Assembly (NCBI RefSeq): GCF_020165495.1
Contig: NZ_JAIUIE010000004.1
Coordinates: forward strand, 62,001-126,000
Source: Mesorhizobium sp. BR1-1-16
Lineage (GTDB): Bacteria > Pseudomonadota > Alphaproteobacteria > Rhizobiales > Kaistiaceae
Direction of reading: 5' to 3'
Length of the DNA: 64,000 bases
How positions within the stretch are numbered: position 1 is the stretch's first letter; every line of letters starts with the position of its first letter. Made by a program: the position numbers and the translations under genes. Below are positions 1-64,000 of the stretch, piece by piece. Below the pieces are notes generated by a model, which saw nothing but the letters and a program-made list of their open reading frames with translations, ran no database searches and had not been told where the DNA came from.

Positions 1-922
1 CGGCGATCCGCGCCAGCGGCTGGGCGATCGCCGTGATGCCGACCTCATGCAGTCGGAACAATGCCACGTCATCGAAGCTGATCAGCGAGAGGTCGTCCGG
101 CACGCTGAGGTGCTGATCCTTCATCCAGCCCAGTACGCCGATCGCCATGCCGTAGTTCGAGGCGAAGATCGCCGTCGGCGGTTTGGCCAGCGCCAATAGT
201 TGCCGCGTGGCCTGATAGGCATTTTCGGACTTCCAGTCGCCATCGACGACATACTCCGGATTGCCCGCGATGCCGCGTTCCGCCAGCGCCGCCTGATAAC
301 CCTCAAGGCGAAGACGCGCCGAGGAATCGTGCATATCGCCGGTCAGGATCGCGATGCGGCGGTGACCGAGATCGATCAGATGGCTGACGGCGCGATGGGT
401 CGCCATCCTGTTCTCGACCATCACGCGGTCGGCCGGCACGCCCTGGATATCGTTGTTGTAGAAGATGATCGGCATGCCTTGGCCGAGCAGCGTCTCGACC
501 CGGTCTCGGACCTCCGGCGCTCCGTCCATGATCAGCGCGTCGACGCGCTGCGTGGCGAAGAAATCCAGCGCCTCGCCCATGATCCGGCGGTCATTGCTGT
601 GGCAATAAGTGAGCAGCGCCCGGCCGGTCTTGCGCACCGAACGCGCGAGATCCTCCAGCATGACCGCGTGGAATTCGTCAAAGGACGGCACCAGCAGCCC
701 GATCATATGGGTGAGATCGGTCTTCATCGCGGCGGCGACGGCATTGCGGCGATAGGACAGCTTCGCAATGGCCGCCTCGATCTGGTCGCGATTGCCACGG
801 CGGATGGGAAAGCCGTTCAGATAGCGGGAGACCGTTCCGATCGCGACGCCGGCCTCAGCCGCCACATCGGTGATCGTCGATGGCCTCTTCTTTGCGCCGC
901 CATAGACGGGTGTCTCGTCCAA
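1..922 (-). CDS. LacI/PurR-family transcriptional regulator (3' end cut by window)
   Basis: Read on the minus strand, the protein opens with a LacI helix-turn-helix (TITDVAAEAGVAIGTVSRYLN, about residues 12-32) and continues into a periplasmic-binding-protein-like effector domain. The last visible part reads PDDLSLISFDDVALF, typical of the LacI C-terminal subdomain. About 307 codons are visible, so only a short tail is missing. I place the start at a TTG (920-922), because a GGAG lies 8 nt upstream and no in-frame ATG precedes the HTH. It is divergent from the GH95 gene at 1174, which it probably regulates as a sugar-responsive repressor. The family is certain; the ligand is inferred from the neighbour only. 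Confidence 0.9.
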   Translation of the reverse strand, partial: MDETPVYGGAKKRPSTITDVAAEAGVAIGTVSRYLNGFPIRRGNRDQIEAAIAKLSYRRNAVAAAMKTDLTHMIGLLVPSFDEFHAVMLEDLARSVRKTGRALLTYCHSNDRRIMGEALDFFATQRVDALIMDGAPEVRDRVETLLGQGMPIIFYNNDIQGVPADRVMVENRMATHRAVSHLIDLGHRRIAILTGDMHDSSARLRLEGYQAALAERGIAGNPEYVVDGDWKSENAYQATRQLLALAKPPTAIFASNYGMAIGVLGWMKDQHLSVPDDLSLISFDDVALFRLHEVGITAIAQPLARIA

Positions 923-1070
923 TCCAATATCTCCAGCCGGGCGGATGAATCCGCTCCCTCTCCCTATCGTAACGCGGGTCGCAAGCTCAAGCGAGGCCAG
1001 CGATTTCCGTTCCGCCGACGATGTTTCGATCGACTGGCGTTCGCGCGCCGCGAAGCGCCCAAAGCCAAGT

Positions 1071-1083
1071 TGAAACGTTATCA
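1071..1083. promoter_or_regulatory. Candidate LacI-type operator before GH95
   Basis: TGAAACGTTATCA is a near-palindrome around the central ACGT usual in LacI-family operators. It sits between the divergent LacI gene and the GH95 gene, and a TTGACA -35-like box follows at 1090-1095. No second copy was seen in the window, so this is tentative. Confidence 0.35.
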
Positions 1084-1173
1084 TCTCATTTGACAACCGC
1101 GGCTCGAACCGCCATCCATCTGGCAACATCGCGTCACTTCGGGGCGCGCTCCTCTCGAACCAGAAGGCGCTTC

Positions 1174-3426
1174 ATGACCGATCTCGAGCTTCGCTATACC
1201 CGCCCGGCTGCCGTCTGGACCGAAGCCTTGCCGATCGGCAATGGACGCCTCGGCGCGATGATTTTCGGCGATATCTCGCGCGACCGGCTGCAGGTGAACG
1301 AGAGCACGTTCTTCACGGGCGGTCCCTATTCGCCAGTCAATCCGGCGGCCCGCGCTCATGTCGACGAGGTCCGCAGCCTGATCTTTGCCGGCCGCTACGA
1401 GGAGGCGGACGATCTCGCGCATCGCTTCCTGATGGCCGAGCCCTATCTTCAGACATCGTTCCAGCCGATCGGCGATGTCTTCGTCCATTTTCATCATTCG
1501 ATGATCGCGAGCGACTATGAGCGTACGCTCGATCTCGACAGCGCGATCGCGACGACGCAGTACAAGGCAGGCGGCACGACCTTCCGGCGCGAGGCCTATG
1601 CCTCTCCGGTTGCCGGGGTGCTCATCTATCGCATCACGGCCGACCAGCCGGGGACACTCTCGCTCGATGTTGGCATGACCAGCCCGCAGCCAGGCGAGAT
1701 GGAAACCTCGACGCGCGACGGTCTCGCCTTTCGAGGCACCAACCGGCGGGAGAACGGCATCCCCGGCGCGCTCGCGTTCCGCTTCGGCCTTCGCGTGCAG
1801 CATGAAGGCGGGATGCTCAGCAACAGTCCCGAGACGCTCCGCGTCCGTGGCGCCGACAGCGTCACATTGATCATCGATGCCGCGACGAGTTTTCGCCGCT
1901 TCGACGATGTCAGCGGCGATCCCGATGCGCTCGTCGAAGAGCGGCTGGCCGCGGCGGTGCTTAAATCGCACGAGACGCTCCGTGACGAGCATCTTGCCGA
2001 GCACCGGCGGCTTTTCCGCAACCTTTCCGTCGATCTCGGCCCGGCCGCCACGGATAGGCTCACCACCGACCAGCGCATCATCCACTATGGCGAGACGCAG
2101 GACCCGGCGCTGGCGGCGCTGTTCCTGCAATATGGCCGCTATCTAATGATCTCGAGCTCCCGGCCGGGCACACAGCCGGCCAACCTGCAGGGCTTGTGGA
2201 ACGAGGAAACGCGCCCGTCCTGGGGCAGCAAATACACCGCCAACATCAATCTCGAGATGAATTACTGGCTGCCCGATCCCGGCAACCTCGCGGAGTGCTT
2301 CGAGCCGCTGATCGGCATGGTCGAGGACCTCGCGGTGACCGGCGCGGTGTTCGCACGCGAGCATTACGGCGCGCGCGGCTGGCTGTTGCATCACAACACG
2401 GACTTGTGGCGTGCTGCCGGCCCGATCGACGGGCCGCAATGGGGCCTCTGGCCCATGGGCGGCGCCTGGCTGTGCGCCCAGCTTTGGGACCACTATCTCT
2501 TCTCGGGTTCAAAGGCCCTGCTCGATCGGATCTATCCGCTGATGAAGGGCGCAGCCGAGTTCCTGCTCGACTATCTGGTACCGCTGCCCGGAACGGACGT
2601 GCTGGTCACCTGCCCGTCGCTGTCGCCTGAAAACCTGCATCCGTTCGGCAGCTCGCTTTGCGCCGGGCCGGCGATGGACAACCAGATCATGCGCGATCTG
2701 TTTGGCGGCCTGATCAGCGCCGCCACCTTGCTCGAGGTCGACGCCGATCTTCGCGCACGCCTCGAGGAGACGCTGCCGCGCCTTGCTCCAGACCGGATCG
2801 GCGCAGCGGGCCAGTTGCAGGAATGGGCCGAGGATTGGGACATGCAGGCGCCGGAGCCTGACCATCGGCATGTCTCGCATCTCTACGGCGTCTATCCGAG
2901 CCTGCAGATCGACTACGACACCATGCCCGAACTCACCGCCGCCGCCCGCCATTCGCTGGAAGTCCGCGGTGACGACGCGACGGGCTGGGGCATTGGCTGG
3001 CGCCTCAATCTCTGGGCGCGGCTCAGGGATGGCGAACATGCCGCCGATATCCTGACGCTGCTGCTCGGCCCGGAGCGCTGCTATCCCAATCTGTTCGATG
3101 CCCACCCGCCCTTCCAGATCGACGGCAATTTCGGCGGCGCCGCCGGCATCCTCGAAATGCTGGTGCAATCGAAGCCCGGCGCAATCCGCCTGCTGCCGGC
3201 CCTGCCGGCCGGCTGGAGTAGCGGCACCGTCAAGGGCGTGCGCGCCCGCGGCGGCTTCACGGTCGATCTCGCCTGGAACGAGGGCGTGCTCGTCGAGGCC
3301 ACGGTGCGGGGGACAGCGGGTTCGACGGTCCAGGTTCTCTATGGTTCGCAAAGCGCCGGGATCACTTTGGACGCGGCCGGCGCAGCCCGGCTCGCGCTTC
3401 AGGACGGCGTGCTGCGGCTCTCATAG
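1174..3426 (+). CDS. Glycoside hydrolase family 95 (alpha-L-fucosidase/galactosidase type)
   Basis: A 750-residue protein with the whole GH95 pattern. The N-terminal domain opens with [17 protein letters not shown], followed by [13 protein letters not shown]. The (alpha/alpha)6 catalytic part contains NINLEMNYW (N357 and N359), LQEW (E550) with the HRHVSHLYG motif, and [10 protein letters not shown] (D650). These fit the inverting mechanism of family enzymes such as Bifidobacterium AfcA. The ATG at 1174 is chosen because homology starts right after it; the open frame extends upstream without matching the family. No signal peptide is visible, so it is probably cytoplasmic and acts on imported fucosides or related L-sugar glycosides. 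It is divergent from a LacI gene. Family certain; exact sugar specificity (L-Fuc, L-Gal) not decidable from sequence. Confidence 0.92.
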
Positions 3427-3449
3427 CCGCGGATGGGCTGACAAGGGCA

Positions 3450-3467
3450 TTGGGCCGGCGGGCCCAA
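3450..3467. terminator. GC hairpin between convergent genes, possible weak terminator
   Basis: TTGGGCC (3450-3456) pairs with GGCCCAA (3461-3467) around a 4-nt loop, in the 74-nt gap between the convergent GH95 and permease genes. There is no T-run on either strand, so intrinsic termination is uncertain. Confidence 0.3.
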
Positions 3468-3500
3468 CGCTGCATCGCGGTCAAACGCGGGTCGGCTCGC

Positions 3501-4754
3501 CTAGCCTCCGAACAGATGGAGAGCGAGCAGCGCGCCGAGCAGCGCGGGCGGCATCACGACCACGCCCATCTTCAGGAAGCGCCAGGCGCCGACAGTCTGC
3601 CCTTCTCGCCTGAGCGCCACCAGCCACAGGATCGTGGCCAGTGATCCGGTGACCGAGAGGTTGGGGCCGAGATCGACGCTGACCAGCACGGCATTGGTGA
3701 TCGGCGTCGGCAACTGCCCCGCCGCCACTGTCGATCCAGCGATCAGCCCGGCCGGAAGATTGTTGATGAGATTGCAGACGAAAGCGACCACGACGCCGGC
3801 GCCGGCCGCGGTCCAGCCGACCGACTGTGCCGCGAAATGCTGCGTCAGCGCGGCCAGCGCGTCGATCACGCCTGTCGCCTGCAACGCCTCCACCAGCACG
3901 AAAAGCCCCGCGACAAGCGGCAGCACGCTCCAGGAAATATCCTTGATGACAGGCCAGGGCGACTGGCGGCTGCCGATGAGGATGAAAGCGGCGGTCAGGA
4001 GACCGGCGACGAATGTTGGCAGGCCGAGTTCCCAGCCAAGCGCCGAGGCCAGAAGCAGAAGCGCCGCAGTGACCCCGATGCCGATCGCCGCAAGGAAGCC
4101 GCCGCGCGACAGGCGGACGGGCGCGATATCCGTCCCGATCGACTTCGGCAGGCTGGAACGGAGGACAAGCCGCAGCGACAGGAATGTCAGTCCGATGGCG
4201 ACGATCGAGGCTGGCCCGAACGTCACGAGCCAGACCGGCAAGGTCGGCATCTGGCTGCCATAGATCACCAGATTGGCCGGATTGGAAATCGGCAGCACGA
4301 AGCTCGCGGCATTGGCGATGAAGGCGCAGATCAGGAGATACGGCAGCGGTTCGGCATCGGCGGCGCGCGCCGCGGCATAGACGGCCGGCGTCAGCACCAC
4401 CGCCGTCGCGTCGTTGGACAGGAATACTGTCACCACGATGCCGACGACATAGACGAGGGTGAACAGGCGAATGCCGGAGCCGCGCGCATGTCGGACGGCG
4501 ATGGTCGCCAGCCAGTCGAAGAGCCCTTCTTTCCGCGCCAGTTCGGCAAGCGTCATCATGCCGATCAGGAAGAGATAGACGTCCGTACCCTTGCGGATGC
4601 CGATAAGCGCGTCCGACACGGGCAGCAGGCCGAGGATGACGAGCAGCGCCGCCCCACTGACCGACCAGACCGCTTCGGGGAGCCTGAACGGCCTCAGGAT
4701 CACGCCCGCCGTCGCGATGGCGGCGATGATCCAGATGACAATATGGGACGACAT
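3501..4754 (-). CDS. ArsB/NhaD (ion transporter superfamily) membrane permease
   Basis: A 417-residue, strongly hydrophobic protein with about 10-12 membrane segments. The segment FLSNDATAVVLTPAVYAAA and the second-half repeat VAFVCNLINNLPAGLIAGS carry the paired N-x(2-4)-T/P loop signatures of the ArsB/NhaD/SLC13 (ion transporter) superfamily. Members move arsenite, Na+/H+ or dicarboxylates across the inner membrane. The ATG at 4754 is preferred over an ATG seven codons upstream because GGGAAAGG lies 6-7 nt before it. No arsR, arsC or phosphate genes adjoin it, so arsenite is not specially supported. It stands alone between convergent GH95 and the BOF-domain gene. Confidence 0.8.
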   Translation of the reverse strand: MSSHIVIWIIAAIATAGVILRPFRLPEAVWSVSGAALLVILGLLPVSDALIGIRKGTDVYLFLIGMMTLAELARKEGLFDWLATIAVRHARGSGIRLFTLVYVVGIVVTVFLSNDATAVVLTPAVYAAARAADAEPLPYLLICAFIANAASFVLPISNPANLVIYGSQMPTLPVWLVTFGPASIVAIGLTFLSLRLVLRSSLPKSIGTDIAPVRLSRGGFLAAIGIGVTAALLLLASALGWELGLPTFVAGLLTAAFILIGSRQSPWPVIKDISWSVLPLVAGLFVLVEALQATGVIDALAALTQHFAAQSVGWTAAGAGVVVAFVCNLINNLPAGLIAGSTVAAGQLPTPITNAVLVSVDLGPNLSVTGSLATILWLVALRREGQTVGAWRFLKMGVVVMPPALLGALLALHLFGG

Positions 4755-4844
4755 GAAAGCCTTTCCCGCCAGCACGGCGGCTCAAATCCGCGCCGTCCAT
4801 AATCGGATTTGCCCGCGCTGTCACATCCTGGCGATAGCCACATG

Positions 4845-4876
4845 AAAATCGCCGCAAAGCCGTGGCTTTGCGGCGA
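4845..4876 (-). terminator. Rho-independent terminator of the BOF-domain gene
   Basis: A perfect 13-bp stem (4849-4861 with 4864-4876; core CGCCGCAAAGCC/GGCTTTGCGGCG) is followed on the minus strand by TTTTC. It lies 33 nt past the stop of the gene ending at 4909. Confidence 0.85.
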
Positions 4877-4908
4877 CTGCTCAGCACCTGAGCATCAGGG
4901 CCAGGGCG

Positions 4909-5613
4909 TTACTGCGCCGGGACAGCGGGGGCTGCCGGAGCCGGGGTTGTATCGCCGGCCGCGGGAGCCGGAGCGGCAGGGGCGGCCGGTGCATCGGGAA
5001 CCGGCGGGGCGACAGGCGCACCGGATGCATCCGGGGCCGGCGGTGCGGGCGGCGGGGGCGGTGCATCGTTGGGGCCGGGCCCTTCATGCGGAGGCCGGCC
5101 GTCCGGGCCGCCGGCATGATCATGCGGGCCGCGCGGACCATGCGGGGGCGGCGGCGGGCCGACCGGACCGATCGCCACGACGGTGCCGTCGCTGCGAACC
5201 AGGAAGTTCGCATGGATGAAGCCATTGTCGAAGCGGCCCTGCACCGTCACCGCTTCGTTGGGTGCAACCAGCTTGCCGTTGTCGCCGGCCGGACCGGTTT
5301 CGACCAGTGCACGGCCACTGCCGTCCTGGAGGATGAACTTGTTGCCGAAGATCTCGGCGACATTACCCTTGACGGAGACCATCGCGGAACTTGAAAGGGC
5401 CGAGATGGCGACCGGGGTCACCGGCGCCATCTCGGTGTTGGCGCGCGCCGCACTCACGGCGGCGGCGCCGCCGGCAGCCCCGGCGCCGATGATGGCGATG
5501 GCCGCGAGCGCTGCGAAGGTATGCCGCTTCTTCGGACGGAAGCGCGCGGCCGGGGCCTGTCCTTCCGTTGCGGCGACAATCGGTTCGGCCTGGGTGTTCT
5601 GTGTTTCGGACAT
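4909..5613 (-). CDS. Membrane-anchored BOF (OB-fold, YgiW/YdeI-like) protein with Pro/His/Ala-rich tail
   Basis: A 234-residue protein. Residues 1-30 are cytoplasmic and basic (RFRPKKRH); about 31-55 form one membrane segment. About 78-145 resemble a bacterial OB-fold (BOF/DUF388) domain: VKGNVAEIFGNKFILQDGSG, then VTVQGRFDNGFIHANFLV. The last 85 residues are Pro/Ala-rich with scattered His (GPHDHAGGPDG). BOF proteins are periplasmic and often linked to stress or metal responses. It is divergent from the two-component pair at 5740-7790, with a strong terminator behind it, so it is a likely target of that system (inference). The kinase's sensor loop has similar Pro/His-rich sequence. Specific function unknown. 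Confidence 0.7.
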   Translation of the reverse strand: MSETQNTQAEPIVAATEGQAPAARFRPKKRHTFAALAAIAIIGAGAAGGAAAVSAARANTEMAPVTPVAISALSSSAMVSVKGNVAEIFGNKFILQDGSGRALVETGPAGDNGKLVAPNEAVTVQGRFDNGFIHANFLVRSDGTVVAIGPVGPPPPPHGPRGPHDHAGGPDGRPPHEGPGPNDAPPPPPAPPAPDASGAPVAPPVPDAPAAPAAPAPAAGDTTPAPAAPAVPAQ

Positions 5614-5739
5614 CGTCAGATGCTCCTTCGTTGCAGAGGCCGCCTTTCTAGCAACCCGCCTCGAACCCCAACTGAACCGGGCCGTTCAGTTTGAGTTAAG
5701 GTCGCGGGACTAACTCCGGCGCTGGCATTGGAGCCTTTC

Positions 5740-6405
5740 ATGCGCGTGTTGCTCGTCGAGGATGACAAGGGGCTGGCCGAACGGATTGCGGCATCGCTTC
5801 GGTCGGAGAATTTCGTCGTTGATATCGCCCCGAATGGCGAGGATGGCGCCCATCTCGGCGCGACCGAGTTCTACGACGCCGCCATTCTCGATCTCGGACT
5901 GCCGAAAATGGACGGCATCTCCGTCCTGAAGGCCTGGCGCGCGGAAGAACGCACGCTGCCGGTGCTCGTGCTCACCGCGCGCGACGGCTGGTCCGAGAAG
6001 GTCGCCGGCTTCAAGGCCGGCGCCGACGATTATCTCACCAAGCCGTTCAAGGTCGAGGAAGTGATCATGCGGCTGCGCGCGCTGGTGCGACGCGCCAATG
6101 GCCATGCCGCCACCCGCCTCGTCTGCGGATCGCTGACCTTCGACGCGCAGATCGGCACCTTCGAGCGCGATGGCCTGCCGCTCAAGCTGACGGCGCTCGA
6201 ATGGCGCGTTCTCTCCTGCCTGATGCTGCGCAAGGAAGTGATCGTCGACCGCAGCGAATTGCTGGAGCGCGTCTATGACGGCGACGCCGATGTCGATTCG
6301 AACTCGCTCGAAGTGATTATCGGCCGCCTCAGGCGAAAGATCGGGCACGACAGCATCGAGACCAGCCGCGGGCGCGGCTATCGCCTCACGGCAACACCGG
6401 CATGA
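5740..6405 (+). CDS. OmpR/PhoB-family response regulator
   Basis: A 221-residue two-domain regulator. The receiver domain (about 1-115) has acidic pocket E7-D8-D9, phospho-acceptor D51 in ILDLGLPKMDG, T79 and K101 (DDYLTKPF). The C-terminal winged helix (about 125-220) has LTALEWRVLSCLM and the NSLEVIIGRLRRKI recognition region. It resembles the PmrA/QseB/PhoP group that pairs with HxLKTPL kinases. The ATG at 5740 (MRVLLVEDD) is chosen over an in-frame TTG at 5728 because the family begins here. It overlaps the downstream kinase by ATGA, so the two are translationally coupled. Divergent from the BOF-domain gene. Confidence 0.93.
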   Translation: MRVLLVEDDKGLAERIAASLRSENFVVDIAPNGEDGAHLGATEFYDAAILDLGLPKMDGISVLKAWRAEERTLPVLVLTARDGWSEKVAGFKAGADDYLTKPFKVEEVIMRLRALVRRANGHAATRLVCGSLTFDAQIGTFERDGLPLKLTALEWRVLSCLMLRKEVIVDRSELLERVYDGDADVDSNSLEVIIGRLRRKIGHDSIETSRGRGYRLTATPA

Positions 6406-7790
6406 CCTTCCTGCCGCGTTCCCTCGGCGGCCGGCTTTTGGCCGGCGGCGCGCTCTTCATGCTCCTCGCGCTCGCGGTCGCAACCGTGCTGATCGGCTTT
6501 ATCCTCAACCGCTTCATCGTCGGCCAGGTCGACCAGCGCCTCGAGCTGGAGATCGCCACCCTGTCCGGCGCCATCGCGACCGGCCCCGACGGCCGGACGA
6601 TCCTTCGGCCCTTCGTCGATGTTCCACCTTTCGACCGGGTCGGCTCGGGCTGGTACTGGCAGGTAAGCGGCAAGGATGTCGACTTCAGGTCGTCCTCGCT
6701 CGCCGGCGGCACGCTCGACCTGCCGCCTCGCCCGGCCGATCCGCCGCCTCCGGCGGACGCGCATCAGCAGGGCGAGCCGCATCGTCCGGACCGGCCTCCG
6801 CCGCCGCCCGACGCGGTCTCGGCGGCCGGCGAGGCGCTGCATGTGCGGACGCGCGCCGTCCTGGCGGGAACCACACCGCTGATCATCACGGCGACGGCGC
6901 CGCTTTCGGCCATCGCCACGCCGCTGCGCGAGGCGCTCATCCCGCTGGTGATCTCGATCTTTGTCATCGCAGCCGGGCTTCTGGCGGCGAGCCTCATGCA
7001 GGTCCGGATCGGACTGCGGCCGCTCGGGCGCCTTTCCGCCGACCTAAGGGCGGTTCGCGCCGGCCGCATGCAGCATGTACCCGCCGAGCAACCGGCCGAA
7101 CTGGCGCCGGTCGTCTCTGAACTGAACGCGCTCATCGACCAGAATGCCGCCGGCCTCGCCAGCGCCCGCCTGCATGTCGCCAATCTCGCGCATGGGCTGA
7201 AAACGCCGCTGGCCGGCCTCGCCCTCGGGCTCGCGGAGCCGGGCCGCGATCCGGACGGCTCGATGGCGCCACTGGTCGCGCAGATGGAGCGCGGCATCCG
7301 CCATCATCTCGGGCGGGCCCGCGCCGCAGCGGCCGGCGGCGGTGGGTTGGCCGCGACCTTGCTGGCGCCCCGCGCCGCCGATCTCGTCGCGGCCCTCGGC
7401 AAGATCCACTCCGAGCGAGAGATCACGGCCACGATCGACATCGCGCCCGAAATCGCGGTTGCCTGCGAGGGGCAGGACATCGACGAGATGCTCGGCAATC
7501 TGCTCGACAACGCCTTTCAATGGGCGCGTTCAACCGTCGCTGTGTCGGCGCGCGAAGAGGCGCGCAGCATTGTCGTCGCGATCCTCGATGATGGTCCGGG
7601 CCTGCCCGATGCCTTGCTGCAGGACGTGTTGCTACCCGGCCGCCGGATCGACGAGACGGTACCCGGTTACGGTTTCGGCCTCTCGATCGCCCGCGAACTC
7701 GCCGAGCTCTATGGCGGATCGCTGAGGCTCTATCCGAACACGCCGCGGGGCCTCGGCGTCGCCCTCATTCTGCCGGCAGCGATCGGCTGA
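6402..7790 (+). CDS. PhoQ/QseC-like sensor histidine kinase with Pro/His-rich periplasmic loop
   Basis: A 462-residue inner-membrane kinase. TM1 is at about 13-38 and TM2 at about 178-200, with a periplasmic sensor loop between them. That loop ends in a proline- and histidine-rich stretch (about 107-137, RPADPPPPADAHQQGEPHR). A HAMP-like segment follows. The dimerisation box has H264 in ANLAHGLKTPL; the ATPase part has NLLDNAFQWA (N box), DDGPGLPD and GYGFGLSI. HxLKTPL is typical of PhoQ-type kinases, which sense divalent cations, low pH or peptides; the actual signal here is unknown. Partner of the regulator at 5740. Confidence 0.9.
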   Translation: MTFLPRSLGGRLLAGGALFMLLALAVATVLIGFILNRFIVGQVDQRLELEIATLSGAIATGPDGRTILRPFVDVPPFDRVGSGWYWQVSGKDVDFRSSSLAGGTLDLPPRPADPPPPADAHQQGEPHRPDRPPPPPDAVSAAGEALHVRTRAVLAGTTPLIITATAPLSAIATPLREALIPLVISIFVIAAGLLAASLMQVRIGLRPLGRLSADLRAVRAGRMQHVPAEQPAELAPVVSELNALIDQNAAGLASARLHVANLAHGLKTPLAGLALGLAEPGRDPDGSMAPLVAQMERGIRHHLGRARAAAAGGGGLAATLLAPRAADLVAALGKIHSEREITATIDIAPEIAVACEGQDIDEMLGNLLDNAFQWARSTVAVSAREEARSIVVAILDDGPGLPDALLQDVLLPGRRIDETVPGYGFGLSIARELAELYGGSLRLYPNTPRGLGVALILPAAIG

Positions 7791-7822
7791 GAAGCGCTGG
7801 CGACGCGATCAGGGAGCCTGCG

Positions 7823-8863
7823 TCAATCGGCGCCGCCGATATTGGCGAGCGATTGACGCAGGACCGCCGTCATCGCGATCAGATGCTCGAACGGCTCCAC
7901 CTCCGGCGCCAGCAGCAGGCGGACCGCCTCCTGGCCCATCTGCTCATGCGGCAGAGCGAAGGTGGTGAGTCCCGGCCGGAGATCGGCGGCAAGCTCGTCA
8001 TTGTCGAACGACACGACCGGCATGTCGCGCGGAATGCGCAGTCCGGCCTCGCCGAGCGCCTGATAGGCACCAAAGGCCAGACGATCATTGAGGCAGAGCA
8101 GGGCCTCGACCGGCACGCGCCGATCGAGCAGGCCCTTGACCAGCTCATAGCCATGCGCCGCCTCCCAGTTCCAGCAGCTCTCCTCGGCGAGGAAGCTCAT
8201 GCCGCGCTGGTCCATCTCAGCGCGGATGCCCGCGAGGCGGCGCGAGACGGTTTCGGAGCGGAAATAGCCCTCTTCCACCACCTGGTTGTGACCGATCAGG
8301 GCGAGGCCTTCGCGGATGCCGGCGCTGTCGAGCAGGCGTATGGCGGCGCGCCCGGCCTCGAATTCGTCCGGAAGCACCGAGACGGGATGTTTCCGGCTGG
8401 TGGCATTCAGCATCACGACACGGTTCGCCGCCGGCAGCGACGGCACGAAGACTTCGCGCGCGCGCATCGCTGCGAAGATGAACCCGTCCACCTGGCGGTC
8501 GAGCGCCGCCTCGATCGCCTGAACCTCGCGCGCCGGCTCCCCGCCCGTCTCGAGCAGCAGCACGACATGGCCCGCTTTGTCGGCGGCCTCGAGCGTGCCG
8601 CGGATGAGCCCGTTGGCGAAGCGCGTCGTTGCAACAACGTCGGAGATGAAGGCGATGGTGCGGGTCTTGTCCGTGCGCAAAGCCCGGGCCGCGAGATTGG
8701 GCCGATAGCCGAGCTCGGCTGCGGCAGCGTGAACGCGGGCATGCGCCTCGGCGGAAAGGCGCGTATCGGGCCGGCCGGTCAGGATCATCGAGGCGGCCGT
8801 CTGCGACAGCCCCGCCAATCGGGCGACATCGGCAAGTGTAACGCGCTTCCTTCCCAACGACAT
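7823..8863 (-). CDS. LacI-family repressor of the GH32/43-like hydrolase and CUT1 importer
   Basis: A 346-residue LacI protein. The HTH is at the N terminus (VTLADVARLAGLSQTAASMIL), then the hinge (YRPNLAARALRT) and a PBP-like effector domain ending near the C terminus. Start choice is unusual: the ATG at 8863 lies inside an extended Shine-Dalgarno (GGAGGTGAT), while a TTG two codons later (8857) is 8 nt from GGAGG and may be the real start. The gene is divergent from the hydrolase gene. An 18-bp perfect operator lies in that divergent region and again before the importer genes, so this protein is the best candidate to bind both and to autoregulate. Confidence 0.9.
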   Translation of the reverse strand: MSLGRKRVTLADVARLAGLSQTAASMILTGRPDTRLSAEAHARVHAAAAELGYRPNLAARALRTDKTRTIAFISDVVATTRFANGLIRGTLEAADKAGHVVLLLETGGEPAREVQAIEAALDRQVDGFIFAAMRAREVFVPSLPAANRVVMLNATSRKHPVSVLPDEFEAGRAAIRLLDSAGIREGLALIGHNQVVEEGYFRSETVSRRLAGIRAEMDQRGMSFLAEESCWNWEAAHGYELVKGLLDRRVPVEALLCLNDRLAFGAYQALGEAGLRIPRDMPVVSFDNDELAADLRPGLTTFALPHEQMGQEAVRLLLAPEVEPFEHLIAMTAVLRQSLANIGGAD

Positions 8864-8927
8864 CACCTCCGCGACGCTGCACCCCCGTGGCGGAGTTCAC
8901 GCCCCTCATAACGGAGCGGCGCCGAAC

Positions 8928-8954
8928 TTGACAAACGCACGACCCTTATATCAT
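8928..8954 (+). promoter_or_regulatory. Candidate promoter of the GH32/43-like hydrolase
   Basis: TTGACA (8928-8933) and a TATCAT-like -10 (8949-8954), spaced 15 bp, lie directly upstream of the operator. The short spacing makes this tentative. Confidence 0.4.
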
Positions 8955-8955
8955 C

Positions 8956-8973
8956 TGCTAAATCCTTTTAGCA
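8956..8973. promoter_or_regulatory. LacI operator copy 1
   Basis: TGCTAAATCCTTTTAGCA is a perfect inverted repeat (7-bp arms, TCCT spacer) lying 3 nt before the first ATG of the hydrolase. The same 18 bases recur at 11144-11161. Probably bound by the divergent LacI protein. Confidence 0.85.
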
Positions 8974-8976
8974 ATT

Positions 8977-9945
8977 ATGGTATTGGCGATGGCCTTTGCG
9001 CTGGACGACCATTGGGTGTGGGATTTCTGGCTCGCCGACGACGGCGCGCTCTACCACATGTTCTTCCTGCATGCCCCGCATGCGCTCGGCGATCCCCATC
9101 TGCGCCACCGCAATGCCCGCATCGGCCACGCGACGTCCGCCGACCTGATCAACTGGACCTATCACGGCCGGGCCTTCGAGGCGGGCGAAGCCGGGACGTT
9201 CGACGAGACGGCGACCTGGACCGGATCGGTGGTGCGCGGCCCGGACGGCCTCTGGCGCATGTTCTACACGGGCAGCCGGTTTCTTACGCCGGACACGCAC
9301 GCCAATATCGAGACGATCGGCGTCGCGACGTCGCCGGATCTCCATCATTGGACCAAGCTGCCCGGGCCGATCTGCCAGGCCGATCCGCGCTGGTACGAGA
9401 CGCTCGGCTCATCGAGCTGGCCGGAAGAGGCCTGGCGCGACCCATGGGTCTTCCCCTCGGCGGATGGCCAGCTCTGGCACATGCTGATCACGGCGCGCGC
9501 GAATGGCGGCGACGAACTCGATCGCGGCGTCATCGGCCACGCCACCTCACGCGACCTCGAAAGCTGGGACGTCCAGCCACCGTTGAGCGCGACCGGCGCC
9601 GGCTTCCTGCATCTCGAAGTGCCACAGATCGTCACAACAGGCGGGCGGACGCATCTGCTTTTCTCCTGCGACACCGCCAAGCTGGTCGACCACCGCCACG
9701 GCGCCGTCGGCGGCATCTGGAGCGTCGCCGTCGACACGCCGGAAGGCCCCTACCCGATCGCATCGGCACGCCTCGTCGCCAGTGAGCAGCTCTATAGCGG
9801 CCGCATCATCGAGGACCGCGCCGGCAGGCCGGTCATGCTTGCGTTCAGGAACAACGACGCGAACGGCGTGTTCATCGGCGCGGTGAGCGACCCGATGCCG
9901 GTCGTCGAACGGAACGGCGCGCTGCAACTCGAGGACCTCGCATGA
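8977..9945 (+). CDS. Five-bladed propeller glycoside hydrolase (GH32/GH43/GH68-like)
   Basis: A 322-residue protein without signal peptide. Blade motifs are spaced as in clan GH-J/GH-F enzymes: WVWDFW (D16), WRDPWVF (D155, the RDP-type transition-state stabiliser) and HLEVPQ (E214, candidate acid/base). W-x-Y/F-M-F-Y and I-G-H-A-T-S repeats mark successive blades. A beta-fructosidase-type or related exo-hydrolase is likely, acting on imported oligosaccharide in the cytoplasm. The ATG at 8977 is only 3 nt from the operator and lacks a ribosome site, so the ATG at 8989 (MAFALDD) may be the real start. It overlaps the next gene by ATGA and heads a LacI-controlled operon. Confidence 0.75.
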   Translation: MVLAMAFALDDHWVWDFWLADDGALYHMFFLHAPHALGDPHLRHRNARIGHATSADLINWTYHGRAFEAGEAGTFDETATWTGSVVRGPDGLWRMFYTGSRFLTPDTHANIETIGVATSPDLHHWTKLPGPICQADPRWYETLGSSSWPEEAWRDPWVFPSADGQLWHMLITARANGGDELDRGVIGHATSRDLESWDVQPPLSATGAGFLHLEVPQIVTTGGRTHLLFSCDTAKLVDHRHGAVGGIWSVAVDTPEGPYPIASARLVASEQLYSGRIIEDRAGRPVMLAFRNNDANGVFIGAVSDPMPVVERNGALQLEDLA

Positions 9946-11104
9946 CCACCGCTATCCGTGGCGAGACAGCGCCCGGTTTCGAGCCAGTCGCCGCGGCCTT
10001 CGCAGCCGCCTTCGACGGCCACCCGACCATGGGCGCCGCCCTCTCCATCCGCATCAAGGGCGAGCGCGTCGTCAACCTTGTCGGCGGGATCGCGGACGAG
10101 CGTACGGGCGCATCCTGGCAGCCTCCGACGGCCTCGGTGATCTTTTCCTGTACCAAGGGCCTCGTCTCCATTCTCGCCGCCCGCCTCGTGCAGGAGGGCC
10201 GTCTCGACTATGAGGCGCCCGTCGCCCGGTACTGGCCGGAATTCGCAGCGGCCGGAAAGGAGGACGTGCGGGTGAAGCACCTGCTGTCGCACAAGGCCGG
10301 CCTCTCGGCGCCGACCATCGACGTCTCGCCGGACGACCTGCTGGACTGGCCGACCATGACGACGCTGCTCGCAGCGCAGGCCCCGCTGTGGCCGCTCGGC
10401 TCCGGCCATGCCTATCATGCGCTGACACATGGCTGGCTTGCCGGCGAGGTCATTCGGCGCGTCACCGGTCAGTCCGTCGGGGCGTTCTTCGCCGAGACAA
10501 TCGCGGCGCCGCTTTCAGCATCCGCCTGGATCGGATTGCCGGAGGCGGAGCGCGGGCGCCTCGCGCATCTCCAGCTCGATCCCGGCCTCCGCGATCTCTG
10601 GGCGAGCGAGGCCGCGAAGCCGAGCGCCGAACCGAACTGGAGCTATCGCGCGATGACGCTCGGCAAGGCATTGCCGGCCGCGCTGATAACGGAAGATGGC
10701 GGCTTCAACGATCCGCGCGTGCTGAGCGCCGAGATTCCCGGCGCCGGCGGCATCGCCACGGCCGATGCGCTTGCCACGATCTGGTCAGCCACCGTCACCG
10801 TGACCAACGGCGTCCGCCTCCTCACCCCAGCGACGATCGCGCTGGCGACGGCAGTCCAATCCGAAGGACCGCCCGTCTTCCAGGAGCCGCCGCCACACCC
10901 GCGCTGGGGCATGGCTTCCAGCTCGATTCCGACGCCCGCCACTACCTGACGCCGCAGAGCTTCGGCCATGACGGCGCCGGCGGGCAAGTGACCTTTGCCG
11001 ATCCGGCGGCCGAACTCGGCTTTGCCTTCGTGACCAACTGGATGATGGGGCCCGGCGACGTCCGCGCGACGGGGATCATCGACGCGTTGCGCGCCGTTCT
11101 CTGA
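9942..11104 (+). pseudogene. Class C beta-lactamase/EstB-like serine hydrolase, broken by a 1-nt frameshift
   Basis: The first frame (9942 to a stop at 10949) encodes most of a beta-lactamase-fold hydrolase with S69-C-T-K72 (SxxK), the Tyr motif in GHAYHALTHGW and a long middle region. After WGM (to 10913) it turns into unrelated residues and stops. The expected continuation, GFQLDSDARHYLTPQ, FGHDGAGG (HxGxGG) and FAFVTNWM, runs in the -1 frame to a stop at 11104. Restoring one G in the GGC at 10913-10915 gives WGMGFQL, exactly the family pattern. Either a recent mutation or a sequencing error at a G run. If intact it would be an esterase or peptidase of about 387 residues in the LacI-controlled operon. 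Confidence 0.85.
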
Positions 11105-11142
11105 AGACAGGCGCGCACGATCTTGCCCGTTATGTCGCGCTT

Positions 11143-11162
11143 GTGCTAAATCCTTTTAGCAC
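11143..11162. promoter_or_regulatory. LacI operator copy 2, before the CUT1 importer
   Basis: GTGCTAAATCCTTTTAGCAC is a perfect 20-bp inverted repeat whose inner 18 bases equal the copy at 8956-8973. It lies 40 nt before the SBP start, so the importer probably has its own repressible promoter as well as readthrough from the hydrolase gene. Confidence 0.85.
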
Positions 11163-11202
11163 GCCTTCATGGCGTGGACGTCCGAGGGAGGAGACCTTGA
11201 CC

Positions 11203-12495
11203 ATGAAGACGCTTGAAGCAGCCGGCATCGCCTTGTCGCTGTCGGTTGCAGCCTCAACCGGGGCCCTTGCCGCCCCGAGCTGCGGCACTGACCCCGTGAC
11301 CGTCAGCGCTTATTTCGAGACTGGCTTTCCGCTGGCCGGCAAGCTGGCCGCCGAATTCAGCAATCAGTTCCCCAACGTCAAATTCGACATCAAGGAAGAC
11401 CAGTTCGCCAACTTGATGGAAAATACGCCGCGCCTTCTGGCTGGCGACGCGCCACCCGATCTGGTGCGCCTGCCGAGCATGAGCGATCTTGTCGCCAATG
11501 AACTCCTGAAGAATCTCGACGGCTATTACACCGACTTCGGCTGGGACCAGTTCCCGGCGTCGCAGTTGATCCAGCTTCGCGTCGAGCCCGAGGGGCGGCC
11601 GCGCGGCACCGGCTCCCTCTATGCGATGGGGCTCAACTATTCGATGACCGGCGTCTTCTACAACAAGGAGCTCGCCGCCAAGATCGGCATGACGTCCCCG
11701 CCGACGACGCTGGCAGAGCTCGACGCGATCCTCGCCAAGGCGAAGGCCGCCGGCATCACGCCGATCATCCAGTTCAACAAGACCAATGGCGGCCTCGCCT
11801 TTCCGCTGCAGGACCTGATGGGCGCCTATGGCCCGCCCGAGCCGATCAATGACTGGATCTTCCAGAAGGACGGCGCGACGATCGACACCCCGTCCAACCT
11901 CAAGGCCGCCGAGCATCTCGAGAGCTGGGTCAAGGCCGGCTATTTCGCCCCCGACACCAACGCGATCGACTATTTCGCGATGATGAGCGGCTTCATGAAG
12001 GGCGACGGGCTCTTCATGTTCAACGGCGACTGGGAGTCGGGCAATCTCGACAAGCAGATGGCCGGCAAGGCGGGCTTCTTCCTGATGCCGCCGGCCGAAG
12101 CCGGCGGACGGCACGCAGCGATGTCGGCGCCGCTCACCTATGGCATCGGCGCCAAGGCCCCGCATGCCGACTGCGCCGCCTTCTTCCTCAACTGGGTGGC
12201 GACCAATCCGGAGGCGCGTAAGATCAATGTCGAGATCGGCGGCTCCAACCCGGGCGGACCGACCTCGCTGCCAATCCCGGCCGTCGCGCCCGGCTCGGTG
12301 ACGGAGGCGACACTGGCCGCCGGTTCCGTGATCGCCAAGGAAAACGGCGCCATGGACTTCATCGCCAATGCGACCGGCGCCATCTTCTCCGCTGGCTGGA
12401 CGCCTGAATTGCAGAAGCTCGTCGGCGGACGCCAGACGGCCGACGGCCTGCTCAAGGCCGTGCAGAAGGAATATGAGCAGGAACTCTCGCGTTGA
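11203..12495 (+). CDS. CUT1-type sugar ABC importer, substrate-binding protein
   Basis: A 430-residue periplasmic binding protein (extracellular solute-binding family 1). A signal peptide (MKTLEAAGIALSLSVAAS...ALAAP) covers about the first 24 residues. The mature part has the family pattern of an N-lobe (FSNQFPNVKFDI), hinge segments and GDGLFMFNGDWESGNL, where the sugar pocket lies. The start at 11203 is set by GGGAGGAGA about 9 nt upstream. It delivers an oligosaccharide, probably the substrate of the upstream propeller hydrolase, to the MalF/MalG-type permeases that follow. The stop overlaps the TTG start of the next gene. Confidence 0.92.
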   Translation: MKTLEAAGIALSLSVAASTGALAAPSCGTDPVTVSAYFETGFPLAGKLAAEFSNQFPNVKFDIKEDQFANLMENTPRLLAGDAPPDLVRLPSMSDLVANELLKNLDGYYTDFGWDQFPASQLIQLRVEPEGRPRGTGSLYAMGLNYSMTGVFYNKELAAKIGMTSPPTTLAELDAILAKAKAAGITPIIQFNKTNGGLAFPLQDLMGAYGPPEPINDWIFQKDGATIDTPSNLKAAEHLESWVKAGYFAPDTNAIDYFAMMSGFMKGDGLFMFNGDWESGNLDKQMAGKAGFFLMPPAEAGGRHAAMSAPLTYGIGAKAPHADCAAFFLNWVATNPEARKINVEIGGSNPGGPTSLPIPAVAPGSVTEATLAAGSVIAKENGAMDFIANATGAIFSAGWTPELQKLVGGRQTADGLLKAVQKEYEQELSR

Positions 12496-13451
12496 GCGAG
12501 ACGACCCTCGATGACGCGGCAATGCGGCGGGCCGAAGGCTCGCCGCTCCAGTCCACCGGGGCGCGCCGGCCCCGCTTTGGCCGTGACCAGCGAAAGCTGC
12601 TGATCGCGGCCGGCTTCATTGCGCCGGCCCTGGTGATGTACGCGGCGTTCGTGCTGGTGCCCTTGGGCATGTCGGTGTTCTATTCGCTGCTGCGCTGGGA
12701 CGGCATCGGCCGCTGGCGCTTCGTCGGCCTCAGAAACTATCTCATCGTGCTGACCGACCCGGACCTGCTCCAGGTGATCGGTAACGCGTTCAACCTCATC
12801 CTCTATTTCACGCTGATCCCGATCGCGCTCGGTCTTGCCGTCGCAACCGTTATCCGCGGCCATATGGCCGGTCCGTTCGGCACGATCACCCGCACGGTGC
12901 TGTTCCTGCCGCAGGTCATCCCGCTGGTTGCGGCCGGCATCGCCTGGAGCTGGATGTTCGCCTCGACCGGCCTCGTCAACCAGCTCCTGACCGCGCTCGG
13001 CCTTGGTCCGCTGGCGCGCGGATGGCTCGGCGACTTCACCTTCGCCCTGCCCGCAGTCGGTATGATCGGCGCCTGGGTGTTGCTCGGGCTCTGCACCATG
13101 CTGCTGGTGACCGGCATCGCCAAGATCGACCAGAGTATCTATGAGGCGGCGGAACTCGACGGCGCCGGCCGCTGGCAGGAACTCGTCTACATCACGATCC
13201 CCGCGCTCAGGCAGGAGATCGGCGTCTGCGTGACCGTGACGGTGATCGCGGCGCTGGCGAGCTTCGACATCGTCTATATCGCGACCGCAGGCGGCCCAGG
13301 CATCTCGACCATGGTACCGGGGCTCGAGATCTACCGCCTCGCCTTCGCGCATCGCCAGGTCGGCCTCGCCTCGGCCTTGGCGATCGTGCTGATGCTGCTG
13401 GTCCTTCTCTGTGTCCTTCCCATCCAATGGTTCGCACGGCCAAAGCGATGA
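12492..13451 (+). CDS. CUT1 ABC importer permease (MalF-like)
   Basis: A 319-residue inner-membrane protein with a 30-residue polar N terminus, six membrane segments and the cytoplasmic EAA loop (YEAAELDGAGRWQELVYITIP) that contacts the ATPase. It starts at a TTG overlapping the SBP stop; an ATG at 12522 is the alternative. It overlaps the next permease by ATGA. Forms the heterodimeric channel with the gene at 13448. No ATPase gene follows in this operon. Confidence 0.92.
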   Translation: MSETTLDDAAMRRAEGSPLQSTGARRPRFGRDQRKLLIAAGFIAPALVMYAAFVLVPLGMSVFYSLLRWDGIGRWRFVGLRNYLIVLTDPDLLQVIGNAFNLILYFTLIPIALGLAVATVIRGHMAGPFGTITRTVLFLPQVIPLVAAGIAWSWMFASTGLVNQLLTALGLGPLARGWLGDFTFALPAVGMIGAWVLLGLCTMLLVTGIAKIDQSIYEAAELDGAGRWQELVYITIPALRQEIGVCVTVTVIAALASFDIVYIATAGGPGISTMVPGLEIYRLAFAHRQVGLASALAIVLMLLVLLCVLPIQWFARPKR

Positions 13452-14272
13452 TCGAAACCCGCAGCAATGCCCTCGTCGCCCGCGCCATGCTGATCGCGCT
13501 CATGGCGGTCACGCTGCTGCCTTTCCTCAGCATGCTCTCCGCCGCGCTTGCCCCTTCCGGCAGTTATCCGGCCGGGCTTCAATGGCCGTCCGATCCGCAA
13601 TGGGGCAATTTCGTCAAGGCGTTCGAAGTCGCCAACATGACGACGCTGTTGTGGTCGAGCTCGCTGATCGTCGGCGGCGTCGTGCCGGTCTCGGTGCTGA
13701 TCGCGACCATGGCAGGCTACGGGCTGTCACGGATCGACAAGGGTCGCGGCAAGTGGCTCTATCTTGTCTTCGTGCTCGGCCTCACGCTGCCGTTCGAAGC
13801 CGTGATCACGCCGCTCTATTACGAGGTGAAGGCGCTCGGCATCCTCAACACGCGCGTGGCGCTGATCCTGCCGCTCATTGGCCTTTTCATGCCGTTTTCG
13901 GTCTATTGGATGCGGGCGCATTTCCTGAACGTCCCGCAGGAAATCGGCGAGGCGGCCGAAGTCGACGGTGCATCCGACTGGAAGCAGTTCTGGCTGATCC
14001 AGGTGCCGATCGCCCGACCGGCAATCATGTCGCTGTCGATCCTCCTGTTCCTGTGGACCTGGAACCAGTTCCTTCTGCCCGTGGTGTTGGTCCAGGATCC
14101 GGAGCAGCGCACCATGGCTGGCGCCCTTGGCGCCTTCCAGGGACAATGGGGCACGGACGTGCCACTGCTCTGCGCCGGCGCGCTGCTGATCCTGACGCCG
14201 ACGGTGATCCTGTTCCTGATCTTCCAGCGCCAGTTCGTCGCCGCGTTGCTGCAGGGCTCCGTCAAGGGCTGA
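13448..14272 (+). CDS. CUT1 ABC importer permease (MalG-like)
   Basis: A 274-residue inner-membrane protein with six membrane segments and EAA loop IGEAAEVDGASDWKQFWLIQVP. The ATG at 13448 overlaps the previous stop (ATGA). The C terminus (LLQGSVKG) is typical of MalG relatives. It is the last gene of the LacI-controlled operon and ends 6 nt from the stop of a convergent permease gene, so there is no room for a terminator between the two operons. Confidence 0.93.
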   Translation: MIETRSNALVARAMLIALMAVTLLPFLSMLSAALAPSGSYPAGLQWPSDPQWGNFVKAFEVANMTTLLWSSSLIVGGVVPVSVLIATMAGYGLSRIDKGRGKWLYLVFVLGLTLPFEAVITPLYYEVKALGILNTRVALILPLIGLFMPFSVYWMRAHFLNVPQEIGEAAEVDGASDWKQFWLIQVPIARPAIMSLSILLFLWTWNQFLLPVVLVQDPEQRTMAGALGAFQGQWGTDVPLLCAGALLILTPTVILFLIFQRQFVAALLQGSVKG

Positions 14273-14278
14273 GACGCC

Positions 14279-15106
14279 TCACCCCTTCACGGCGCCCGCC
14301 GTCATGCCCGCCACGATCTGGCGGTTGAAGAACAGGAAGACGATCAGCGGCGGGATCGTGATCAGCAGCACATTCGTGAACAGCAGATTGTAGGACGTGT
14401 CGAACATGCTCTGGAAATTATAGAGCGTTAGCTGCACCGTCACGTTCTGCTTGCCCGGCAGGTAATAGAGCGGGTTGGTGAAATCGTTGAAGATCGCGAC
14501 CGACTGGACGACGATGACGGTCACGACGACGGGCTTCAGCAGCGGCAGGATGATGCGGAAGAAGAGCTGCAGCGAGCCGGCGCCATCGATCGTCGCCGCC
14601 TCGTCGAGCTCGCGCGGGATCGTTGCCACGAAGGCGCGGAACAGCAGGATGCTGAAGGAGAGCCCATAGGCGACCTCGATCAGGATCATCCCGTGCAGTG
14701 TCTTGAACAGCCCGAGGCTCTGCAGCACCCAGATGGTCGGGACGACGGCGGGAGGCATGATGAGGCCGACCAGAACGAAAAAGCCAGCGATCGAGGTCCA
14801 GATCGAGGGCCGGCGCTGCAGCACGAAGCCGACCATGGCGCCGAAGACCACCATCAGGGCGACGCTCGCGACCGTGAGGATCGTGCTGTTCACGAAGGCC
14901 GTGAGAAGCATGTAGTCGCGCGCCTTGATCACCTGAACCAAATTGTCCCAGATGTGGAAGCTCGTCGGCCAGGAGAATGTCCTGAGCGAGGCTTCCTTCT
15001 TGTCCTTCAGGGCCGTCAGCAAGATGAAAATGAAGGGGATGACGAAGACGACCGTCGAGACGAGGATCGCCAGAACACCGGAGATGTATTGGCGCTGCGG
15101 GCTCAT
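14279..15106 (-). CDS. CUT1 ABC importer permease (MalG-like), rhamnosidase operon
   Basis: A 275-residue protein with six membrane segments and EAA loop ELDEAATIDGAGSLQLFFRIILP, ending GAVKG as usual for MalG-type permeases. It overlaps the upstream permease by ATGA and is the last gene of the minus-strand operon GH78-SBP-MalF-MalG. The pair probably imports rhamnose-containing oligosaccharides. No ATPase gene is present. Confidence 0.93.
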   Translation of the reverse strand: MSPQRQYISGVLAILVSTVVFVIPFIFILLTALKDKKEASLRTFSWPTSFHIWDNLVQVIKARDYMLLTAFVNSTILTVASVALMVVFGAMVGFVLQRRPSIWTSIAGFFVLVGLIMPPAVVPTIWVLQSLGLFKTLHGMILIEVAYGLSFSILLFRAFVATIPRELDEAATIDGAGSLQLFFRIILPLLKPVVVTVIVVQSVAIFNDFTNPLYYLPGKQNVTVQLTLYNFQSMFDTSYNLLFTNVLLITIPPLIVFLFFNRQIVAGMTAGAVKG

Positions 15107-16011
15107 CGCGAGACTTCCCGGCTGTTGAGGAAGATCGAAAGCGGAACGATGATCAGCGCCACCAGAATGAAGAGCACGACATTGCCGGCCGTCGATAGCC
15201 CGTAGAAGCCGGCCTGATATTGCTTGTAGATCACCGACGCGATGACGTCGGAGGTAAAGCCGGGGCCGCCGCGGGTCATGGACCAGATCAGGTCGAACGA
15301 CCTGAGGCCGCCGATGAGGCTCAGCAACACGACGGTGACCGTGGCCGGCCGGGCCAGCGGCAATGTGATGTTCCAGAACCGCTGCATCGAATTGGTGCCG
15401 TCGATGCGCGCGGCCTCATAATAGTCGCGCGGGATCGAGACGATGCCCGCGATATAGATCACGGTGGCAAGGCCGACACCCTTCCAGACATCGACCAGGG
15501 CGACGGAGATGAGCGCCAGCCTTGGATCGGTCAGCCAGCCCGGACCGCGGACACCGATGAGCGCAAGGCTCTCATTGATGAGGCCCTCCGTTGGGTGCAT
15601 CAGCACCGTGAAGGTGATGCCGACGCCGACGGTGCTGACGAGTACCGGGAAGAACACGACCGAGCGGAGATAATCGCGCGCCCAGATCTCCGAGGTGAGC
15701 AGCACGCCGAAGAGGAGGCCGAGCACGACCTTCAGGCCGGACGTCAGCGTGGCGTAGATCAGCGTGTTGATGAGCCCGCCGACGAGAAACGGCTCGTTGA
15801 AGAACTGGATGAAATTGCCGAAGCCGATGAATGTCCAGTTGAACAGCGTCCACCGCGTCATGCTGAAAAACAGCGAGGCCAGCGTCGGAAAGAGGAACAG
15901 GACGCCATAGATCACGGCCGCCGGCAGGAAGAACCAGGTCGGGTATGGCGTCCGAATGGACCTTCTGGGCACGGACGGTCGGCCCGCGGCGGCGTCGGTT
16001 GCAAGCGTCAT
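15103..16011 (-). CDS. CUT1 ABC importer permease (MalF-like), rhamnosidase operon
   Basis: A 302-residue permease with six membrane segments and EAA loop YYEAARIDGTNSMQRFWNITLP. I use the ATG at 16011 because GAGAGG lies 8 nt before it; in-frame ATGs at 16017 and 16041 are less well placed. Partner of the MalG-type gene at 14279, which it overlaps by 4 nt. It lies 60 nt downstream of the SBP gene. Confidence 0.92.
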   Translation of the reverse strand: MTLATDAAAGRPSVPRRSIRTPYPTWFFLPAAVIYGVLFLFPTLASLFFSMTRWTLFNWTFIGFGNFIQFFNEPFLVGGLINTLIYATLTSGLKVVLGLLFGVLLTSEIWARDYLRSVVFFPVLVSTVGVGITFTVLMHPTEGLINESLALIGVRGPGWLTDPRLALISVALVDVWKGVGLATVIYIAGIVSIPRDYYEAARIDGTNSMQRFWNITLPLARPATVTVVLLSLIGGLRSFDLIWSMTRGGPGFTSDVIASVIYKQYQAGFYGLSTAGNVVLFILVALIIVPLSIFLNSREVSR

Positions 16012-16071
16012 TGGCATGTCCTCTCGTGAACGGGTCCGCATCGCCGTCGGGCGATCCGGACCCGCTTCGCG

Positions 16072-17370
16072 CTACCAGCCGGGCAGACCGAGTTGCTGGG
16101 CCTGCTTCTTGACGTCCTCGTCATAGAGCGCCGCGCCGTCGGCCGGCGAGCGAATGCCGGAGCCGACCTCGACCGTGATCTGCTCGAGCGAGGGACCCTT
16201 GACCGGCGAGACGAATTCAAGCGCCGGAGAGGCGGCGCCATTCTCGCCGAAATAGGGAAGGAGGTCGGCAACAGCGCCCGGAACATCCTTCGGCAGGCTG
16301 CACCCCTTCACCATATAGGGTCCGGTCGCGCCGAGGGCGGCTGTCTGCGCCTCGCAGCCGGCCGGGCTCGCGACGAAAGCCGCGAACTTCTTGGCTGCAT
16401 CGATGTGCTCACTGCTGCCGGAGATGTAGAGGCCATCCGGCATCCACACGGTCAGGCCGTTCTTGGCGGCGTCGTCGCCCGGCATGGCGAAGAAGCCGAC
16501 ATCGTCGATATGCTCGGGATAGGTCGTCTTGATGGCGCCGATCGCGAAAGTGAGCATCGGGTAATGCGCGCCCTCGCCGGTTGCGAGCTTGCGCAGGCCG
16601 TCATCATAGGTCGCGGCGCCGAAATCGTCGTTGAGGTAGCCGGCCTTGAACACGTCGGCCTGATGCTCGAAGCCCTTCAGCGCCGCCGGGGAGGTCGCAA
16701 ACTTGGCCTGGTTGGCGGTGAACTTCGTTGCGAAGCCGGGTTCGGCGACATTGACGTTGAAAAAATCGCCAAGAACGAACAGCTGCGACGTCCAGGTATC
16801 CTTGAAGGTCTGGATCACCGGAGTTTTTCCGGCAGCCTTGATCTTGGCGTTGTTCGCCATGAACTCGGCCCAGGTCTTCGGGACCTGGAGGCCGAGATCG
16901 CTGTAGATCTTCTTGTTGTAATAGATGCCGCCGCCCATGCCGGTGCCGATCGGCGCGCCGCGCTGCGTGCCGTCGGGCGCCGTCACGACCTTCTTGAAGA
17001 TATCCTGGACATCGGCCTGCCACGGCTCGCCCGAGAGGTCGACGAGGTTCTGCTGCGGGTTGATCGCCTGGAAGAGCGAGCCGGAATTATACTGGAAGAC
17101 GTCCGACATCTCGCCGGTCGCAAGGCGCGTCTTGATGAGATTGTCGCCCTCGGCGCCGCCGGGCCTCGTGTCGATGTCGACCTTGATGTCGGGATTGGCG
17201 GCTTCGAACGCCTTTGCGAGCGACTGCGCCCGCGCGACATTCTCTTCGCCGGATGGAACGAGGAATGTCAGCGTGGTGGTGTCTGCGAAAGCCGACCCCG
17301 ACAGGGCCGTCATGACCGTCAGTCCTGCGGCAAAGCCGGCCAGGACGCTCCAGTTCTTCGATCGTGGCAT
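16072..17370 (-). CDS. CUT1 ABC importer substrate-binding protein, rhamnosidase operon
   Basis: A 432-residue family 1 solute-binding protein. A signal peptide ends at about residue 30 (LSGSAFADT). The mature protein shows TLTFLVPSGEENVARAQSLA, KTRLATGEMSDVFQYNSGS and a C-terminal lobe with the Cys pair around SPAGCEAQ and VKGCSLP. GGGAGGAAACCT precedes the ATG at 17370. It lies 49 nt behind the GH78 gene and probably captures a rhamnoside in the periplasm for the two permeases downstream. Confidence 0.92.
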   Translation of the reverse strand: MPRSKNWSVLAGFAAGLTVMTALSGSAFADTTTLTFLVPSGEENVARAQSLAKAFEAANPDIKVDIDTRPGGAEGDNLIKTRLATGEMSDVFQYNSGSLFQAINPQQNLVDLSGEPWQADVQDIFKKVVTAPDGTQRGAPIGTGMGGGIYYNKKIYSDLGLQVPKTWAEFMANNAKIKAAGKTPVIQTFKDTWTSQLFVLGDFFNVNVAEPGFATKFTANQAKFATSPAALKGFEHQADVFKAGYLNDDFGAATYDDGLRKLATGEGAHYPMLTFAIGAIKTTYPEHIDDVGFFAMPGDDAAKNGLTVWMPDGLYISGSSEHIDAAKKFAAFVASPAGCEAQTAALGATGPYMVKGCSLPKDVPGAVADLLPYFGENGAASPALEFVSPVKGPSLEQITVEVGSGIRSPADGAALYDEDVKKQAQQLGLPGW

Positions 17371-17419
17371 AGGTTTCCTCCCTATCCGTGCCGATGCAAT
17401 CTGGATATGCGGGCCCCCT

Positions 17420-19840
17420 TCACGGGGTCCGCGCATTGATGTGCCCGGTGTCGGGCCGTTCGCGAGGCGGCGCGGAATAGTCGAACGTGATGACGTGGCC
17501 GCCCTCTCCCAACAGCCTGTCATCCCCATTGCCGACTTCGCCGTCGATCGCGACGTTCCTGTAGCGGCGATCGAGCCTCAACGCGCCGCGCGACCCCCGG
17601 GGTATCTCGATCTCATAGCGAACCCTCTCGCCGTCGAGCGTCCACTCGGCCCGGATCGGCCCTGCGGGGCTGTCATGATACGCCTTCACGGGCGCAAGTT
17701 CCGGCACGATCGTCGGCTCGAAGATGATGGTCTCGAAAGCCGGCGCCTCGGGATCGGGCCTGAAGCCGGCCACGCCCTCCAGCAGCCACTGGCAGACCGC
17801 GCCATAGGCATAGTGGTTGTAGGAATTCATCTGCGGATTGTAGATCGTGCCATCCGCCTGGATCGCGTCCCAGCGTTCCCAGATCGTCGTGGCGCCCATC
17901 TTGACCTGATAGAGCCAGCCAGGAACCTCCTCCTGAAGGAAGACGTCCGCCGCAAGGCCCGGCTCGCCGATCTTGACGAGGGCCGGCAGCAGCGCCGGCG
18001 TGCCGATGAAGCCGGTGCCGATCCGGCCATCGGCGCGGGCGATCGTGGCCTTGAAATAGGCTTTCGCGGCCTCCTGCTTCTCCGCAGGGATCAGATCGTG
18101 AAGGAAAGCGAGCGCATAGGATGTCTGGTCGTCATAGCAAAGTCGCCCCGACGACGTGATGAACTCGCTGGCGAATGCTGCCTTGACCGCCGCCGCCTTC
18201 GCTTCCATGCGCCCGGCGATATCCGCATCGCCGACAATACGCGCGATCCGGGCGACCAGGCTGGAGGTGATGTAGAGATAGATCGTGGCCGCGGCATCAT
18301 CGCCGATCGTCGGCAGCGGTTTGGCGCTCGGCCCGCTCGGCTGCAGCCAGTCGCCGAATGAAAAGCCCCGCCCGCCCCAATGGCGCGGCGGCGAGACGAT
18401 CGGGCCGTCGCTGATCGACCACACGAAGTCGACCCATTTGACCATGGCAGGCAGCGCCTCCTTGAGAAAGGCCGCATCGCCATAGTGCAGATAAAGCTGC
18501 CACGGCACGATGGCGATGGCATCGCCCCAGCCGGTGCTGCCATAGAAGCCGGGATAATCCTTCGGGTTGAGGCGCGTCGGATCGGGCACGACATGCGGCA
18601 CCGCGCCATCGGGGCGCTGATCGGCCATGACATCGCGCACCCACTTCCTGAAGAAGTCGTGCGCGTCGGCCAGATAGCAGGCCGTGCCCGCGAAGACCTG
18701 GGCGTCGCCCGTCCAGCCAAGGCGTTCGTCACGCTGCGGGCAATCGGTCGGGACTTCGATAAAATTCGCCCGCTGCGACCAGAGCGTATTCAGCACCAGG
18801 CGGTTGACGAGCGGATTGCCGGAGGTGAAGCCGGCCTTCACCTCTGTGACCGAGCTGATCGGGATCAGGCGGATCGAGGCGAGCGTCGCGTCGCCCTCGA
18901 TCGTCACCCGGGCATAGCGGAAGCCCTGGAACGTGAAATGCGGGCGGTAATGCTCGGTGCCATTACCGGCAAGGATATATTCCAGCCGCGCCTCAGCTGT
19001 GCGGAGATTGCCGTTGTAGAAGACGCCTTCCTTATCCAGGATCTCGCCATGCTCCACGATGACCTTCGCACCGGGAGCGCCGGTCACCTCGAAAGAGACA
19101 TAGCCACCGGCATTCTGTCCGAAGTCGTAGACCGTGCGCTCCTCCGCATCGGACCATTGCCGGACAACTTCCAGCGGCTCCAGTTCGCGGACCGGCGTCG
19201 TCTCGTGCGGGATGAGCCGCGCCATATCGAAATCGATAACTGCGGTGCCGGCGGTTGAGTGCGGCTTGAACCGCGCGTCGAAGATCTCGCCGAAATAGAT
19301 GCCGGACTTGCGGATCGGCAGTTCGCCGCTCTCCCAGGTCGCATCCGTCGACACGATGACCGGTGCATCGGCGCCGGAACCGGCGCGCAGTTCGGCGATC
19401 GCCGCGATCTCGCTGCCCCATGTGTTGAAGATGGGGGCCTCGCTCCACATCATCTGCGACCGCAGCCAGCCGTCCGCCAGCCAGATCTCGATCCGGTTCG
19501 CTCCCGGGACGAGGAGTTGGCCAACCTCATAAGTTTGGTAGCTCAGTCGGACGTCGTAGCTCGTCCAGCCCGGCGTCAGCTGGTCATTGCCGACGCGCTG
19601 GCCGTTGATGAAGGCGCGGTAGAGTCCAAGGGCGCTGATGCGGAGCACCTCGTCGCCGTTCACCCGGTCGAGAACGAAATCCGTCGCGACGAACGATGCG
19701 GGCGTGCCGACGCCGCCATCCGAGAGCGGCCGGATCATCTGCCCGGCCCAGACATGGGGAAGCGGCCGCTCCCCACCAGGAGCGACCTTCTCTGCCACCG
19801 ATTCCAACACCGCATCCTCCCGCAAGTCGGCGCTACACAT
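17420..19840 (-). CDS. GH78 alpha-L-rhamnosidase
   Basis: An 806-residue enzyme with the GH78 layout: an N-terminal beta-sandwich with carbohydrate-binding-like motif RISALGLYRAFINGQRVG, another sandwich, then the (alpha/alpha)6 barrel. The barrel carries TDCPQRDERLGWTGD (acidic residues D366, D371, E372, D379) and GATTIWERWD (E655, the likely general base), followed by SYNHYAYG and a C-terminal sandwich. There is no signal peptide, so it is cytoplasmic and hydrolyses terminal alpha-L-rhamnose from imported glycosides. It is first in the operon with SBP-MalF-MalG and divergent from a LacI gene. Weak GAAGGG ribosome site before the ATG. Confidence 0.95.
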   Translation of the reverse strand: MCSADLREDAVLESVAEKVAPGGERPLPHVWAGQMIRPLSDGGVGTPASFVATDFVLDRVNGDEVLRISALGLYRAFINGQRVGNDQLTPGWTSYDVRLSYQTYEVGQLLVPGANRIEIWLADGWLRSQMMWSEAPIFNTWGSEIAAIAELRAGSGADAPVIVSTDATWESGELPIRKSGIYFGEIFDARFKPHSTAGTAVIDFDMARLIPHETTPVRELEPLEVVRQWSDAEERTVYDFGQNAGGYVSFEVTGAPGAKVIVEHGEILDKEGVFYNGNLRTAEARLEYILAGNGTEHYRPHFTFQGFRYARVTIEGDATLASIRLIPISSVTEVKAGFTSGNPLVNRLVLNTLWSQRANFIEVPTDCPQRDERLGWTGDAQVFAGTACYLADAHDFFRKWVRDVMADQRPDGAVPHVVPDPTRLNPKDYPGFYGSTGWGDAIAIVPWQLYLHYGDAAFLKEALPAMVKWVDFVWSISDGPIVSPPRHWGGRGFSFGDWLQPSGPSAKPLPTIGDDAAATIYLYITSSLVARIARIVGDADIAGRMEAKAAAVKAAFASEFITSSGRLCYDDQTSYALAFLHDLIPAEKQEAAKAYFKATIARADGRIGTGFIGTPALLPALVKIGEPGLAADVFLQEEVPGWLYQVKMGATTIWERWDAIQADGTIYNPQMNSYNHYAYGAVCQWLLEGVAGFRPDPEAPAFETIIFEPTIVPELAPVKAYHDSPAGPIRAEWTLDGERVRYEIEIPRGSRGALRLDRRYRNVAIDGEVGNGDDRLLGEGGHVITFDYSAPPRERPDTGHINARTP

Positions 19841-19862
19841 GCCCTTCAGAGCTGTGTATACT

Positions 19863-19882
19863 GTTCTACGTGCATCGTTCTA
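19863..19882. repeat. Direct repeat GTTCTA in the GH78/LacI divergent promoter
   Basis: GTTCTA occurs at 19863-19868 and 19877-19882, a 14-nt period, in the 142-nt divergent region. A GTATAC palindrome sits just upstream (from about 19856). This may mark the regulator site or an overlapping promoter; a clear LacI palindrome was not seen. Confidence 0.3.
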
Positions 19883-19982
19883 TATTTCAGCCGTGATGGC
19901 AATAGATATTCGGCGAGGGCTGGGCTAAGGCAGAGCGGACGCATCGGCCGCAATCGGCCGGCGATGGGCAGACAGGCAGGAC

Positions 19983-21026
19983 ATGAAGAGTTCCGGTGGC
20001 GGAAGGCCCAATCGGATTACCATTCGCGACGTGGCGGCTGACGCGGATGTATCGGTCGCCGCCGTGTCGAAGGTGTTGCGCGAGGCCTATGGCGTCAGCG
20101 CCTCGATGCGGTCGAAGGTTCATTCGTCAATGGCGAAGCTCGGCTATCGCCCTCACACCGCAGCCCGCGGCATGCGCGGACAGACCTTCACGCTCGGCCT
20201 GATCCTGCCCGATATCCGCAATCCCTTCTTCGCCGACATCATCGCCGGCTTCCAGGATGGGTTGGAGGGGACCCAGTATCAGGCCCTGATCGGCATCAAC
20301 CGGTCCACGTCGATGGTCGAAGAGGGCCTGGTCGATTCCATGATCGACCGGCAGATGGACGGCCTTCTGATCGTCGGGGCCAACGACCACGAACAGCTCA
20401 TCGCAATCGCGCAGCGAAAGCCGCTCGTCACGATCGGCAATCACCACGCCAGCAACGAGGTCTACGACACGGTCAACAATGACGACGACGAGGCGGCCCG
20501 GCTGGCAGTCCGTCATCTCGTCGATGGCGGGTACCGCAACATTGCGATGCTCAGCCTGATAACCGACTCGACGATCATCAAGGAACGAGAGCGCGGATAC
20601 ACCGACGAGATGAACCGTCTCGGCCTCAGCCGGTTTGCCCGGATCGTGAGATCCGACCAGCTGCAGTCATCTGTGCAGAACGCCGCTCGGGCCATTCTGA
20701 CGGGTCCGGACCGGACGGAAGCGCTGTTCTGCTGGACGGATTTCATCGCTCTGCAGGTAATCGGCGTCGCGACCGAACTTGGCCTTGGCATCCCTGATGA
20801 CGTCGCCATCGTCGGCCATGACAACACCATGTATTGCGACTTCGGGCAGAACAGCCTGACGAGCGTCGACCAGTCCGGCCGCCTACTCGGTCTCGAGGCG
20901 GCGCGCAGGCTGATCGAGCGGATCAAGGGCCGGCAGGCGACGGAGCACTACCTCGTCTCACCGCGCCTCGTCGTGCGGAGGAGCTCGGTCCGCAACATTC
21001 TGACCGAGCCGGCCGCGGCTCTGTAG
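19983..21026 (+). CDS. LacI-family regulator of the rhamnosidase operon
   Basis: A 347-residue protein. The HTH (ITIRDVAADADVSVAAVSKVL) starts at about residue 12, the hinge segment is YRPHTAARGMRG, and the effector domain shows the typical TLGLILPDIRNPFFADIIAGF and DDVAIVGHDNT elements. It is divergent from the GH78 gene and most probably represses the GH78-importer operon until a rhamnose-related inducer binds. It ends 26 nt from the convergent Opp-type ATPase gene. Confidence 0.92.
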   Translation: MKSSGGGRPNRITIRDVAADADVSVAAVSKVLREAYGVSASMRSKVHSSMAKLGYRPHTAARGMRGQTFTLGLILPDIRNPFFADIIAGFQDGLEGTQYQALIGINRSTSMVEEGLVDSMIDRQMDGLLIVGANDHEQLIAIAQRKPLVTIGNHHASNEVYDTVNNDDDEAARLAVRHLVDGGYRNIAMLSLITDSTIIKERERGYTDEMNRLGLSRFARIVRSDQLQSSVQNAARAILTGPDRTEALFCWTDFIALQVIGVATELGLGIPDDVAIVGHDNTMYCDFGQNSLTSVDQSGRLLGLEAARRLIERIKGRQATEHYLVSPRLVVRRSSVRNILTEPAAAL

Positions 21027-21052
21027 CCGAGGCGGGACCGTATCTGAGGCCG

Positions 21053-21919
21053 TCAGCCTGCGCCCTCGGCAAGCCCCGACCGGCGCCGCTCCAGCCTTTC
21101 ATTGATGATCCGGCGCGCCGCGACCGGATCGGGCGGCAGCACGGCATTGCGCAGCGCCCGCGAATATTCCTGGCTCGGATGACCCAGCACGGCGCGCGCC
21201 TCGCCCGCCTCGATCACCTCGCCCCTGTGCATGATGATCACCCGGTCGGAGATGTAATACGCCGTCGAGAGATCGTGCGTGATGTAGATGATCGTCACGC
21301 CGAGATCGTCGCGCAGCGTGCGGAAGAGATTGACGATCGACATCCTGAGCGAGGCGTCGACCATCGAGACCGGCTCGTCCGCCACGATCAGCTTCGGGCC
21401 GGGGATGAGCGCTCGGGCGACGGCGATGCGCTGCAGCTGACCGCCCGAAAGCTCGTGCGAATAGCGGCCCCGCACCTCCGCCAGCGACAAGCCGACATGC
21501 TGCAAGGCCTTGTCGGCAGCGGCGTCGATCTCGCTGCGAGCCTTGAGGCCGAGAAAGCGCCGCGCCGTCGAAAACAGATAGAAATCGAGCGTCGTCAGCG
21601 GATTGAAGGCCTCGAACGGATTTTGAAAGATCGGCTGAACCTTCGCCATGAAGGCGAGCCGGTCGCTGCGGCTTCGAATGGTCGTGACGTCCTTGCCGAG
21701 GAAATGGATGGCGCCGCTGGTCGGCACCTCGTTGCCGAGGATCATTCGGGCGGTGGTCGTCTTGCCGCTGCCGGATTCGCCGACGATCGTGAAAATCTCC
21801 GGCTTCTCTGCATCGAGCGTGAAGGAGAGATCCTTGACCGCCTGCATCTTTCCCCGGGCGAAGAGGCCGCCAACCGGATAGCTGCGTCCGACGTGATCGA
21901 GCTGAAGAAGCGCGCTCAT
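21053..21919 (-). CDS. Opp/Dpp-type ABC importer ATPase (OppF/DppF-like)
   Basis: A 288-residue nucleotide-binding protein with Walker A GESGSGKTT, Q loop QPIFQNPFEAFNP, signature LSGGQLQRIAVARAL, Walker B LIVADEPVS and switch H in ITHDLS. The ATG at 21919 overlaps the stop of the sister ATPase (ATGA); the open frame upstream is not family sequence. It lacks the C-terminal Cys-rich oligo_HPY segment seen in its partner. Last gene of the importer operon starting at 26779. It works with the 21916-22941 subunit to energise import, probably of an oligosaccharide rather than a peptide, given the GH39 neighbour. Confidence 0.93.
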   Translation of the reverse strand: MSALLQLDHVGRSYPVGGLFARGKMQAVKDLSFTLDAEKPEIFTIVGESGSGKTTTARMILGNEVPTSGAIHFLGKDVTTIRSRSDRLAFMAKVQPIFQNPFEAFNPLTTLDFYLFSTARRFLGLKARSEIDAAADKALQHVGLSLAEVRGRYSHELSGGQLQRIAVARALIPGPKLIVADEPVSMVDASLRMSIVNLFRTLRDDLGVTIIYITHDLSTAYYISDRVIIMHRGEVIEAGEARAVLGHPSQEYSRALRNAVLPPDPVAARRIINERLERRRSGLAEGAG

Positions 21920-22941
21920 GCTGCGGCCACCTCGCCGGCCCGCCAGCAGGCGACGCGACCCTCGCCGCGCGGCTCCAGCGGCGGGCTCTCGGTCTCGCAT
22001 TTCGTGATCGCCAGCGGGCAGCGCGGATGGAAACGGCAGCCGCTGGGCGGATCGGCAAGGTTCGGCGGCTTGCCGGGCAAGGACTGGCGCCGCGTGGTAT
22101 CTCCGATGCGCGGCAGGCTGGCGATCAGATGCGCCGTGTAAGGGTGCTGCGGCCGCGCGAACATCGCCTGCGCCGGACCTTCCTCGACCAGTCGCCCGGC
22201 ATAGATGATGCCGATGCGATCAGCGATGGCGGCATGCACCGTCATGTCATGTGTCACGAAGATGATCGACGAACCGAGACGCGACTGGACGTCCTTGATC
22301 AGGGCCAGCACGTCCTGCTGAACCAGGACATCGAGCGCCGTGGTCGGCTCGTCGGCAATGATGAATTCCGGTTCGCACACGGTGGCGAGGCCGATCGCCA
22401 GGCGTTGACGCATACCGCCGGAGAGCTGGTGCGGATAGGCTTCCAGCACCTGCGGATCGAGGCCGATCTGCTCGAGATGGGCTTCGACCCGAGCGCGAAA
22501 GGCCGATGGCGACAGACCCATATGGCGGAAGGCAAAGTCGTGAAACGCATGCTTCACCCGGCGGACCGGGTTGAGCACGTTCATCGAGCCTTGCATCACA
22601 TAGCTGAGATGCCGCCAGCGCGCCGCCTTCATCGCCTGCGGATCGTCATAGACATCCAGTGTCCGGCCGCCGAAATCGAAACGCACCGAACCCGAGACGA
22701 CGCGCAGCGGCGGCCGGATGGCGCCGGCGATCGTCTTGATCAGCGACGACTTGCCGGATGAGGATTCGCCCGCGATGCCATAGATCTCGTTGCGATGGAT
22801 GGTCAGCGTGATGTCGTCGACGGCGCGCACTTCGCGCGACACGCCGAAATAATTCATCTGGTAATAGGCCTTGAGGTTCTCGACGCGGAGAACCGGTTCG
22901 GCGGGGGCCGCCAGGGTCTCAGGTTTCACTTCGACCTGCAT
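21916..22941 (-). CDS. Opp/Dpp-type ABC importer ATPase (OppD/DppD-like)
   Basis: A 341-residue ATPase with Walker A GESSSGKSS, signature LSGGMRQRLAIGLA, Walker B FIIADEPTTALD, switch H in VTHDM, and the C-terminal oligo_HPY segment (PPSGCRFHPRCPLA) with its Cys residues. The ATG at 22941 starts 2 nt after the stop of the upstream permease and overlaps the next ATPase by ATGA. Family certain; substrate inferred from context. Confidence 0.93.
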   Translation of the reverse strand: MQVEVKPETLAAPAEPVLRVENLKAYYQMNYFGVSREVRAVDDITLTIHRNEIYGIAGESSSGKSSLIKTIAGAIRPPLRVVSGSVRFDFGGRTLDVYDDPQAMKAARWRHLSYVMQGSMNVLNPVRRVKHAFHDFAFRHMGLSPSAFRARVEAHLEQIGLDPQVLEAYPHQLSGGMRQRLAIGLATVCEPEFIIADEPTTALDVLVQQDVLALIKDVQSRLGSSIIFVTHDMTVHAAIADRIGIIYAGRLVEEGPAQAMFARPQHPYTAHLIASLPRIGDTTRRQSLPGKPPNLADPPSGCRFHPRCPLAITKCETESPPLEPRGEGRVACWRAGEVAAA

Positions 22942-22943
22942 GG

Positions 22944-23801
22944 TCAGCCTCCCATCCGGCTCAAGCGGCTGCGCGGGTCGATATACTCGTTGATCGAGAT
23001 CGCCAGCAGGAACAGGCCGAGAAAGAGCAGCACCACAGCGACGATCGGGAACACGAGCCACCACCAGATGCCGGAGACGGCCGCCTGATGCTGGTTGGCC
23101 CAGTAGATCATGCCGCCGACCGTCGGTCGGTTGACGTCGGAGAAGCCAAGCACGGACAGCGTGACCTCGAGGCCGATGGCCCAGATCAGGTTGTTCATGG
23201 CGGTGAAGAACACGACCGGCATCACATAGGGGAGATGCTGGCGCACCAGCACCTGCGGCACGCTCATGCCGGCGAAGACGGCGTGGCGAGTGAATTCTCG
23301 GTTGCGGAGGCTGAGCGTCACCGAGCGGATGAGGCGCGCATCATAATTCCAGCCGAGCAATGCGGCGGTGACGGCAAGGAGCGGCCAGGTCATCTGGTCG
23401 CGCATGACGAAATAGACCAGCAGCAGGATCGGGATATTGGGCAGGGCGATCAGCGTATCGTTGATCGTCATCAGCACTTCATCGGCCTTGCCGCCGAGAT
23501 AGCCGGACAGCATGCCGACGGCGAGCGCGATGATGCGGCTCAGGATCATCACGACGAGTCCGAACGTCATCGTGTTCCAGATCGCGGCGCTCATCTGCCA
23601 GAACACGTCCTGACCGCGCGATGTGGTGCCGAGCCAGAACTCGGCCGAAGGCGGCATGTCAGGGGGCAGCAGGTAGATCGCCGTATCCGGATAGGGCGCG
23701 AAGAAATGCGCCGCTGCGAACAGGAAAATCAACGCCGTCAGCACAAAGCCGACCAGGAACTCGACGTTGAAGCGCAGCAAATCCCTGAGAATCGAGAACA
23801 T
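22944..23801 (-). CDS. Opp/Dpp-type ABC importer permease (DppC-like)
   Basis: A 285-residue permease. The N-terminal membrane segment is followed by the long periplasmic loop carrying FWLGTTSRGQDVFWQ, a DppC/OppC hallmark, then five more membrane segments with the EAA-like coupling loop. It follows the DppB-like gene by 2 nt. Part of the five-gene importer operon 26779-21053. Confidence 0.92.
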   Translation of the reverse strand: MFSILRDLLRFNVEFLVGFVLTALIFLFAAAHFFAPYPDTAIYLLPPDMPPSAEFWLGTTSRGQDVFWQMSAAIWNTMTFGLVVMILSRIIALAVGMLSGYLGGKADEVLMTINDTLIALPNIPILLLVYFVMRDQMTWPLLAVTAALLGWNYDARLIRSVTLSLRNREFTRHAVFAGMSVPQVLVRQHLPYVMPVVFFTAMNNLIWAIGLEVTLSVLGFSDVNRPTVGGMIYWANQHQAAVSGIWWWLVFPIVAVVLLFLGLFLLAISINEYIDPRSRLSRMGG

Positions 23802-23803
23802 GA

Positions 23804-24808
23804 TCAGCCGAGCCTCACGCGTGGGTCGATGAGCGGATAGACAAGGTCGATGATGAAGACCGCGACGGCCACCGCGACGATCGACATGGTCGTCACGCCG
23901 AGTACAAGGCTGTAGTCGCCGCTGTAGATGCCCTGGATCAGCAGCCGGCCGACGCCTGGATAATTGAACAGGAATTCGGTGATGACCGCGCCGCCAAAGA
24001 CGTTTCCGAGGGAAAGCGCAAGTCCGGTCAGCTGCGGCAGCAGGGCATTGCGGGCGACATACTGGCTGAAGATGGTCGCCGAGGAGACGCCGCCAAGCTC
24101 GGCATAGACGACGTGGTCATCGGTGACGATGTTGGAAACCAGAGACCGCATCGAAATGAACCAGCTGCCGATGCCGACCAGAACGAGGGTCAGGGCGGGC
24201 AGCAGGCCGTGCTGGATGACCGAGCCGATGAAGGCAAGGCTGAAGCCCGGCTGCAGGTTCATCTGCGCGCCGCCGGAGATCGGCAGCACCGGCCAGACGA
24301 AGCCGAAGGTCAGGAGCAGCAACAGGCCGACGATATAGGCGGGCACCGGGTGCAGCGCCATGACGGCGGCGCCCGAGAGCTTCAGGAGGACATTGGAACG
24401 GAAATACCCCGCAAGTGCGCCAAGCAGATTGCCAAGGCACCAGGAGATGAGCACCGACAGCGTCAGCAAGCCGACCGTCCAGGGCAGCGCACCCATGATC
24501 AGCGACATGACCGGGGTCGGGAAAGACGACAGCGACGGCCCGAAATCGCCGTGCAGCACGCGGCCCCAGAAGGCGAGATACTGCTCGAAGAAGGATCCCT
24601 GCAGGCCATAGAGCTCGGACAAGGCTGCGCGGAGCAGCTCCACCGAGCGGGGATCGGTCGCGCCGAAATTGGTCATCAGCGAGACCGACTGCTCGACCGG
24701 GTCAACCGGCGACAGATGCGTGATGAGGAACGCCAGCGATACGCCCAGGAAGATCACGAGGATGAACTGGAGAAAGCGCCGGGCGAGATATTTGGCAAAT
24801 CCGTCCAT
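23804..24808 (-). CDS. Opp/Dpp-type ABC importer permease (DppB-like)
   Basis: A 334-residue permease starting with the typical KYLARRFLQFILVIFLGVSLAFLITHLSPVDP segment (first membrane span, about 10-30). Five further spans follow and the protein ends VYPLIDPRVRLG, the common C terminus of DppB/OppB relatives. It lies 66 nt behind the binding-protein gene. Forms the channel with the DppC-like subunit. Confidence 0.92.
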   Translation of the reverse strand: MDGFAKYLARRFLQFILVIFLGVSLAFLITHLSPVDPVEQSVSLMTNFGATDPRSVELLRAALSELYGLQGSFFEQYLAFWGRVLHGDFGPSLSSFPTPVMSLIMGALPWTVGLLTLSVLISWCLGNLLGALAGYFRSNVLLKLSGAAVMALHPVPAYIVGLLLLLTFGFVWPVLPISGGAQMNLQPGFSLAFIGSVIQHGLLPALTLVLVGIGSWFISMRSLVSNIVTDDHVVYAELGGVSSATIFSQYVARNALLPQLTGLALSLGNVFGGAVITEFLFNYPGVGRLLIQGIYSGDYSLVLGVTTMSIVAVAVAVFIIDLVYPLIDPRVRLG

Positions 24809-24874
24809 CTGCGATCCGCTTCATGGAGGCAAGGGAGGCGGACGCGGCGGTCAATGCCGCGCCCCCCGGCACCG

Positions 24875-26779
24875 TCAGGGCTTCGGCGCGGCCGGATTGG
24901 GCTTCAGCGCGACGACCATGTAGCGAAGGTTCGACCAGAACGGGCCTGATGCCGAGTAAGGATCGGCAGCGCTCGGATATCCCGTCCAGTAGGTCGTGTC
25001 GAAGGGCGCGAACTTGTTGTAGGCCATCAGCGGGATGAACGGCATCTCCTCGACGGCCAGCTTCAGATAGTCGCGACCAAGATCGACGACCTGGGGCGAG
25101 TCGAACGCGACTTTGCGATTGGCCTGGATGATCGCATCGAGCTTTTCGCTTTTCCAACGCTGCAGGTTGCGGGGCGGCTGGGTCTTCCCCGGCTCGGCGA
25201 TATAGGCCGAGTCATAGCTGTCGAGGAAGAAGGAGAGATCGGGGTGACCGCCCCAGGTCTCGACGCTCCAATAGATCGCCGCCTCGAAATCCCCGGCGCC
25301 GAGCCGCTGGCCATTGGTCGGGCCGGCGACATCGATCGTCGTCTTGATGCCCTGCATCGACCACTGCTGCGCAATAATGCTGCCGGCCCGCGCGAGGGTC
25401 GGGACATTGTCGCCCTCGACCATCAGGCGGATCGCGAAGGGCTTTCCATCCGGCATCATCCACTGGTTGCCCTGCTTGGTGAAGCCGGCCTTCTGGAGGA
25501 GTTCGGTCGCCGCCTGGACATCCTGCTTCCACCAGCCGAAACCGAACATCGTCTTGAGCTTGGCCGGATCGCTCGGAATGCTGTCGCCCCATTGCGGACG
25601 GACCAGCGCCGCGACCTGCTCGGCAATCGTCGGGTCATACGGCTTGATGGTCCGCGTGCCCGTGTTGAGTTCGAAGCCTTTCAACCAATCCTGCATCGGC
25701 TCGTAATAGTCCGGCACCGCGATGCCGGTCGGCGGCGTCGAGAGCGCGGCGAGATTGGCTGCTCCGCGATAGGCGCCCATGGCCACCGAGCGGATGTCGA
25801 TCATCAGCGCCAGCGCCCAGCGGACATCGGCATTGTCGAACGGCTTGACCTGATGGTTGAACAGGACGGAGGGCAGCGTCGGATCGGGATGGGCAAACGG
25901 GAAGCCGGGGAACCATGCAGCCATCTGGTCGCCGGCCTTGCGGGCGATGGTGAACATGCCTTCCGGCGCGATGTCGTTGATGACATCGAGATTGTGGTTC
26001 AGCTGTTCGATGACGCGGGCGTCGGGATTGCCGGCATTGCGGTAGACGACATATTTGACCTGCGGCGGCTCCTTGAGACCCATGCCGATCGATGTCCGCT
26101 GCCAGTCGTCGCGCAGCTTCCAGATCGCCCAGTTGCCAGCCTTGTCATAGCTGTGCAGAACATAGGCCGAGAGTGATACCGGTGGATTGTTGTTGAAGCT
26201 GAGCGGGTCGGCGACCTTCTCGAAGACATGCTTCGGCATGATCCACGCGGCGTTCCAGCGCACCGTGAACAGCGTATGGAAACGTGAGTTCGGCGCCTTC
26301 AGATGGAATACCACCGTATGCGGGTCGGTTGCCTCGACACGATCGACATTGACCGTGAACGGCGCGCTCCAGCCCATGCCGGGATGAGCGATCTGCGTCT
26401 CGACGGTGTAGACGACGTCGTCGGCCGTGAACGGAACGCCGTCGCTCCAGAAGATGCCATCCTTCAGCTTGACGGTCATCTCGGTGAAGTCGGCATTGTA
26501 TTGCGGCCGGTCGGCGGCAAGCGCATTCGTCCACGCCGCATCGCCTGTTCCATCGGGATTGATGAACCAGAACGTGTCCGCGGCCAGCTGCTGGAGGCCA
26601 TTGTTGCTGGCCCCGCCGCCGGGCGCCCAGAGATTGAACCACTCGGCGTTCTGCGCCGGGGGTCCCTGGATGATCAGGGTCTGGTTGCGGGGGATGCCGG
26701 CGATGAAATCCTGCGCGGCAGCCGGCAGGATGGACGCGGCCACCAGAAGAATTGCCGCGAGCAGATTCTTGAACATCAT
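24875..26779 (-). CDS. Family 5 solute-binding protein of an oligosaccharide-type ABC importer
   Basis: A 634-residue periplasmic protein with signal peptide (MMFKNLLAAILLVAASILPAAAQ, cleavage about 22). SBP family 5 features are VKLKDGIFWSDGVPFTADDVVYTV, then VVFHLKAPN and the C-lobe AAIYWSVETWGGHPDLSFF. At 634 residues it is longer than peptide-binding relatives (about 500-540), as in family 5 proteins that bind xylo- or gluco-oligosaccharides. AGGAGG lies 7 nt before the ATG. First gene of the importer operon, divergent from a GH39 xylosidase, with three TTATYGACAA motifs in the shared promoter. Sugar ligand inferred from this context. Confidence 0.9.
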   Translation of the reverse strand: MMFKNLLAAILLVAASILPAAAQDFIAGIPRNQTLIIQGPPAQNAEWFNLWAPGGGASNNGLQQLAADTFWFINPDGTGDAAWTNALAADRPQYNADFTEMTVKLKDGIFWSDGVPFTADDVVYTVETQIAHPGMGWSAPFTVNVDRVEATDPHTVVFHLKAPNSRFHTLFTVRWNAAWIMPKHVFEKVADPLSFNNNPPVSLSAYVLHSYDKAGNWAIWKLRDDWQRTSIGMGLKEPPQVKYVVYRNAGNPDARVIEQLNHNLDVINDIAPEGMFTIARKAGDQMAAWFPGFPFAHPDPTLPSVLFNHQVKPFDNADVRWALALMIDIRSVAMGAYRGAANLAALSTPPTGIAVPDYYEPMQDWLKGFELNTGTRTIKPYDPTIAEQVAALVRPQWGDSIPSDPAKLKTMFGFGWWKQDVQAATELLQKAGFTKQGNQWMMPDGKPFAIRLMVEGDNVPTLARAGSIIAQQWSMQGIKTTIDVAGPTNGQRLGAGDFEAAIYWSVETWGGHPDLSFFLDSYDSAYIAEPGKTQPPRNLQRWKSEKLDAIIQANRKVAFDSPQVVDLGRDYLKLAVEEMPFIPLMAYNKFAPFDTTYWTGYPSAADPYSASGPFWSNLRYMVVALKPNPAAPKP

Positions 26780-27103
26780 TGTCGCTCCTCCTCATGCCCG
26801 CATGCGCAGGCCCGACGCCCTGCTGGCTCTGCGGCCGGCACGGTTCGTCCTCGATAGCCGGCTATCGCAGTCTCCCCCACGACCCGGCTCGCTCTCCCTT
26901 ATCGACAATTTCAACCGCGAGAGCAACTGGATTATCGACAAAATGCGGTGTTGTTGATCCCTATTGTTGCGGAAATCCACGGTGGATCCATGCTATCGGC
27001 AATTCATTATTGACAAAAATAGCTGTCGAGTTAGCGTGCGGGCCGACGATCAGCGCCTGCGGGCCGATCCTTCCTCAAAACGACGGCCAAGGGTGGAGCC
27101 AAG
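26780..27103. promoter_or_regulatory. Divergent control region with three TTATYGACAA motifs
   Basis: This 324-nt gap separates the importer operon from the GH39 gene. It holds TTATCGACAA at 26899-26908 and 26932-26941 and TTATTGACAA at 27007-27016; the core is a quasi-palindrome TTRTC/GAYAA. A separate perfect palindrome ATCCACGGTGGAT lies at 26975-26987. The region is less GC-rich than its surroundings. The nearby GntR regulator (28746-29417) is the likely binder of the repeated motif. No small gene is evident. Confidence 0.6.
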
Positions 27104-28702
27104 ATGACCGAGACTTATGACGTCAGGATCGACGTCGATGCCGCTGAGGCGCTGGGTGCCTACAAGCCGCTGTGGAACTGGTTCGGCTATGACGAGCCGA
27201 ACTACACAGACACCGCCAACGGCAAGAAGCTGCTCAAGGAACTGACGGAACTCAGCCCCGAGCCGGTTCGCGTGCGCACGCATAATCTGCTGACATCCGG
27301 CGATGGCAGCTATTCGCTCAAATGGGGATCGACCAACGCCTATACCGAAGATGCCGATGGCAATCCGGTCTATGACTGGACCATCATGGACCGCATCTTC
27401 GACGCCTATGTCGAGGCCGGCAACATCCCCCTCGTGCAAGTCGGCTTCATGCCGGAGGCGCTCTCCGTCGATCCGGGCCCCTATCGACACAGCTGGTCGC
27501 TGGAAGACCGCTACGCGACGATCATGACCGGCTGGGCCTCGCCGCCCAAGGACCTCAAGAAGTGGGGCGACCTCGTCCATGCCTGGGCTCGCCATCTCGC
27601 TGATCGCTATGGCGAGGATGTCGTCCGCGGCTGGCCGTGGGAGGTCTGGAACGAGCCGGACGGCCATTACTGGAAGGGGACGGTCGAGGAGTTCTGCGCG
27701 ATGTACGCGGTCACCGCCCGCGCCCTCAAGGACGCCCTGCCCGGCGTCCGGGTCGGCGGACCGCACACCTGCGGCGCCTTCAACAACCCGAAGGCGCAGG
27801 CGTTCCTCCGGGCGTTCCTGGCCTTCATCGTCGAGACCGACACGCCGATCGACTTCATCGCCTTCCACGCCAAGGGCAATCCGGTGGTCTGGCAGGATCA
27901 TGTCCGCATGGGCCTGCACAAGCAGCTGCGCGACATCGAGGCGAACCTCGCCATCGTCAACGAGTTTCCGACGCTGCGCCATCTGCCAACCGTCATCGGC
28001 GAGTCTGATCCCGAGGGCTGCGCGGCCTGTTCGGCACGGGTTCACCCGCAGAACGGCTATCGCAATGGCCCGCTTTACGGCGCCTATGTCGTCGAGAGCA
28101 TGATCCGCACCTATGAACTGTCACGGCGCGCGGGCGTCGAGATCGAGGGCGCCGTGACCTGGGCGTTCCTGTTCGAGGAACAGCCCTGGTTCGACGGCTT
28201 CCGCGACCTCGCGACCAATGGTGTCGACAAGGCGGTGCTGAACGGCTTCCGCATGCTCGGCAAGCTCAAGGGCGAATGGATCGCGGCGAAGAGCGATCAC
28301 GCCGTCGACATCGAGGCCATCATGCTGCACGGCGTGCGCGACACGCCTGACGTCAATGCCGTCGCGACGCGCGATGAAAGCGGCGTCAGCGTGCTGGTGT
28401 GGAACTATCATGACGACGATGTCGAGGACGGCGCCGCCACCGTCACGCTCAACCTCGCCAATCTCAAGCCGGGCAGCCACAAGCTGACGCATTACCGGAT
28501 GGACAAGGACCATTCGAACGCGTTCGGCGAGTGGCAGAAGATGGGCGCGCCGCAAACCATCGCCGGGGCCGATTTCGAGCGGCTGGAAGCTGCCGGGAAG
28601 CTCGCCGTGCTCGAAACCAGCACCGTGACGGCTGATGGGATCCTGACCCTGACGACCGACCTGCCCCGACAGGGCGTCTCGCTGTTCCGCATCGATTACT
28701 GA
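27104..28702 (+). CDS. GH39 beta-xylosidase-type glycoside hydrolase
   Basis: A 532-residue enzyme with a (beta/alpha)8 barrel. The acid/base is E184 in WPWEVWNEPDG and the nucleophile candidate is E300 in PTVIGESDPEG, the clan GH-A arrangement of family 39. The C-terminal quarter is a beta-sandwich (VSVLVWNYHDDDV, then TLTTDLPRQGVSLFRIDY). There is no signal peptide, so it acts in the cytoplasm, probably on xylo-oligosaccharides or xylosides brought in by the divergent family 5 importer. The start has only a weak ribosome site (AAGGGTGGAGCCAAG). A strong terminator follows. Confidence 0.88.
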   Translation: MTETYDVRIDVDAAEALGAYKPLWNWFGYDEPNYTDTANGKKLLKELTELSPEPVRVRTHNLLTSGDGSYSLKWGSTNAYTEDADGNPVYDWTIMDRIFDAYVEAGNIPLVQVGFMPEALSVDPGPYRHSWSLEDRYATIMTGWASPPKDLKKWGDLVHAWARHLADRYGEDVVRGWPWEVWNEPDGHYWKGTVEEFCAMYAVTARALKDALPGVRVGGPHTCGAFNNPKAQAFLRAFLAFIVETDTPIDFIAFHAKGNPVVWQDHVRMGLHKQLRDIEANLAIVNEFPTLRHLPTVIGESDPEGCAACSARVHPQNGYRNGPLYGAYVVESMIRTYELSRRAGVEIEGAVTWAFLFEEQPWFDGFRDLATNGVDKAVLNGFRMLGKLKGEWIAAKSDHAVDIEAIMLHGVRDTPDVNAVATRDESGVSVLVWNYHDDDVEDGAATVTLNLANLKPGSHKLTHYRMDKDHSNAFGEWQKMGAPQTIAGADFERLEAAGKLAVLETSTVTADGILTLTTDLPRQGVSLFRIDY

Positions 28703-28711
28703 TGCGGACAC

Positions 28712-28753
28712 TGATCGCGCCCGCCGTCCTCCCCGGCGGGCGCGATCATTTTT
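28712..28753 (+). terminator. Rho-independent terminator of the GH39 gene
   Basis: A perfect 15-bp stem (28712-28726 with 28734-28748, TGATCGCGCCCGCCG arm) with a 7-nt loop is followed by TTTTT at 28749-28753. Its right arm overlaps the stop codon of the convergent GntR gene. Confidence 0.92.
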
Positions 28754-29417
28754 CGACCAGTTCGATATAGCGCCGCTTGCTCGGCTGCAGGTGGTCGACG
28801 CAAAGCTGGGCGAGCACCCAGTTGTCGCGGCCCGACAGCATGTCGATCATGAGCTTGTGGTGGCTGTGCGAGATGTCGAGCGCTGCGCGGTCAGACATGG
28901 AATTGGCCCGCACCGGCAGGCTGTAGCGCATATAGAGCTCGATCGTCTGTACGAGATATTTGTTGCCGCAGGCGCCGAACAGCGTGAGGTGGAAGCGGTC
29001 GTTGGTCTCGTGCACGCCGCGCAGATAGCCGCTCTCTATATGCTCGCCATGCTCCTTATGGATCAGCAGCAGCGTCTCGATGAGGCTCCTTGGCGCCGGC
29101 AGCGGGATCAGCAGGGCCGCCTGGCGCTGGACCAGTTCGCGCACATCATAGATCTGGCGCACTTCGGAAGGCGTCAGCGAGCGGACAGTTGCGCCCTTGT
29201 TGCGCTCGCGGACGATGATGCCCATCTGCTCGAGCTGCACCAGAGCCTGCCGGACGAAATGGCGGGTCACGGGGAAGCGCGAGAGAAGCGAGTCCTCCGT
29301 CAGCCGCGCGCCCGGCGCGAGCCGCCCGAAGATGATGTCCTCCTCCAGCGCGCGGACGATACGAATATCCTCGTGCTCGCCGTCCAGTGAACCATCCAGA
29401 TCGATCATCGATGCCAT
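28746..29417 (-). CDS. GntR-family regulator, FCD subfamily
   Basis: A 223-residue regulator. The winged HTH is at about 12-80 (LTEDSLLSRFPVTRHFVRQALVQLEQMGIIV), with wing RNKGATVRSLT. The all-helical FCD effector domain (about 85-220) has the metal-site pattern HETNDRFHLTLFGACGNKYL and SHSHHKLMIDML. FCD regulators respond to sugar acids and similar organic acids. It sits between the GH39 and Gfo/Idh genes, and a repeated TTATYGACAA motif marks both flanking control regions, so it probably governs the whole 21-35 kb block. The start may be the ATG at 29417 or the one at 29408. Confidence 0.9.
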   Translation of the reverse strand: MASMIDLDGSLDGEHEDIRIVRALEEDIIFGRLAPGARLTEDSLLSRFPVTRHFVRQALVQLEQMGIIVRERNKGATVRSLTPSEVRQIYDVRELVQRQAALLIPLPAPRSLIETLLLIHKEHGEHIESGYLRGVHETNDRFHLTLFGACGNKYLVQTIELYMRYSLPVRANSMSDRAALDISHSHHKLMIDMLSGRDNWVLAQLCVDHLQPSKRRYIELVEK

Positions 29418-29450
29418 CCGCCTGTCCGGTTCATCCGGCCGCTACACCGC

Positions 29451-30449
29451 TCAACGCATCCGCGCCTCGAAGCCGCTGAGAGCATAAGCACCCTCGACCA
29501 GCCGCAGGGTCTCCAGATTGTCCTCCGGGCCAGTTTCAAACGCCGCGCCCGATCTCGTCTGTTCTACGAAGTGGCGGATCGCGGCGCCATAGGCAGCCTG
29601 ATAGCTTTCGCCGGGATCAAAGGCTTCATGCAGTGGATGCTTGCCGACAAGGCGGAGGTCGGCGCCCTCCAGAAGGATTGTTCCCGCTGTCCCGTGAATG
29701 CAGAGGCGGTCGGCCGGCGCCGGCGGCGCGCCATGGACCGCCAGATTGCCGGAGATCGAAAGCGGCACGCCATCGCCGCGTCGGGCCAGCGTGAGAATGG
29801 CGCTGTCTTCGCCGATGATCTCGTCATTGCTCCGACCGAGCCGGGCCGCGACCAGGTCGAATTCGCCGAACAGAAAACGCAGCGTGTCAAGATGATGGAT
29901 GAGCACTTCCATCACCAGCAGGCGATCGAGCGAGCGGAAGAAGGGCTGACGAACCAACGCCGGCCTCAAGCCATCGGGCCCGGGCAGCATGCCGCTTGAG
30001 TGAAATTCGAATCGGATCGAAACGATCTCGCCGATGAGATCTTCACGCAGCCAGGAGCCGAGCCGCCGATAATAGGGACGGAAGCGCCAGTTTTCATGCA
30101 CCATCAGCGGCACGCGGCCCCTGGTCTCAGCGACCAGCGCCTCGGCCTCGGCGAGATCGACGCCGAGCGGCTTCTGGCAGAGCAGCGCCAGACCCCGTTC
30201 CGCGCCGGCTCGTATATGGGGCGCGTGATGCTGTCGCGGCGAACAGATGTCGAGGGCATCCAGTTCGGTCCCTTCGAGCATCGCCTCGATGGTGTCGAAG
30301 CGGGCTCCGATCCCGAAGGCCTCGGCGCGGGCAGCGGCCGCATCACGGTCGGGGTCGCAGATCGCGACCACCTCCGCCCCATCGACCGCCAACCAGCCCG
30401 GCAGGTGATATTGGGTCACCCACCCTGCGCCCACCATGCCCACCCGCAC
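29451..30449 (-). CDS. Gfo/Idh/MocA-family dehydrogenase
   Basis: A 332-residue NAD(P)-dependent oxidoreductase. The Rossmann motif VGMVGAGWVTQYHLPG lies at the N terminus and the catalytic-region motif is CQKPLGVDLAEAE (EKP-type lysine). The C-terminal alpha/beta domain contains MEVLIHHLDTLRFLFG, with the His typical of sugar dehydrogenases. I use GTG at 30449 because CAGGAG lies 6 nt upstream and the fold begins at once. It probably oxidises a sugar to its lactone as the first step of the pathway encoded divergently at 30658-34944. A TTATTGATAA motif lies 14 nt before its start. Confidence 0.88.
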   Translation of the reverse strand: MRVGMVGAGWVTQYHLPGWLAVDGAEVVAICDPDRDAAAARAEAFGIGARFDTIEAMLEGTELDALDICSPRQHHAPHIRAGAERGLALLCQKPLGVDLAEAEALVAETRGRVPLMVHENWRFRPYYRRLGSWLREDLIGEIVSIRFEFHSSGMLPGPDGLRPALVRQPFFRSLDRLLVMEVLIHHLDTLRFLFGEFDLVAARLGRSNDEIIGEDSAILTLARRGDGVPLSISGNLAVHGAPPAPADRLCIHGTAGTILLEGADLRLVGKHPLHEAFDPGESYQAAYGAAIRHFVEQTRSGAAFETGPEDNLETLRLVEGAYALSGFEARMR

Positions 30450-30463
30450 AATCCACTCCTGTC

Positions 30464-30593
30464 TTATCAATAATTTTGGCGCCGAACCGCACGCCTCCGC
30501 CATTCAAACTATAGCGCAGTTTACGCATTTAAAAGGGAAAAACTCGGGCGTGCGCCATCGTTGCACGAGAGTTCGCCTGATCATTATTGACAA
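30464..30593. promoter_or_regulatory. Two regulator motifs in the dehydrogenase/dehydratase divergent promoter
   Basis: TTATTGATAA (minus strand, 30464-30473) and TTATTGACAA (30584-30593, within TATTGACAATA, an 11-nt perfect palindrome) match the motif found three times at 26.9-27.0 kb. The intervening 110 nt are relatively AT-rich. Probable targets of the GntR protein at 28746. Confidence 0.6.
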
Positions 30594-30657
30594 TAGTCGC
30601 CATGGCTGTAGGAATGGGCGCATGAGATCGCGGTGATCCGCGCGAGGGAGATCGAGG

Positions 30658-32355
30658 GTGACGCGCGGACTTCGCAGACGGCTGACGAGTTATGGCGACC
30701 AGGACTTTTCACTGTTCCTGCGCAAGGCCTTCATCAAGGCGATGGGCTATTCCGACGATGCCCTGGAGCGGCCGATCATCGGCATCGCCAACACCTATTC
30801 CGACTACAATCCCTGCCATGGCAATGTCATGCAGCTGATCGAAGCCGCCAAGCGCGGGATCATGCTGGCCGGCGGCATGCCCATGGTGTTTCCAACGATT
30901 TCGATTCACGAGAGTTTCGCGGCACCGACCTCGATGTTCCTTCGCAACCTGATGGCGATGGAGACGGAGGAGATGGTGCGTGCGCAGCCGATGGATGCCG
31001 TCGTGCTGATCGGTGGTTGCGACAAGACGATTCCGGCCCAGGTCATGGCCGCGGCTTCCAGCGAAGTGCCGGCGATCATCCTCCCGACCGGGCCGATGGA
31101 AACCGGACATCATCGCGGCGAGCGGCTCGGCGCCTGCACGGATTGCCGCCGTCTCTGGGGCCAGTACCGGGCCGGCCAGCTGGACGAGGCGGAGCTCGGC
31201 GAGATCAATGGCCGCCTCGCCAGTTCCGTCGGCACCTGCACCGTCATGGGCACCGCCAGCACGATGGCCTGCCTCGTCGAAGCCATGGGACTGGCGCTGC
31301 CGATGTCCGGATCGGCCCCCGCGACTTCGGCCGAGCGTATCCGCATCGCCGAGGAGACGGGCCGCGTCGCTGTCGCCATGGCCGAAGCCGGCGTGACGAC
31401 GGCTGAAGTGCTGACCCCGGCGGCGCTGCGCAATGGCCTCGCCGTGCTGCAGGCGTTGGGCGGCTCGACCAATGCCGTCGTGCATCTGGCGGCGATCTAT
31501 GGCCGGCTCGGCCGGCGGCTCGACATGGATGAGCTCGACGCCCTCGGCCGCGCCGTGCCGGTTCTGGTCGATCTGAAGCCATCCGGCGTCGCCTATATGG
31601 GCGAGTTCCACGCGGCTGGCGGCGTGCCGCGGCTTTTGTCGGAACTCACCGATGTCGTCGATCTTAAAGCGCCGCTTGCTTTCGGTGGCACGCTCGGCGA
31701 CTGCGTGGCGAGCCTGCCGCCGCGCTATGAGCATCAGATCATCCGCAGCCGCGACAATCCCGTGTCGGCGGACGGTGCGCTCGCGGTGCTCTCGGGCAAT
31801 CTGGCGCCGCGCGGCGCCGTCATCAAGCATTCGGCCGCCGACCCGAAACTGCAGGTCCATGAAGGCCGCGCGATCGTATTCGATTCGGTGCGCGACATGA
31901 CCGAACGGCTCGACGACGAGACGCTGGGCATCGCCGCCGACGATGTGCTGGTGCTGCGCAATGCCGGGCCGCGCGGCGCGCCGGGCATGCCCGAAGCCGG
32001 CTATATCCCGATCCCGCGATATCTGGCGCGCCAGGGCGTCAAGGACATGGTGCGGATATCGGATGCGCGCATGAGCGGCACCGCCTTTGGCACGGTTATC
32101 CTGCATGTCATGCCGGAATCGGCGGCCGGAGGGCCGCTGGCCGCCGTCAAGACCGGCGACCGCATCCGCCTCGACGTACCGGCCCGGCGGATCGAGCTGC
32201 TGATCGAGCCCGAGGAACTGGAACGGCGCATGGCCGCGCTGCCCGCGCCAGCACCGTCGCCGGCGCGGGGCTATGCCCGCCTCTACGACCAGCATGTGCT
32301 GCAGGCCGACGAAGGCGCGGATTTCGATTTCCTGACGGGCCAGCCGCATGGCTGA
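30658..32355 (+). CDS. IlvD/Edd-family sugar-acid dehydratase (aldonate dehydratase type)
   Basis: A 565-residue iron-sulfur dehydratase. The three family cysteine motifs are present: YSDYNPCHGN, GGCDKTIPAQ and GACTDCRRLWGQ. PGMPEAGYIPIP and SDARMSGTAFGTVILHV complete the C-terminal swivel domain. The length and the GACTDC spacing fit the L-arabonate/D-xylonate (pentonate and hexonate) dehydratase branch rather than true IlvD. It removes water from an aldonate to give a 2-keto-3-deoxy acid. GTG start at 30658 behind GAGGGAGATCGAGG. First gene of the operon; it overlaps the next gene by 8 nt. Confidence 0.9.
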   Translation: MTRGLRRRLTSYGDQDFSLFLRKAFIKAMGYSDDALERPIIGIANTYSDYNPCHGNVMQLIEAAKRGIMLAGGMPMVFPTISIHESFAAPTSMFLRNLMAMETEEMVRAQPMDAVVLIGGCDKTIPAQVMAAASSEVPAIILPTGPMETGHHRGERLGACTDCRRLWGQYRAGQLDEAELGEINGRLASSVGTCTVMGTASTMACLVEAMGLALPMSGSAPATSAERIRIAEETGRVAVAMAEAGVTTAEVLTPAALRNGLAVLQALGGSTNAVVHLAAIYGRLGRRLDMDELDALGRAVPVLVDLKPSGVAYMGEFHAAGGVPRLLSELTDVVDLKAPLAFGGTLGDCVASLPPRYEHQIIRSRDNPVSADGALAVLSGNLAPRGAVIKHSAADPKLQVHEGRAIVFDSVRDMTERLDDETLGIAADDVLVLRNAGPRGAPGMPEAGYIPIPRYLARQGVKDMVRISDARMSGTAFGTVILHVMPESAAGGPLAAVKTGDRIRLDVPARRIELLIEPEELERRMAALPAPAPSPARGYARLYDQHVLQADEGADFDFLTGQPHG

Positions 32356-33208
32356 CGTCGAGGAAGCGCGGCTTTGCCTGCCGCCGCGCCCGCTTCGCAA
32401 TCCCGGACAGTTGCGGCTGCCAGAGGGGACCTGCGACTGCCATCTGCATGTCTTTTCGGCCGGAGCGCCTCTGGCGAACCCGCGCAGCTATACGCCGCAA
32501 ATGCTGGGGATCGAGGCGTGGCTGGCCGTCGCCGAAAGCTTCGGCATCGCGAGGGGCGTCGTGGTGCAGCCGAGCGTCTATGGTCTCGACAATCATGTCC
32601 TGCTTGACGCCCTCGCCGCCCATTCGGACCGCCTGCGCGGCGTTGTCGTCGTGGACGCAGCGATAAGCGACGAGGAACTCGATGCGCTCGACCGTTCCGG
32701 TGTCCGCGGCGTCCGCATCAATCTCCGCAACAAGGCCGGCATCGGCCTGGACGCGGCCGAGGCCTTGGCGCCCCGCATCCGCGCCCGCGGCTGGCACCTG
32801 CAATTCCAGGTCGGCCCCGACGAGATCGACAGCGTCGCCACATTGGCCATCCGCCACGATATCGGCGCCGTGATCGATCATCTTGCCTTCATGCCGCTCG
32901 ATACGCCTGCACGGGCACTGGCAAGCCTCAAGCGCGCCCTCGACGATCGCCGCGTTCACGTCAAGATCTCGGCGCCTTATCGGCTCCTCGGCAGCGCCGA
33001 TCCAGAGCGTTACGCCTCCGTTGTCGGCGCGCTCGCCGCGAGCCATCCGGACAGTCTGCTCTGGGGCAGTGACTGGCCGCATACGGAGCTGTTCGAGACC
33101 GTGCCAGAAGAAGACGACCTCATCGCCCTGGCGCTCGAAGCCCTGCCCGCCGCCGCGCATGGCCACGTGTTCGTCGACAACCCCGCCCGCCTCTATTGGA
33201 CACGCTGA
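32348..33208 (+). CDS. Amidohydrolase 2 family lactonase (LigI/fuconolactonase-like)
   Basis: A 286-residue TIM-barrel hydrolase. The N-terminal motif is CDCHLHVFSAG, the middle has VIDHLAFMP, and the C-terminal LLWGSDWPHTELF supplies the catalytic Asp. It resembles 2-pyrone-4,6-dicarboxylate lactonase and sugar lactonases such as L-fucono- or L-rhamnono-lactonase, which need no metal or one metal. In this operon it most likely opens the aldonolactone made by the dehydrogenase, ahead of the dehydratase. It overlaps the dehydratase gene by 8 nt. Confidence 0.85.
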   Translation: MADVEEARLCLPPRPLRNPGQLRLPEGTCDCHLHVFSAGAPLANPRSYTPQMLGIEAWLAVAESFGIARGVVVQPSVYGLDNHVLLDALAAHSDRLRGVVVVDAAISDEELDALDRSGVRGVRINLRNKAGIGLDAAEALAPRIRARGWHLQFQVGPDEIDSVATLAIRHDIGAVIDHLAFMPLDTPARALASLKRALDDRRVHVKISAPYRLLGSADPERYASVVGALAASHPDSLLWGSDWPHTELFETVPEEDDLIALALEALPAAAHGHVFVDNPARLYWTR

Positions 33209-33229
33209 CCGAAAGCCCGGAGCCAACCG

Positions 33230-34162
33230 ATGCCGCTTCTGACCGAGGACGCCAAGGGCGTCTATGTCATCGCCGTTACGCCTTTCAAGGATGACGGTGC
33301 GATCGATACCGACAGCATCGACCGGATGGTCGACTTCTACGAGGGCGCGGGCGCGACCGGCCTGACCATCCTCGGCCAGCTCGGCGAGGCACCGAAACTG
33401 ACGGCGGAGGAATCGCGGGCCGTCGCCCGCCGCGTCATCGACCGCGTTGCAGGCCGCCTCCCCGTGGTGGTCGGGGTGTCGGCGCCGGGTCTCGCGCCGA
33501 TGCGCGAGCTTGCCGACCAGGTGATGGAAATGGGCGCGGCCGGCGTGATGGTCGCCCCGCCCTGGACGCTGAAGACCGACGACCAGATTTACGGCTATTA
33601 CGCCTCGGTGGCGGAAGCGCTCGGCAAGACGCCCTTCGTCCTGCAGGATTATCCGCTGACGACCAATGTCTCCATCGCCGTCAAGGTGATCGACCGCATC
33701 GTCCGCGACCTTCCCACTTGCGTCATGCTCAAGCACGAAGACTGGCCGGGCCTTGCCAAGATCAGCGCGCTCCGGGCAACGAGCGACAAGGGCGAGACGA
33801 GGCGGATTTCGATCCTGTGCGGCAATGGCGGCCTGTTCCTGCCCGAGGAGATGGGGCGCGGCGCCGACGGCGCCATGACCGGCTTCTGCTACCCGGAAAT
33901 GATGGTCGGCGTCGTCGAGGCCTATGGGCGCGGCGATGCGGAACGTGCGCATGACCTCTTTGATGCCTATCTTCCGTTGGCCCGCTACGAGCAGCAGCAG
34001 GGCATCGGTCTCGCCTGCCGCAAATATGTGCTGGCGAAGCGCGGCGTCATCGCGTCGGACAAGCAGCGGCGCCCCGGCTCGGCGCTTTCCAAGTTCGACG
34101 TCGCCGATATCGAAAGGCTGCTCGCGCGCCAGGGCCGGCGCCTCGAGGAGATTGCGGCATGA
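33230..34162 (+). CDS. DapA/DHDPS-family 2-keto-3-deoxy sugar-acid aldolase or dehydratase
   Basis: A 310-residue (beta/alpha)8 class I lyase. The Schiff-base lysine is K168 ([10 protein letters not shown]) and the catalytic Tyr is Y141 (LQDYPLTT). The first loop [18 protein letters not shown] replaces the GTTGE substrate loop of true dihydrodipicolinate synthase. Enzymes of this branch cleave 2-keto-3-deoxy acids to pyruvate plus an aldehyde, or dehydrate 2-keto-3-deoxyarabonate. Following a lactonase and a dehydratase gene, it is probably the last carbon-skeleton step of a non-phosphorylative sugar pathway. It overlaps the next gene by ATGA. Confidence 0.87.
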
Positions 34163-34944
34163 AGCTTGGTATCGAAGGCAAGCGGGCGCTGGTGCTCGGA
34201 GCCAGCAAGGGCCTGGGCGCAGCCGTCGCGGTCGCGCTCGCCAATGAGGGCGCCGAGGTCATCGGAGCCTCGCGCTCGACAGAGGCCATCGCGGCGCTCG
34301 AGCAGCGACTGCAGGCAGGCGCCACCGGCCATATCCGGGCCGAGCACCTCGACCTCGCCGATTCATCGTCCGTCCAGCAATTGATCGAGCGCTGCCTCGC
34401 GGCTGATGGCATCGACATTCTCGTCAACAATTCGGGCGGCCCGCCTCCCTCCGAGGCCAAGGACCTGACGCCGGAGGTGCTCGCAAAGCACTTTGCGACC
34501 ATGGTCACGCCGCTCGTCACGATCAGCAATGCGCTGCTGCCTGGTATGATCAGCCGGCAATGGGGCCGGATCGTCACGCTGACCTCGTCCGGCGTCGAGG
34601 CACCGCTGCCGCGTCTTGCCCTCTCCAATGCGCTGCGCCAGGCGCTGGTCGGTTGGAGCAAGACGCTGGCCTCGGAGGTCGCGCCGCACAATGTCACGGT
34701 GAACGTTGTCGTCCAGGGCCGCATCCACACCGACCGGGTCGATGAACTCGATGAAGCCACGGCCAAGCGGCTCGGGCAGCCGGTCGAGACGGTTCGCGCG
34801 AATTCGATCGCCGCGATTCCGGCCGGACGTTATGGCAAGCCGGAAGAGCTCGGCGACCTCGTGGCCTTCCTCGCCAGCGACCGCGCGTCCTATATCACCG
34901 GTAGCCTCGTCCGCATTGATGGCGGCCTGCTGAAGTCGATCTGA
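34159..34944 (+). CDS. SDR-fold protein lacking the catalytic Tyr/Lys
   Basis: A 261-residue Rossmann-fold protein. The N terminus has the cofactor motif [11 protein letters not shown] (about 12-22) and ILVNNSGG (about 87-94). Where classical SDRs have YxxxK, this protein reads LALSNALR (153-160); no Tyr or Lys occurs between residues 145 and 165. The rest ([32 protein letters not shown]) is normal SDR. A set of SDR relatives with an SNxLR segment here is known, so this is a divergent subfamily rather than a mutation. Last gene of the dehydratase operon; role uncertain (dehydrogenase with altered chemistry, or another function). Confidence 0.85.
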
Positions 34945-34979
34945 GCAGGGGCCGCGTGAGTGCCGGCGCTTTGCCGGCG

Positions 34980-35708
34980 TCAGTCCTTGCCGAGCACGGC
35001 GCGGACGTCTTCATCGGCATGCTGCAACAGGACCTGCACGGCCTTGTGCGCGCGATCGGGATCGCGGGCACGAATGGCCTCGAAGACGTCCCGGTGCTCC
35101 TGCAGGCAGTGCTGGTGATGGAAGTTTGAGCTCGAAAGCTTGAAGCTCATCTGGAAATACTGGCGAAAGAGGTTGGCGAGCGGTGCCATGAACAGATTGT
35201 TCGAGGCGACATAAAGCGCGGTATGGAAGGCGACGTCGCCTTCGATCCACTTCGCGAAGTCGGCCTTTGCCTGCGACATCACTTCGAGCGCCGCTTCGAG
35301 CGCATAGAGTTGTTCGAGCGTCGCTCGCCGGGCGGCCTCGGCGGCGGCAGCGGGCTCGACCGCGCTCCGGAACGCGAACAGATGCTGCAGGATCGCATCG
35401 GCATCGTCGCTTTCCTGGATCCAGTTGAAGATATCCGGATCGAGGAAATTCCACTCCGCCGTCGGCAGCACCCAGGTGCCGATACCTGACCCCGTCCGCA
35501 GCAGACCCTTGGACGCGAGCAGCTTGACCGCCTCCCGCACCACGGTCCGGCTGACGCCGAAACGGCTGCAGAGTTCCGGCTCGGCGGGAATGAGATCGCC
35601 GACAGCCAGATGGCCGCCGACGATTTCGGTTCCGAGTGCGGTTGCAACGGTCAGATGCAGCCGGGAGCGCGACTGGCGAGTCGATCTGTCGAGGGTCGAT
35701 GCATCCAT
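34980..35708 (-). CDS. GntR-family regulator, FadR/FCD subfamily
   Basis: A 242-residue protein. The winged HTH has IPAEPELCSRFGVSRTVVREAVKLLASKGLL and the wing RTGSGIGTWV. The FCD domain has GDVAFHTALYVASNNLFM and a C-terminal EHRDVFEAI helix. The start at 35708 (ATG) follows GGAG at some distance; in-frame GTG (35720) and TTG (35732) are possible. It is the last gene of the minus-strand importer operon beginning at 41645 and may regulate that operon through the palindrome at 41741-41765. Convergent with the SDR at 34944. Confidence 0.9.
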   Translation of the reverse strand: MDASTLDRSTRQSRSRLHLTVATALGTEIVGGHLAVGDLIPAEPELCSRFGVSRTVVREAVKLLASKGLLRTGSGIGTWVLPTAEWNFLDPDIFNWIQESDDADAILQHLFAFRSAVEPAAAAEAARRATLEQLYALEAALEVMSQAKADFAKWIEGDVAFHTALYVASNNLFMAPLANLFRQYFQMSFKLSSSNFHHQHCLQEHRDVFEAIRARDPDRAHKAVQVLLQHADEDVRAVLGKD

Positions 35709-35742
35709 GCGTCCGTTCACTCCGCGTTCCAAATTCCCTGCG

Positions 35743-36741
35743 TCAGACGCCGGCCTCGAGCGCCTGCGAGAGAATCGTCTGGCAAACGCGCATCGTCTTC
35801 ACCGTGTCCCGGAAAGGGGACGAACAGCTGTCGGAGCCCGACTTCAGCGAATCGATGAACTCCCGATTCTTCGCCGCAAAGCCGCCGAAGACGAAGTTGT
35901 CATCGCTTCCGGCGGCCTCCTGCGTCGTCAGCGTCTCACCCTTGTAGTTGTTGTCGAGATAGAGCTTGCCTTCGGCTTCGACCTCGACATCCGCATAGCC
36001 GCCCTGGACATGCATCTGCGTGCGGAAAACACGCCGTCCGGATGCCCAGTTACAGACGACATAGCACGTCGCGCCGTTGTCGAAATGCAGTGTCGCACCG
36101 AACCAGTTGATATCGGGAACGCCGATGCGCCGGCACTCGCTCTCCACCTTCACCACTTCGCCACCACAGATCCAGCGCGCGGTGTCGATGGCGTGGGTGC
36201 CGTCGTCCATCATGCGGTCACGGGCAATCAGCATCGGTGTCACGTCGCATTTGAAGAACTCGACGACCCCATGGATGATTGGCCCCTTCTCGAGCAGTCG
36301 CGCCTTGATCTTTTGCAAGATCGGCGCCGTTCGCCGCTGGTGGCTGACCTGGGTGATCAATCCCTTCGAATCCGCGAGATAGGCCAGGGCCTCGGCCTGA
36401 TGGGTCGTCAGCCCCATCGGCTTCTCGATATAGAGGTTGAAGCCGTTCGTGAGGCACCAGTGCCAGATCGGGTACATGATCTCAGGCTGACCGATGACAT
36501 AGACGCCATCGGGGCGCAGATCGTTGAGGATGGTCTGGTAGTCGGTGTCGAGCGCCGTCAGAAAACGCGCCGAAGCGGGAATGCCGAAACGGTCGCAGGT
36601 CGTGTTGAGACGCTCCGCCCGCGTTTCGATCACACCGACGATCTCGACGTCGTCGAACGATGCCAGCGACGGATAATGGACATTGTTGGCCATGTTGCCG
36701 GCGCCGATGATGGCGATGCGCACCTTGCGGTCCGTGATCAT
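35743..36741 (-). CDS. Gfo/Idh/MocA-family dehydrogenase
   Basis: A 332-residue oxidoreductase with Rossmann motif IAIIGAGNMANNVHYPSL, EKP-type catalytic motif YIEKPMGLTTHQAEAL and the C-terminal-domain motif DDGTHAIDTARWICGG. The ATG at 36741 is chosen because the fold begins there; an ATG six codons earlier is in frame. It lies between an isomerase-like and a GntR gene in the third CUT1 operon, so it probably interconverts the imported sugar or polyol with its keto form using NAD(P). Substrate not determined. Confidence 0.88.
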   Translation of the reverse strand: MITDRKVRIAIIGAGNMANNVHYPSLASFDDVEIVGVIETRAERLNTTCDRFGIPASARFLTALDTDYQTILNDLRPDGVYVIGQPEIMYPIWHWCLTNGFNLYIEKPMGLTTHQAEALAYLADSKGLITQVSHQRRTAPILQKIKARLLEKGPIIHGVVEFFKCDVTPMLIARDRMMDDGTHAIDTARWICGGEVVKVESECRRIGVPDINWFGATLHFDNGATCYVVCNWASGRRVFRTQMHVQGGYADVEVEAEGKLYLDNNYKGETLTTQEAAGSDDNFVFGGFAAKNREFIDSLKSGSDSCSSPFRDTVKTMRVCQTILSQALEAGV

Positions 36742-36761
36742 GCTCTTGCTCTCCCTTGCCA

Positions 36762-37592
36762 TCACCGTGCCCAGGCCGCGTCGACCAGGCCGCGCAGATA
36801 GGCGACATCGGTGGCGAGGAACGGCAGAACGTCGTCGCCCATGCGCTGCGGTTCGCCCTTCGGGTCGGTATATTCGCCCGGAAGCACGAAGATGCCGGTG
36901 AAGCCCCGCTTGTGCAGCTCCTGCACCAGCCCGGACCACGAATAGCCGCCGTGGCGGCCGGTGGTCCAATGTGTCCGGAACACCGCCTCGGCCTCTTCAG
37001 GTCCGTTGATGCGCTCGCGATAGGCGTTCTTGAAGTTGACGAGGTTCGGCATCCGCTCCCAGAGCAGATCGACCGACAATTCGGTTGGCTCGCCGGCGAC
37101 CGCGCAATGCGCCATGTCGAGAATGGCGCAGACATGCTTCGGATCGAACGGCTCCATCAAGTGATAGAGGCCGATGGCGCTGCCGATGCAGTTGCCCGAA
37201 TGGTTCTGGACGCCGATGCGGACGCCCGTCTCGTCAAGCAGCGGAATCAGCGCTTCATAAGCCGCCCGGCTCTGTCGGATCGTATCCGCGAAGCGGGCCT
37301 TGCCGAGATCGACGCCGACCATCGTGCGCAGGAGGTCGATGCCGTTGTCGCCGCAGGCCCGGATGATCGCTTCGTCGAGCGGCGCCGCCACGCTGCAGAT
37401 CGACAGGCCGCGGCTCGCCACCACGCGCACCACCTCGGGAAGCGAGGTTGCCACTGTCTCCGGCGTGACCTGATAGCCGGGCCGGATCGGCAGCTCGATC
37501 GCCTCGACGCCCAGCGCCGCCATGCGGTCGGCGACGGCCTCGATGGCATCGTTCCACGGCTTGGTGAACACCGCCAGCTTGATGTCAGTCAT
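36762..37592 (-). CDS. Sugar phosphate isomerase/epimerase-family TIM barrel protein
   Basis: A 276-residue xylose-isomerase-like TIM barrel (AP endonuclease 2 fold). It has KLAVFTKPWNDAI, GVEAIELPIRPGYQ, the metal-site stretches GVQNHSGN, AILDMAHCA and LVNFKNA, and ends with FVLPGEYTDPKGEPQ. The start at 37592 is supported by GGAGAGTGAG directly before the ATG. Such proteins isomerise, epimerise or dehydrate sugars, often together with Gfo/Idh partners as seen here. It may be part of an oxidation-epimerisation route for the importer's substrate. Confidence 0.83.
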   Translation of the reverse strand: MTDIKLAVFTKPWNDAIEAVADRMAALGVEAIELPIRPGYQVTPETVATSLPEVVRVVASRGLSICSVAAPLDEAIIRACGDNGIDLLRTMVGVDLGKARFADTIRQSRAAYEALIPLLDETGVRIGVQNHSGNCIGSAIGLYHLMEPFDPKHVCAILDMAHCAVAGEPTELSVDLLWERMPNLVNFKNAYRERINGPEEAEAVFRTHWTTGRHGGYSWSGLVQELHKRGFTGIFVLPGEYTDPKGEPQRMGDDVLPFLATDVAYLRGLVDAAWAR

Positions 37593-37685
37593 CTCACTCT
37601 CCAGGAATCGCGGCCCAGCGGCCGCTTGTCGGTTCGGCCCGTCGGGCCCGGACCCCGCCACGAAGGCGAGGCAAATGTGCCTGCG

Positions 37686-38438
37686 TCAAACCATGCGCAT
37701 CGACATGCCGCCGTCGATCGCCACGGTCTCGCCGGTGATGAAGTCATTCTCCGCGAGCTGGACGATCAGGGCGGCGACGTCCTCCGGCTTGCCCTCGCGG
37801 TGGAGCGGGATCCGGTTGGCCAGGTTGTTCTGGCGGGCCGTCTCGGTCATCGCATTCTGGAACGGTGTCCGGATGATGCCGGGCGCCGCGCAATTGACGC
37901 GGATATTCTCGTCGGCATGGTCGCGGGCAAGCGCCCTCGCCATCTGGATCAGCGAAGCCTTCACGACCTGATAGGCCACCGTGCCGGGACAGCCGCGCAG
38001 CGCCGCCGCCGACGACAGGAAGGTCACCGATCCGCCGGCCTTTGCGAGCTGGGGATGGGCGGCGCGGAACAGGTGAAAGGCGGAATGGACGTGAACCTGG
38101 AACGCATCGAGCCACGCCTCCTGGGTGATCTGCAGCGCCGTTCCGGGCGCCGGACCGCCTGCCGAATGCACGACGACATCCAGCCGCCCGAATGCGGCGA
38201 CCGTTGCCTCGATCAGCGCCGGAGCGGTTGTCGGCAGCGCGATGTCCCCAGCGAAGAAAACGCAGCGGGCGCCCTTCGCCGCGCCCATGCGGTCGAGCTC
38301 GTCGAGCAGCTCTGGCCGCTCGCGGCGTGCGCTGATCGCGACATTGACGCCTTTCGCAAGCAGAGCGCGTGCTGTTGCAAGGCCAATTCCGGACGTGCCG
38401 CCCGTAACCACAGCCGTGGAACCCATGAGGTCAGGCAA
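37686..38438 (-). CDS. Classical SDR oxidoreductase
   Basis: A 250-residue SDR with cofactor motif VVTGGTSGIGLATA, VHSAGG in place of NNAG, catalytic Ser in TFLSSAAALRG, YxxxK in AYQVVKASL, and the usual C-terminal FITGETVAIDGG. NAD(P)-dependent sugar or polyol dehydrogenase is likely. It lies within the operon between the importer permeases and the isomerase-like gene (93 nt after, 45 nt before). Confidence 0.9.
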   Translation of the reverse strand: MPDLMGSTAVVTGGTSGIGLATARALLAKGVNVAISARRERPELLDELDRMGAAKGARCVFFAGDIALPTTAPALIEATVAAFGRLDVVVHSAGGPAPGTALQITQEAWLDAFQVHVHSAFHLFRAAHPQLAKAGGSVTFLSSAAALRGCPGTVAYQVVKASLIQMARALARDHADENIRVNCAAPGIIRTPFQNAMTETARQNNLANRIPLHREGKPEDVAALIVQLAENDFITGETVAIDGGMSMRMV

Positions 38439-38483
38439 AGTGAGGTCTCCATTCGATCTCGAGCGAGCCGGCCAGCGCCGGCA

Positions 38484-39365
38484 TCACTTCTCGGCAAAGG
38501 CGGTCAAGCCCGAAACGATGTAGCGCTGGGCAAACAGGTATCCGATCACCACGGGCGTCACCGTGATCAGCGTGGCGGCGAACAGCGACGTGTAGGATGT
38601 CGCCTGCTCCGGTCCGAAGAAGGTGAAGAGGCCGACGCTCGCGACGGCGACGTTCTTGTTGCTGGCGATGACGAGCGGTACCAGGAATTCCGACCACGCC
38701 GAGACGAAGACCAGGAAGCCGGCGACCGACAGCCCGGGCAGGCTGAGCGGCATGATCACGCTCCAGAAGGTCCGCCATTTCGAACAGCCATCGATCGCGG
38801 CGGCTTCGTCGAGGGCGCGCGGCACGGTGTCGAAGAATCCCTTGAGCACCCAGATCGTGATCGGGATATGCGTTGCGGTATAGATCAGCACCAGACCGGT
38901 TAGCGTATTCAAAAGGCCGAGACTGCTCATGATCATGTAGTAGGGCACGATGTTCACTGTACTCGGGATCAACTGCAGCCCGAGCAGGCCGATCATCATC
39001 GCTTCCTTGCCCTGGAAGTCCCACCGGGACAGCGCATATGCGGCAAGGCCGCCAAGAAACAGCGTCAGCAACACCGTGAAGAATGCGACGACGATCGTAT
39101 TCCAGATGTAGCGCCCGAATTCGAGCCGGGTGAAGATGTCGACGAAGTTCTGCAACGTCGGCGATCTCGGCCAGATCGTCGGCGGATAAGTGAACAATTC
39201 ATTGGGATTCTTGAAACCGCCGAACAGCGCCCAGGACAGCGGCAGAATGATCGCGGCCGCCAGCACGGGATAGAAGATATAGGCGATCGGGCTCGGCTCC
39301 AGCGGGCGCCTCGCCCGGCCGCGCCAGAACGGCCGGCGGTTTGTCGCGACGGAAATATCAGCCAC
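38484..39365 (-). CDS. CUT1 ABC importer permease (MalG-like)
   Basis: A 293-residue permease with six membrane segments and EAA loop ALDEAAAIDGCSKWRTFWSVIMP. It overlaps the MalF-type gene by 8 nt. Part of the third ATPase-less CUT1 importer, in an operon with three metabolic genes. Confidence 0.93.
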   Translation of the reverse strand: MADISVATNRRPFWRGRARRPLEPSPIAYIFYPVLAAAIILPLSWALFGGFKNPNELFTYPPTIWPRSPTLQNFVDIFTRLEFGRYIWNTIVVAFFTVLLTLFLGGLAAYALSRWDFQGKEAMMIGLLGLQLIPSTVNIVPYYMIMSSLGLLNTLTGLVLIYTATHIPITIWVLKGFFDTVPRALDEAAAIDGCSKWRTFWSVIMPLSLPGLSVAGFLVFVSAWSEFLVPLVIASNKNVAVASVGLFTFFGPEQATSYTSLFAATLITVTPVVIGYLFAQRYIVSGLTAFAEK

Positions 39366-40293
39366 GTTCGGCCCTCCTGCGAGGCTTCAGAACCGAGAGG
39401 TAAAGGACGATCAGGACGAGGTTCGCGATCAGCATCACCGTGCCGATCGTCGCGCCATAGCTGATGTCCAGTTGCAGGAACGACTGCTTGTAAAGCGAGA
39501 TCGCGATGAGTTCGGTCGCATTTCCCGGCCCGCCGCCGGTGAGCGCCAGGGGAATATCGAGGCTGTTCAACGCGCCACCCGTGCCCATGATCAGGCAGAT
39601 GAGGATGATCGGCCGCAGCATCGGCACGGTGATGTAGCGAAAGCGTTGCCAGCGCGTGGCGCCGTCGATCGCGGCCGCCTCATAGACATCGCGCGGCAGT
39701 GTCTGCAGGCCGCCGAGAAGCACGATCACCGCGAAGGGAATGCCGCGCCACGTGCAGACGCCGATCAGGATCGCCATGGCCAGCGCCGGATCGGCGAACC
39801 AGGACATCTGGCCGATGCCGACCAGCGAGAGCAGATAATTGGCGATGCCGAGCCGGCTGCCGCCGAAGATCTGCGCGAAGACGAGCCCGACGACGACCGA
39901 CGGCAGCACCCAGGGCAGGATGGTGATCGAGCGCATCAGCCGATAGCCGATCAGCCGCTGGTCGAGCAGGATCGCCACGGCGAGGCCGATAACGACCTGC
40001 AGGATCACCGAGGTCGCGACGAAGGTCAGCGTGTTGCGCGCGACCAGGCCGAGATCGTTCCATGTGAAGAAGCGGACATAGTTGTCCAGCCCGACGAAGG
40101 ACGATCCGACATAGCCGAGGTTGAGGTTGGTGAGGCTGATATAGACGCCATAAAGGGCCGGGAACAAAGTCAGCGCGAGGACGAAGGCGACGCCCGGCAG
40201 AATGAAGAAGAAATAACCGTTGATCTGGAAGCGGTCGGCGCGACGGCGCGGGACGCGCGTCTGCAGCACGGCGGCACGATCGAGGTCAGTCAT
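39358..40293 (-). CDS. CUT1 ABC importer permease (MalF-like)
   Basis: A 311-residue permease. The polar N terminus (about 25 residues) precedes six membrane segments; the EAA loop is VYEAAAIDGATRWQRFRYITVP. It lies 50 nt behind the binding-protein gene and overlaps the MalG-type gene. Forms the channel with the 38484 product. Confidence 0.93.
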   Translation of the reverse strand: MTDLDRAAVLQTRVPRRRADRFQINGYFFFILPGVAFVLALTLFPALYGVYISLTNLNLGYVGSSFVGLDNYVRFFTWNDLGLVARNTLTFVATSVILQVVIGLAVAILLDQRLIGYRLMRSITILPWVLPSVVVGLVFAQIFGGSRLGIANYLLSLVGIGQMSWFADPALAMAILIGVCTWRGIPFAVIVLLGGLQTLPRDVYEAAAIDGATRWQRFRYITVPMLRPIILICLIMGTGGALNSLDIPLALTGGGPGNATELIAISLYKQSFLQLDISYGATIGTVMLIANLVLIVLYLSVLKPRRRAERG

Positions 40294-40343
40294 GATGATA
40301 CCTCCGGGGCGGAGACACGGTGGTCTCCGCCCGCTCGATGGGC

Positions 40344-41645
40344 CTAGCGCCCCTTCTGACGCTCATATTCGGGCATCACGGCATCCCGGGCCGCCGCCAC
40401 GGCATCGGCGGGCTTGACCTGGCCGCTGATCACGCCGGCGAGCTGTGCCGAGATCGCTGAGGAAATGGTGTTGTAGATCGGCACAGCGGGCCGGGTCTGC
40501 ATCTCGCCGTCATACATCCGCTTGTAGCTTTGCATCATCGGATTGGTCGCGAAGAACGTGTTGTCCTTCCAGATCGAGTTCCGCACCGGCAGTGCGCCGA
40601 GCACTTCGTTCACCTGGCCCAAGTTCTGCGGCGACGTCATGAACTCGATGAATTTCCAGCCAGCCGCTGCTCTTTCCGGGTCCTTGGCCGTCAGCGCATA
40701 GGCGAAGCCGCCCAGAATGGTCACCGGCTTCTTGCCGTCGGGCATCGGATAAGGCGCGACGGCGAGATCGGTGGCGAGATCAGGCATCTCGCTCCACATC
40801 TGCTTGACGCCGGACGAGCTGAAGCCGATGGCAAAGGCTTCGCCGCCATAGAAGAAGGGCTTCAGGCCGTTCTCATCCATGGTGGTGACGTTGGTCGGCA
40901 TGACACCGGCGACGGCCATATCGCGATACATCTGATAGACGTCGGCGAGATACTTCCCGTTGTCGCCCTCGAAGAAGACAGGCGCGCCCTTCTCGTCAAC
41001 GAGCTTGCCGCCGAGTCCCCAGAAGATGCTGAGCATGTGCATCGTCGAGGGCTCTTCATTGGCCTTGGCGGGCACCATCTCGGCGCCGATGCCCTTTTCC
41101 TTCAGCGCTTTGCCGGCGGCCATGAACGCGTCGAACGTCGCCGGAAATTCCGTCAGTCCGGCGCTGGCGAGCATGCTCGGCCGGTAGAGGAGACCGCGCA
41201 TGCCGGTCTGGAACATGATGCCGTAAGGCTTGCCGTTGATGGTCTCGGCCGCGATCACCGCCGGGTGAAAGTCGGTGCGATCGGCTTCGGGCCAGACCGC
41301 ATCAAGCGGCTGCAGCACATTCGACTGCACCAGGCGCGCGATCCACTGGCCGTCGACGATCGCGACGTCGGGCAGCCCGTTCGAAGCGGCGACGGTCAGC
41401 AGCTTCTGAAGGCCCGCCGGACCCGGATCCAGAACTTCATAATTGAGCGTGATGTCGGGGTTCTGCTTCTGGAACTCCGCATAGAGCTTCTTGAAGAGAT
41501 CCGCGCCCGGAATGAAGCCGGACGACGGCGAATAGACGGCCGGCGCAAAGACGTTCAGTTCGACCGCAGCAGCCTGGCCGGCCATCCAGAGCGGGCCAGC
41601 GGCCAAAGTCGCGGCGACGGCGATTGTGCCAATCCTTGAAAGCAT
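40344..41645 (-). CDS. CUT1 ABC importer substrate-binding protein
   Basis: A 433-residue family 1 binding protein with signal peptide (MLSRIGTIAVAATLAAGPLWMAGQAAAV, cleavage about 27). Family segments include FQKQNPDITLNYEVLDPG and MFQTGMRGLLYRPSMLASAG, and the C-lobe FGGEAFAIG-type loop appears as FYGGEAFAIGFSSSG. GGAGGAGGACC precedes the ATG. It heads a seven-gene operon ending with a GntR gene; a 25-bp inverted repeat upstream is a likely operator. Confidence 0.92.
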   Translation of the reverse strand: MLSRIGTIAVAATLAAGPLWMAGQAAAVELNVFAPAVYSPSSGFIPGADLFKKLYAEFQKQNPDITLNYEVLDPGPAGLQKLLTVAASNGLPDVAIVDGQWIARLVQSNVLQPLDAVWPEADRTDFHPAVIAAETINGKPYGIMFQTGMRGLLYRPSMLASAGLTEFPATFDAFMAAGKALKEKGIGAEMVPAKANEEPSTMHMLSIFWGLGGKLVDEKGAPVFFEGDNGKYLADVYQMYRDMAVAGVMPTNVTTMDENGLKPFFYGGEAFAIGFSSSGVKQMWSEMPDLATDLAVAPYPMPDGKKPVTILGGFAYALTAKDPERAAAGWKFIEFMTSPQNLGQVNEVLGALPVRNSIWKDNTFFATNPMMQSYKRMYDGEMQTRPAVPIYNTISSAISAQLAGVISGQVKPADAVAAARDAVMPEYERQKGR

Positions 41646-41740
41646 GGGGTCCTCCTCCTCTCGGGCGCAGCATCATCGGCTCTTGTGCCGATCCGCCGTC
41701 TCTCTGCCCTGCCGCCGAAACTGACCCGCTGAAGACCATG

Positions 41741-41765
41741 CGTCAAGAACATAATATGTTTGACG
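41741..41765. promoter_or_regulatory. 25-bp inverted repeat, candidate operator of the third CUT1 operon
   Basis: Outer arms CGTCAA (41741-41746) and TTGACG (41760-41765) enclose AACATAATATGTT (41748-41760), itself a 13-nt palindrome shifted by one base. It is AT-rich, 96 nt upstream of the binding-protein start and between divergent genes. Probably bound by the operon's own GntR regulator (34980). Confidence 0.55.
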
Positions 41766-41820
41766 AGAAAGATATGACGTATGATGTTGGCAACAGGTTC
41801 GGACTTTGGAGGAGAGCGAA

Positions 41821-42252
41821 GTGGCGGAATTGGCTTGCGCGCATTGCCGGGGCATCAACGAGGACAGGCTTTGGGCCGGTGACCTCTACCGGGTGGTCCT
41901 CGTGCATGAGACTGGCTTCGAAGGCTGGGCGCGAGTGATCTGGAACGAGCATGTCGCCGAGATCACCGATCTCCCGGCGCCGCAGCAGAGCATGGCTCTG
42001 CAAGCCGTTCTGGCGCTGGAGCGGGCCCTGCGGGCCGAACTCGCGCCCGACAAGATCAACATTGCGTCATTGGCAACGGGCATGCCGCATCTTCATGTGC
42101 ACGTCATCCCGCGTTTCCGCGATGACCCGACATTCCCCGAGCCCGTCTGGCTGCCCGCGCAGCGCAGCAGCGCCCGGCAGCTTCCCGATGGATTCGCGGA
42201 TCGGATGAAAAGTCGGCTGGCGGAGGAGCTCGGTCCGTCCCATCCGCTCTAA
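41821..42252 (+). CDS. HIT-family protein
   Basis: A 143-residue histidine-triad protein. The catalytic triad motif HLHVHVIPRF lies at about residue 86, and ACAHCRGINEDRLWAG near the N terminus holds a Cys pair that may bind zinc. HIT proteins hydrolyse or transfer nucleotide monophosphates. GTG start at 41821 behind GGAGGAG (6 nt spacing). Divergent from the CUT1 operon; no functional link to neighbours visible. Confidence 0.85.
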   Translation: MAELACAHCRGINEDRLWAGDLYRVVLVHETGFEGWARVIWNEHVAEITDLPAPQQSMALQAVLALERALRAELAPDKINIASLATGMPHLHVHVIPRFRDDPTFPEPVWLPAQRSSARQLPDGFADRMKSRLAEELGPSHPL

Positions 42253-42272
42253 ATCGGCGGTCTGCTCACGCC

Positions 42273-42830
42273 TCAGCGCGGCACCGTCAAGGTATCCACG
42301 CCGGCGCTCTCGTCAGTCTCGGGCGGCGGCGGCGGGACGCCGCGCTCGCGATAAGACTGCAGATCCGGGCTTCCCGCAGGGGTCGGATTGGCCTCCAGAC
42401 GCGCGATATGGCGCTTCATCTCGGCAATCTCGCGGACCTGCGCATCGATGACGCGATCGGCGAGAACCCGAACCTCGGGGTCGCGGATATGAGCCTGCTC
42501 GCTGGTCATGATGGCGATCGAGTGGTGAGGAATCATGGCGCGCATGTAGGCGACGTCATCGACCGTCTCCTGACTGCGGACCAGCCACAGGGCACCCGCA
42601 AAGACGACGGCTGCGGCGGCGAGAATCGCGATATTGGCGGCGCGATTCCTGTACATGCCCCACATGAGGCCGAGCATGATGACCGCCATCACCGCGCCCA
42701 TCACCAACGCCATCCACATCCGCGTCTGGCTGAATTCGATATGTTCGAGCGCATAGGTGTTCAGGTACATCAGCCCGAACATGACGACCGTCGACGTGAC
42801 GATCATCGCTGCGAAACGGGTATAGCTCAT
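42273..42830 (-). CDS. DUF305-family membrane protein
   Basis: A 185-residue protein with three N-terminal membrane segments (about 6-26, 38-60, 65-85). A DUF305 helical domain follows, marked by YMRAMIPHHSIAIMTSEQA and VRVLADRVIDAQVREIAEMKRHI. The C-terminal tail is Pro-rich. DUF305 proteins are often found near copper or metal resistance genes and may bind metal through the paired His; no such genes adjoin here. Start at 42830 behind AGGCAGG. Convergent with the HIT gene. Confidence 0.82.
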   Translation of the reverse strand: MSYTRFAAMIVTSTVVMFGLMYLNTYALEHIEFSQTRMWMALVMGAVMAVIMLGLMWGMYRNRAANIAILAAAAVVFAGALWLVRSQETVDDVAYMRAMIPHHSIAIMTSEQAHIRDPEVRVLADRVIDAQVREIAEMKRHIARLEANPTPAGSPDLQSYRERGVPPPPPETDESAGVDTLTVPR

Positions 42831-43328
42831 CGGAAGCCTGCCTTTCGGTGACCAACCCGTTGGCTCGGACATGGTTTCCGTTCGAGAGCGGCTGAATCGA
42901 AGGCGCCTATAACGCCGGGTGCCGCCTTGATGTCACGCCAAAGGGCCTTGTCACCGTCGAAACGTTGAAGAAAGTGCCCATCGCTGCCCGACCCGGCGCA
43001 TCCTGACGGCTAGGAGCGTCTCACCGCTGGCACATCCCATGAGGCGACCGGCGCCGCTATCACCGAAGACCACCGCCTCTCGCCGCCGTCCACATGGTCA
43101 TCACCGCCGGGCCCGCAGATTTCGTCGTTGCCGTCAAGGCCCACGGTACAACCTTGACTGATGATAAATCTGGTCAGATCGTCGAGGCGTCGCTATCTCT
43201 TGGTCGGCCAGCGGCATATACGCAGAGATCCAGGCTGACCACGTTCCCAGGCCGCCCGCAAGACCAAGTTGCCCGTCTTGCGGTCGTTGAAGTTCCCGGT
43301 GCTAACGCTACCGCAAGAGGCATTCTGT
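42831..43328. other. 498-nt non-coding gap upstream of the DSF circuit, with a 9-bp hairpin
   Basis: No convincing gene; an open frame from 43094 has no recognisable protein and runs into the REC domain in another frame. A TTGACT box lies near 43153. CCGCAAGAC (43256-43264) pairs with GTCTTGCGG (43275-43283) around a 10-nt loop, about 45 nt before the start codon. It could be a 5'-leader structure or a regulator site. It does not match the cyclic-di-GMP riboswitch consensus I know. Confidence 0.5.
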
Positions 43329-45521
43329 GTGTCCATGGCGCCAGAACTGATACACAAGATCCTCATCGTCGACGACAGTTCGACCAACCGGCGCATCTAT
43401 TCGAGCCTGGCGAAGCAGCTCGACTCCACGCTGGAGATCCGCGCTTTCGGGAATCCGCGCGAGGCCCTTGATTGGCTGGAAGAGAATACGGTCGATCTGA
43501 TCATCACCGACTACAAGATGCCCGGCATTTCCGGTGCCGAGCTGACTGCAGCCGTTCGCAGCAACGCCCATAATCGTGACGCCCCGATCATCGTCATCAC
43601 GGCCTACAATGATCATCAGTTTCGGGTGACGGCGCTTGAGGCCGGGGCGACGGACTTCCTGCTGAGCCCGGTGGACCATGTCGAATTCCTGGCGCGGGCC
43701 AAGAACCTGTTGAAACTCAGGATGCAGCAGCTCCTGCTGGCAAAGCGCGCCGACATCCTCGAGATCACCCTGAACGCAAAGGAGCAGCTGCTGCGGGAGA
43801 GCCGCGAGGCCCTTGCCCAGGTCATCGACACCGTGCCGGCCATGATCAGCGCAACAGATCGCGACGGCCGATGCGTCTTCGTCAACGCGCATCAGGCTGC
43901 GTTCCTCGGCAAGGCACCGGGCGATCTGGTCGGTCAGCCCATCGAGGCTCTCATGGGCGAGGAGCGGGCTCTCATCAGCCGCCGGCTCGACCAGTTGATT
44001 CTGAAGACAGGCCGGCCGATCTCGTCACGCCAGGAGGACGTCCTGGCGCCCAACGGCGAGAACCGAATCTATCTGACGAGCAAGGCCCCGCTCTACGATG
44101 GCAACGGCGAGATCGCGAGCGTTCTCTCCACATCGATCGACATCACCGATCAACGCTATGCAGAGCGGCGCCTGCTCCATCTGGCGAACCATGATCCCCT
44201 CACCGGTCTGCCCAACCGGCCGATGCTTCGTGACCATCTGCGGCGCGAACTGGCGCGGGGACGCAGGGGTGACCAGAATTTTGCGCTGCATTTCATCGAT
44301 CTCGACCGGTTCAAGGCGGTCAACGATGCGCATGGCCATCATTGGGGCGACGAGTTGCTGCAGCGCGTCGCGGCCGCCCTTTCCGGCCTCGTTGGCGAAC
44401 GTCATACGGTCGCGCGCCTCGGCGGCGACGAATTCGCCGTGCTCCAGTCCGATATCGACAGTGCGGAAGACGCAGGCCGGATGGCGCAGTCGATCCTCGA
44501 CTTGCTGAACAGCGGCGACAGCAGCCCCTTTTCCCTGAATATCGGCGCCAGCATCGGCGTCACACTGGCGCCTCTCGACGGTACAGACCCGGATGAGCTG
44601 CTGAAGAACTCCGATCAGGCCATGTATCTCGCTAAGTCGCTCGGCGGCAGTACATGGCGCCTCTTCGCTGCCGATATGCGTCCGCGCGCGAGCGAGACAG
44701 CGTATTTCGAGACCGAACTGCGGGGCGCGCTCTCGCGCCAGGAATTCGTGCTGCATTATCAGCCGCAGATCGATCTCCACAGCAACAGGCTGGTCGGCGT
44801 GGAGGCCTTGTTGCGATGGCAGCATCCGCAGCGCGGCCTGTTGGCTCCCGGTTCATTCCTCAGTCTTGCTGAAGAGACCGGCCTCATCCTTTCGATCAAT
44901 GAATGGGTTTTGAACGAAGCTTGCCGCCAGGGGGCTGCATGGGACAGATCAGGCCTTGGCGACCTGCGCGTCGCCGTCAACATGTCGCCCATCCAGTTCA
45001 AACGTCAGGGTGTAGAAACCCTCGTCAAGGAAGCCCTTCTCAAGAGCGGCATGCGGGCCACATCGCTCGAACTGGAGCTGACGGAAGGGATTCTGCTGGG
45101 GAACGACGAACAGATCGTCAAGCAGATGAGCATTCTCCGCTCGCTCGGGGTGACCCTGTCGGTGGATGATTTCGGTACAGGCTATTCATCGCTCGGCTAT
45201 CTTCGCAGCTTCCCGCTGAATCGGCTCAAGATCGATCGATCCTTCGTGCAGGATCTCGGCAGCGATCCCAGCGCTTTGGCGATTGTCCGCACCATCATCG
45301 ACCTCAGTCATATCCTGCATCTGCAGGTCCTAGCCGAAGGTGTCGAGACAGCGCCCCAGTTGCAGCTTCTGCGCGATGAAGGGTGCGACGAGGTTCAAGG
45401 CTATTATTTCAGCCGGCCCGTTCCGGCTGACGAACTGGCCGATTGGGCCGTACAGTTTGGCAGGAGGAACTCCGGACGGGGACAGGACCCGATGGAGAGC
45501 GAGCATGAGCGCATCGGCTAG
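43329..45521 (+). CDS. REC-PAS-GGDEF-EAL response regulator, probable output of the DSF circuit
   Basis: About 730 residues; numbering here is from the ATG at 43335. Receiver domain: phospho-acceptor D59 in LIITDYKMPG, acidic pocket VDDSS; the usual K-P is S-P (DFLLSPVD). A short coiled coil and a PAS domain (about 165-290, VIDTVPAMISATDRDGRCVF) follow. The GGDEF motif is at 363-367, intact, with no RxxD inhibitory site before it (GERH). EAL is at 490-492, with NMSPIQF, ELTEG, DDFGTGYSSL and AEGVET all present, so phosphodiesterase activity is plausible and cyclase activity possible. GTG at 43329 has AAGAGG 8 nt upstream; ATG 43335 is the alternative. It overlaps the RpfC-like kinase by 17 nt and takes the place RpfG has in Xanthomonas. 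Confidence 0.92.
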   Translation: MSMAPELIHKILIVDDSSTNRRIYSSLAKQLDSTLEIRAFGNPREALDWLEENTVDLIITDYKMPGISGAELTAAVRSNAHNRDAPIIVITAYNDHQFRVTALEAGATDFLLSPVDHVEFLARAKNLLKLRMQQLLLAKRADILEITLNAKEQLLRESREALAQVIDTVPAMISATDRDGRCVFVNAHQAAFLGKAPGDLVGQPIEALMGEERALISRRLDQLILKTGRPISSRQEDVLAPNGENRIYLTSKAPLYDGNGEIASVLSTSIDITDQRYAERRLLHLANHDPLTGLPNRPMLRDHLRRELARGRRGDQNFALHFIDLDRFKAVNDAHGHHWGDELLQRVAAALSGLVGERHTVARLGGDEFAVLQSDIDSAEDAGRMAQSILDLLNSGDSSPFSLNIGASIGVTLAPLDGTDPDELLKNSDQAMYLAKSLGGSTWRLFAADMRPRASETAYFETELRGALSRQEFVLHYQPQIDLHSNRLVGVEALLRWQHPQRGLLAPGSFLSLAEETGLILSINEWVLNEACRQGAAWDRSGLGDLRVAVNMSPIQFKRQGVETLVKEALLKSGMRATSLELELTEGILLGNDEQIVKQMSILRSLGVTLSVDDFGTGYSSLGYLRSFPLNRLKIDRSFVQDLGSDPSALAIVRTIIDLSHILHLQVLAEGVETAPQLQLLRDEGCDEVQGYYFSRPVPADELADWAVQFGRRNSGRGQDPMESEHERIG

Positions 45522-48009
45522 AGTGCTCCAGCTGTTGGGCAAGCCGCTTCGATGGGCGGCCGCAAGACTCAAGGATCGGCCCGACAGCGAACATGAGATG
45601 AGCTTCAACCGGCTCGCTTTTGCGGCGGTCATCGTTGTCGTGCTGCTCGTCACGCGCCACACGGATGATCCTCCCTATGCATTGGGGGTGATGGCGCTCT
45701 ACATCCCCCTTGCGATCGGCGTCCTCTGCCATATCCTGCTCTTTCCCGGAGTGTCACGGACCCGGCGCATCTTCGCCTTGCTGATGGACTGCGGCTTTCT
45801 TTCCTGGCAGTTGCATCTGGGAGCCGAAGTCGCTTCGCTCTTCTTTCCGATCTACCTCTGGATCATTTTCGGCAACGGATTCCGGTTCGGCTTGGCCTCG
45901 CTCGCAATCGCGATCCCGGTGGCGACGATCTCGTTCGGGATCGTCGTGCTGACGACCCCGTTCTGGTCCGAACAATGGCACCTCTCGGCCGGGTTGGTCG
46001 GCGGGCTTGTCATCCTGCCGGCCTATGCCGGCACGCTGATCCGCAAGCTCTCCCAGGCAACGGAGGCGGCCGAGGAGGCCAGCCAGGCCAAGAGCCTCTT
46101 CCTGGCAAGCGTCAGCCACGAATTGCGAACGCCGCTGACCGCGATCGTCGGCATGACGGGATTGTTGCGCGGCACCACGCTCGCAGCCGACCAGAGGGAC
46201 ATGGTCGAGACGGTAGACGTCGCGAGCCGTTCCCTGCAATCACTGATCAACAGTCTGCTCGACCTCTCGCGCATCGAGGCCGGACGCATGCCGGTCTCTA
46301 GCGAGGCTGTCGACCTCGTAGGGCTGCTTGTCGATGCGCGCCGACTGGTGGAAAGCCAGATCCGGGATAGGGACCTGAGTTTCGACATCCATGTCACGGC
46401 GCGTACGCCGCTGCATTTGCTCGGCAGCCGGCAACATCTGCACGAGATCCTGGTCAACCTTGTCGGCAATGCCGTGAAATTCACCCGCGACGGCGGCGTG
46501 ACAATCGCGGTGGACGGCGAGCGACGGGACGACGGCAGCGTCAAACTGATGATGGAAATCTCCGACACCGGCATCGGCATCGCGCCAAAGGATCAGGCGC
46601 GGATCTTCGAGGATTTCACCCAGGCCAATCCCGGCATCATGAACCGGTTCGGTGGTACCGGCCTCGGCCTGGCCATCGCGCGACGGCTGGTGGTCCTGCT
46701 CGGCGGCTCGATCTCGGTCGAGAGCGTGCCTGGCGAAGGCAGCACCTTCCGTTTCGACATTCTCGCCACGGCGCTGCCGGACGAAGACATAGCTGTCGAT
46801 CAGCCCTGGCGTGAACGTGGGGTGGTTCTCGTCTGCCGTGATACCGCACCGCTATTGGGCGTGCTGGCCACCCTCGATGAGCTTGGCGTCCTGCCGATGA
46901 TCGCCGACCCCCGCATGGGGCCGGCGCGCATGTTCCCGCCGCAGGCCACCAACGCCGTTCGGCTCATCTTCGACGATCAAAGCGTCAATCTCCCGCTCTC
47001 ACCTCCGAGCGCGTTCGGTCAGGCTCCGAAGGCCGTTCTGGTTCGGCCGCAGGCCACGTCGACCCTGCCAGATATGGCAATCCGCCGGCGCTACACCACG
47101 CTGCTTTCCGAGAACCCGACGGCGGCGGAGATGCGTCACGCGCTAATCCTGGCCTGCCGGCTTGTCGCCCCGGTGCAATCGGTTGCGCAGGCACTTCCGC
47201 CAGCGGCAATTCCGATCCGCCGGCCGCGCCGGGTTCTGCTGGCGGATGATAACCGCATCAACCAGCGGGTCTTCTCCCGCATCATCGAGGCTGCCGGCCA
47301 TTCCGTGCGAATTGCGGAGTCCGGCGACCAGGCACTCGACCTTCTTGAGGAACGGGCCGATCAATTCGACATCGTGCTGATGGATTTCAACATGCCCGAC
47401 ACCGACGGGCTGGAGGCCACCAAGCTCTACCGCGTGACCGCCACGGGCGAGCGGCGGCTTCCCATCGTGGGCTTGACGGCCGACGCGACGGCTCTGAATG
47501 ACAGCCGCTGGCGCGACGCCGGCATGGATGATTGTCTCATCAAGCCGGTGGAGCCCGCCGCATTGCTGGCCGTGATCGACGGCATGGCCCTTGACCGGCG
47601 GGAAAGCGGCAAGACCATCGCCATGCGGCCGATGGTCGTTCGCCCGCATGCCTCACCAAGCCTCGACGAGGTCGTGATCGAGAGGCTGCAAACACTCGGA
47701 AGCCCGGAATTCGTGATCGAATTGATGGAGGATTTTCTGGCAGACGCCGAAGTCATCCTGGAAAGGCTGATCAAGAGCGCAGCCGATGGCGATCTGGAGA
47801 CCTTTCGCAGCGATGCCCATGCGCTGCTGAGCAGTTCTGCCAATATCGGCGCGGTCGGTATCGGCTCGATCTGTTCGAGTTGGCGAGACCTGCGCGGCGA
47901 CGCATTGAGAGCGAGCGCCTCGGACTTCACGCGTCAGGCCCGTGCCGAACTCAAGCGGACTCAACGGGCCATGCGCGCCTATTCGGCGCGCGAAGCCGGC
48001 CTCGGATGA
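45505..48009 (+). CDS. rpfC: RpfC-type hybrid sensor histidine kinase (DSF sensor candidate)
   Basis: An 834-residue hybrid kinase. The membrane input region (about 35-180, five or six spans) carries SRTRRIFALLMD, PIYLWIIFGNGFRFG and TPFWSEQWHLSAG, which match the DSF-sensing input of Xanthomonas RpfC as I know it. HisKA: H205 in VSHELRTPL. ATPase: NLVGNAVKFT, DTGIGIAPKD and FGGTGLGLAI. A degenerate receiver-like stretch (about 430-540) precedes the true receiver (D627 in IVLMDFNMPD). The HPt domain has H772 in DAHALLSSSANIGA, with LS instead of the usual KG after the His. It starts inside the preceding gene (GGAGAGCGAGC before the ATG), so the two are coupled. Convergent with rpfF. Confidence 0.9.
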   Translation: MSASARVLQLLGKPLRWAAARLKDRPDSEHEMSFNRLAFAAVIVVVLLVTRHTDDPPYALGVMALYIPLAIGVLCHILLFPGVSRTRRIFALLMDCGFLSWQLHLGAEVASLFFPIYLWIIFGNGFRFGLASLAIAIPVATISFGIVVLTTPFWSEQWHLSAGLVGGLVILPAYAGTLIRKLSQATEAAEEASQAKSLFLASVSHELRTPLTAIVGMTGLLRGTTLAADQRDMVETVDVASRSLQSLINSLLDLSRIEAGRMPVSSEAVDLVGLLVDARRLVESQIRDRDLSFDIHVTARTPLHLLGSRQHLHEILVNLVGNAVKFTRDGGVTIAVDGERRDDGSVKLMMEISDTGIGIAPKDQARIFEDFTQANPGIMNRFGGTGLGLAIARRLVVLLGGSISVESVPGEGSTFRFDILATALPDEDIAVDQPWRERGVVLVCRDTAPLLGVLATLDELGVLPMIADPRMGPARMFPPQATNAVRLIFDDQSVNLPLSPPSAFGQAPKAVLVRPQATSTLPDMAIRRRYTTLLSENPTAAEMRHALILACRLVAPVQSVAQALPPAAIPIRRPRRVLLADDNRINQRVFSRIIEAAGHSVRIAESGDQALDLLEERADQFDIVLMDFNMPDTDGLEATKLYRVTATGERRLPIVGLTADATALNDSRWRDAGMDDCLIKPVEPAALLAVIDGMALDRRESGKTIAMRPMVVRPHASPSLDEVVIERLQTLGSPEFVIELMEDFLADAEVILERLIKSAADGDLETFRSDAHALLSSSANIGAVGIGSICSSWRDLRGDALRASASDFTRQARAELKRTQRAMRAYSAREAGLG

Positions 48010-48019
48010 ACCGTCGACG

Positions 48020-48053
48020 CGGCTGGATGCGGCGGGAGCGCATCCAGCCGTTT
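48020..48053 (+). terminator. Terminator between rpfC and convergent rpfF
   Basis: A perfect 12-bp stem (CGGCTGGATGCG, 48020-48031, with 48039-48050), 7-nt loop, then TTT. It lies 10 nt after the kinase stop and 5 nt before the rpfF stop. The T-run is short, so it may work with other signals. Confidence 0.65.
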
Positions 48054-48058
48054 AGACG

Positions 48059-49027
48059 TCATTCAGCCGCCACGAGAGCGGGCGTTTGAGACTGAAGGTT
48101 CGCGAGCCGGCGGTTCTGCGCCGAGCAAAGCCGGTCCATCTTCCGGAGATCAGCCTCCGTCAGATTCAATGCCGCTTCAGCCCAGATGTCGACGACGTCG
48201 ATCAGTTCGTCGAGCGTCACCGGATTGACGCGCCGCCGCGCCCGATACATGGCTTGGTGGGCGTTGTGCTTGCGGTTGTGGCGCGCGATGTAGTCAACCA
48301 CAGCCGCTTGCCCCTCTCCGTCTTCCGCCAGGACATCGACGACACCCATCTCATAGAGTTCTTCGGCCGTGTGAATCCGGCCCGAGAGGATGAGCGCCTC
48401 CGCCTTGTCGCGGCTCATGCGCCGTGAAAGGAAGCTGTATGCGCCCATGCCCGGGAACATATTGAAGAGAATTTCGGGCAGACCCATCTTCGCGCTGCGC
48501 TCGGCAACGATCAGGTCGAAAGACAGGGCGTGCTCGAATCCGCCCCCGAGAGCATCGCCCTGAACCAATGCCATGGTCACGATCGGCGCGTCGAAAGCCA
48601 CTGCATTGCGGTGGATGGCCTCTACGGCGACGTGACCGTAGTGCCGCATCGCCTCCAGGTCCCGGCTGCGGATCCGCTCGGCGAAATGACCGAGGTCACC
48701 GCCGAGATTGTAGATCCCGGGGACGGCGGAAGCCATGACAAACCACGAAAAGGGCGCGGCGGCCTGGTTCGGCAGATTGCCGAAGGCACGGGTGATGGCG
48801 CCCTGCATCCTGCTGATATCGTTCATCAATTCATGGGTGTAGGAGGGCTTGTCCACCGGATCCATGAAGCACCAGCAGGTCGCTTCACGCGTATCGATGC
48901 TGAGTTGAAGGTTGTCATAGCCGAGATCGTTGATCGCCCGCACAGCCTGGGCCGTCGCCAGGTGCTGTTGCTCAGCTCTGATTTCGTTCAGTACAATTGG
49001 CTCGTTCTTCGCCAGGATTGCAGACAT
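48059..49027 (-). CDS. rpfF: RpfF-type DSF synthase (enoyl-CoA hydratase/crotonase family)
   Basis: A 322-residue crotonase-fold protein. RpfF hallmarks in order are IYNLGGDLGHF, ALVQGDALGGGFEHALS (E165), MGLPEILFNMFPGMGAYSF (E185), and a C-terminal VDIWAEAALNLTEADLRKMDRL with AQNRR. The two glutamates are 20 residues apart, as E141/E161 of Xanthomonas RpfF, which act both as acyl-ACP dehydratase and thioesterase to make cis-2-unsaturated fatty acids. I use the ATG at 49027 (GGAAAGAGCAG before it); ATG 49117 would add 30 residues without a ribosome site. Convergent with the RpfC-type kinase. Chain length and branching of the product cannot be read from sequence. Confidence 0.9.
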   Translation of the reverse strand: MSAILAKNEPIVLNEIRAEQQHLATAQAVRAINDLGYDNLQLSIDTREATCWCFMDPVDKPSYTHELMNDISRMQGAITRAFGNLPNQAAAPFSWFVMASAVPGIYNLGGDLGHFAERIRSRDLEAMRHYGHVAVEAIHRNAVAFDAPIVTMALVQGDALGGGFEHALSFDLIVAERSAKMGLPEILFNMFPGMGAYSFLSRRMSRDKAEALILSGRIHTAEELYEMGVVDVLAEDGEGQAAVVDYIARHNRKHNAHQAMYRARRRVNPVTLDELIDVVDIWAEAALNLTEADLRKMDRLCSAQNRRLANLQSQTPALVAAE

Positions 49028-49117
49028 CTGCTCTTTCCATCTTCTGATTGAGGGAACCGCGTTCACACTGTGGAGGCTTGCCGGCATTACGGCCAGCAGA
49101 TTGGCCTCAAGAGACAT

Positions 49118-49757
49118 TACGATAAGTAGAAACGACGAACACGCGGTTACGAGCCGGGCGCGAAGGCCGTTTCAACGCCTTGTGACCCGCACCGGTCGCA
49201 AGCGTGCATCCGACATCGAGACAATATATATCTCTCTTTTTGCCTCCCGTATTTTCCGAATATTTTATGATTTAATCGACATGATTGAATGCCAATTGCA
49301 GTTTAATTTGAAGTCGAATTATATTAATGTTCTTTTAGCCTTGGCGCCGTTTAAGCTGATACTTATTATTGTGATGATAATATGAAATACTCTCTGGTGC
49401 GGACAAGCATTCGGGATCCATCTGTCTCGTCCGAGGTGGCGATGATGGCCCCGGTTCGGATCGGCAATCTTCGAGCGAGGATGCGGGCGGCTGCTGCAGG
49501 AGGCCATCGACGCGATCGACTTCGTCGCGGCCCAGCGTAGATGCCACCGTGGCGATGATCTGTTTTCGATGTGCGCAGCAGGACAGCAATGACCTTGCTC
49601 GCCGCAAGAGCCTATGCGTCTCGCGTGCCCGCCGAATGCCCGGCCCCACCATGGACGAGCGTCAAGAGGCGAGGCTCATCGAGCGGCTTTGGATCGCCAG
49701 CTGAGGCGACCGATCGACCCGCTAAGGGTTTCATGAACTCTGGACGCGGCCCGCGCA
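49118..49757. other. Gene-free stretch with an AT-rich core (about 49230-49390)
   Basis: No convincing protein is encoded on either strand in this 640-nt region. The core is extremely AT-rich (ATTTTATGATTTAATCGAC, TTATATTAATGTTCTTTTAG, ACTTATTATTGTGATGATAA) against high-GC surroundings. TATTAT (49364-49369) and ATAATA (49377-49382) form a small inverted repeat. From 49430 on the sequence returns to high GC but still shows no recognisable gene. It may hold the rpfF promoter, a silencer target or the edge of acquired DNA. Confidence 0.6.
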
Positions 49758-51242
49758 TCACTGATGGATCGTCACGTCTTCCAGACGGCGCGGCAATCGG
49801 ACAGCGGCGAGGAAGGTGAGCGCGTGAAGCCCGCAGAGCAGCAGGAACACCCAGGCATAGGCGGTCGAGACCGCGTGTCCCGCCACCTGCGGTCCGATCT
49901 TCCATGCGAGGAAGGATGCACAGAGTGTCGTCAGCGTCGGACCGCCGAGACGCTGAACGATGTTGAGCGAGGTCGTCGCCATCGGCAGGTTCTGCCGGCT
50001 GACCGACGTATAGGCGGCAGTCATTGATGGCAATCCGACGCCGCTCATACCCATGCCCCGGAAAAAGAGCGCAGGCATGAGGACGAACAACGCGAAGCCG
50101 TGAGTGGCGAGATAGAGGAACGGCGTCGTGGCGACGAATGTCAGCAGCGCGCCGCCAGCGGATACGCGGCGGATGCCGAAACGTTCGGTCAGCGTGCCCA
50201 TCAAGGGATAGGTGACCATCATTCCAAGTCCGATTGGCGCAAGCATCCAGCCCATTTCACCCGGCGTGCGGCCGCATGCCTGGATCAGAAAGGCTGGAAT
50301 GAGCATCTGTCCCGCGAACTGGACGCCGTTCGATAGAAACTGCGTCGTGGCGGCGGTCGAGAAGACTTTGCCCTTGAACAGCCGGATATCGACCAGCGCG
50401 TCACTGCCTTTTCGCCGAGCCGTACAGAGAAAGGCAGCCATCATGACGACACCGGCCACAAGAATCATGCGACCCGTCGTCTGGCTGATCTTGTCCGAGC
50501 CATAGAGAAACAGCGTCAGCCCCGGCGAGAGCAACGCAAGACCCAGCCAGTCCAGTTGCCTTCGCGTCGCCTTGTCCCGGTCCGACGGCAGAAACAGGAT
50601 CGCCAGCAGGATCGCGAGCGCCCCGAACGGCAGGTTGACGAGGAAGAGCCAGCGCCATGACGCATATTGCAGGATGGCGCCGGCGATGACGGGACCAAGG
50701 ACCGGCGCCAACAGGACCGGCAGCACCATATAGCCAACCACGCGCGCCATCTGCTTGCCGGCCGCCCGAGCGATCATCATCTGCGCCATGGGGGCGAGCA
50801 GACCACCACTGATGCCCTGCAGGACGCGGAACACGATCAGGGAATTCGCCGACCAGGCGGCCGCGCATAATGCCGAAGACAGCGCGAAACCGGCGAAGCA
50901 CCAGAGATAAAGCGCCTTCGCTCCAATGCGGTCGACCAGCCATCCATTCAGCGGCAGGACAAGGGTGAGAGCCAGAAGGTAGCCGCTCGTGACCCACTGG
51001 ATCGTACCAAGGCTGGCGTGCAGATCCGCGGCAAGGTTCGACAGGGAGATATTGACGATCGTTGCGTCGAGCTGGGCGAGCAATCCACCGAACAATGCAA
51101 CGGTCGCGATCTTCCAGACGGACGGATCGAGCCGATCGGAGTCCGGGCGCTCGTGTTGGCGACGGCCGCGTCGGGTTGGGGATCGCGGGGACCCTCGGGC
51201 ATGCGCCAGATCCTTGTCAGGAGCCCGCGGGGGCGTTGCCAC
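49758..51242 (-). CDS. DHA2-family (EmrB/QacA-type) multidrug exporter
   Basis: A 494-residue MFS transporter. After a 40-residue polar N terminus there are about 14 membrane segments. LLAQLDATIVNISLSNLA (motif D1, TM1) and GWLVDRIGAKALYLW (motif A) are typical of the DHA2 drug/H+ antiporter family. VLLAPVLGPVIAGAI is motif C, the antiporter signature. It would pump amphipathic drugs or metabolites out using the proton gradient. The GTG start at 51242 overlaps the previous gene by 26 nt; a start further in is possible because the first 40 residues are low-complexity. Last gene of the MarR-controlled operon. Confidence 0.88.
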   Translation of the reverse strand: MATPPRAPDKDLAHARGSPRSPTRRGRRQHERPDSDRLDPSVWKIATVALFGGLLAQLDATIVNISLSNLAADLHASLGTIQWVTSGYLLALTLVLPLNGWLVDRIGAKALYLWCFAGFALSSALCAAAWSANSLIVFRVLQGISGGLLAPMAQMMIARAAGKQMARVVGYMVLPVLLAPVLGPVIAGAILQYASWRWLFLVNLPFGALAILLAILFLPSDRDKATRRQLDWLGLALLSPGLTLFLYGSDKISQTTGRMILVAGVVMMAAFLCTARRKGSDALVDIRLFKGKVFSTAATTQFLSNGVQFAGQMLIPAFLIQACGRTPGEMGWMLAPIGLGMMVTYPLMGTLTERFGIRRVSAGGALLTFVATTPFLYLATHGFALFVLMPALFFRGMGMSGVGLPSMTAAYTSVSRQNLPMATTSLNIVQRLGGPTLTTLCASFLAWKIGPQVAGHAVSTAYAWVFLLLCGLHALTFLAAVRLPRRLEDVTIHQ

Positions 51243-51546
51243 CGTGGAAACGCCCGAACAGACGCGCGGACGTCAGGCTGATCAGCAGCACGCCCGCGCC
51301 AACGGCGATGGCCTGATCGGCCGCGCGAAGGTCAAAGTCTCCAACGCGGGCGATCAGAAGATATGCGATGACGAAGTTTGCCAGTCCCCAAAGCACGTTC
51401 ACAGTCGAGGACGAGAGACCCTCGCCCGAAGGCCTGGCAAAAGGGCTCTGAAACGGCCGTCCCATCACGCCGCTGACGAAATGCGGCACCGCATTGGCGA
51501 GGAAGGCACCACCGAACAGGTAGGATATGTCATGGAGCCAGTTCAT
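51217..51546 (-). CDS. Small three-span membrane protein of unknown function
   Basis: A 109-residue protein with membrane segments at about 8-28, 47-66 and 78-97. The first is followed by a conserved-looking NAVPHFVSGVMGRPFQSPFA. I do not recognise a named family. It sits between an isochorismatase-fold gene (2-nt gap) and a DHA2 exporter (overlap), so it is probably co-translated with them and may assist export or stress response (inference). Confidence 0.75.
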   Translation of the reverse strand: MNWLHDISYLFGGAFLANAVPHFVSGVMGRPFQSPFARPSGEGLSSSTVNVLWGLANFVIAYLLIARVGDFDLRAADQAIAVGAGVLLISLTSARLFGRFHGGNAPAGS

Positions 51547-51548
51547 GG

Positions 51549-52112
51549 TCAGGCACCCCTTGGCAAAAGATCGATGATCTCCTGCGCGGTCCCCGTCTCT
51601 CCTATCCTCGGGAAAACACGCGTCACGCTCCAGGCATGGGCGTCGGCATGAACATCGGTCATGGCGTCGGTGGCGAGCGTGACATTGAAGCCGAGCTCAT
51701 AGGCCTGGCGCGCGGTCACTTCGACGCCATTGCTGGTGGCAACACCGACGACCACGACCTGCGTGACCTCCCGCGATCTCAGATAAGCCTCAAGATCGGT
51801 CCGGGTGAAGGCGCCGGGTGTGTGCTTTGTCACGCCGTGATCTTGTGGCTGCCGGTTTAGTTCGGGAATGAGATCGGTCCACCCAGCCGGAAAGTCTCGC
51901 AGGGCTCTCGGCTGTTCCGTCCGGCCCGGCGCCATGCCGGCAACATTGACCAGCACAACCGGCAGGCCCCGTTCGCGAAAGGCGGCAGCCAAGGCGCTGG
52001 CGCGTTCGACGATGTCCTTGATCGGATGTGCAATGCCCGGCAGCGCAACGATGCCGTTCTGAAGATCGACGACAAGGAGCGCGGTCTTGGGGTCGAGCGA
52101 TGTCACGGTCAT
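51549..52112 (-). CDS. Isochorismatase-fold hydrolase without the nucleophile Cys
   Basis: A 187-residue isochorismatase-like protein. D16 (LLVVDLQNG) and K96 (VTKHTPGAF) of the usual D-K-C triad are present, but the Cys position is G129 in VVGVATSNGVEVTARQA. Cys-containing members are amidases such as nicotinamidase. Members with Gly here (for example PhzD and EntB isochorismatase) hydrolyse vinyl ethers, and many uncharacterised ATSxGVE proteins of this type exist. It lies in the MarR operon with an efflux pump. Substrate unknown. Confidence 0.85.
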   Translation of the reverse strand: MTVTSLDPKTALLVVDLQNGIVALPGIAHPIKDIVERASALAAAFRERGLPVVLVNVAGMAPGRTEQPRALRDFPAGWTDLIPELNRQPQDHGVTKHTPGAFTRTDLEAYLRSREVTQVVVVGVATSNGVEVTARQAYELGFNVTLATDAMTDVHADAHAWSVTRVFPRIGETGTAQEIIDLLPRGA

Positions 52113-52144
52113 TGGGATTCCTTTCGGTCACACGGCGAGGAACG

Positions 52145-52588
52145 TCACGAACCGCTCAGGCCGCGGATGATGCTGGAGGCAGAGAGCAGGGTTTGTCGTT
52201 CGGCCTGATGGAGCTTTTCCACGGCCGACAACAACCATTCATGCTTTGCCGTGCTCCTTTTTCGCCTCGCCTCGGCACCCGCGGGCGTCAGCGAAAACAG
52301 GATCTGGCGGCCGTCCGTTGGATGAGGACTGCGTTCGACCAGGCGCTCCTCTTCGAGGCCGGCCAGGATCGTGCTCATCGACTGGGGCTTCATCGCTTGC
52401 GTGCGCGCAAGATCGGCGTTGGTCATGCCGCCCGCCTCCTCCAGCATGGCGAGAGCGGCAGTCTGTGAGAGATTGAGACCGCCCGGATTTGCCTCGGCCC
52501 GGAGTTGGCGGATGAGATGGCCAATGGCCTGCGTCAGAGCGGGAACGACCGTTTCGGCTGATATCGGGCTGTCAGGTTTGCTGCTCAT
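52145..52588 (-). CDS. MarR-family transcriptional regulator
   Basis: A 147-residue winged-helix regulator: LSQTAALAMLEEAGGMTNADLARTQAMKPQSMSTIL is the recognition region and VERSPHPTDGRQILFSLTPAG is the wing with the MarR signature DxRxxxxxLT. It heads an operon with an isochorismatase-fold protein, a small membrane protein and a DHA2 exporter. A 26-bp inverted repeat lies 21 nt before its start. It probably represses the operon and itself until a toxic ligand binds. Confidence 0.92.
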   Translation of the reverse strand: MSSKPDSPISAETVVPALTQAIGHLIRQLRAEANPGGLNLSQTAALAMLEEAGGMTNADLARTQAMKPQSMSTILAGLEEERLVERSPHPTDGRQILFSLTPAGAEARRKRSTAKHEWLLSAVEKLHQAERQTLLSASSIIRGLSGS

Positions 52589-52608
52589 GGCCTATGCATA
52601 GCATATCA

Positions 52609-52634
52609 TCAGTCAAACTGGCAAGTTCAACTGA
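52609..52634. promoter_or_regulatory. 26-bp MarR operator candidate
   Basis: TCAGTCAAACTG (52609-52620), GC, AAGTTCAACTGA (52623-52634) is an inverted repeat with 10 of 12 positions paired per arm. It lies directly upstream of the marR start (52588). A second palindrome TATGCATAGCATA (52593-52605) lies between it and the start codon. Confidence 0.75.
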
Positions 52635-52804
52635 CAATATGGCGCACGGGCGCACTCCGGCGCTGATCGGCTGGCGGCAAGCATGGACCGTCAGCCCATG
52701 GATGCGCAGCACCGCCGTGGACCATGGGCGCGCCTAGGTGAACCCTGTGCTACTCGGTTGGAATTGGCGAGCGAGACGCGTTCAGCCAAGCATGGCCCGG
52801 CCTC

Positions 52805-53545
52805 TCACCAACGGTTGATCGGCAAGATGTACATCTGGGCAATCTGCATGTGTGGCGGCTGCGACAGGGCGAACATCACCGAGCGCGCGATATCTTCCGG
52901 CTCCAGCGCGACCTTGTAGCGCTCGAAATATTCGCGCTCCACCTGCTCATCGCCGCGATGGCGCTTCCGGATGATGTTGGTGCGCGTCAGGCCGGGCAGG
53001 ATCTCGGTGACGCGGATCGCGGTTTCGGCAAGATCGCCGCGCAGCACATCGGTGAACGCACGGATGCCGGCCTTGGACGCGGTATAGGCGGCCATGTCCG
53101 GCACCAGGCGAATGGCGCTGATCGAGCTCATATTGACGATGTCGCCGCGGTTGCATGCCACCATCTGCGGAAGGATGGCGCGGGTCACCCGCATCGTGCC
53201 TGCGAGATTGGTGTCGATGATGTTCGACCAGTCGTCGGCCGAGCCGATGTCGAAACGCGTGCGTCCGCCAATGTCGTGGCCCGCATTGTTGACCAGCACA
53301 TCAATCGGCTGAATCGCCGCCGGAATCCGATCGAGCAGGCCATCGACGGTTGGCTTGTCGGTCACGTCGAGGCGGAGCGGGAATACCAGATCCGCCCCGA
53401 ACTCCGCCGCCAATTGCCCGACGCTCGCCTCATCGATGTCCGCAGCGACCAAACGGTAGCCGGCCTGCACGAGCGCTGTTGCGATCGCCCGGCCTATGCC
53501 GCTGCCGGCTCCCGTCACAAGCGCGGTTCTGACCTCATCTGCCAT
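52805..53545 (-). CDS. Classical SDR oxidoreductase
   Basis: A 246-residue SDR: cofactor motif LVTGAGSGIGRAIA, VLVNNAGHD, catalytic Ser in VNMSSISA, YxxxK in AYTASKAGI, and LPGLTRTNII in the substrate loop. NAD(P)-dependent dehydrogenase, perhaps of a sugar or polyol given the divergent Rbs-type importer. The ATG at 53545 is chosen because the cofactor motif follows within ten residues. Divergent partner of the importer operon at 53723. Confidence 0.9.
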   Translation of the reverse strand: MADEVRTALVTGAGSGIGRAIATALVQAGYRLVAADIDEASVGQLAAEFGADLVFPLRLDVTDKPTVDGLLDRIPAAIQPIDVLVNNAGHDIGGRTRFDIGSADDWSNIIDTNLAGTMRVTRAILPQMVACNRGDIVNMSSISAIRLVPDMAAYTASKAGIRAFTDVLRGDLAETAIRVTEILPGLTRTNIIRKRHRGDEQVEREYFERYKVALEPEDIARSVMFALSQPPHMQIAQMYILPINRW

Positions 53546-53651
53546 AGCGTTTCTCGCCTCGCTCCCTTGCGTTGATTTGCAGCGCTGCATCCAGCGGCCA
53601 TGGCCCCTGCGGTGGAATGGCCGAGGCAAACATAACTGATATCCGTATCGA

Positions 53652-53678
53652 GCCATTTCGCCCGGATCGGGAAATGGC
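53652..53678. promoter_or_regulatory. Inverted repeat upstream of the Rbs-type importer operon
   Basis: GCCATTT (53652-53658) and AAATGGC (53672-53678) flank an inner CCCG/CGGG pair (53661-53664, 53668-53671) with GAT at the centre. It lies 45 nt before the first permease and in the region divergent from the SDR. Possible operator; the regulator is not identified. Confidence 0.45.
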
Positions 53679-53722
53679 AATGCTCCTGACAAGACAAAAA
53701 ACGTCGGGGAAGCGGATCAGGG

Positions 53723-54745
53723 ATGGCCTTGGATCGAGGAGGCGGTCGTTCTGCCGGACGTATGGCGGCAGTCAGGCTGAGGCTTACGCAGGAAGGCGTC
53801 GTGTTCCTCCTGGCGTTGGTCCTGTTCGTCATCTTCGCGGTGACGCTCGACAGGTTCCTGACGGCCGGCAATCTTGTGGCGCTGGTGCGCAGCGTCGCCA
53901 TTCTCGGCATTCTCGGTCTCGGCATGGGGCTCGTGGTCATCGGCCGGGGCATCGACCTCGCCATGGTCGCGACCATGGTTGTTTCGGTCTCATGGAGCCT
54001 GGCGCTCGCCGATACCGGTCTGCCGCTCGGCACAGCGCTCCTCATCGGCCTCGTCTTTGCGATCGTCGTCGGGCTGGCCAGCGGAATCCTCATCGCCTAC
54101 GCCACCATTCCTGCCATCTTCACGACGCTGGCGATGGGCCTGATCGTCTATGGCAGCGGCCGGGCCTGGCTGTTCCAGGTCGATGTCCAGAACACGCCAG
54201 CCAGCTCCGAGTTCTTCGACTTCCTCGCCCGCGCGACGATCTTCGGCGTGCCGATGATGATCGTCGCCTTCGCGGCACTGGCGCTGCTGGTTTGGGCGCT
54301 GCTCAAATGGACCCGCTTCGGCCGCTTCGTCTACGCGACGGGCGACAATCCGTCGGCGGCCCGCGTCGCCGGCATCCCGACGCGCCTGCTCGTCGTCGCG
54401 CAATATGTGATCACCGCGATCATCGCCTATCTGGCCGGCCTGATCATGGCAGCCGCCAATTCCGGCATGAGCACCCGCGTCTACAACTCCACCATGATCT
54501 ACGACGTGCTGCTCGTCGTGGTGCTCGGCGGCATCGGCCTCAGTGGCGGGCGCGGCGGGGTGCGCAACGTGCTCGTGGGCACGCTTCTGGTCGGCATCCT
54601 GCTCAACGGCATGACGATCTTCGACATTGCCTACACCCAGCAGAACCTGATCAAGAGCGTCATCCTGCTCATCGCCATCATCATCGACAGCATCGTCAAC
54701 CCGCGTGACGAGCAGACAGCGCAACAAGAACAAGGCGACATCTGA
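53723..54745 (+). CDS. Rbs-type (CUT2) ABC importer permease
   Basis: A 340-residue permease of the RbsC/XylH family with about 9-10 membrane segments. It contains MGLVVIGRGIDLAMVATMV, the ATPase-contact region VYATGDNPSAARVAGIPTR, and VVVLGGIGLSGGRGGVRNVLVG. An ATG at 53762 is an alternative start. It is the first gene of a five-gene operon whose second permease is fused to a propeller domain, so the channel is probably a heterodimer of the two permeases. Confidence 0.9.
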   Translation: MALDRGGGRSAGRMAAVRLRLTQEGVVFLLALVLFVIFAVTLDRFLTAGNLVALVRSVAILGILGLGMGLVVIGRGIDLAMVATMVVSVSWSLALADTGLPLGTALLIGLVFAIVVGLASGILIAYATIPAIFTTLAMGLIVYGSGRAWLFQVDVQNTPASSEFFDFLARATIFGVPMMIVAFAALALLVWALLKWTRFGRFVYATGDNPSAARVAGIPTRLLVVAQYVITAIIAYLAGLIMAAANSGMSTRVYNSTMIYDVLLVVVLGGIGLSGGRGGVRNVLVGTLLVGILLNGMTIFDIAYTQQNLIKSVILLIAIIIDSIVNPRDEQTAQQEQGDI

Positions 54746-54784
54746 CGTCACGGGCGGAAATACAACAATAAAGGGAGGACTATC

Positions 54785-55795
54785 ATGAAATGGATGAAGC
54801 TTCTGCCGGCAGCCCTTGCTGTCGCCTGTCTCGCCACTGTCGCGCATGCCGAGGAAAAGGGTCTCGATAACCACGTCAAGCGCGACCCCTATTATGAGGG
54901 CCTGAAAGGCAAGAAGGTTGTCTTCGTGCCGCTCGCCATGGGCTTCGACCTGACCGAAGGTTGGGCAGCAATCATGCGCAAGCAGGCCGCCGACCTCGGC
55001 TACAGCTTCGAGATCCGTGATCCGAACTGGAGCACGGATGCCGGGACGCGGGCGATCACATCGATCATCGCCGAGAAGCCGGACCTCGCGATCATCCACA
55101 ATCCGGACCTCCAGTCCTATGCCCGCCTCGAGCAGCGCATGGTCCAGGCCGGCATCAAGGTGCTGCAGGTCAATCTCGAAGCGACCGTACCGACCGACTA
55201 TTATGTCGGCGCCGACTGGGTGAAGGTCGGCCTGATCGAGGCCGAGGCGCTCGTCAAGAAGTGCGGCACGGGCAGCGGCACGTCGGGCAAGGTCGCCATC
55301 CTCGAAGGCCAGCCGACCGCTGCCTCCAACCTCTACGAACTCTACGCCTACTATCACGTCTTCGGGCAGGATCCGGCGATCAAGATCGTCGCCGACCAGG
55401 CTGCGACCTACGATCCGGCCAAGGCACGCGCCATCACGGAAACGGTGCTGCAGCAGCATCCGGACCTCTGCGGCATCGTCGGCAACTGGGACAACCAGGA
55501 CGTCGGCGCGGGCGCGGCGGTGGCGGCGGCCGGCAAGTCGGACCAGGTCTACATCGTCACCTCGGGCGGCGGCAGCAAGACGGGCTGCGACAATATCGAG
55601 AAGGGCCTGCTCGACCTGATCGTCAGCTATGACGTGCCCTTGCAGGGCGACGCGCTCAACCAGGCGATCGTGCAATTGCTTCTCTCGCCGGCCAAGGCGG
55701 GCGAGATCAAGTCGACCTATTTCACGCCGCTCACGCTCCAGACCAAGGACACCATCTCGCCGCGCAGCTGCTGGACCTTGGACCAGCTCAAGTAA
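54785..55795 (+). CDS. Rbs-type ABC importer substrate-binding protein
   Basis: A 336-residue type I periplasmic binding protein (RbsB/XylF-like, family 4-type fold). The signal peptide covers about residues 1-22 (ATVAHAEE). The mature protein has VVFVPLAMGFDLTEGWAAIMRKQA, AIIHNPDLQSY, VAILEGQPTAAS and a pair of Cys (LCGIVGN, TGCDN). GGGAGGACTATC precedes the ATG. It captures the operon's substrate, which may be a sugar, sugar acid or lactone in view of the propeller proteins downstream. Confidence 0.9.
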   Translation: MKWMKLLPAALAVACLATVAHAEEKGLDNHVKRDPYYEGLKGKKVVFVPLAMGFDLTEGWAAIMRKQAADLGYSFEIRDPNWSTDAGTRAITSIIAEKPDLAIIHNPDLQSYARLEQRMVQAGIKVLQVNLEATVPTDYYVGADWVKVGLIEAEALVKKCGTGSGTSGKVAILEGQPTAASNLYELYAYYHVFGQDPAIKIVADQAATYDPAKARAITETVLQQHPDLCGIVGNWDNQDVGAGAAVAAAGKSDQVYIVTSGGGSKTGCDNIEKGLLDLIVSYDVPLQGDALNQAIVQLLLSPAKAGEIKSTYFTPLTLQTKDTISPRSCWTLDQLK

Positions 55796-55822
55796 GTACA
55801 GCGGGCGACAAGCGATCCGACA

Positions 55823-57946
55823 ATGGCCAATCATAAAAAACTGTTTGTCGGGCTTCGCTCCCGGCTTCTCCCCGAGCATCTGCTCGGGGAGTTGTTGACC
55901 AAGCGCTGGATCGACAATGTCGTCCCGTTCTTCGCGCTCATCATCGCGATCGCGGTCTTCGGAACGCTGATCCCGGACTTCTTCTCCGCTTCGAGCCTTT
56001 CGGATTTCGGCCGGCAGATCGCCGAGTTCGGTCTGATCGTGCTCGGTCTGTCGATCGTCATGCTATCGGGCGGCATCGATCTCTCGGTGGCGTCGATCTT
56101 CACGCTGTCGGTGCTGGCCTCGCTGATCGGTACGAATGTCGAGGCATGGCCGACGCCGCTCGTCATCCTCGTCACGCTGGCACTCGGTGCCTTTTGTGGC
56201 GCGATCAACGGCTATCTCGTCGGCTATCTGCGGCTCCGTGCGTTCCTGACGACGCTCGTGACGCTGATGATCTTCCGCTCGATCTATGACCTCCTGTTCC
56301 TCAGCAAGTCGACGGCGATCATCTCGGGCCTCCCGGATTCCGAGCTGCTGTTCTTCATTGGCGAGGGAACCGTCTTCGGCATCCCGTTCTCGCTCCTCGT
56401 CGCTGCCCTGATTGCGATCGTCTGGCATGTCGTGCTTTCACGCATGCGCCCGGGCTGGCGTCTGACGGCTGTCGGCGGCGCCCGCCGCTCGGCCCACAAT
56501 GCCGGCATCAAGGTGCGGCGCACGGTGTTCTTCGCCTATGTCTGGTCCGGTCTGCTCTGCTCGATCGCCGGATTCCTGTTCGCGGCGCGGCTCGGCTCGA
56601 CGGGCGCCGATACCGGTGTCGGGCTTGAGGTTTCCGCGCTGACCGCGGCCGTGCTCGGCGGCAGTTCGATCGGCGGTGGACGTGGCTCCGTCGCCAAGGC
56701 GGTCATGGGCGCAGCCCTTGTCCTGCTCCTCACCAACAGCCTCGTCAATCTCGGCGTCAGCGGTCCCGTCACCTCGACCATTCTCGGCGCGGTGCTGCTG
56801 TTCTCCGTGTTCATCGACATGCGCTGGATGCGGCAGCGCAGCCGGTTGCTCGCCAAGGTCTATGTCTCGCCGGTCCATCTGGCGCTGCCCCCAGCGCCGG
56901 ACACCACGGCGCCGGGTTCGCCCTATGCGCTCAACGACAAACTGCGCACGGTCGAGATCATCGGCCTCGGCGAGATCGAGGGGCCGGAGGATGTCATCCT
57001 CGACCGCGACGATAATCTCTATTGCGGCACCCGTCTCGGTGACATCGTCCGCTTTTTCGGGCCGGACCACACGCGCAGCGAGGTCTTCGCTCATATCGGC
57101 GGCCATCCGCTCGGCATGGCATTCGACCGGGCGGGCAACCTCCTCGTCTGCATCGGCGGCATGGGGCTCTACCAGGTCGCGCCCGACAAGACAGTGACCA
57201 AGCTGACCGACGAGACCAATCGCAGCCTCTTCTCGGTGGTCGATGATTCCCGGCTGCGCCTCGCCGACGATCTCGATATCGCGCCCGATGGCCGCGTCTT
57301 CTTCAGCGAGGCGACGATCCGCTACGAGCAGGAGGACTGGGCGACGGACGCGCTCGAGAGTCGAGCGAGTGGCCGGATGATCGTCTATGATCCGAAGCGC
57401 AACACGACGCGCACCGACATTCCGAAGCTGGTCTTCGCCAATGGCGTCTGCATGTGCCGCGACGGCCAGTCGTTCCTGTTTGCCGAGAGTTGGACCTGCA
57501 GCATCAGCCGCTACTGGTTCAACGGCCCGAAGAAGGGCAGCATCGAGCGCATCATTTCCGACCTGCCCGGCTATCCCGACAACATCAACCGTGCATCCGA
57601 TGGAAATTACTGGATGGCACTGCTTGGCATGCGCACGCCGGCGCTTGACCTTGCCATGCGCATGCCTGGCTTCCGCCGCCGCATGGCGCGCCGGGTCGCC
57701 CCAGACCAGTGGCTCTTCCCGAACATCAACACCGGCTGCGTGGTGAAGTTCAGCGATACCGGCGAAATCCTGGAAAGCCTCTGGGATCTCGGCGGCGAGA
57801 ACCATCCGATGATCACCTCGATGCGCGAGCATCGCGGCTGGCTCTATCTCGGTGGCGTCTCCAACAACCGGATCGGCCGCTACCGCATTCCCGGCGCCAA
57901 TCCAGACTGGTGCGCGCAGGACGACTATTGGGGGCCGAGCCGATGA
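55823..57946 (+). CDS. Fusion: Rbs-type ABC permease plus SMP-30/strictosidine-synthase-like propeller
   Basis: A single 707-residue open frame without a stop between its parts. Residues about 1-335 are a complete CUT2 permease (LSIVMLSGGIDLSVASIFTL, AVGGARRSAHNAGIKVRR, LGGSSIGGGRGSVAKAVMG). After a basic linker (RWMRQRSRLLAK) and about 30 residues, residues about 375-707 form a six-bladed beta-propeller. Its motifs are GPEDVILDRDDNLYCGTR, GHPLGMAFDRAGNLLVCIGG, LADDLDIAPDGRVFFSEA and GYPDNINRASDGNYWMALLG, as in strictosidine synthase/SMP-30 lactonase proteins. The permease C terminus is normally cytoplasmic, so the propeller would act on the substrate as it enters. It overlaps the next gene by ATGA. 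Confidence 0.9.
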   Translation: MANHKKLFVGLRSRLLPEHLLGELLTKRWIDNVVPFFALIIAIAVFGTLIPDFFSASSLSDFGRQIAEFGLIVLGLSIVMLSGGIDLSVASIFTLSVLASLIGTNVEAWPTPLVILVTLALGAFCGAINGYLVGYLRLRAFLTTLVTLMIFRSIYDLLFLSKSTAIISGLPDSELLFFIGEGTVFGIPFSLLVAALIAIVWHVVLSRMRPGWRLTAVGGARRSAHNAGIKVRRTVFFAYVWSGLLCSIAGFLFAARLGSTGADTGVGLEVSALTAAVLGGSSIGGGRGSVAKAVMGAALVLLLTNSLVNLGVSGPVTSTILGAVLLFSVFIDMRWMRQRSRLLAKVYVSPVHLALPPAPDTTAPGSPYALNDKLRTVEIIGLGEIEGPEDVILDRDDNLYCGTRLGDIVRFFGPDHTRSEVFAHIGGHPLGMAFDRAGNLLVCIGGMGLYQVAPDKTVTKLTDETNRSLFSVVDDSRLRLADDLDIAPDGRVFFSEATIRYEQEDWATDALESRASGRMIVYDPKRNTTRTDIPKLVFANGVCMCRDGQSFLFAESWTCSISRYWFNGPKKGSIERIISDLPGYPDNINRASDGNYWMALLGMRTPALDLAMRMPGFRRRMARRVAPDQWLFPNINTGCVVKFSDTGEILESLWDLGGENHPMITSMREHRGWLYLGGVSNNRIGRYRIPGANPDWCAQDDYWGPSR

Positions 57947-59067
57947 TTTCCGCGCTCAAGCGAGCCTATGCCGAATTTCGCGGCTTCGATATCGATGGCC
58001 GCGCCATCCTGCCGATGGAAGGTCCACTCAAGCCGAACACCGCGCTCGACGATGCGGCCGTGGCTCTGAAACTGCCCGATATCGACAATCTGGTCGCGAT
58101 ATCCGGCGGGCTGGTCTGCTCGACCGGCGCCGAACTTCTGACGCTGGAACTCAGAGCCGATCCCGCCCGCAGGACGCCTGGCCTCGCCATCGCGGCGCGA
58201 CAGACGCTGAGCGGGCCAATCTCGGCCATCGCCTCCGACGGAAGCGACGCGCTCGCTATCGGCATCGACGGCGCGGGCATCACGATCCTCGGCGGCCGGC
58301 ATGACGGCACGATGATGCGCGAGGCCGGCGGCACGGCGCTGCGCTGTCCGACCGCAGTCCTGTTCGCCGGCGCCGATGTTCTGATCGTTGCGAACGGCTC
58401 GAACACGGTGAAGGCCTCGGACTGGAAGCGCGACCTGATGGGGCGCGGCAGGAGTGGCAGCGTCTGGCGGATTGAGTTGACCTCGGGGCGCGCGACGTTG
58501 ATCGGCCGCGACCTCGCTTTTCCATCGGGACTGGCAGCCTCCGGCGACGACATTCTGGTCTCCGAGGCCTGGCGCCACAGGGTGGTGGCGTTTGGCGGCG
58601 GCCGGACGGATGCGGAGGTTCGGCTGGAGGATCTTCCTGCCTATCCGAGCCGCATCGTTCCGACGGCCGGCGGATTCTGGCTCTCGCTCTTCGCGCCGCG
58701 GAACGCGCTGGTCGAATTCGTGCTGACCGAAGACGACTATCGGAAGGAAATGATCGAGACGATCGATCCCGCCTATTGGATCGCACCGGCGCTGATGAGT
58801 GGCCGCAGCTTCCTGGAGCCGATCCAGGGCGGGGCCCGAAAGAAGCTCAACATGCTGAAGCCATGGTCGCCGAGCTGGTCCTATGGCCTCGTTGCGCTTT
58901 GTGACGAACGCATGCGGCCGCGCGCCAGCTGGCACAGCCGCGCCGATGGCCAAGTCCATGGCGTCACCTCGCTTGCCGAGCGCGCCGGCATTCTCTTCGT
59001 CGGTGCGAAAGGCGCGGGTGCCATCGTCGCGCTGGAGCCGGCTCGCATGACGGAGCGCCCCCTATGA
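57943..59067 (+). CDS. Second SMP-30/strictosidine-synthase-like propeller protein
   Basis: A 374-residue beta-propeller protein without signal peptide. Repeated blade segments such as LRCPTAVLFAGADVLIVANGS, FPSGLAASGDDILVSEAWRHRV and YPSRIVPTAGGFWLSLFAPRNALV relate it to the propeller fused to the permease just upstream, suggesting an old duplication or a working pair. It starts at the ATG overlapping the fusion's stop (57943) and overlaps the ATPase gene. Lactonase activity is possible but not proven; metal ligands cannot be assigned with confidence. Confidence 0.8.
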   Translation: MISALKRAYAEFRGFDIDGRAILPMEGPLKPNTALDDAAVALKLPDIDNLVAISGGLVCSTGAELLTLELRADPARRTPGLAIAARQTLSGPISAIASDGSDALAIGIDGAGITILGGRHDGTMMREAGGTALRCPTAVLFAGADVLIVANGSNTVKASDWKRDLMGRGRSGSVWRIELTSGRATLIGRDLAFPSGLAASGDDILVSEAWRHRVVAFGGGRTDAEVRLEDLPAYPSRIVPTAGGFWLSLFAPRNALVEFVLTEDDYRKEMIETIDPAYWIAPALMSGRSFLEPIQGGARKKLNMLKPWSPSWSYGLVALCDERMRPRASWHSRADGQVHGVTSLAERAGILFVGAKGAGAIVALEPARMTERPL

Positions 59068-60560
59068 CTGCCTTCATCGAACTTCGCCGGGCGACCAAGG
59101 AGTTTCGTGGCATCCCCGCCTTCAAGGATGTCGACCTGACCCTCGAGCAGGGCGAAATCCACGCCATCGTCGGCGAGAACGGCGCCGGCAAGTCGACGCT
59201 CACCAAGATCCTGGCCGGCGTCTATCCGCTGACCGCAGGGGAGATGCTGGTAGACGGCAAGCCGGTGAAGCTCGCCTCGCCGGCGGAGGCTCTGGCATCC
59301 GGCATAGCCATGGTCTTCCAGGAGACCAATCTCGTGCCCTCGATGACGGTGGCGCAGAACATATATCTCGGCGACGAAAAGTTCTTCAACCGGCTGCGGA
59401 GCCTTTACATCCAGGCGCAGCGCTTCCTGCTGTCGCTCAACTTCTATGTCGATCCGATGGCGCTTGTCTCGTCGCTCGGCGCCGGCAAGAAGCAGATGGT
59501 GGAGATCGCCCGCGCCGTGCATCACCATGCGCGCCTCATCATCTTCGACGAGCCGACGGCGACGCTGACGCCGGAAGAAAAGTTCCACTTCTTCAACCTT
59601 GCCCGGCGCCTCAAGGAACAGGGCATGACCATCGTCTTCATCAGCCACGCGCTGGAGGAGGCCTTGATGCTCTCGGATCGCATCACAGTGCTCCGCGACG
59701 GCGAGGTGGTGGTCACCGACAAGACAGAAAACTTCGACCGGGAGCGCATCATCCAGGCCATGGTCGGCCGCACGCTTTCGGGCGAACTCTACAACAAAGC
59801 CGGCGGGCGCACGCCGCGGCCCTACGGCGAGAAGGTGCTGAGCATCGAGAACATCTCGATGGGCAATACCGTGCGCAACACCTCGTTTTCGGTCTATGCC
59901 GGCCAGGTGACCGGGCTGTTCGGACTGGTCGGGTCGGGACGGACCGAGACGATGAAGATCGTCGCCGGCGTGCTGAAGCGTGACTTCTTCCACGGCGGCA
60001 GCATTCGTCTGAACCGCCGGCCGGTGCGCTATGCGACGCCGCGTCCGGCCGTGCTCGACGGCATCGTCTACGTGACGGAGGATCGCAAGGTCGAGGGCTT
60101 CTTCGAGACGATGTCGATCGCCGGCAACGTTCAGGTCGGCAAGCTCGCCAAGGGCTATAATCCGCTCGCGGTCGTTTCCATGGCCGAGGCGCGTGATCTG
60201 GCCAAGGAGTGGTCGGCCCGTCTCGGCGTCAGGGCCATCGACGCGAATGCCCGCATCATCGAGCTCTCCGGCGGTAACCAGCAGAAGGTGGTCATCGCCA
60301 AGGCGCTCGTGCAAGCGCCGAAGCTCGTGATCCTCGACGAACCGACCCGCGGCGTCGATGTCGGCACGATCGTCGAGATCCACAACTTCATCAACCAGCT
60401 CGCCGACAGCGGCATCGCCGTCGTGATGATCTCGTCCTATCTGCCGGAGGTGCTCGCGCTCTCCGACCGCATCCTGATCTACCGGCAGGGCCGCGTCGTC
60501 GAGGAAATGGCGCCGGCCGAGGCGACCGAAGCGCGGATTATGTACGCCGCGGTCCATTGA
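59064..60560 (+). CDS. Rbs-type ABC importer ATPase (two fused nucleotide-binding domains)
   Basis: A 498-residue RbsA/XylG-like ATPase. Domain 1 has a canonical Walker A (GENGAGKST) but an altered signature (SSLGAGKKQMVEIARAV); Walker B is LIIFDEPTATL. Domain 2 has the degenerate P-loop usual in this family (LVGSGRTET), an intact signature LSGGNQQKVVIAKAL and Walker B LVILDEPTRGVDVG. It overlaps the propeller gene by ATGA and closes the operon, powering the permease pair. It converges on the MBL-fold gene, 21 nt apart. Confidence 0.93.
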   Translation: MTAFIELRRATKEFRGIPAFKDVDLTLEQGEIHAIVGENGAGKSTLTKILAGVYPLTAGEMLVDGKPVKLASPAEALASGIAMVFQETNLVPSMTVAQNIYLGDEKFFNRLRSLYIQAQRFLLSLNFYVDPMALVSSLGAGKKQMVEIARAVHHHARLIIFDEPTATLTPEEKFHFFNLARRLKEQGMTIVFISHALEEALMLSDRITVLRDGEVVVTDKTENFDRERIIQAMVGRTLSGELYNKAGGRTPRPYGEKVLSIENISMGNTVRNTSFSVYAGQVTGLFGLVGSGRTETMKIVAGVLKRDFFHGGSIRLNRRPVRYATPRPAVLDGIVYVTEDRKVEGFFETMSIAGNVQVGKLAKGYNPLAVVSMAEARDLAKEWSARLGVRAIDANARIIELSGGNQQKVVIAKALVQAPKLVILDEPTRGVDVGTIVEIHNFINQLADSGIAVVMISSYLPEVLALSDRILIYRQGRVVEEMAPAEATEARIMYAAVH

Positions 60561-60581
60561 CCGCGGCGACAGGCGAGGTTT

Positions 60582-61388
60582 TCAGGCGGGAAGCCGGCTC
60601 GGCGGAACGTCGAGACGCACCGCGATCCCCTCGAGGTCTGGCCGGGCCGCCGGATAGAGTTGCATCACCAGTGGATCATGGCCGGGGATGATGTGCTCGG
60701 GCGTCGGCGCGAGCTGACGCACCCGGTCATAGCCCTCGATGGTATCGCCGATGTGAAACGCCGTGGTGAACGGCCGGCCGGTATCCATGTTCTCGAAGTA
60801 ATGCGTGGCATCGGACGCCAGCACCACGCGGCCTCGCGCCGTGTTGACCGTCACGAACTGCAGACCGGCCGAATGGCCGCCAACCAGATGGACGCCAATG
60901 CCGGGCGCAAGCTCTGCGTCGCCGTTATAGAAGCGCACGCGGCCGGCATAGTTCAAGCGCACGACACCGACGACATCGTCGACCTCGAACGCATGGTTGA
61001 GGAAGGGATGGCGCATGTATTTGCCGGTGGCATAAGTCAGCTCCGGTTCCTGAAGGTGGAATTTTGCCCTAGGGAAGCGATCGAAATTGCCGACATGATC
61101 ATAGTGCAGATGTGTCAGGATGACGTCTTCGACATCGTCCGCATCGATGCCGAACAGCTTGAGCGCGTCGACGGGATTGCGGAGATAGGTCCGTTTGCGC
61201 TCGGCCGATACTTCCTCGGTGAAGCCGCAATCGACGACATAGTGCTTGCCGTTGCCGATGATGAGCCAGAAGAAATAGTCCATCGGCATCGGCCCGTCAT
61301 GCGGGTCTCCGCCGATGAAATTGTCCTGGCGACGGCCCGCCCGCGTTGCATAGCGGATGGCGTAGACCTCGTAGACCGGAAGATCCAT
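60582..61388 (-). CDS. Metallo-beta-lactamase-fold protein, AHL-lactonase-like
   Basis: A 268-residue MBL-fold hydrolase. The metal motif HxHxDH is T-H93-L-H95-Y-D97-H98, with a third His in GGHSAGLQ, a bridging Asp in ASDATHYFENM and a C-terminal His in PGHDP. The order and spacing fit the AiiA-like N-acyl homoserine lactonase family, although many of these open other lactones. It lies 1 nt behind the MmgE/PrpD gene, so it is in the same transcript. True quorum-quenching is not shown; a role in catabolic lactone opening fits the operon equally well. Confidence 0.85.
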   Translation of the reverse strand: MDLPVYEVYAIRYATRAGRRQDNFIGGDPHDGPMPMDYFFWLIIGNGKHYVVDCGFTEEVSAERKRTYLRNPVDALKLFGIDADDVEDVILTHLHYDHVGNFDRFPRAKFHLQEPELTYATGKYMRHPFLNHAFEVDDVVGVVRLNYAGRVRFYNGDAELAPGIGVHLVGGHSAGLQFVTVNTARGRVVLASDATHYFENMDTGRPFTTAFHIGDTIEGYDRVRQLAPTPEHIIPGHDPLVMQLYPAARPDLEGIAVRLDVPPSRLPA

Positions 61389-61389
61389 G

Positions 61390-62778
61390 TCAGGCCACGC
61401 GCGTCAGGCGCATCAGCGCGCCGACATCATCCGTGCTGTCGAGGCTGTCGACCGCGGCCGCGAGGGCCGCCGCTTTCTCCGCCCCGATCGCCTCGGTGGC
61501 CGCAATGTCGAAGCGGCGGCGGATCAACGCCAGATCGGCGGGAATGACATCGGGCAGACGACGGGAAAGGCGGCGGCCGTCCTTCATCTCGACGACGACC
61601 TCGGCACCCTGCCTGGCGGGGAACGCGGCCGTCAATTCCGGGTCGACCTCTGCAGTGACCAGGGCCGCGAGCCTGAGAAGCGCAGGGTCGTCGAGATGCT
61701 GATAGCTGGTCTCGTCGATCTGCTTGCCGAGGATGGCACTTGCCACGGCATAGTGGATGCTCATTTTCGCCTGCAGGATGCGCGAGAAGGGGCCGGCATA
61801 GTCGCAGCCGGGATAGGCCTTGGCCGCCTGTGTCACCTTGGCGATGATCGAAACCACCTCACCGGGATCGATATCCTCGGCATTGGCGAGCGCGAGTGCG
61901 GCAAGGCTTGGTGTCTGCGCGAAATTGCAGACCGGCGCCGGCTTGAAGAACACCGACATGATCTCCGCCTCGCCGTCGAAGAGGCGCACATCCGGCGCCC
62001 GCTTGTCGGGACGATAGGCCGTGAAAAGGCCCGCCTCGCCATCCAGCGCCTTTTCCGAGCCATAGGCGCCGAGACCCGCAAGGCGCGCGGCGGTCAGCCC
62101 GTTGCGCGCCGCAAGACCAGCTTCGAAGAACATCTCGTCCGCGCCGGTGTGTGGCCATTGGTTCTGGCCGGCGACCATATTGGTGGCGAGCGATATGGCG
62201 TTCTGGGTCTTCTTCTCGTCATAGCGGAGCAGCGCGGAAGCCGCTGCGGCCGCCGCCATCGGGCCGCAAAAGCCGGTCGGACGGAAGATGCGGGCGAATT
62301 CCGGCGTCACGAGCGCGCGGCCGATGCGACCGCCGACCTCATAGCCGGTCACGGCTGCGGCGATGAAGGCGCGGCCATCGACTTTGTTCTCCTCGGCTAG
62401 AGCGAGAAGCACGGGCAGAACGACGATGCCGAGATGGCTGACGCTGCCGGTGTGCATATCCTCGCGCACCAGCCCGTGGCCGGCGACGCTGTTGGCAAAG
62501 ACAGCATCCGGAGCCGGGACGGCGAGCGCCGTTCCCACAATGCTGCAGGGGCCGGCACCGTCTGTCGCGATCGCCTGGGCCTGACGCGCCCAGGGGAGAT
62601 TGCGCGACTCGAACGCGCAGGCGAGAAAATCGAGCAGGCAGACCTTGAGCTTTTCCGTCGCTGCGGCCGAAACACCGACATCAAGTTGGCCGACAATGGC
62701 CGCGGCCAATCGCTCGGCAAGCGTCGGCGTCGATGGTGCAGAAGATGGCGGGCGAACCGCAGTCGCTGTGTCGGACAT
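61390..62778 (-). CDS. MmgE/PrpD-family protein
   Basis: A 462-residue member of the MmgE/PrpD fold (2-methylcitrate dehydratase, cis-aconitate decarboxylase, iminodisuccinate epimerase). Family features are ANSVAGHGLVREDMHTGSVSHLG, AAAVTGYEVGGRIG, RPTGFCGPMAAAAAAS and FFKPAPVCNFAQTP. GGGAGGGG precedes the ATG. It probably dehydrates or isomerises a small carboxylic acid. Grouped with a LysR regulator, a lactonase-like hydrolase and an aldehyde dehydrogenase, it suggests a catabolic operon of unknown substrate. Confidence 0.88.
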   Translation of the reverse strand: MSDTATAVRPPSSAPSTPTLAERLAAAIVGQLDVGVSAAATEKLKVCLLDFLACAFESRNLPWARQAQAIATDGAGPCSIVGTALAVPAPDAVFANSVAGHGLVREDMHTGSVSHLGIVVLPVLLALAEENKVDGRAFIAAAVTGYEVGGRIGRALVTPEFARIFRPTGFCGPMAAAAAASALLRYDEKKTQNAISLATNMVAGQNQWPHTGADEMFFEAGLAARNGLTAARLAGLGAYGSEKALDGEAGLFTAYRPDKRAPDVRLFDGEAEIMSVFFKPAPVCNFAQTPSLAALALANAEDIDPGEVVSIIAKVTQAAKAYPGCDYAGPFSRILQAKMSIHYAVASAILGKQIDETSYQHLDDPALLRLAALVTAEVDPELTAAFPARQGAEVVVEMKDGRRLSRRLPDVIPADLALIRRRFDIAATEAIGAEKAAALAAAVDSLDSTDDVGALMRLTRVA

Positions 62779-62825
62779 GAACCCCTCCCAAGGTCAGCGC
62801 GCTCCCGGAATTCCGGGCAGGGATG

Positions 62826-63746
62826 TCAAACGGCCGCGCTGCCGCCGCCTTCGAGAATGGACTGGACCTCATCGCGAATGAGGCGGGTGATCAGCCGCGT
62901 CGCAACGCTCATCGGCCGCTGCGTCGAGGTCGCGAGCAGCAGGTCGCGCCGAAGCGTCGGATTGGTCAGCGCCCAGCGGCGGATGCGGCCGGCGCTGAGC
63001 AGATGCCGCACCGCGCCATCGGAGAGCACGGTATAGCCGACGCCGCGTTCGACCAGGCTGAGTGTCGCCGGCATCGCGTCGACCTCGAACTCGACATGCG
63101 CTGCGAGGCCGAGCTTTTCCAGCTCGCTGTCAATCAGCACGCGCAGCCCGTGCGGTCGCGCCGGCAGGATGACGGGAATTTCGGCAAGCCGGGCGGTTTC
63201 GATAGTGTCGCCACCAAGACCGGCGGGGTCGTCCACGGGGCCGAGCAGAATGAGGTCGTCGGAGAACAGGGGTTCCGTCGTCAGCGTTGGCCGGCGCGGC
63301 GCCTGGTAGACGATGCCGATATCGATCTGGCCCGTCGAAAGCCATTCGGCGACATGGCCACTGAACCCCTCGACGAGATGCAGCACGATATTCGGGAAGG
63401 CCTCGCGGCAACGCAGGACCAGCGGGCCGGTCAGCACCCAGCCGATCGACGGCGGCATGGCGATGGTGACGCGACCTTGCGGCATCGAGCGCAAGGCGCC
63501 GATCTCGGATTGGGCACGCTCGACCAGGTTGACGATCTCATGGGCGTAGCCCTCCAGCATCTTGCCGGCTTCCGACAGGACCACGCCGCGGCCATTGCGG
63601 TAAAGCAGCTCCACCCCGAGCTCTTCTTCAAGCAGCTTGATCTGACGGCTGAGGATCGGTTGGGCAATCGAAAGCCGCACGGCGGCCTTCGAAAAGCTCC
63701 CGGACTCGGCGACTCCAAGGAAGAAGCCGAGCTGCTTCAGCTCCAT
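62826..63746 (-). CDS. LysR-family transcriptional regulator
   Basis: A 306-residue regulator. The HTH is at the N terminus (FSKAAVRLSIAQPILSRQIKLLEEELG), then the effector domain (VTIAMPPSIGWVLTGPLVLR...). The ATG at 63746 has GGGAG 8 nt upstream; the open frame continues 16 codons further without support. Unusually for LysR genes it lies in the same direction as, and directly upstream of, its probable target genes MmgE/PrpD and MBL. Confidence 0.9.
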   Translation of the reverse strand: MELKQLGFFLGVAESGSFSKAAVRLSIAQPILSRQIKLLEEELGVELLYRNGRGVVLSEAGKMLEGYAHEIVNLVERAQSEIGALRSMPQGRVTIAMPPSIGWVLTGPLVLRCREAFPNIVLHLVEGFSGHVAEWLSTGQIDIGIVYQAPRRPTLTTEPLFSDDLILLGPVDDPAGLGGDTIETARLAEIPVILPARPHGLRVLIDSELEKLGLAAHVEFEVDAMPATLSLVERGVGYTVLSDGAVRHLLSAGRIRRWALTNPTLRRDLLLATSTQRPMSVATRLITRLIRDEVQSILEGGGSAAV

Positions 63747-63827
63747 TGAATGAACTCCCCGATCCGTTGTGGAATTCATCGGATAGTACGACATTGTCAG
63801 GTATCCACAAACCCGGGCCGGTTGCGC

Positions 63828-64000
63828 CTATCTCTGGACAAATGGATTGGCAACCTCGCCAATCGTGTCGATCCAGACGCTCTTCTCCTGCAGATATTCG
63901 CGTATTGCCGTCAGCCCGCTTTCGCGGCCGATGCCGGAACGCTTGTAGCCACCGAATGGAGAGAGGTAGCTCGTCGCGCGATAGGAGTTGATCCAGACAG
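63828..64000 (-). CDS. Aldehyde dehydrogenase, C-terminal end only
   Basis: About 56 residues are visible: VWINSYRATSYLSPFGGYKRSG near the window edge, then IGRESGL and a final KSVWIDTIGEVANPFVQR before TAG (63828-63830). PFGGYKxSGxGRE is the C-terminal hallmark of NAD(P)-dependent aldehyde dehydrogenases. The catalytic Cys and Glu lie outside the window. It is 81 nt upstream of the LysR gene on the same strand. Confidence 0.88.
   Translation of the reverse strand, partial: VWINSYRATSYLSPFGGYKRSGIGRESGLTAIREYLQEKSVWIDTIGEVANPFVQR

What the first reader, a model, noticed from the sequence alone, without database searches (positions are those of the whole stretch)
43329..49117. Complete DSF quorum-sensing circuit with GGDEF-EAL output in place of RpfG
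Seen: REC-PAS-GGDEF-EAL overlapped by an RpfC-type hybrid kinase, both convergent on an RpfF-type crotonase with E165/E185. Known: in Xanthomonas campestris rpfG-rpfH-rpfC is convergent with rpfF, and RpfG is a REC-HD-GYP phosphodiesterase. Inferred: the same circuit here uses a PAS-gated GGDEF-EAL protein as output, in an organism that looks alphaproteobacterial and is not a textbook DSF producer. That would be a variant DSF to cyclic-di-GMP system.
Basis: partly seen in the sequence, partly recalled or inferred. Interest (0 to 1): 0.88.

Follow-up and report, generated by a model that had tools for sequence, protein, structure and literature searches.

The report
Alphaproteobacterial DSF circuit, swapped output
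A bacterium of the genus Kaistia carries a three-gene fatty-acid cell-to-cell signalling circuit like that of Xanthomonas but with a different output protein, and the same arrangement recurs in other Alphaproteobacteria.

The parts
43329..45521 (+). REC-PAS-GGDEF-EAL response regulator (730 aa, GTG start; alternative ATG at 43335), takes the place of RpfG
   Evidence: Pfam; 71 non-redundant loci compared
43509..43511 (+). REC phospho-acceptor Asp (TDYKMP), conserved in 71 of 71
43665..43667 (+). Ser at the position of the canonical REC switch lysine (LSPVDH); K absent in 96 of 96 alphaproteobacterial partners, K or R in 8 of 8 RpfG
44421..44435 (+). GGDEF motif, intact; no RxxD I-site seen before it
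44802..44810 (+). EAL motif, intact; the other EAL catalytic residues checked are present
45505..48009 (+). RpfC-type hybrid kinase (834 aa): 5 predicted TM segments, HisKA, HATPase, REC, HPt; overlaps the upstream gene by 17 nt
45577..45600 (+). RPDSEHEM before TM1, aligned with the Xanthomonas RpfC DSF-sensor residues 15-22
46117..46119 (+). phospho-His of HisKA (H205)
47383..47385 (+). phospho-Asp of RpfC REC (D627)
47818..47820 (+). phospho-His of HPt (H772)
48020..48050 (.). 12-bp perfect inverted repeat between the convergent genes, likely two-way terminator
   Evidence: fold of 47990-48080 z -3.45, 0 of 200 shuffles as stable; repeat checked; the T-tract terminator scan did not list it
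48059..49027 (-). RpfF-type DSF synthase, 322 aa (ORF open to 49117)

Best explanation
A complete DSF-type quorum-sensing circuit with its own output class. RpfF makes a cis-2-unsaturated fatty acid from acyl-ACP (inferred from family). The signal meets the N-terminal juxtamembrane sensor of the five-TM hybrid kinase RpfC (inferred; four of the five membrane-proximal DSF-sensing residues are present, the fifth is Met instead of Gln). Phosphate then moves His-Asp-His through RpfC (the residues are shown, the transfer is inferred) to the Asp of the REC-PAS-GGDEF-EAL regulator. That changes c-di-GMP turnover, most likely towards hydrolysis at high signal, because the EAL site is the better conserved one (inferred). 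The receiver is a conserved adaptor lacking the switch lysine; in relatives it carries other outputs, so the alphaproteobacterial circuits are one signal-and-sensor core with a plug-in output.
Against: No chemistry tested. RpfF is far below the NCBI RpfF cut-off (208 against 550 bits). Pseudomonas DspI, a proposed cis-2-decenoate synthase (that the PDB entry 5wyb is DspI is recalled), scores with the hydratases (54 bits), so fold group and product need not coincide. The fifth DSF-sensing residue of RpfC (Gln22 in Xanthomonas) is Met here. RxD[ST]E is absent in 28 of 71 GGDEF-EAL loci, 7 of them matching none of the looser patterns either. Loss of the REC lysine may uncouple phosphorylation from output. 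The closeness of the RpfC REC to Xanthomonas RpfC in the PDB is marginal (63.8 bits against 63.2 for the next REC-only chain). Four same-genus genomes lack the system.
Confidence: 0.77

Rival explanations
1. The signal is sensed mainly by the PAS domain of the regulator, as in RpfR; RpfC is accessory.
For: REC and PAS are conserved across GGDEF-EAL and HisKA outputs, a REC-PAS protein without output persists in some Roseomonas-type loci, and the switch lysine is gone in 96 of 96. PAS_4 of RpfS binds DSF (PMC4504480, passages).
Against: The GGDEF-EAL clade is separate from RpfR; by eye, Arg187 and Asn202 of RpfR have no evident counterpart in this PAS; RpfC keeps four of five known DSF-sensor residues.
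Confidence: 0.15
2. The regulator is phosphorylated but works as a diguanylate cyclase or as a c-di-GMP receptor, so the signal raises or merely reads c-di-GMP.
For: GGDEF exact in 64 of 71, intact in the window, no I-site seen in the window.
Against: EAL catalytic residues checked 71 of 71, while GGDEF departs in 7 of 71.
Confidence: 0.2
3. The crotonase has a metabolic role and the trio is an ordinary two-component system beside it.
For: Best NCBIfam model is the generic PRK08788 (384 bits); RpfFs without adjacent RpfC exist (9 of 80, two of them cut by contig ends).
Against: Fold and tree place it with RpfF-type DSF synthases; the pair is conserved over several alphaproteobacterial families and in HD-GYP control loci; sensor residue 22 follows the RpfF branch.
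Confidence: 0.07

Closest known systems
RpfF-RpfC-RpfG DSF system of Xanthomonas
   Same: RpfF fold group, RpfC layout (5 TM, HisKA, HATPase, REC, HPt), four of five sensor residues, convergent gene order
   Different: partner is REC-PAS-GGDEF-EAL, not REC-HD-GYP; REC lysine missing; sensor residue 22 Met instead of Gln
RpfF-RpfR BDSF system (Burkholderia, Cronobacter)
   Same: RpfF beside a PAS-GGDEF-EAL protein
   Different: REC instead of the FI domain; separate GGDEF-EAL clade; an RpfC kinase is present
RpfF with membrane GGDEF-EAL partner (L045, L046, L128, L238, L240)
   Same: alphaproteobacterial RpfF beside a GGDEF-EAL protein; nearest clade in the GGDEF-EAL tree (support 94)
   Different: no adjacent RpfC and no REC; five hydrophobic segments before GGDEF

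Membership tests
DSF synthase (RpfF) | fold closest to solved RpfF-type synthases rather than hydratases | tested here: met
DSF synthase (RpfF) | groups with RpfF, not with crotonases | tested here: met
   support 99, 8 of 9 crotonases outside; one with a very long branch falls inside
DSF synthase (RpfF) | NCBIfam NF053515 cut-off 550 bits | tested here: not met
   208 bits; over the cut-off in only 3 of 398 phylum genomes
DSF synthase (RpfF) | makes a cis-2-unsaturated fatty acid | not testable with these tools
   needs LC-MS
RpfC | 5 TM input, HisKA-HATPase-REC-HPt, three phospho-residues | tested here: met
   (TM by hydropathy)
RpfC | sensor residues Arg15, Asp17, Ser18, Glu19 | tested here: met
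   RPDSE aligned with RpfC of HD-GYP loci
RpfC | sensor residue Gln22 | tested here: not met
   Met in the window
RpfG | REC-HD-GYP | tested here: not met
   GGDEF-EAL instead; no HD_5 in the genome
RpfG | REC with conserved lysine | tested here: not met
   Ser
RpfR | FI domain N-terminal of PAS | tested here: not met
   Response_reg there instead
RpfR | GGDEF-EAL within the RpfR clade | tested here: not met
   33 regulators one clade (support 95); 10 of 11 RpfR-type rows in a clade of their own at 99
RpfR | PAS binds BDSF | tested here: inconclusive
   Arg187/Asn202 counterparts not evident by eye; no binding data

The most novel reading that the evidence does not exclude
Alphaproteobacteria run a third core class of DSF signalling: RpfF plus RpfC plus a receiver lineage, mostly REC-PAS, that has lost the universal REC switch lysine and to which different outputs have been fitted (GGDEF-EAL, HisKA kinase, HisKA_2 kinase, or no output beside a separate HWE kinase). 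One fatty-acid signal would thus be rewired between c-di-GMP turnover and a second kinase cascade, with the change of sensor residue 22 (Gln to Met) marking a different signal acid in the RpfF branch that holds most GGDEF-EAL loci.
Probability: 0.5. Interest if true: 0.78.

Novelty: new variant of a known kind. Interest (0 to 1): 0.66.

Why it matters
The reviews of 2015 and 2026 whose passages I read (PMC4504480, PMC13220807) describe two DSF layouts, RpfC-RpfG and RpfR. A third, found here in Hyphomicrobiales, Acetobacteraceae and sphingomonads, would extend DSF signalling to many environmental and plant-associated Alphaproteobacteria. It would also give a natural series of output swaps on one receptor, a testable link between synthase branch and one sensor residue, and a test of how a receiver without its switch lysine passes on a signal.

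Tried and rejected
One search translated RpfC from 45518, a wrong frame (apparent identity about 50%); redone (73-79% among Kaistia). One search stopped with an error after building the RpfF tree; one search read the same tree. The E165/E185 pair was not used as proof of RpfF identity because hydratases share it (recalled). Claims of PAS binding were dropped for lack of evidence. The sigma-70/terminator scan gave nothing usable around the genes. A plain Foldseek search was not run; VIA-align was.

Literature: searches, with listings capped at 12-25 rows (for example 20 of 331, 25 of 132), listed no paper that I recognised from title and abstract start as describing an alphaproteobacterial RpfF-RpfC system with GGDEF-EAL or kinase output. 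One search looked for the RpfC sensor paper. The library holds open-licence PMC papers only, so this is not proof of absence in print. Papers: passages only of PMC5391125, PMC4504480, PMC8357829, PMC9040811, PMC9756655, PMC6361424 and PMC13220807; of all others the listing only. The acidophile survey PMC9040811 reports complete DSF systems in Leptospirillum and several Acidithiobacillus, with none for Acidiphilium in what I saw; the alphaproteobacterial c-di-GMP survey PMC9756655 has 0 occurrences of 'Rpf' and 'quorum' in its main text.

Full report
What is there. The window is G000:C24:62001-126000. The genus is taken as Kaistia (Hyphomicrobiales): same-genus genome G010 has a contig of 1,593,317 bases with the RpfF match where Kaistia adipata DSM 17808 NZ_KE383991.1, of the same length, has it (lineage). 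The species is not known. The gap between the convergent genes holds a 12-bp perfect inverted repeat, 48020-48050.

Is the kinase an RpfC? The input region has five hydrophobic segments, as reported for Xanthomonas RpfC (PMC5391125, passages). In an alignment of seven (window, three from HD-GYP loci, two from GGDEF-EAL loci, one from a kinase-output locus) the phospho-residues H205, D627 and H772 are invariant. The same paper shows Arg15, Asp17, Ser18, Glu19 and Gln22 to matter for DSF sensing and Ser18Thr to be tolerated. The window has R-P-D-S-E-H-E-M directly before TM1: four of five. Across 115 non-redundant RpfC-type proteins RxD[ST]E is found in 80: GGDEF-EAL loci 43 of 71, REC-PAS-(PAS)-HK 17 of 17, HD-GYP 7 of 9, no adjacent regulator found 8 of 11, REC-PAS without GGDEF-EAL 4 of 6, one other 1 of 1. 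Of 36 other kinase ORFs, 5 have it, and all 5 are truncated RpfC copies in Inquilinus-type loci, leaving 0 of 31. In a tree of kinase domains, 55 RpfCs form one side against 26 other kinases, support 83, not starred.

Sensor residue 22. Among those 80, it is Met 38, Leu 4, Gln 1 in GGDEF-EAL loci; Gln 16, Met 1 in kinase-output loci; Gln 7 of 7 in HD-GYP loci; Met 4 of 4 in REC-PAS loci. The two clearest exceptions are telling: L231 (GGDEF-EAL, Gln) has its RpfF in the branch of kinase-output loci, and L213 (kinase output, Met) has its RpfF in the GGDEF-EAL branch. The residue follows the synthase, not the output, which suggests, but does not show, that the branches use different signal acids.

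The partner. No ORF of the 14 relatives' loci, the window's own and the 80 titled ones matched an HD-GYP profile built from nine control ORFs, and the window's genome has none at E 0.001. It has 9 EAL domains and two PilZ matches. Of the 80 titled loci, 59 are RpfF + RpfC + REC-PAS-GGDEF-EAL, 6 RpfF + RpfC + REC-PAS without GGDEF-EAL (one of them, L089, with GAF and PAS_3 instead), 4 with kinase output, 1 RpfC + another REC protein (L118), 1 with RpfC at a contig end (L099), 9 without an adjacent RpfC, of which L057 and L071 are cut by contig ends. These 80 are the best of 510 confirmed matches, so they lean to the window's branch. In the class sample, 24 of 385 genomes have RpfF at E 1e-40. 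By my tally their loci are: kinase output 15, GGDEF-EAL 2 (one is the window itself), REC-PAS-HisKA_2 without adjacent RpfC 1, cut by contig end 3, no partner found 3. So GGDEF-EAL is the rule in the window's branch, but not in the class.

For comparison, the phylum sample gave 62 of 398 genomes at E 1e-30, and I looked at neighbourhoods of 40 of these 62. The same script recovers REC-HD-GYP + RpfC + RpfF in 9 loci and PAS-GGDEF-EAL (RpfR-type) + RpfF in 11, which checks the method.

A shared, derived receiver. The REC phospho-Asp, acidic pair member and Thr checked are conserved in 71 of 71 GGDEF-EAL regulators. The lysine that canonical receivers carry before the conserved Pro is missing in 96 of 96 alphaproteobacterial partners: GGDEF-EAL 66 Ser, 4 Thr, 1 Ala; kinase output 16 Ser, 1 Thr; REC-PAS 6 Ser; HisKA_2 type 2 Ser. 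RpfG has Lys in 7 and Arg in 1 of 8, and the REC of RpfC has Lys in 8 of 8 looked at. Two further REC-first ORFs in that call have Lys and were not counted: an RpfC fragment at a contig end (L212) and a 173-aa ORF that resembles the REC of RpfC (L081). Mean REC identity to the window is 0.58 for GGDEF-EAL, 0.51 for kinase, 0.53 for REC-PAS and 0.48 for HisKA_2 types; mean PAS identity 0.53, 0.35, 0.43 and 0.19, so in the two HisKA_2 regulators the PAS may not be the same one. The quick RpfF tree, in which 50 of 155 inner branches are open, needs at least 10 changes among six output labels. In two Roseomonas-type loci (L074, L076) the regulator ends after PAS and the next gene is a PAS-HWE kinase.

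Active sites. GGDEF is exact in 64 of 71, EAL in 70 of 71, and the other EAL catalytic residues checked are 71 of 71; no RxxD I-site was seen in the window. In a GGDEF-EAL tree using 33 of the 71 regulators, these form one clade (support 95) beside the GGDEF-EAL proteins next to other alphaproteobacterial RpfFs (94), apart from 10 of 11 RpfR-type rows (99); the eleventh (L203) is a long branch.

Inheritance. RpfC and RpfF occur in the same 10 of 14 Kaistia genomes and in none of the 14 other genomes of the family searched at comparable score for RpfF. The window shares no flank DNA with 8 other Kaistia loci at E 1e-10 within the stretches fetched. RpfF sits with Ancylobacter, then Acidocella and Roseomonas, while same-order loci L042-L044 lie elsewhere. 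This suggests horizontal transfer of the whole trio. Identity matrices of the parts correlate at 0.81-0.91 over 71 loci, shuffled maximum 0.23; shared descent alone would give part of this.

How it works, most likely. RpfF makes a DSF-family acid, RpfC senses it at its membrane-proximal N-terminus, phosphate passes H205-D627-H772 to the Asp of the regulator, and c-di-GMP turnover changes, probably towards hydrolysis. Shown: gene set, domains, residues, fold, synteny, phylogeny. Inferred: signal, sensing, transfer, direction. The lysine-less receiver and the PAS leave room for a second input.

Novelty. Passages of the 2015 and 2026 reviews (PMC4504480, PMC13220807) describe RpfC-RpfG and RpfR, with accessory sensors. 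The searches named in Tried and rejected listed no description of this layout. I rate it a new variant of a known kind.

Noticed in passing
L064:13809-15801, L066:13737-15454, L067:4142-5053: Inquilinus-type loci carry one or two truncated RpfC copies (input region plus partial HisKA) between RpfC and the regulator, reminiscent of rpfH in Xanthomonas.
   Followed up: partly
L076:13247-15731, L074:13413-16227, L078, L082: Roseomonas-type loci have a REC-PAS protein of about 254-286 aa without output; in L074 and L076 it is followed by a separate PAS-HWE kinase gene (not checked in L078 and L082).
   Followed up: partly
L213, L214, L216-L227, L229 (class sample): REC-PAS-histidine-kinase is the commonest RpfC partner in the class sample (15 of 24 genomes): a receiver feeding a second kinase.
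   Followed up: partly
L198-L200, L241, L243, L244, L246, L250, L251: A family of small genomes outside the class has RpfF and RpfC but no adjacent response regulator found.
   Followed up: no
L252:6851-10183, L254:6989-9853: Methylobacterium radiotolerans pMRAD01 and a Sphingomonas parapaucimobilis plasmid carry RpfF convergent with a GGDEF-EAL protein; no kinase is annotated beside it.
   Followed up: partly
L055:7090-15616: One MAG locus has a further GGDEF-EAL protein (no hydrophobic segments before GGDEF) as well as the REC-PAS-GGDEF-EAL/RpfC set around the same RpfF.
   Followed up: no
L066, L070: Records titled 'Mycobacterium sp. KBS0706' and 'Terriglobia bacterium' carry alphaproteobacterial-type RpfF; mislabelled or contaminated records are likely.
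   Followed up: no
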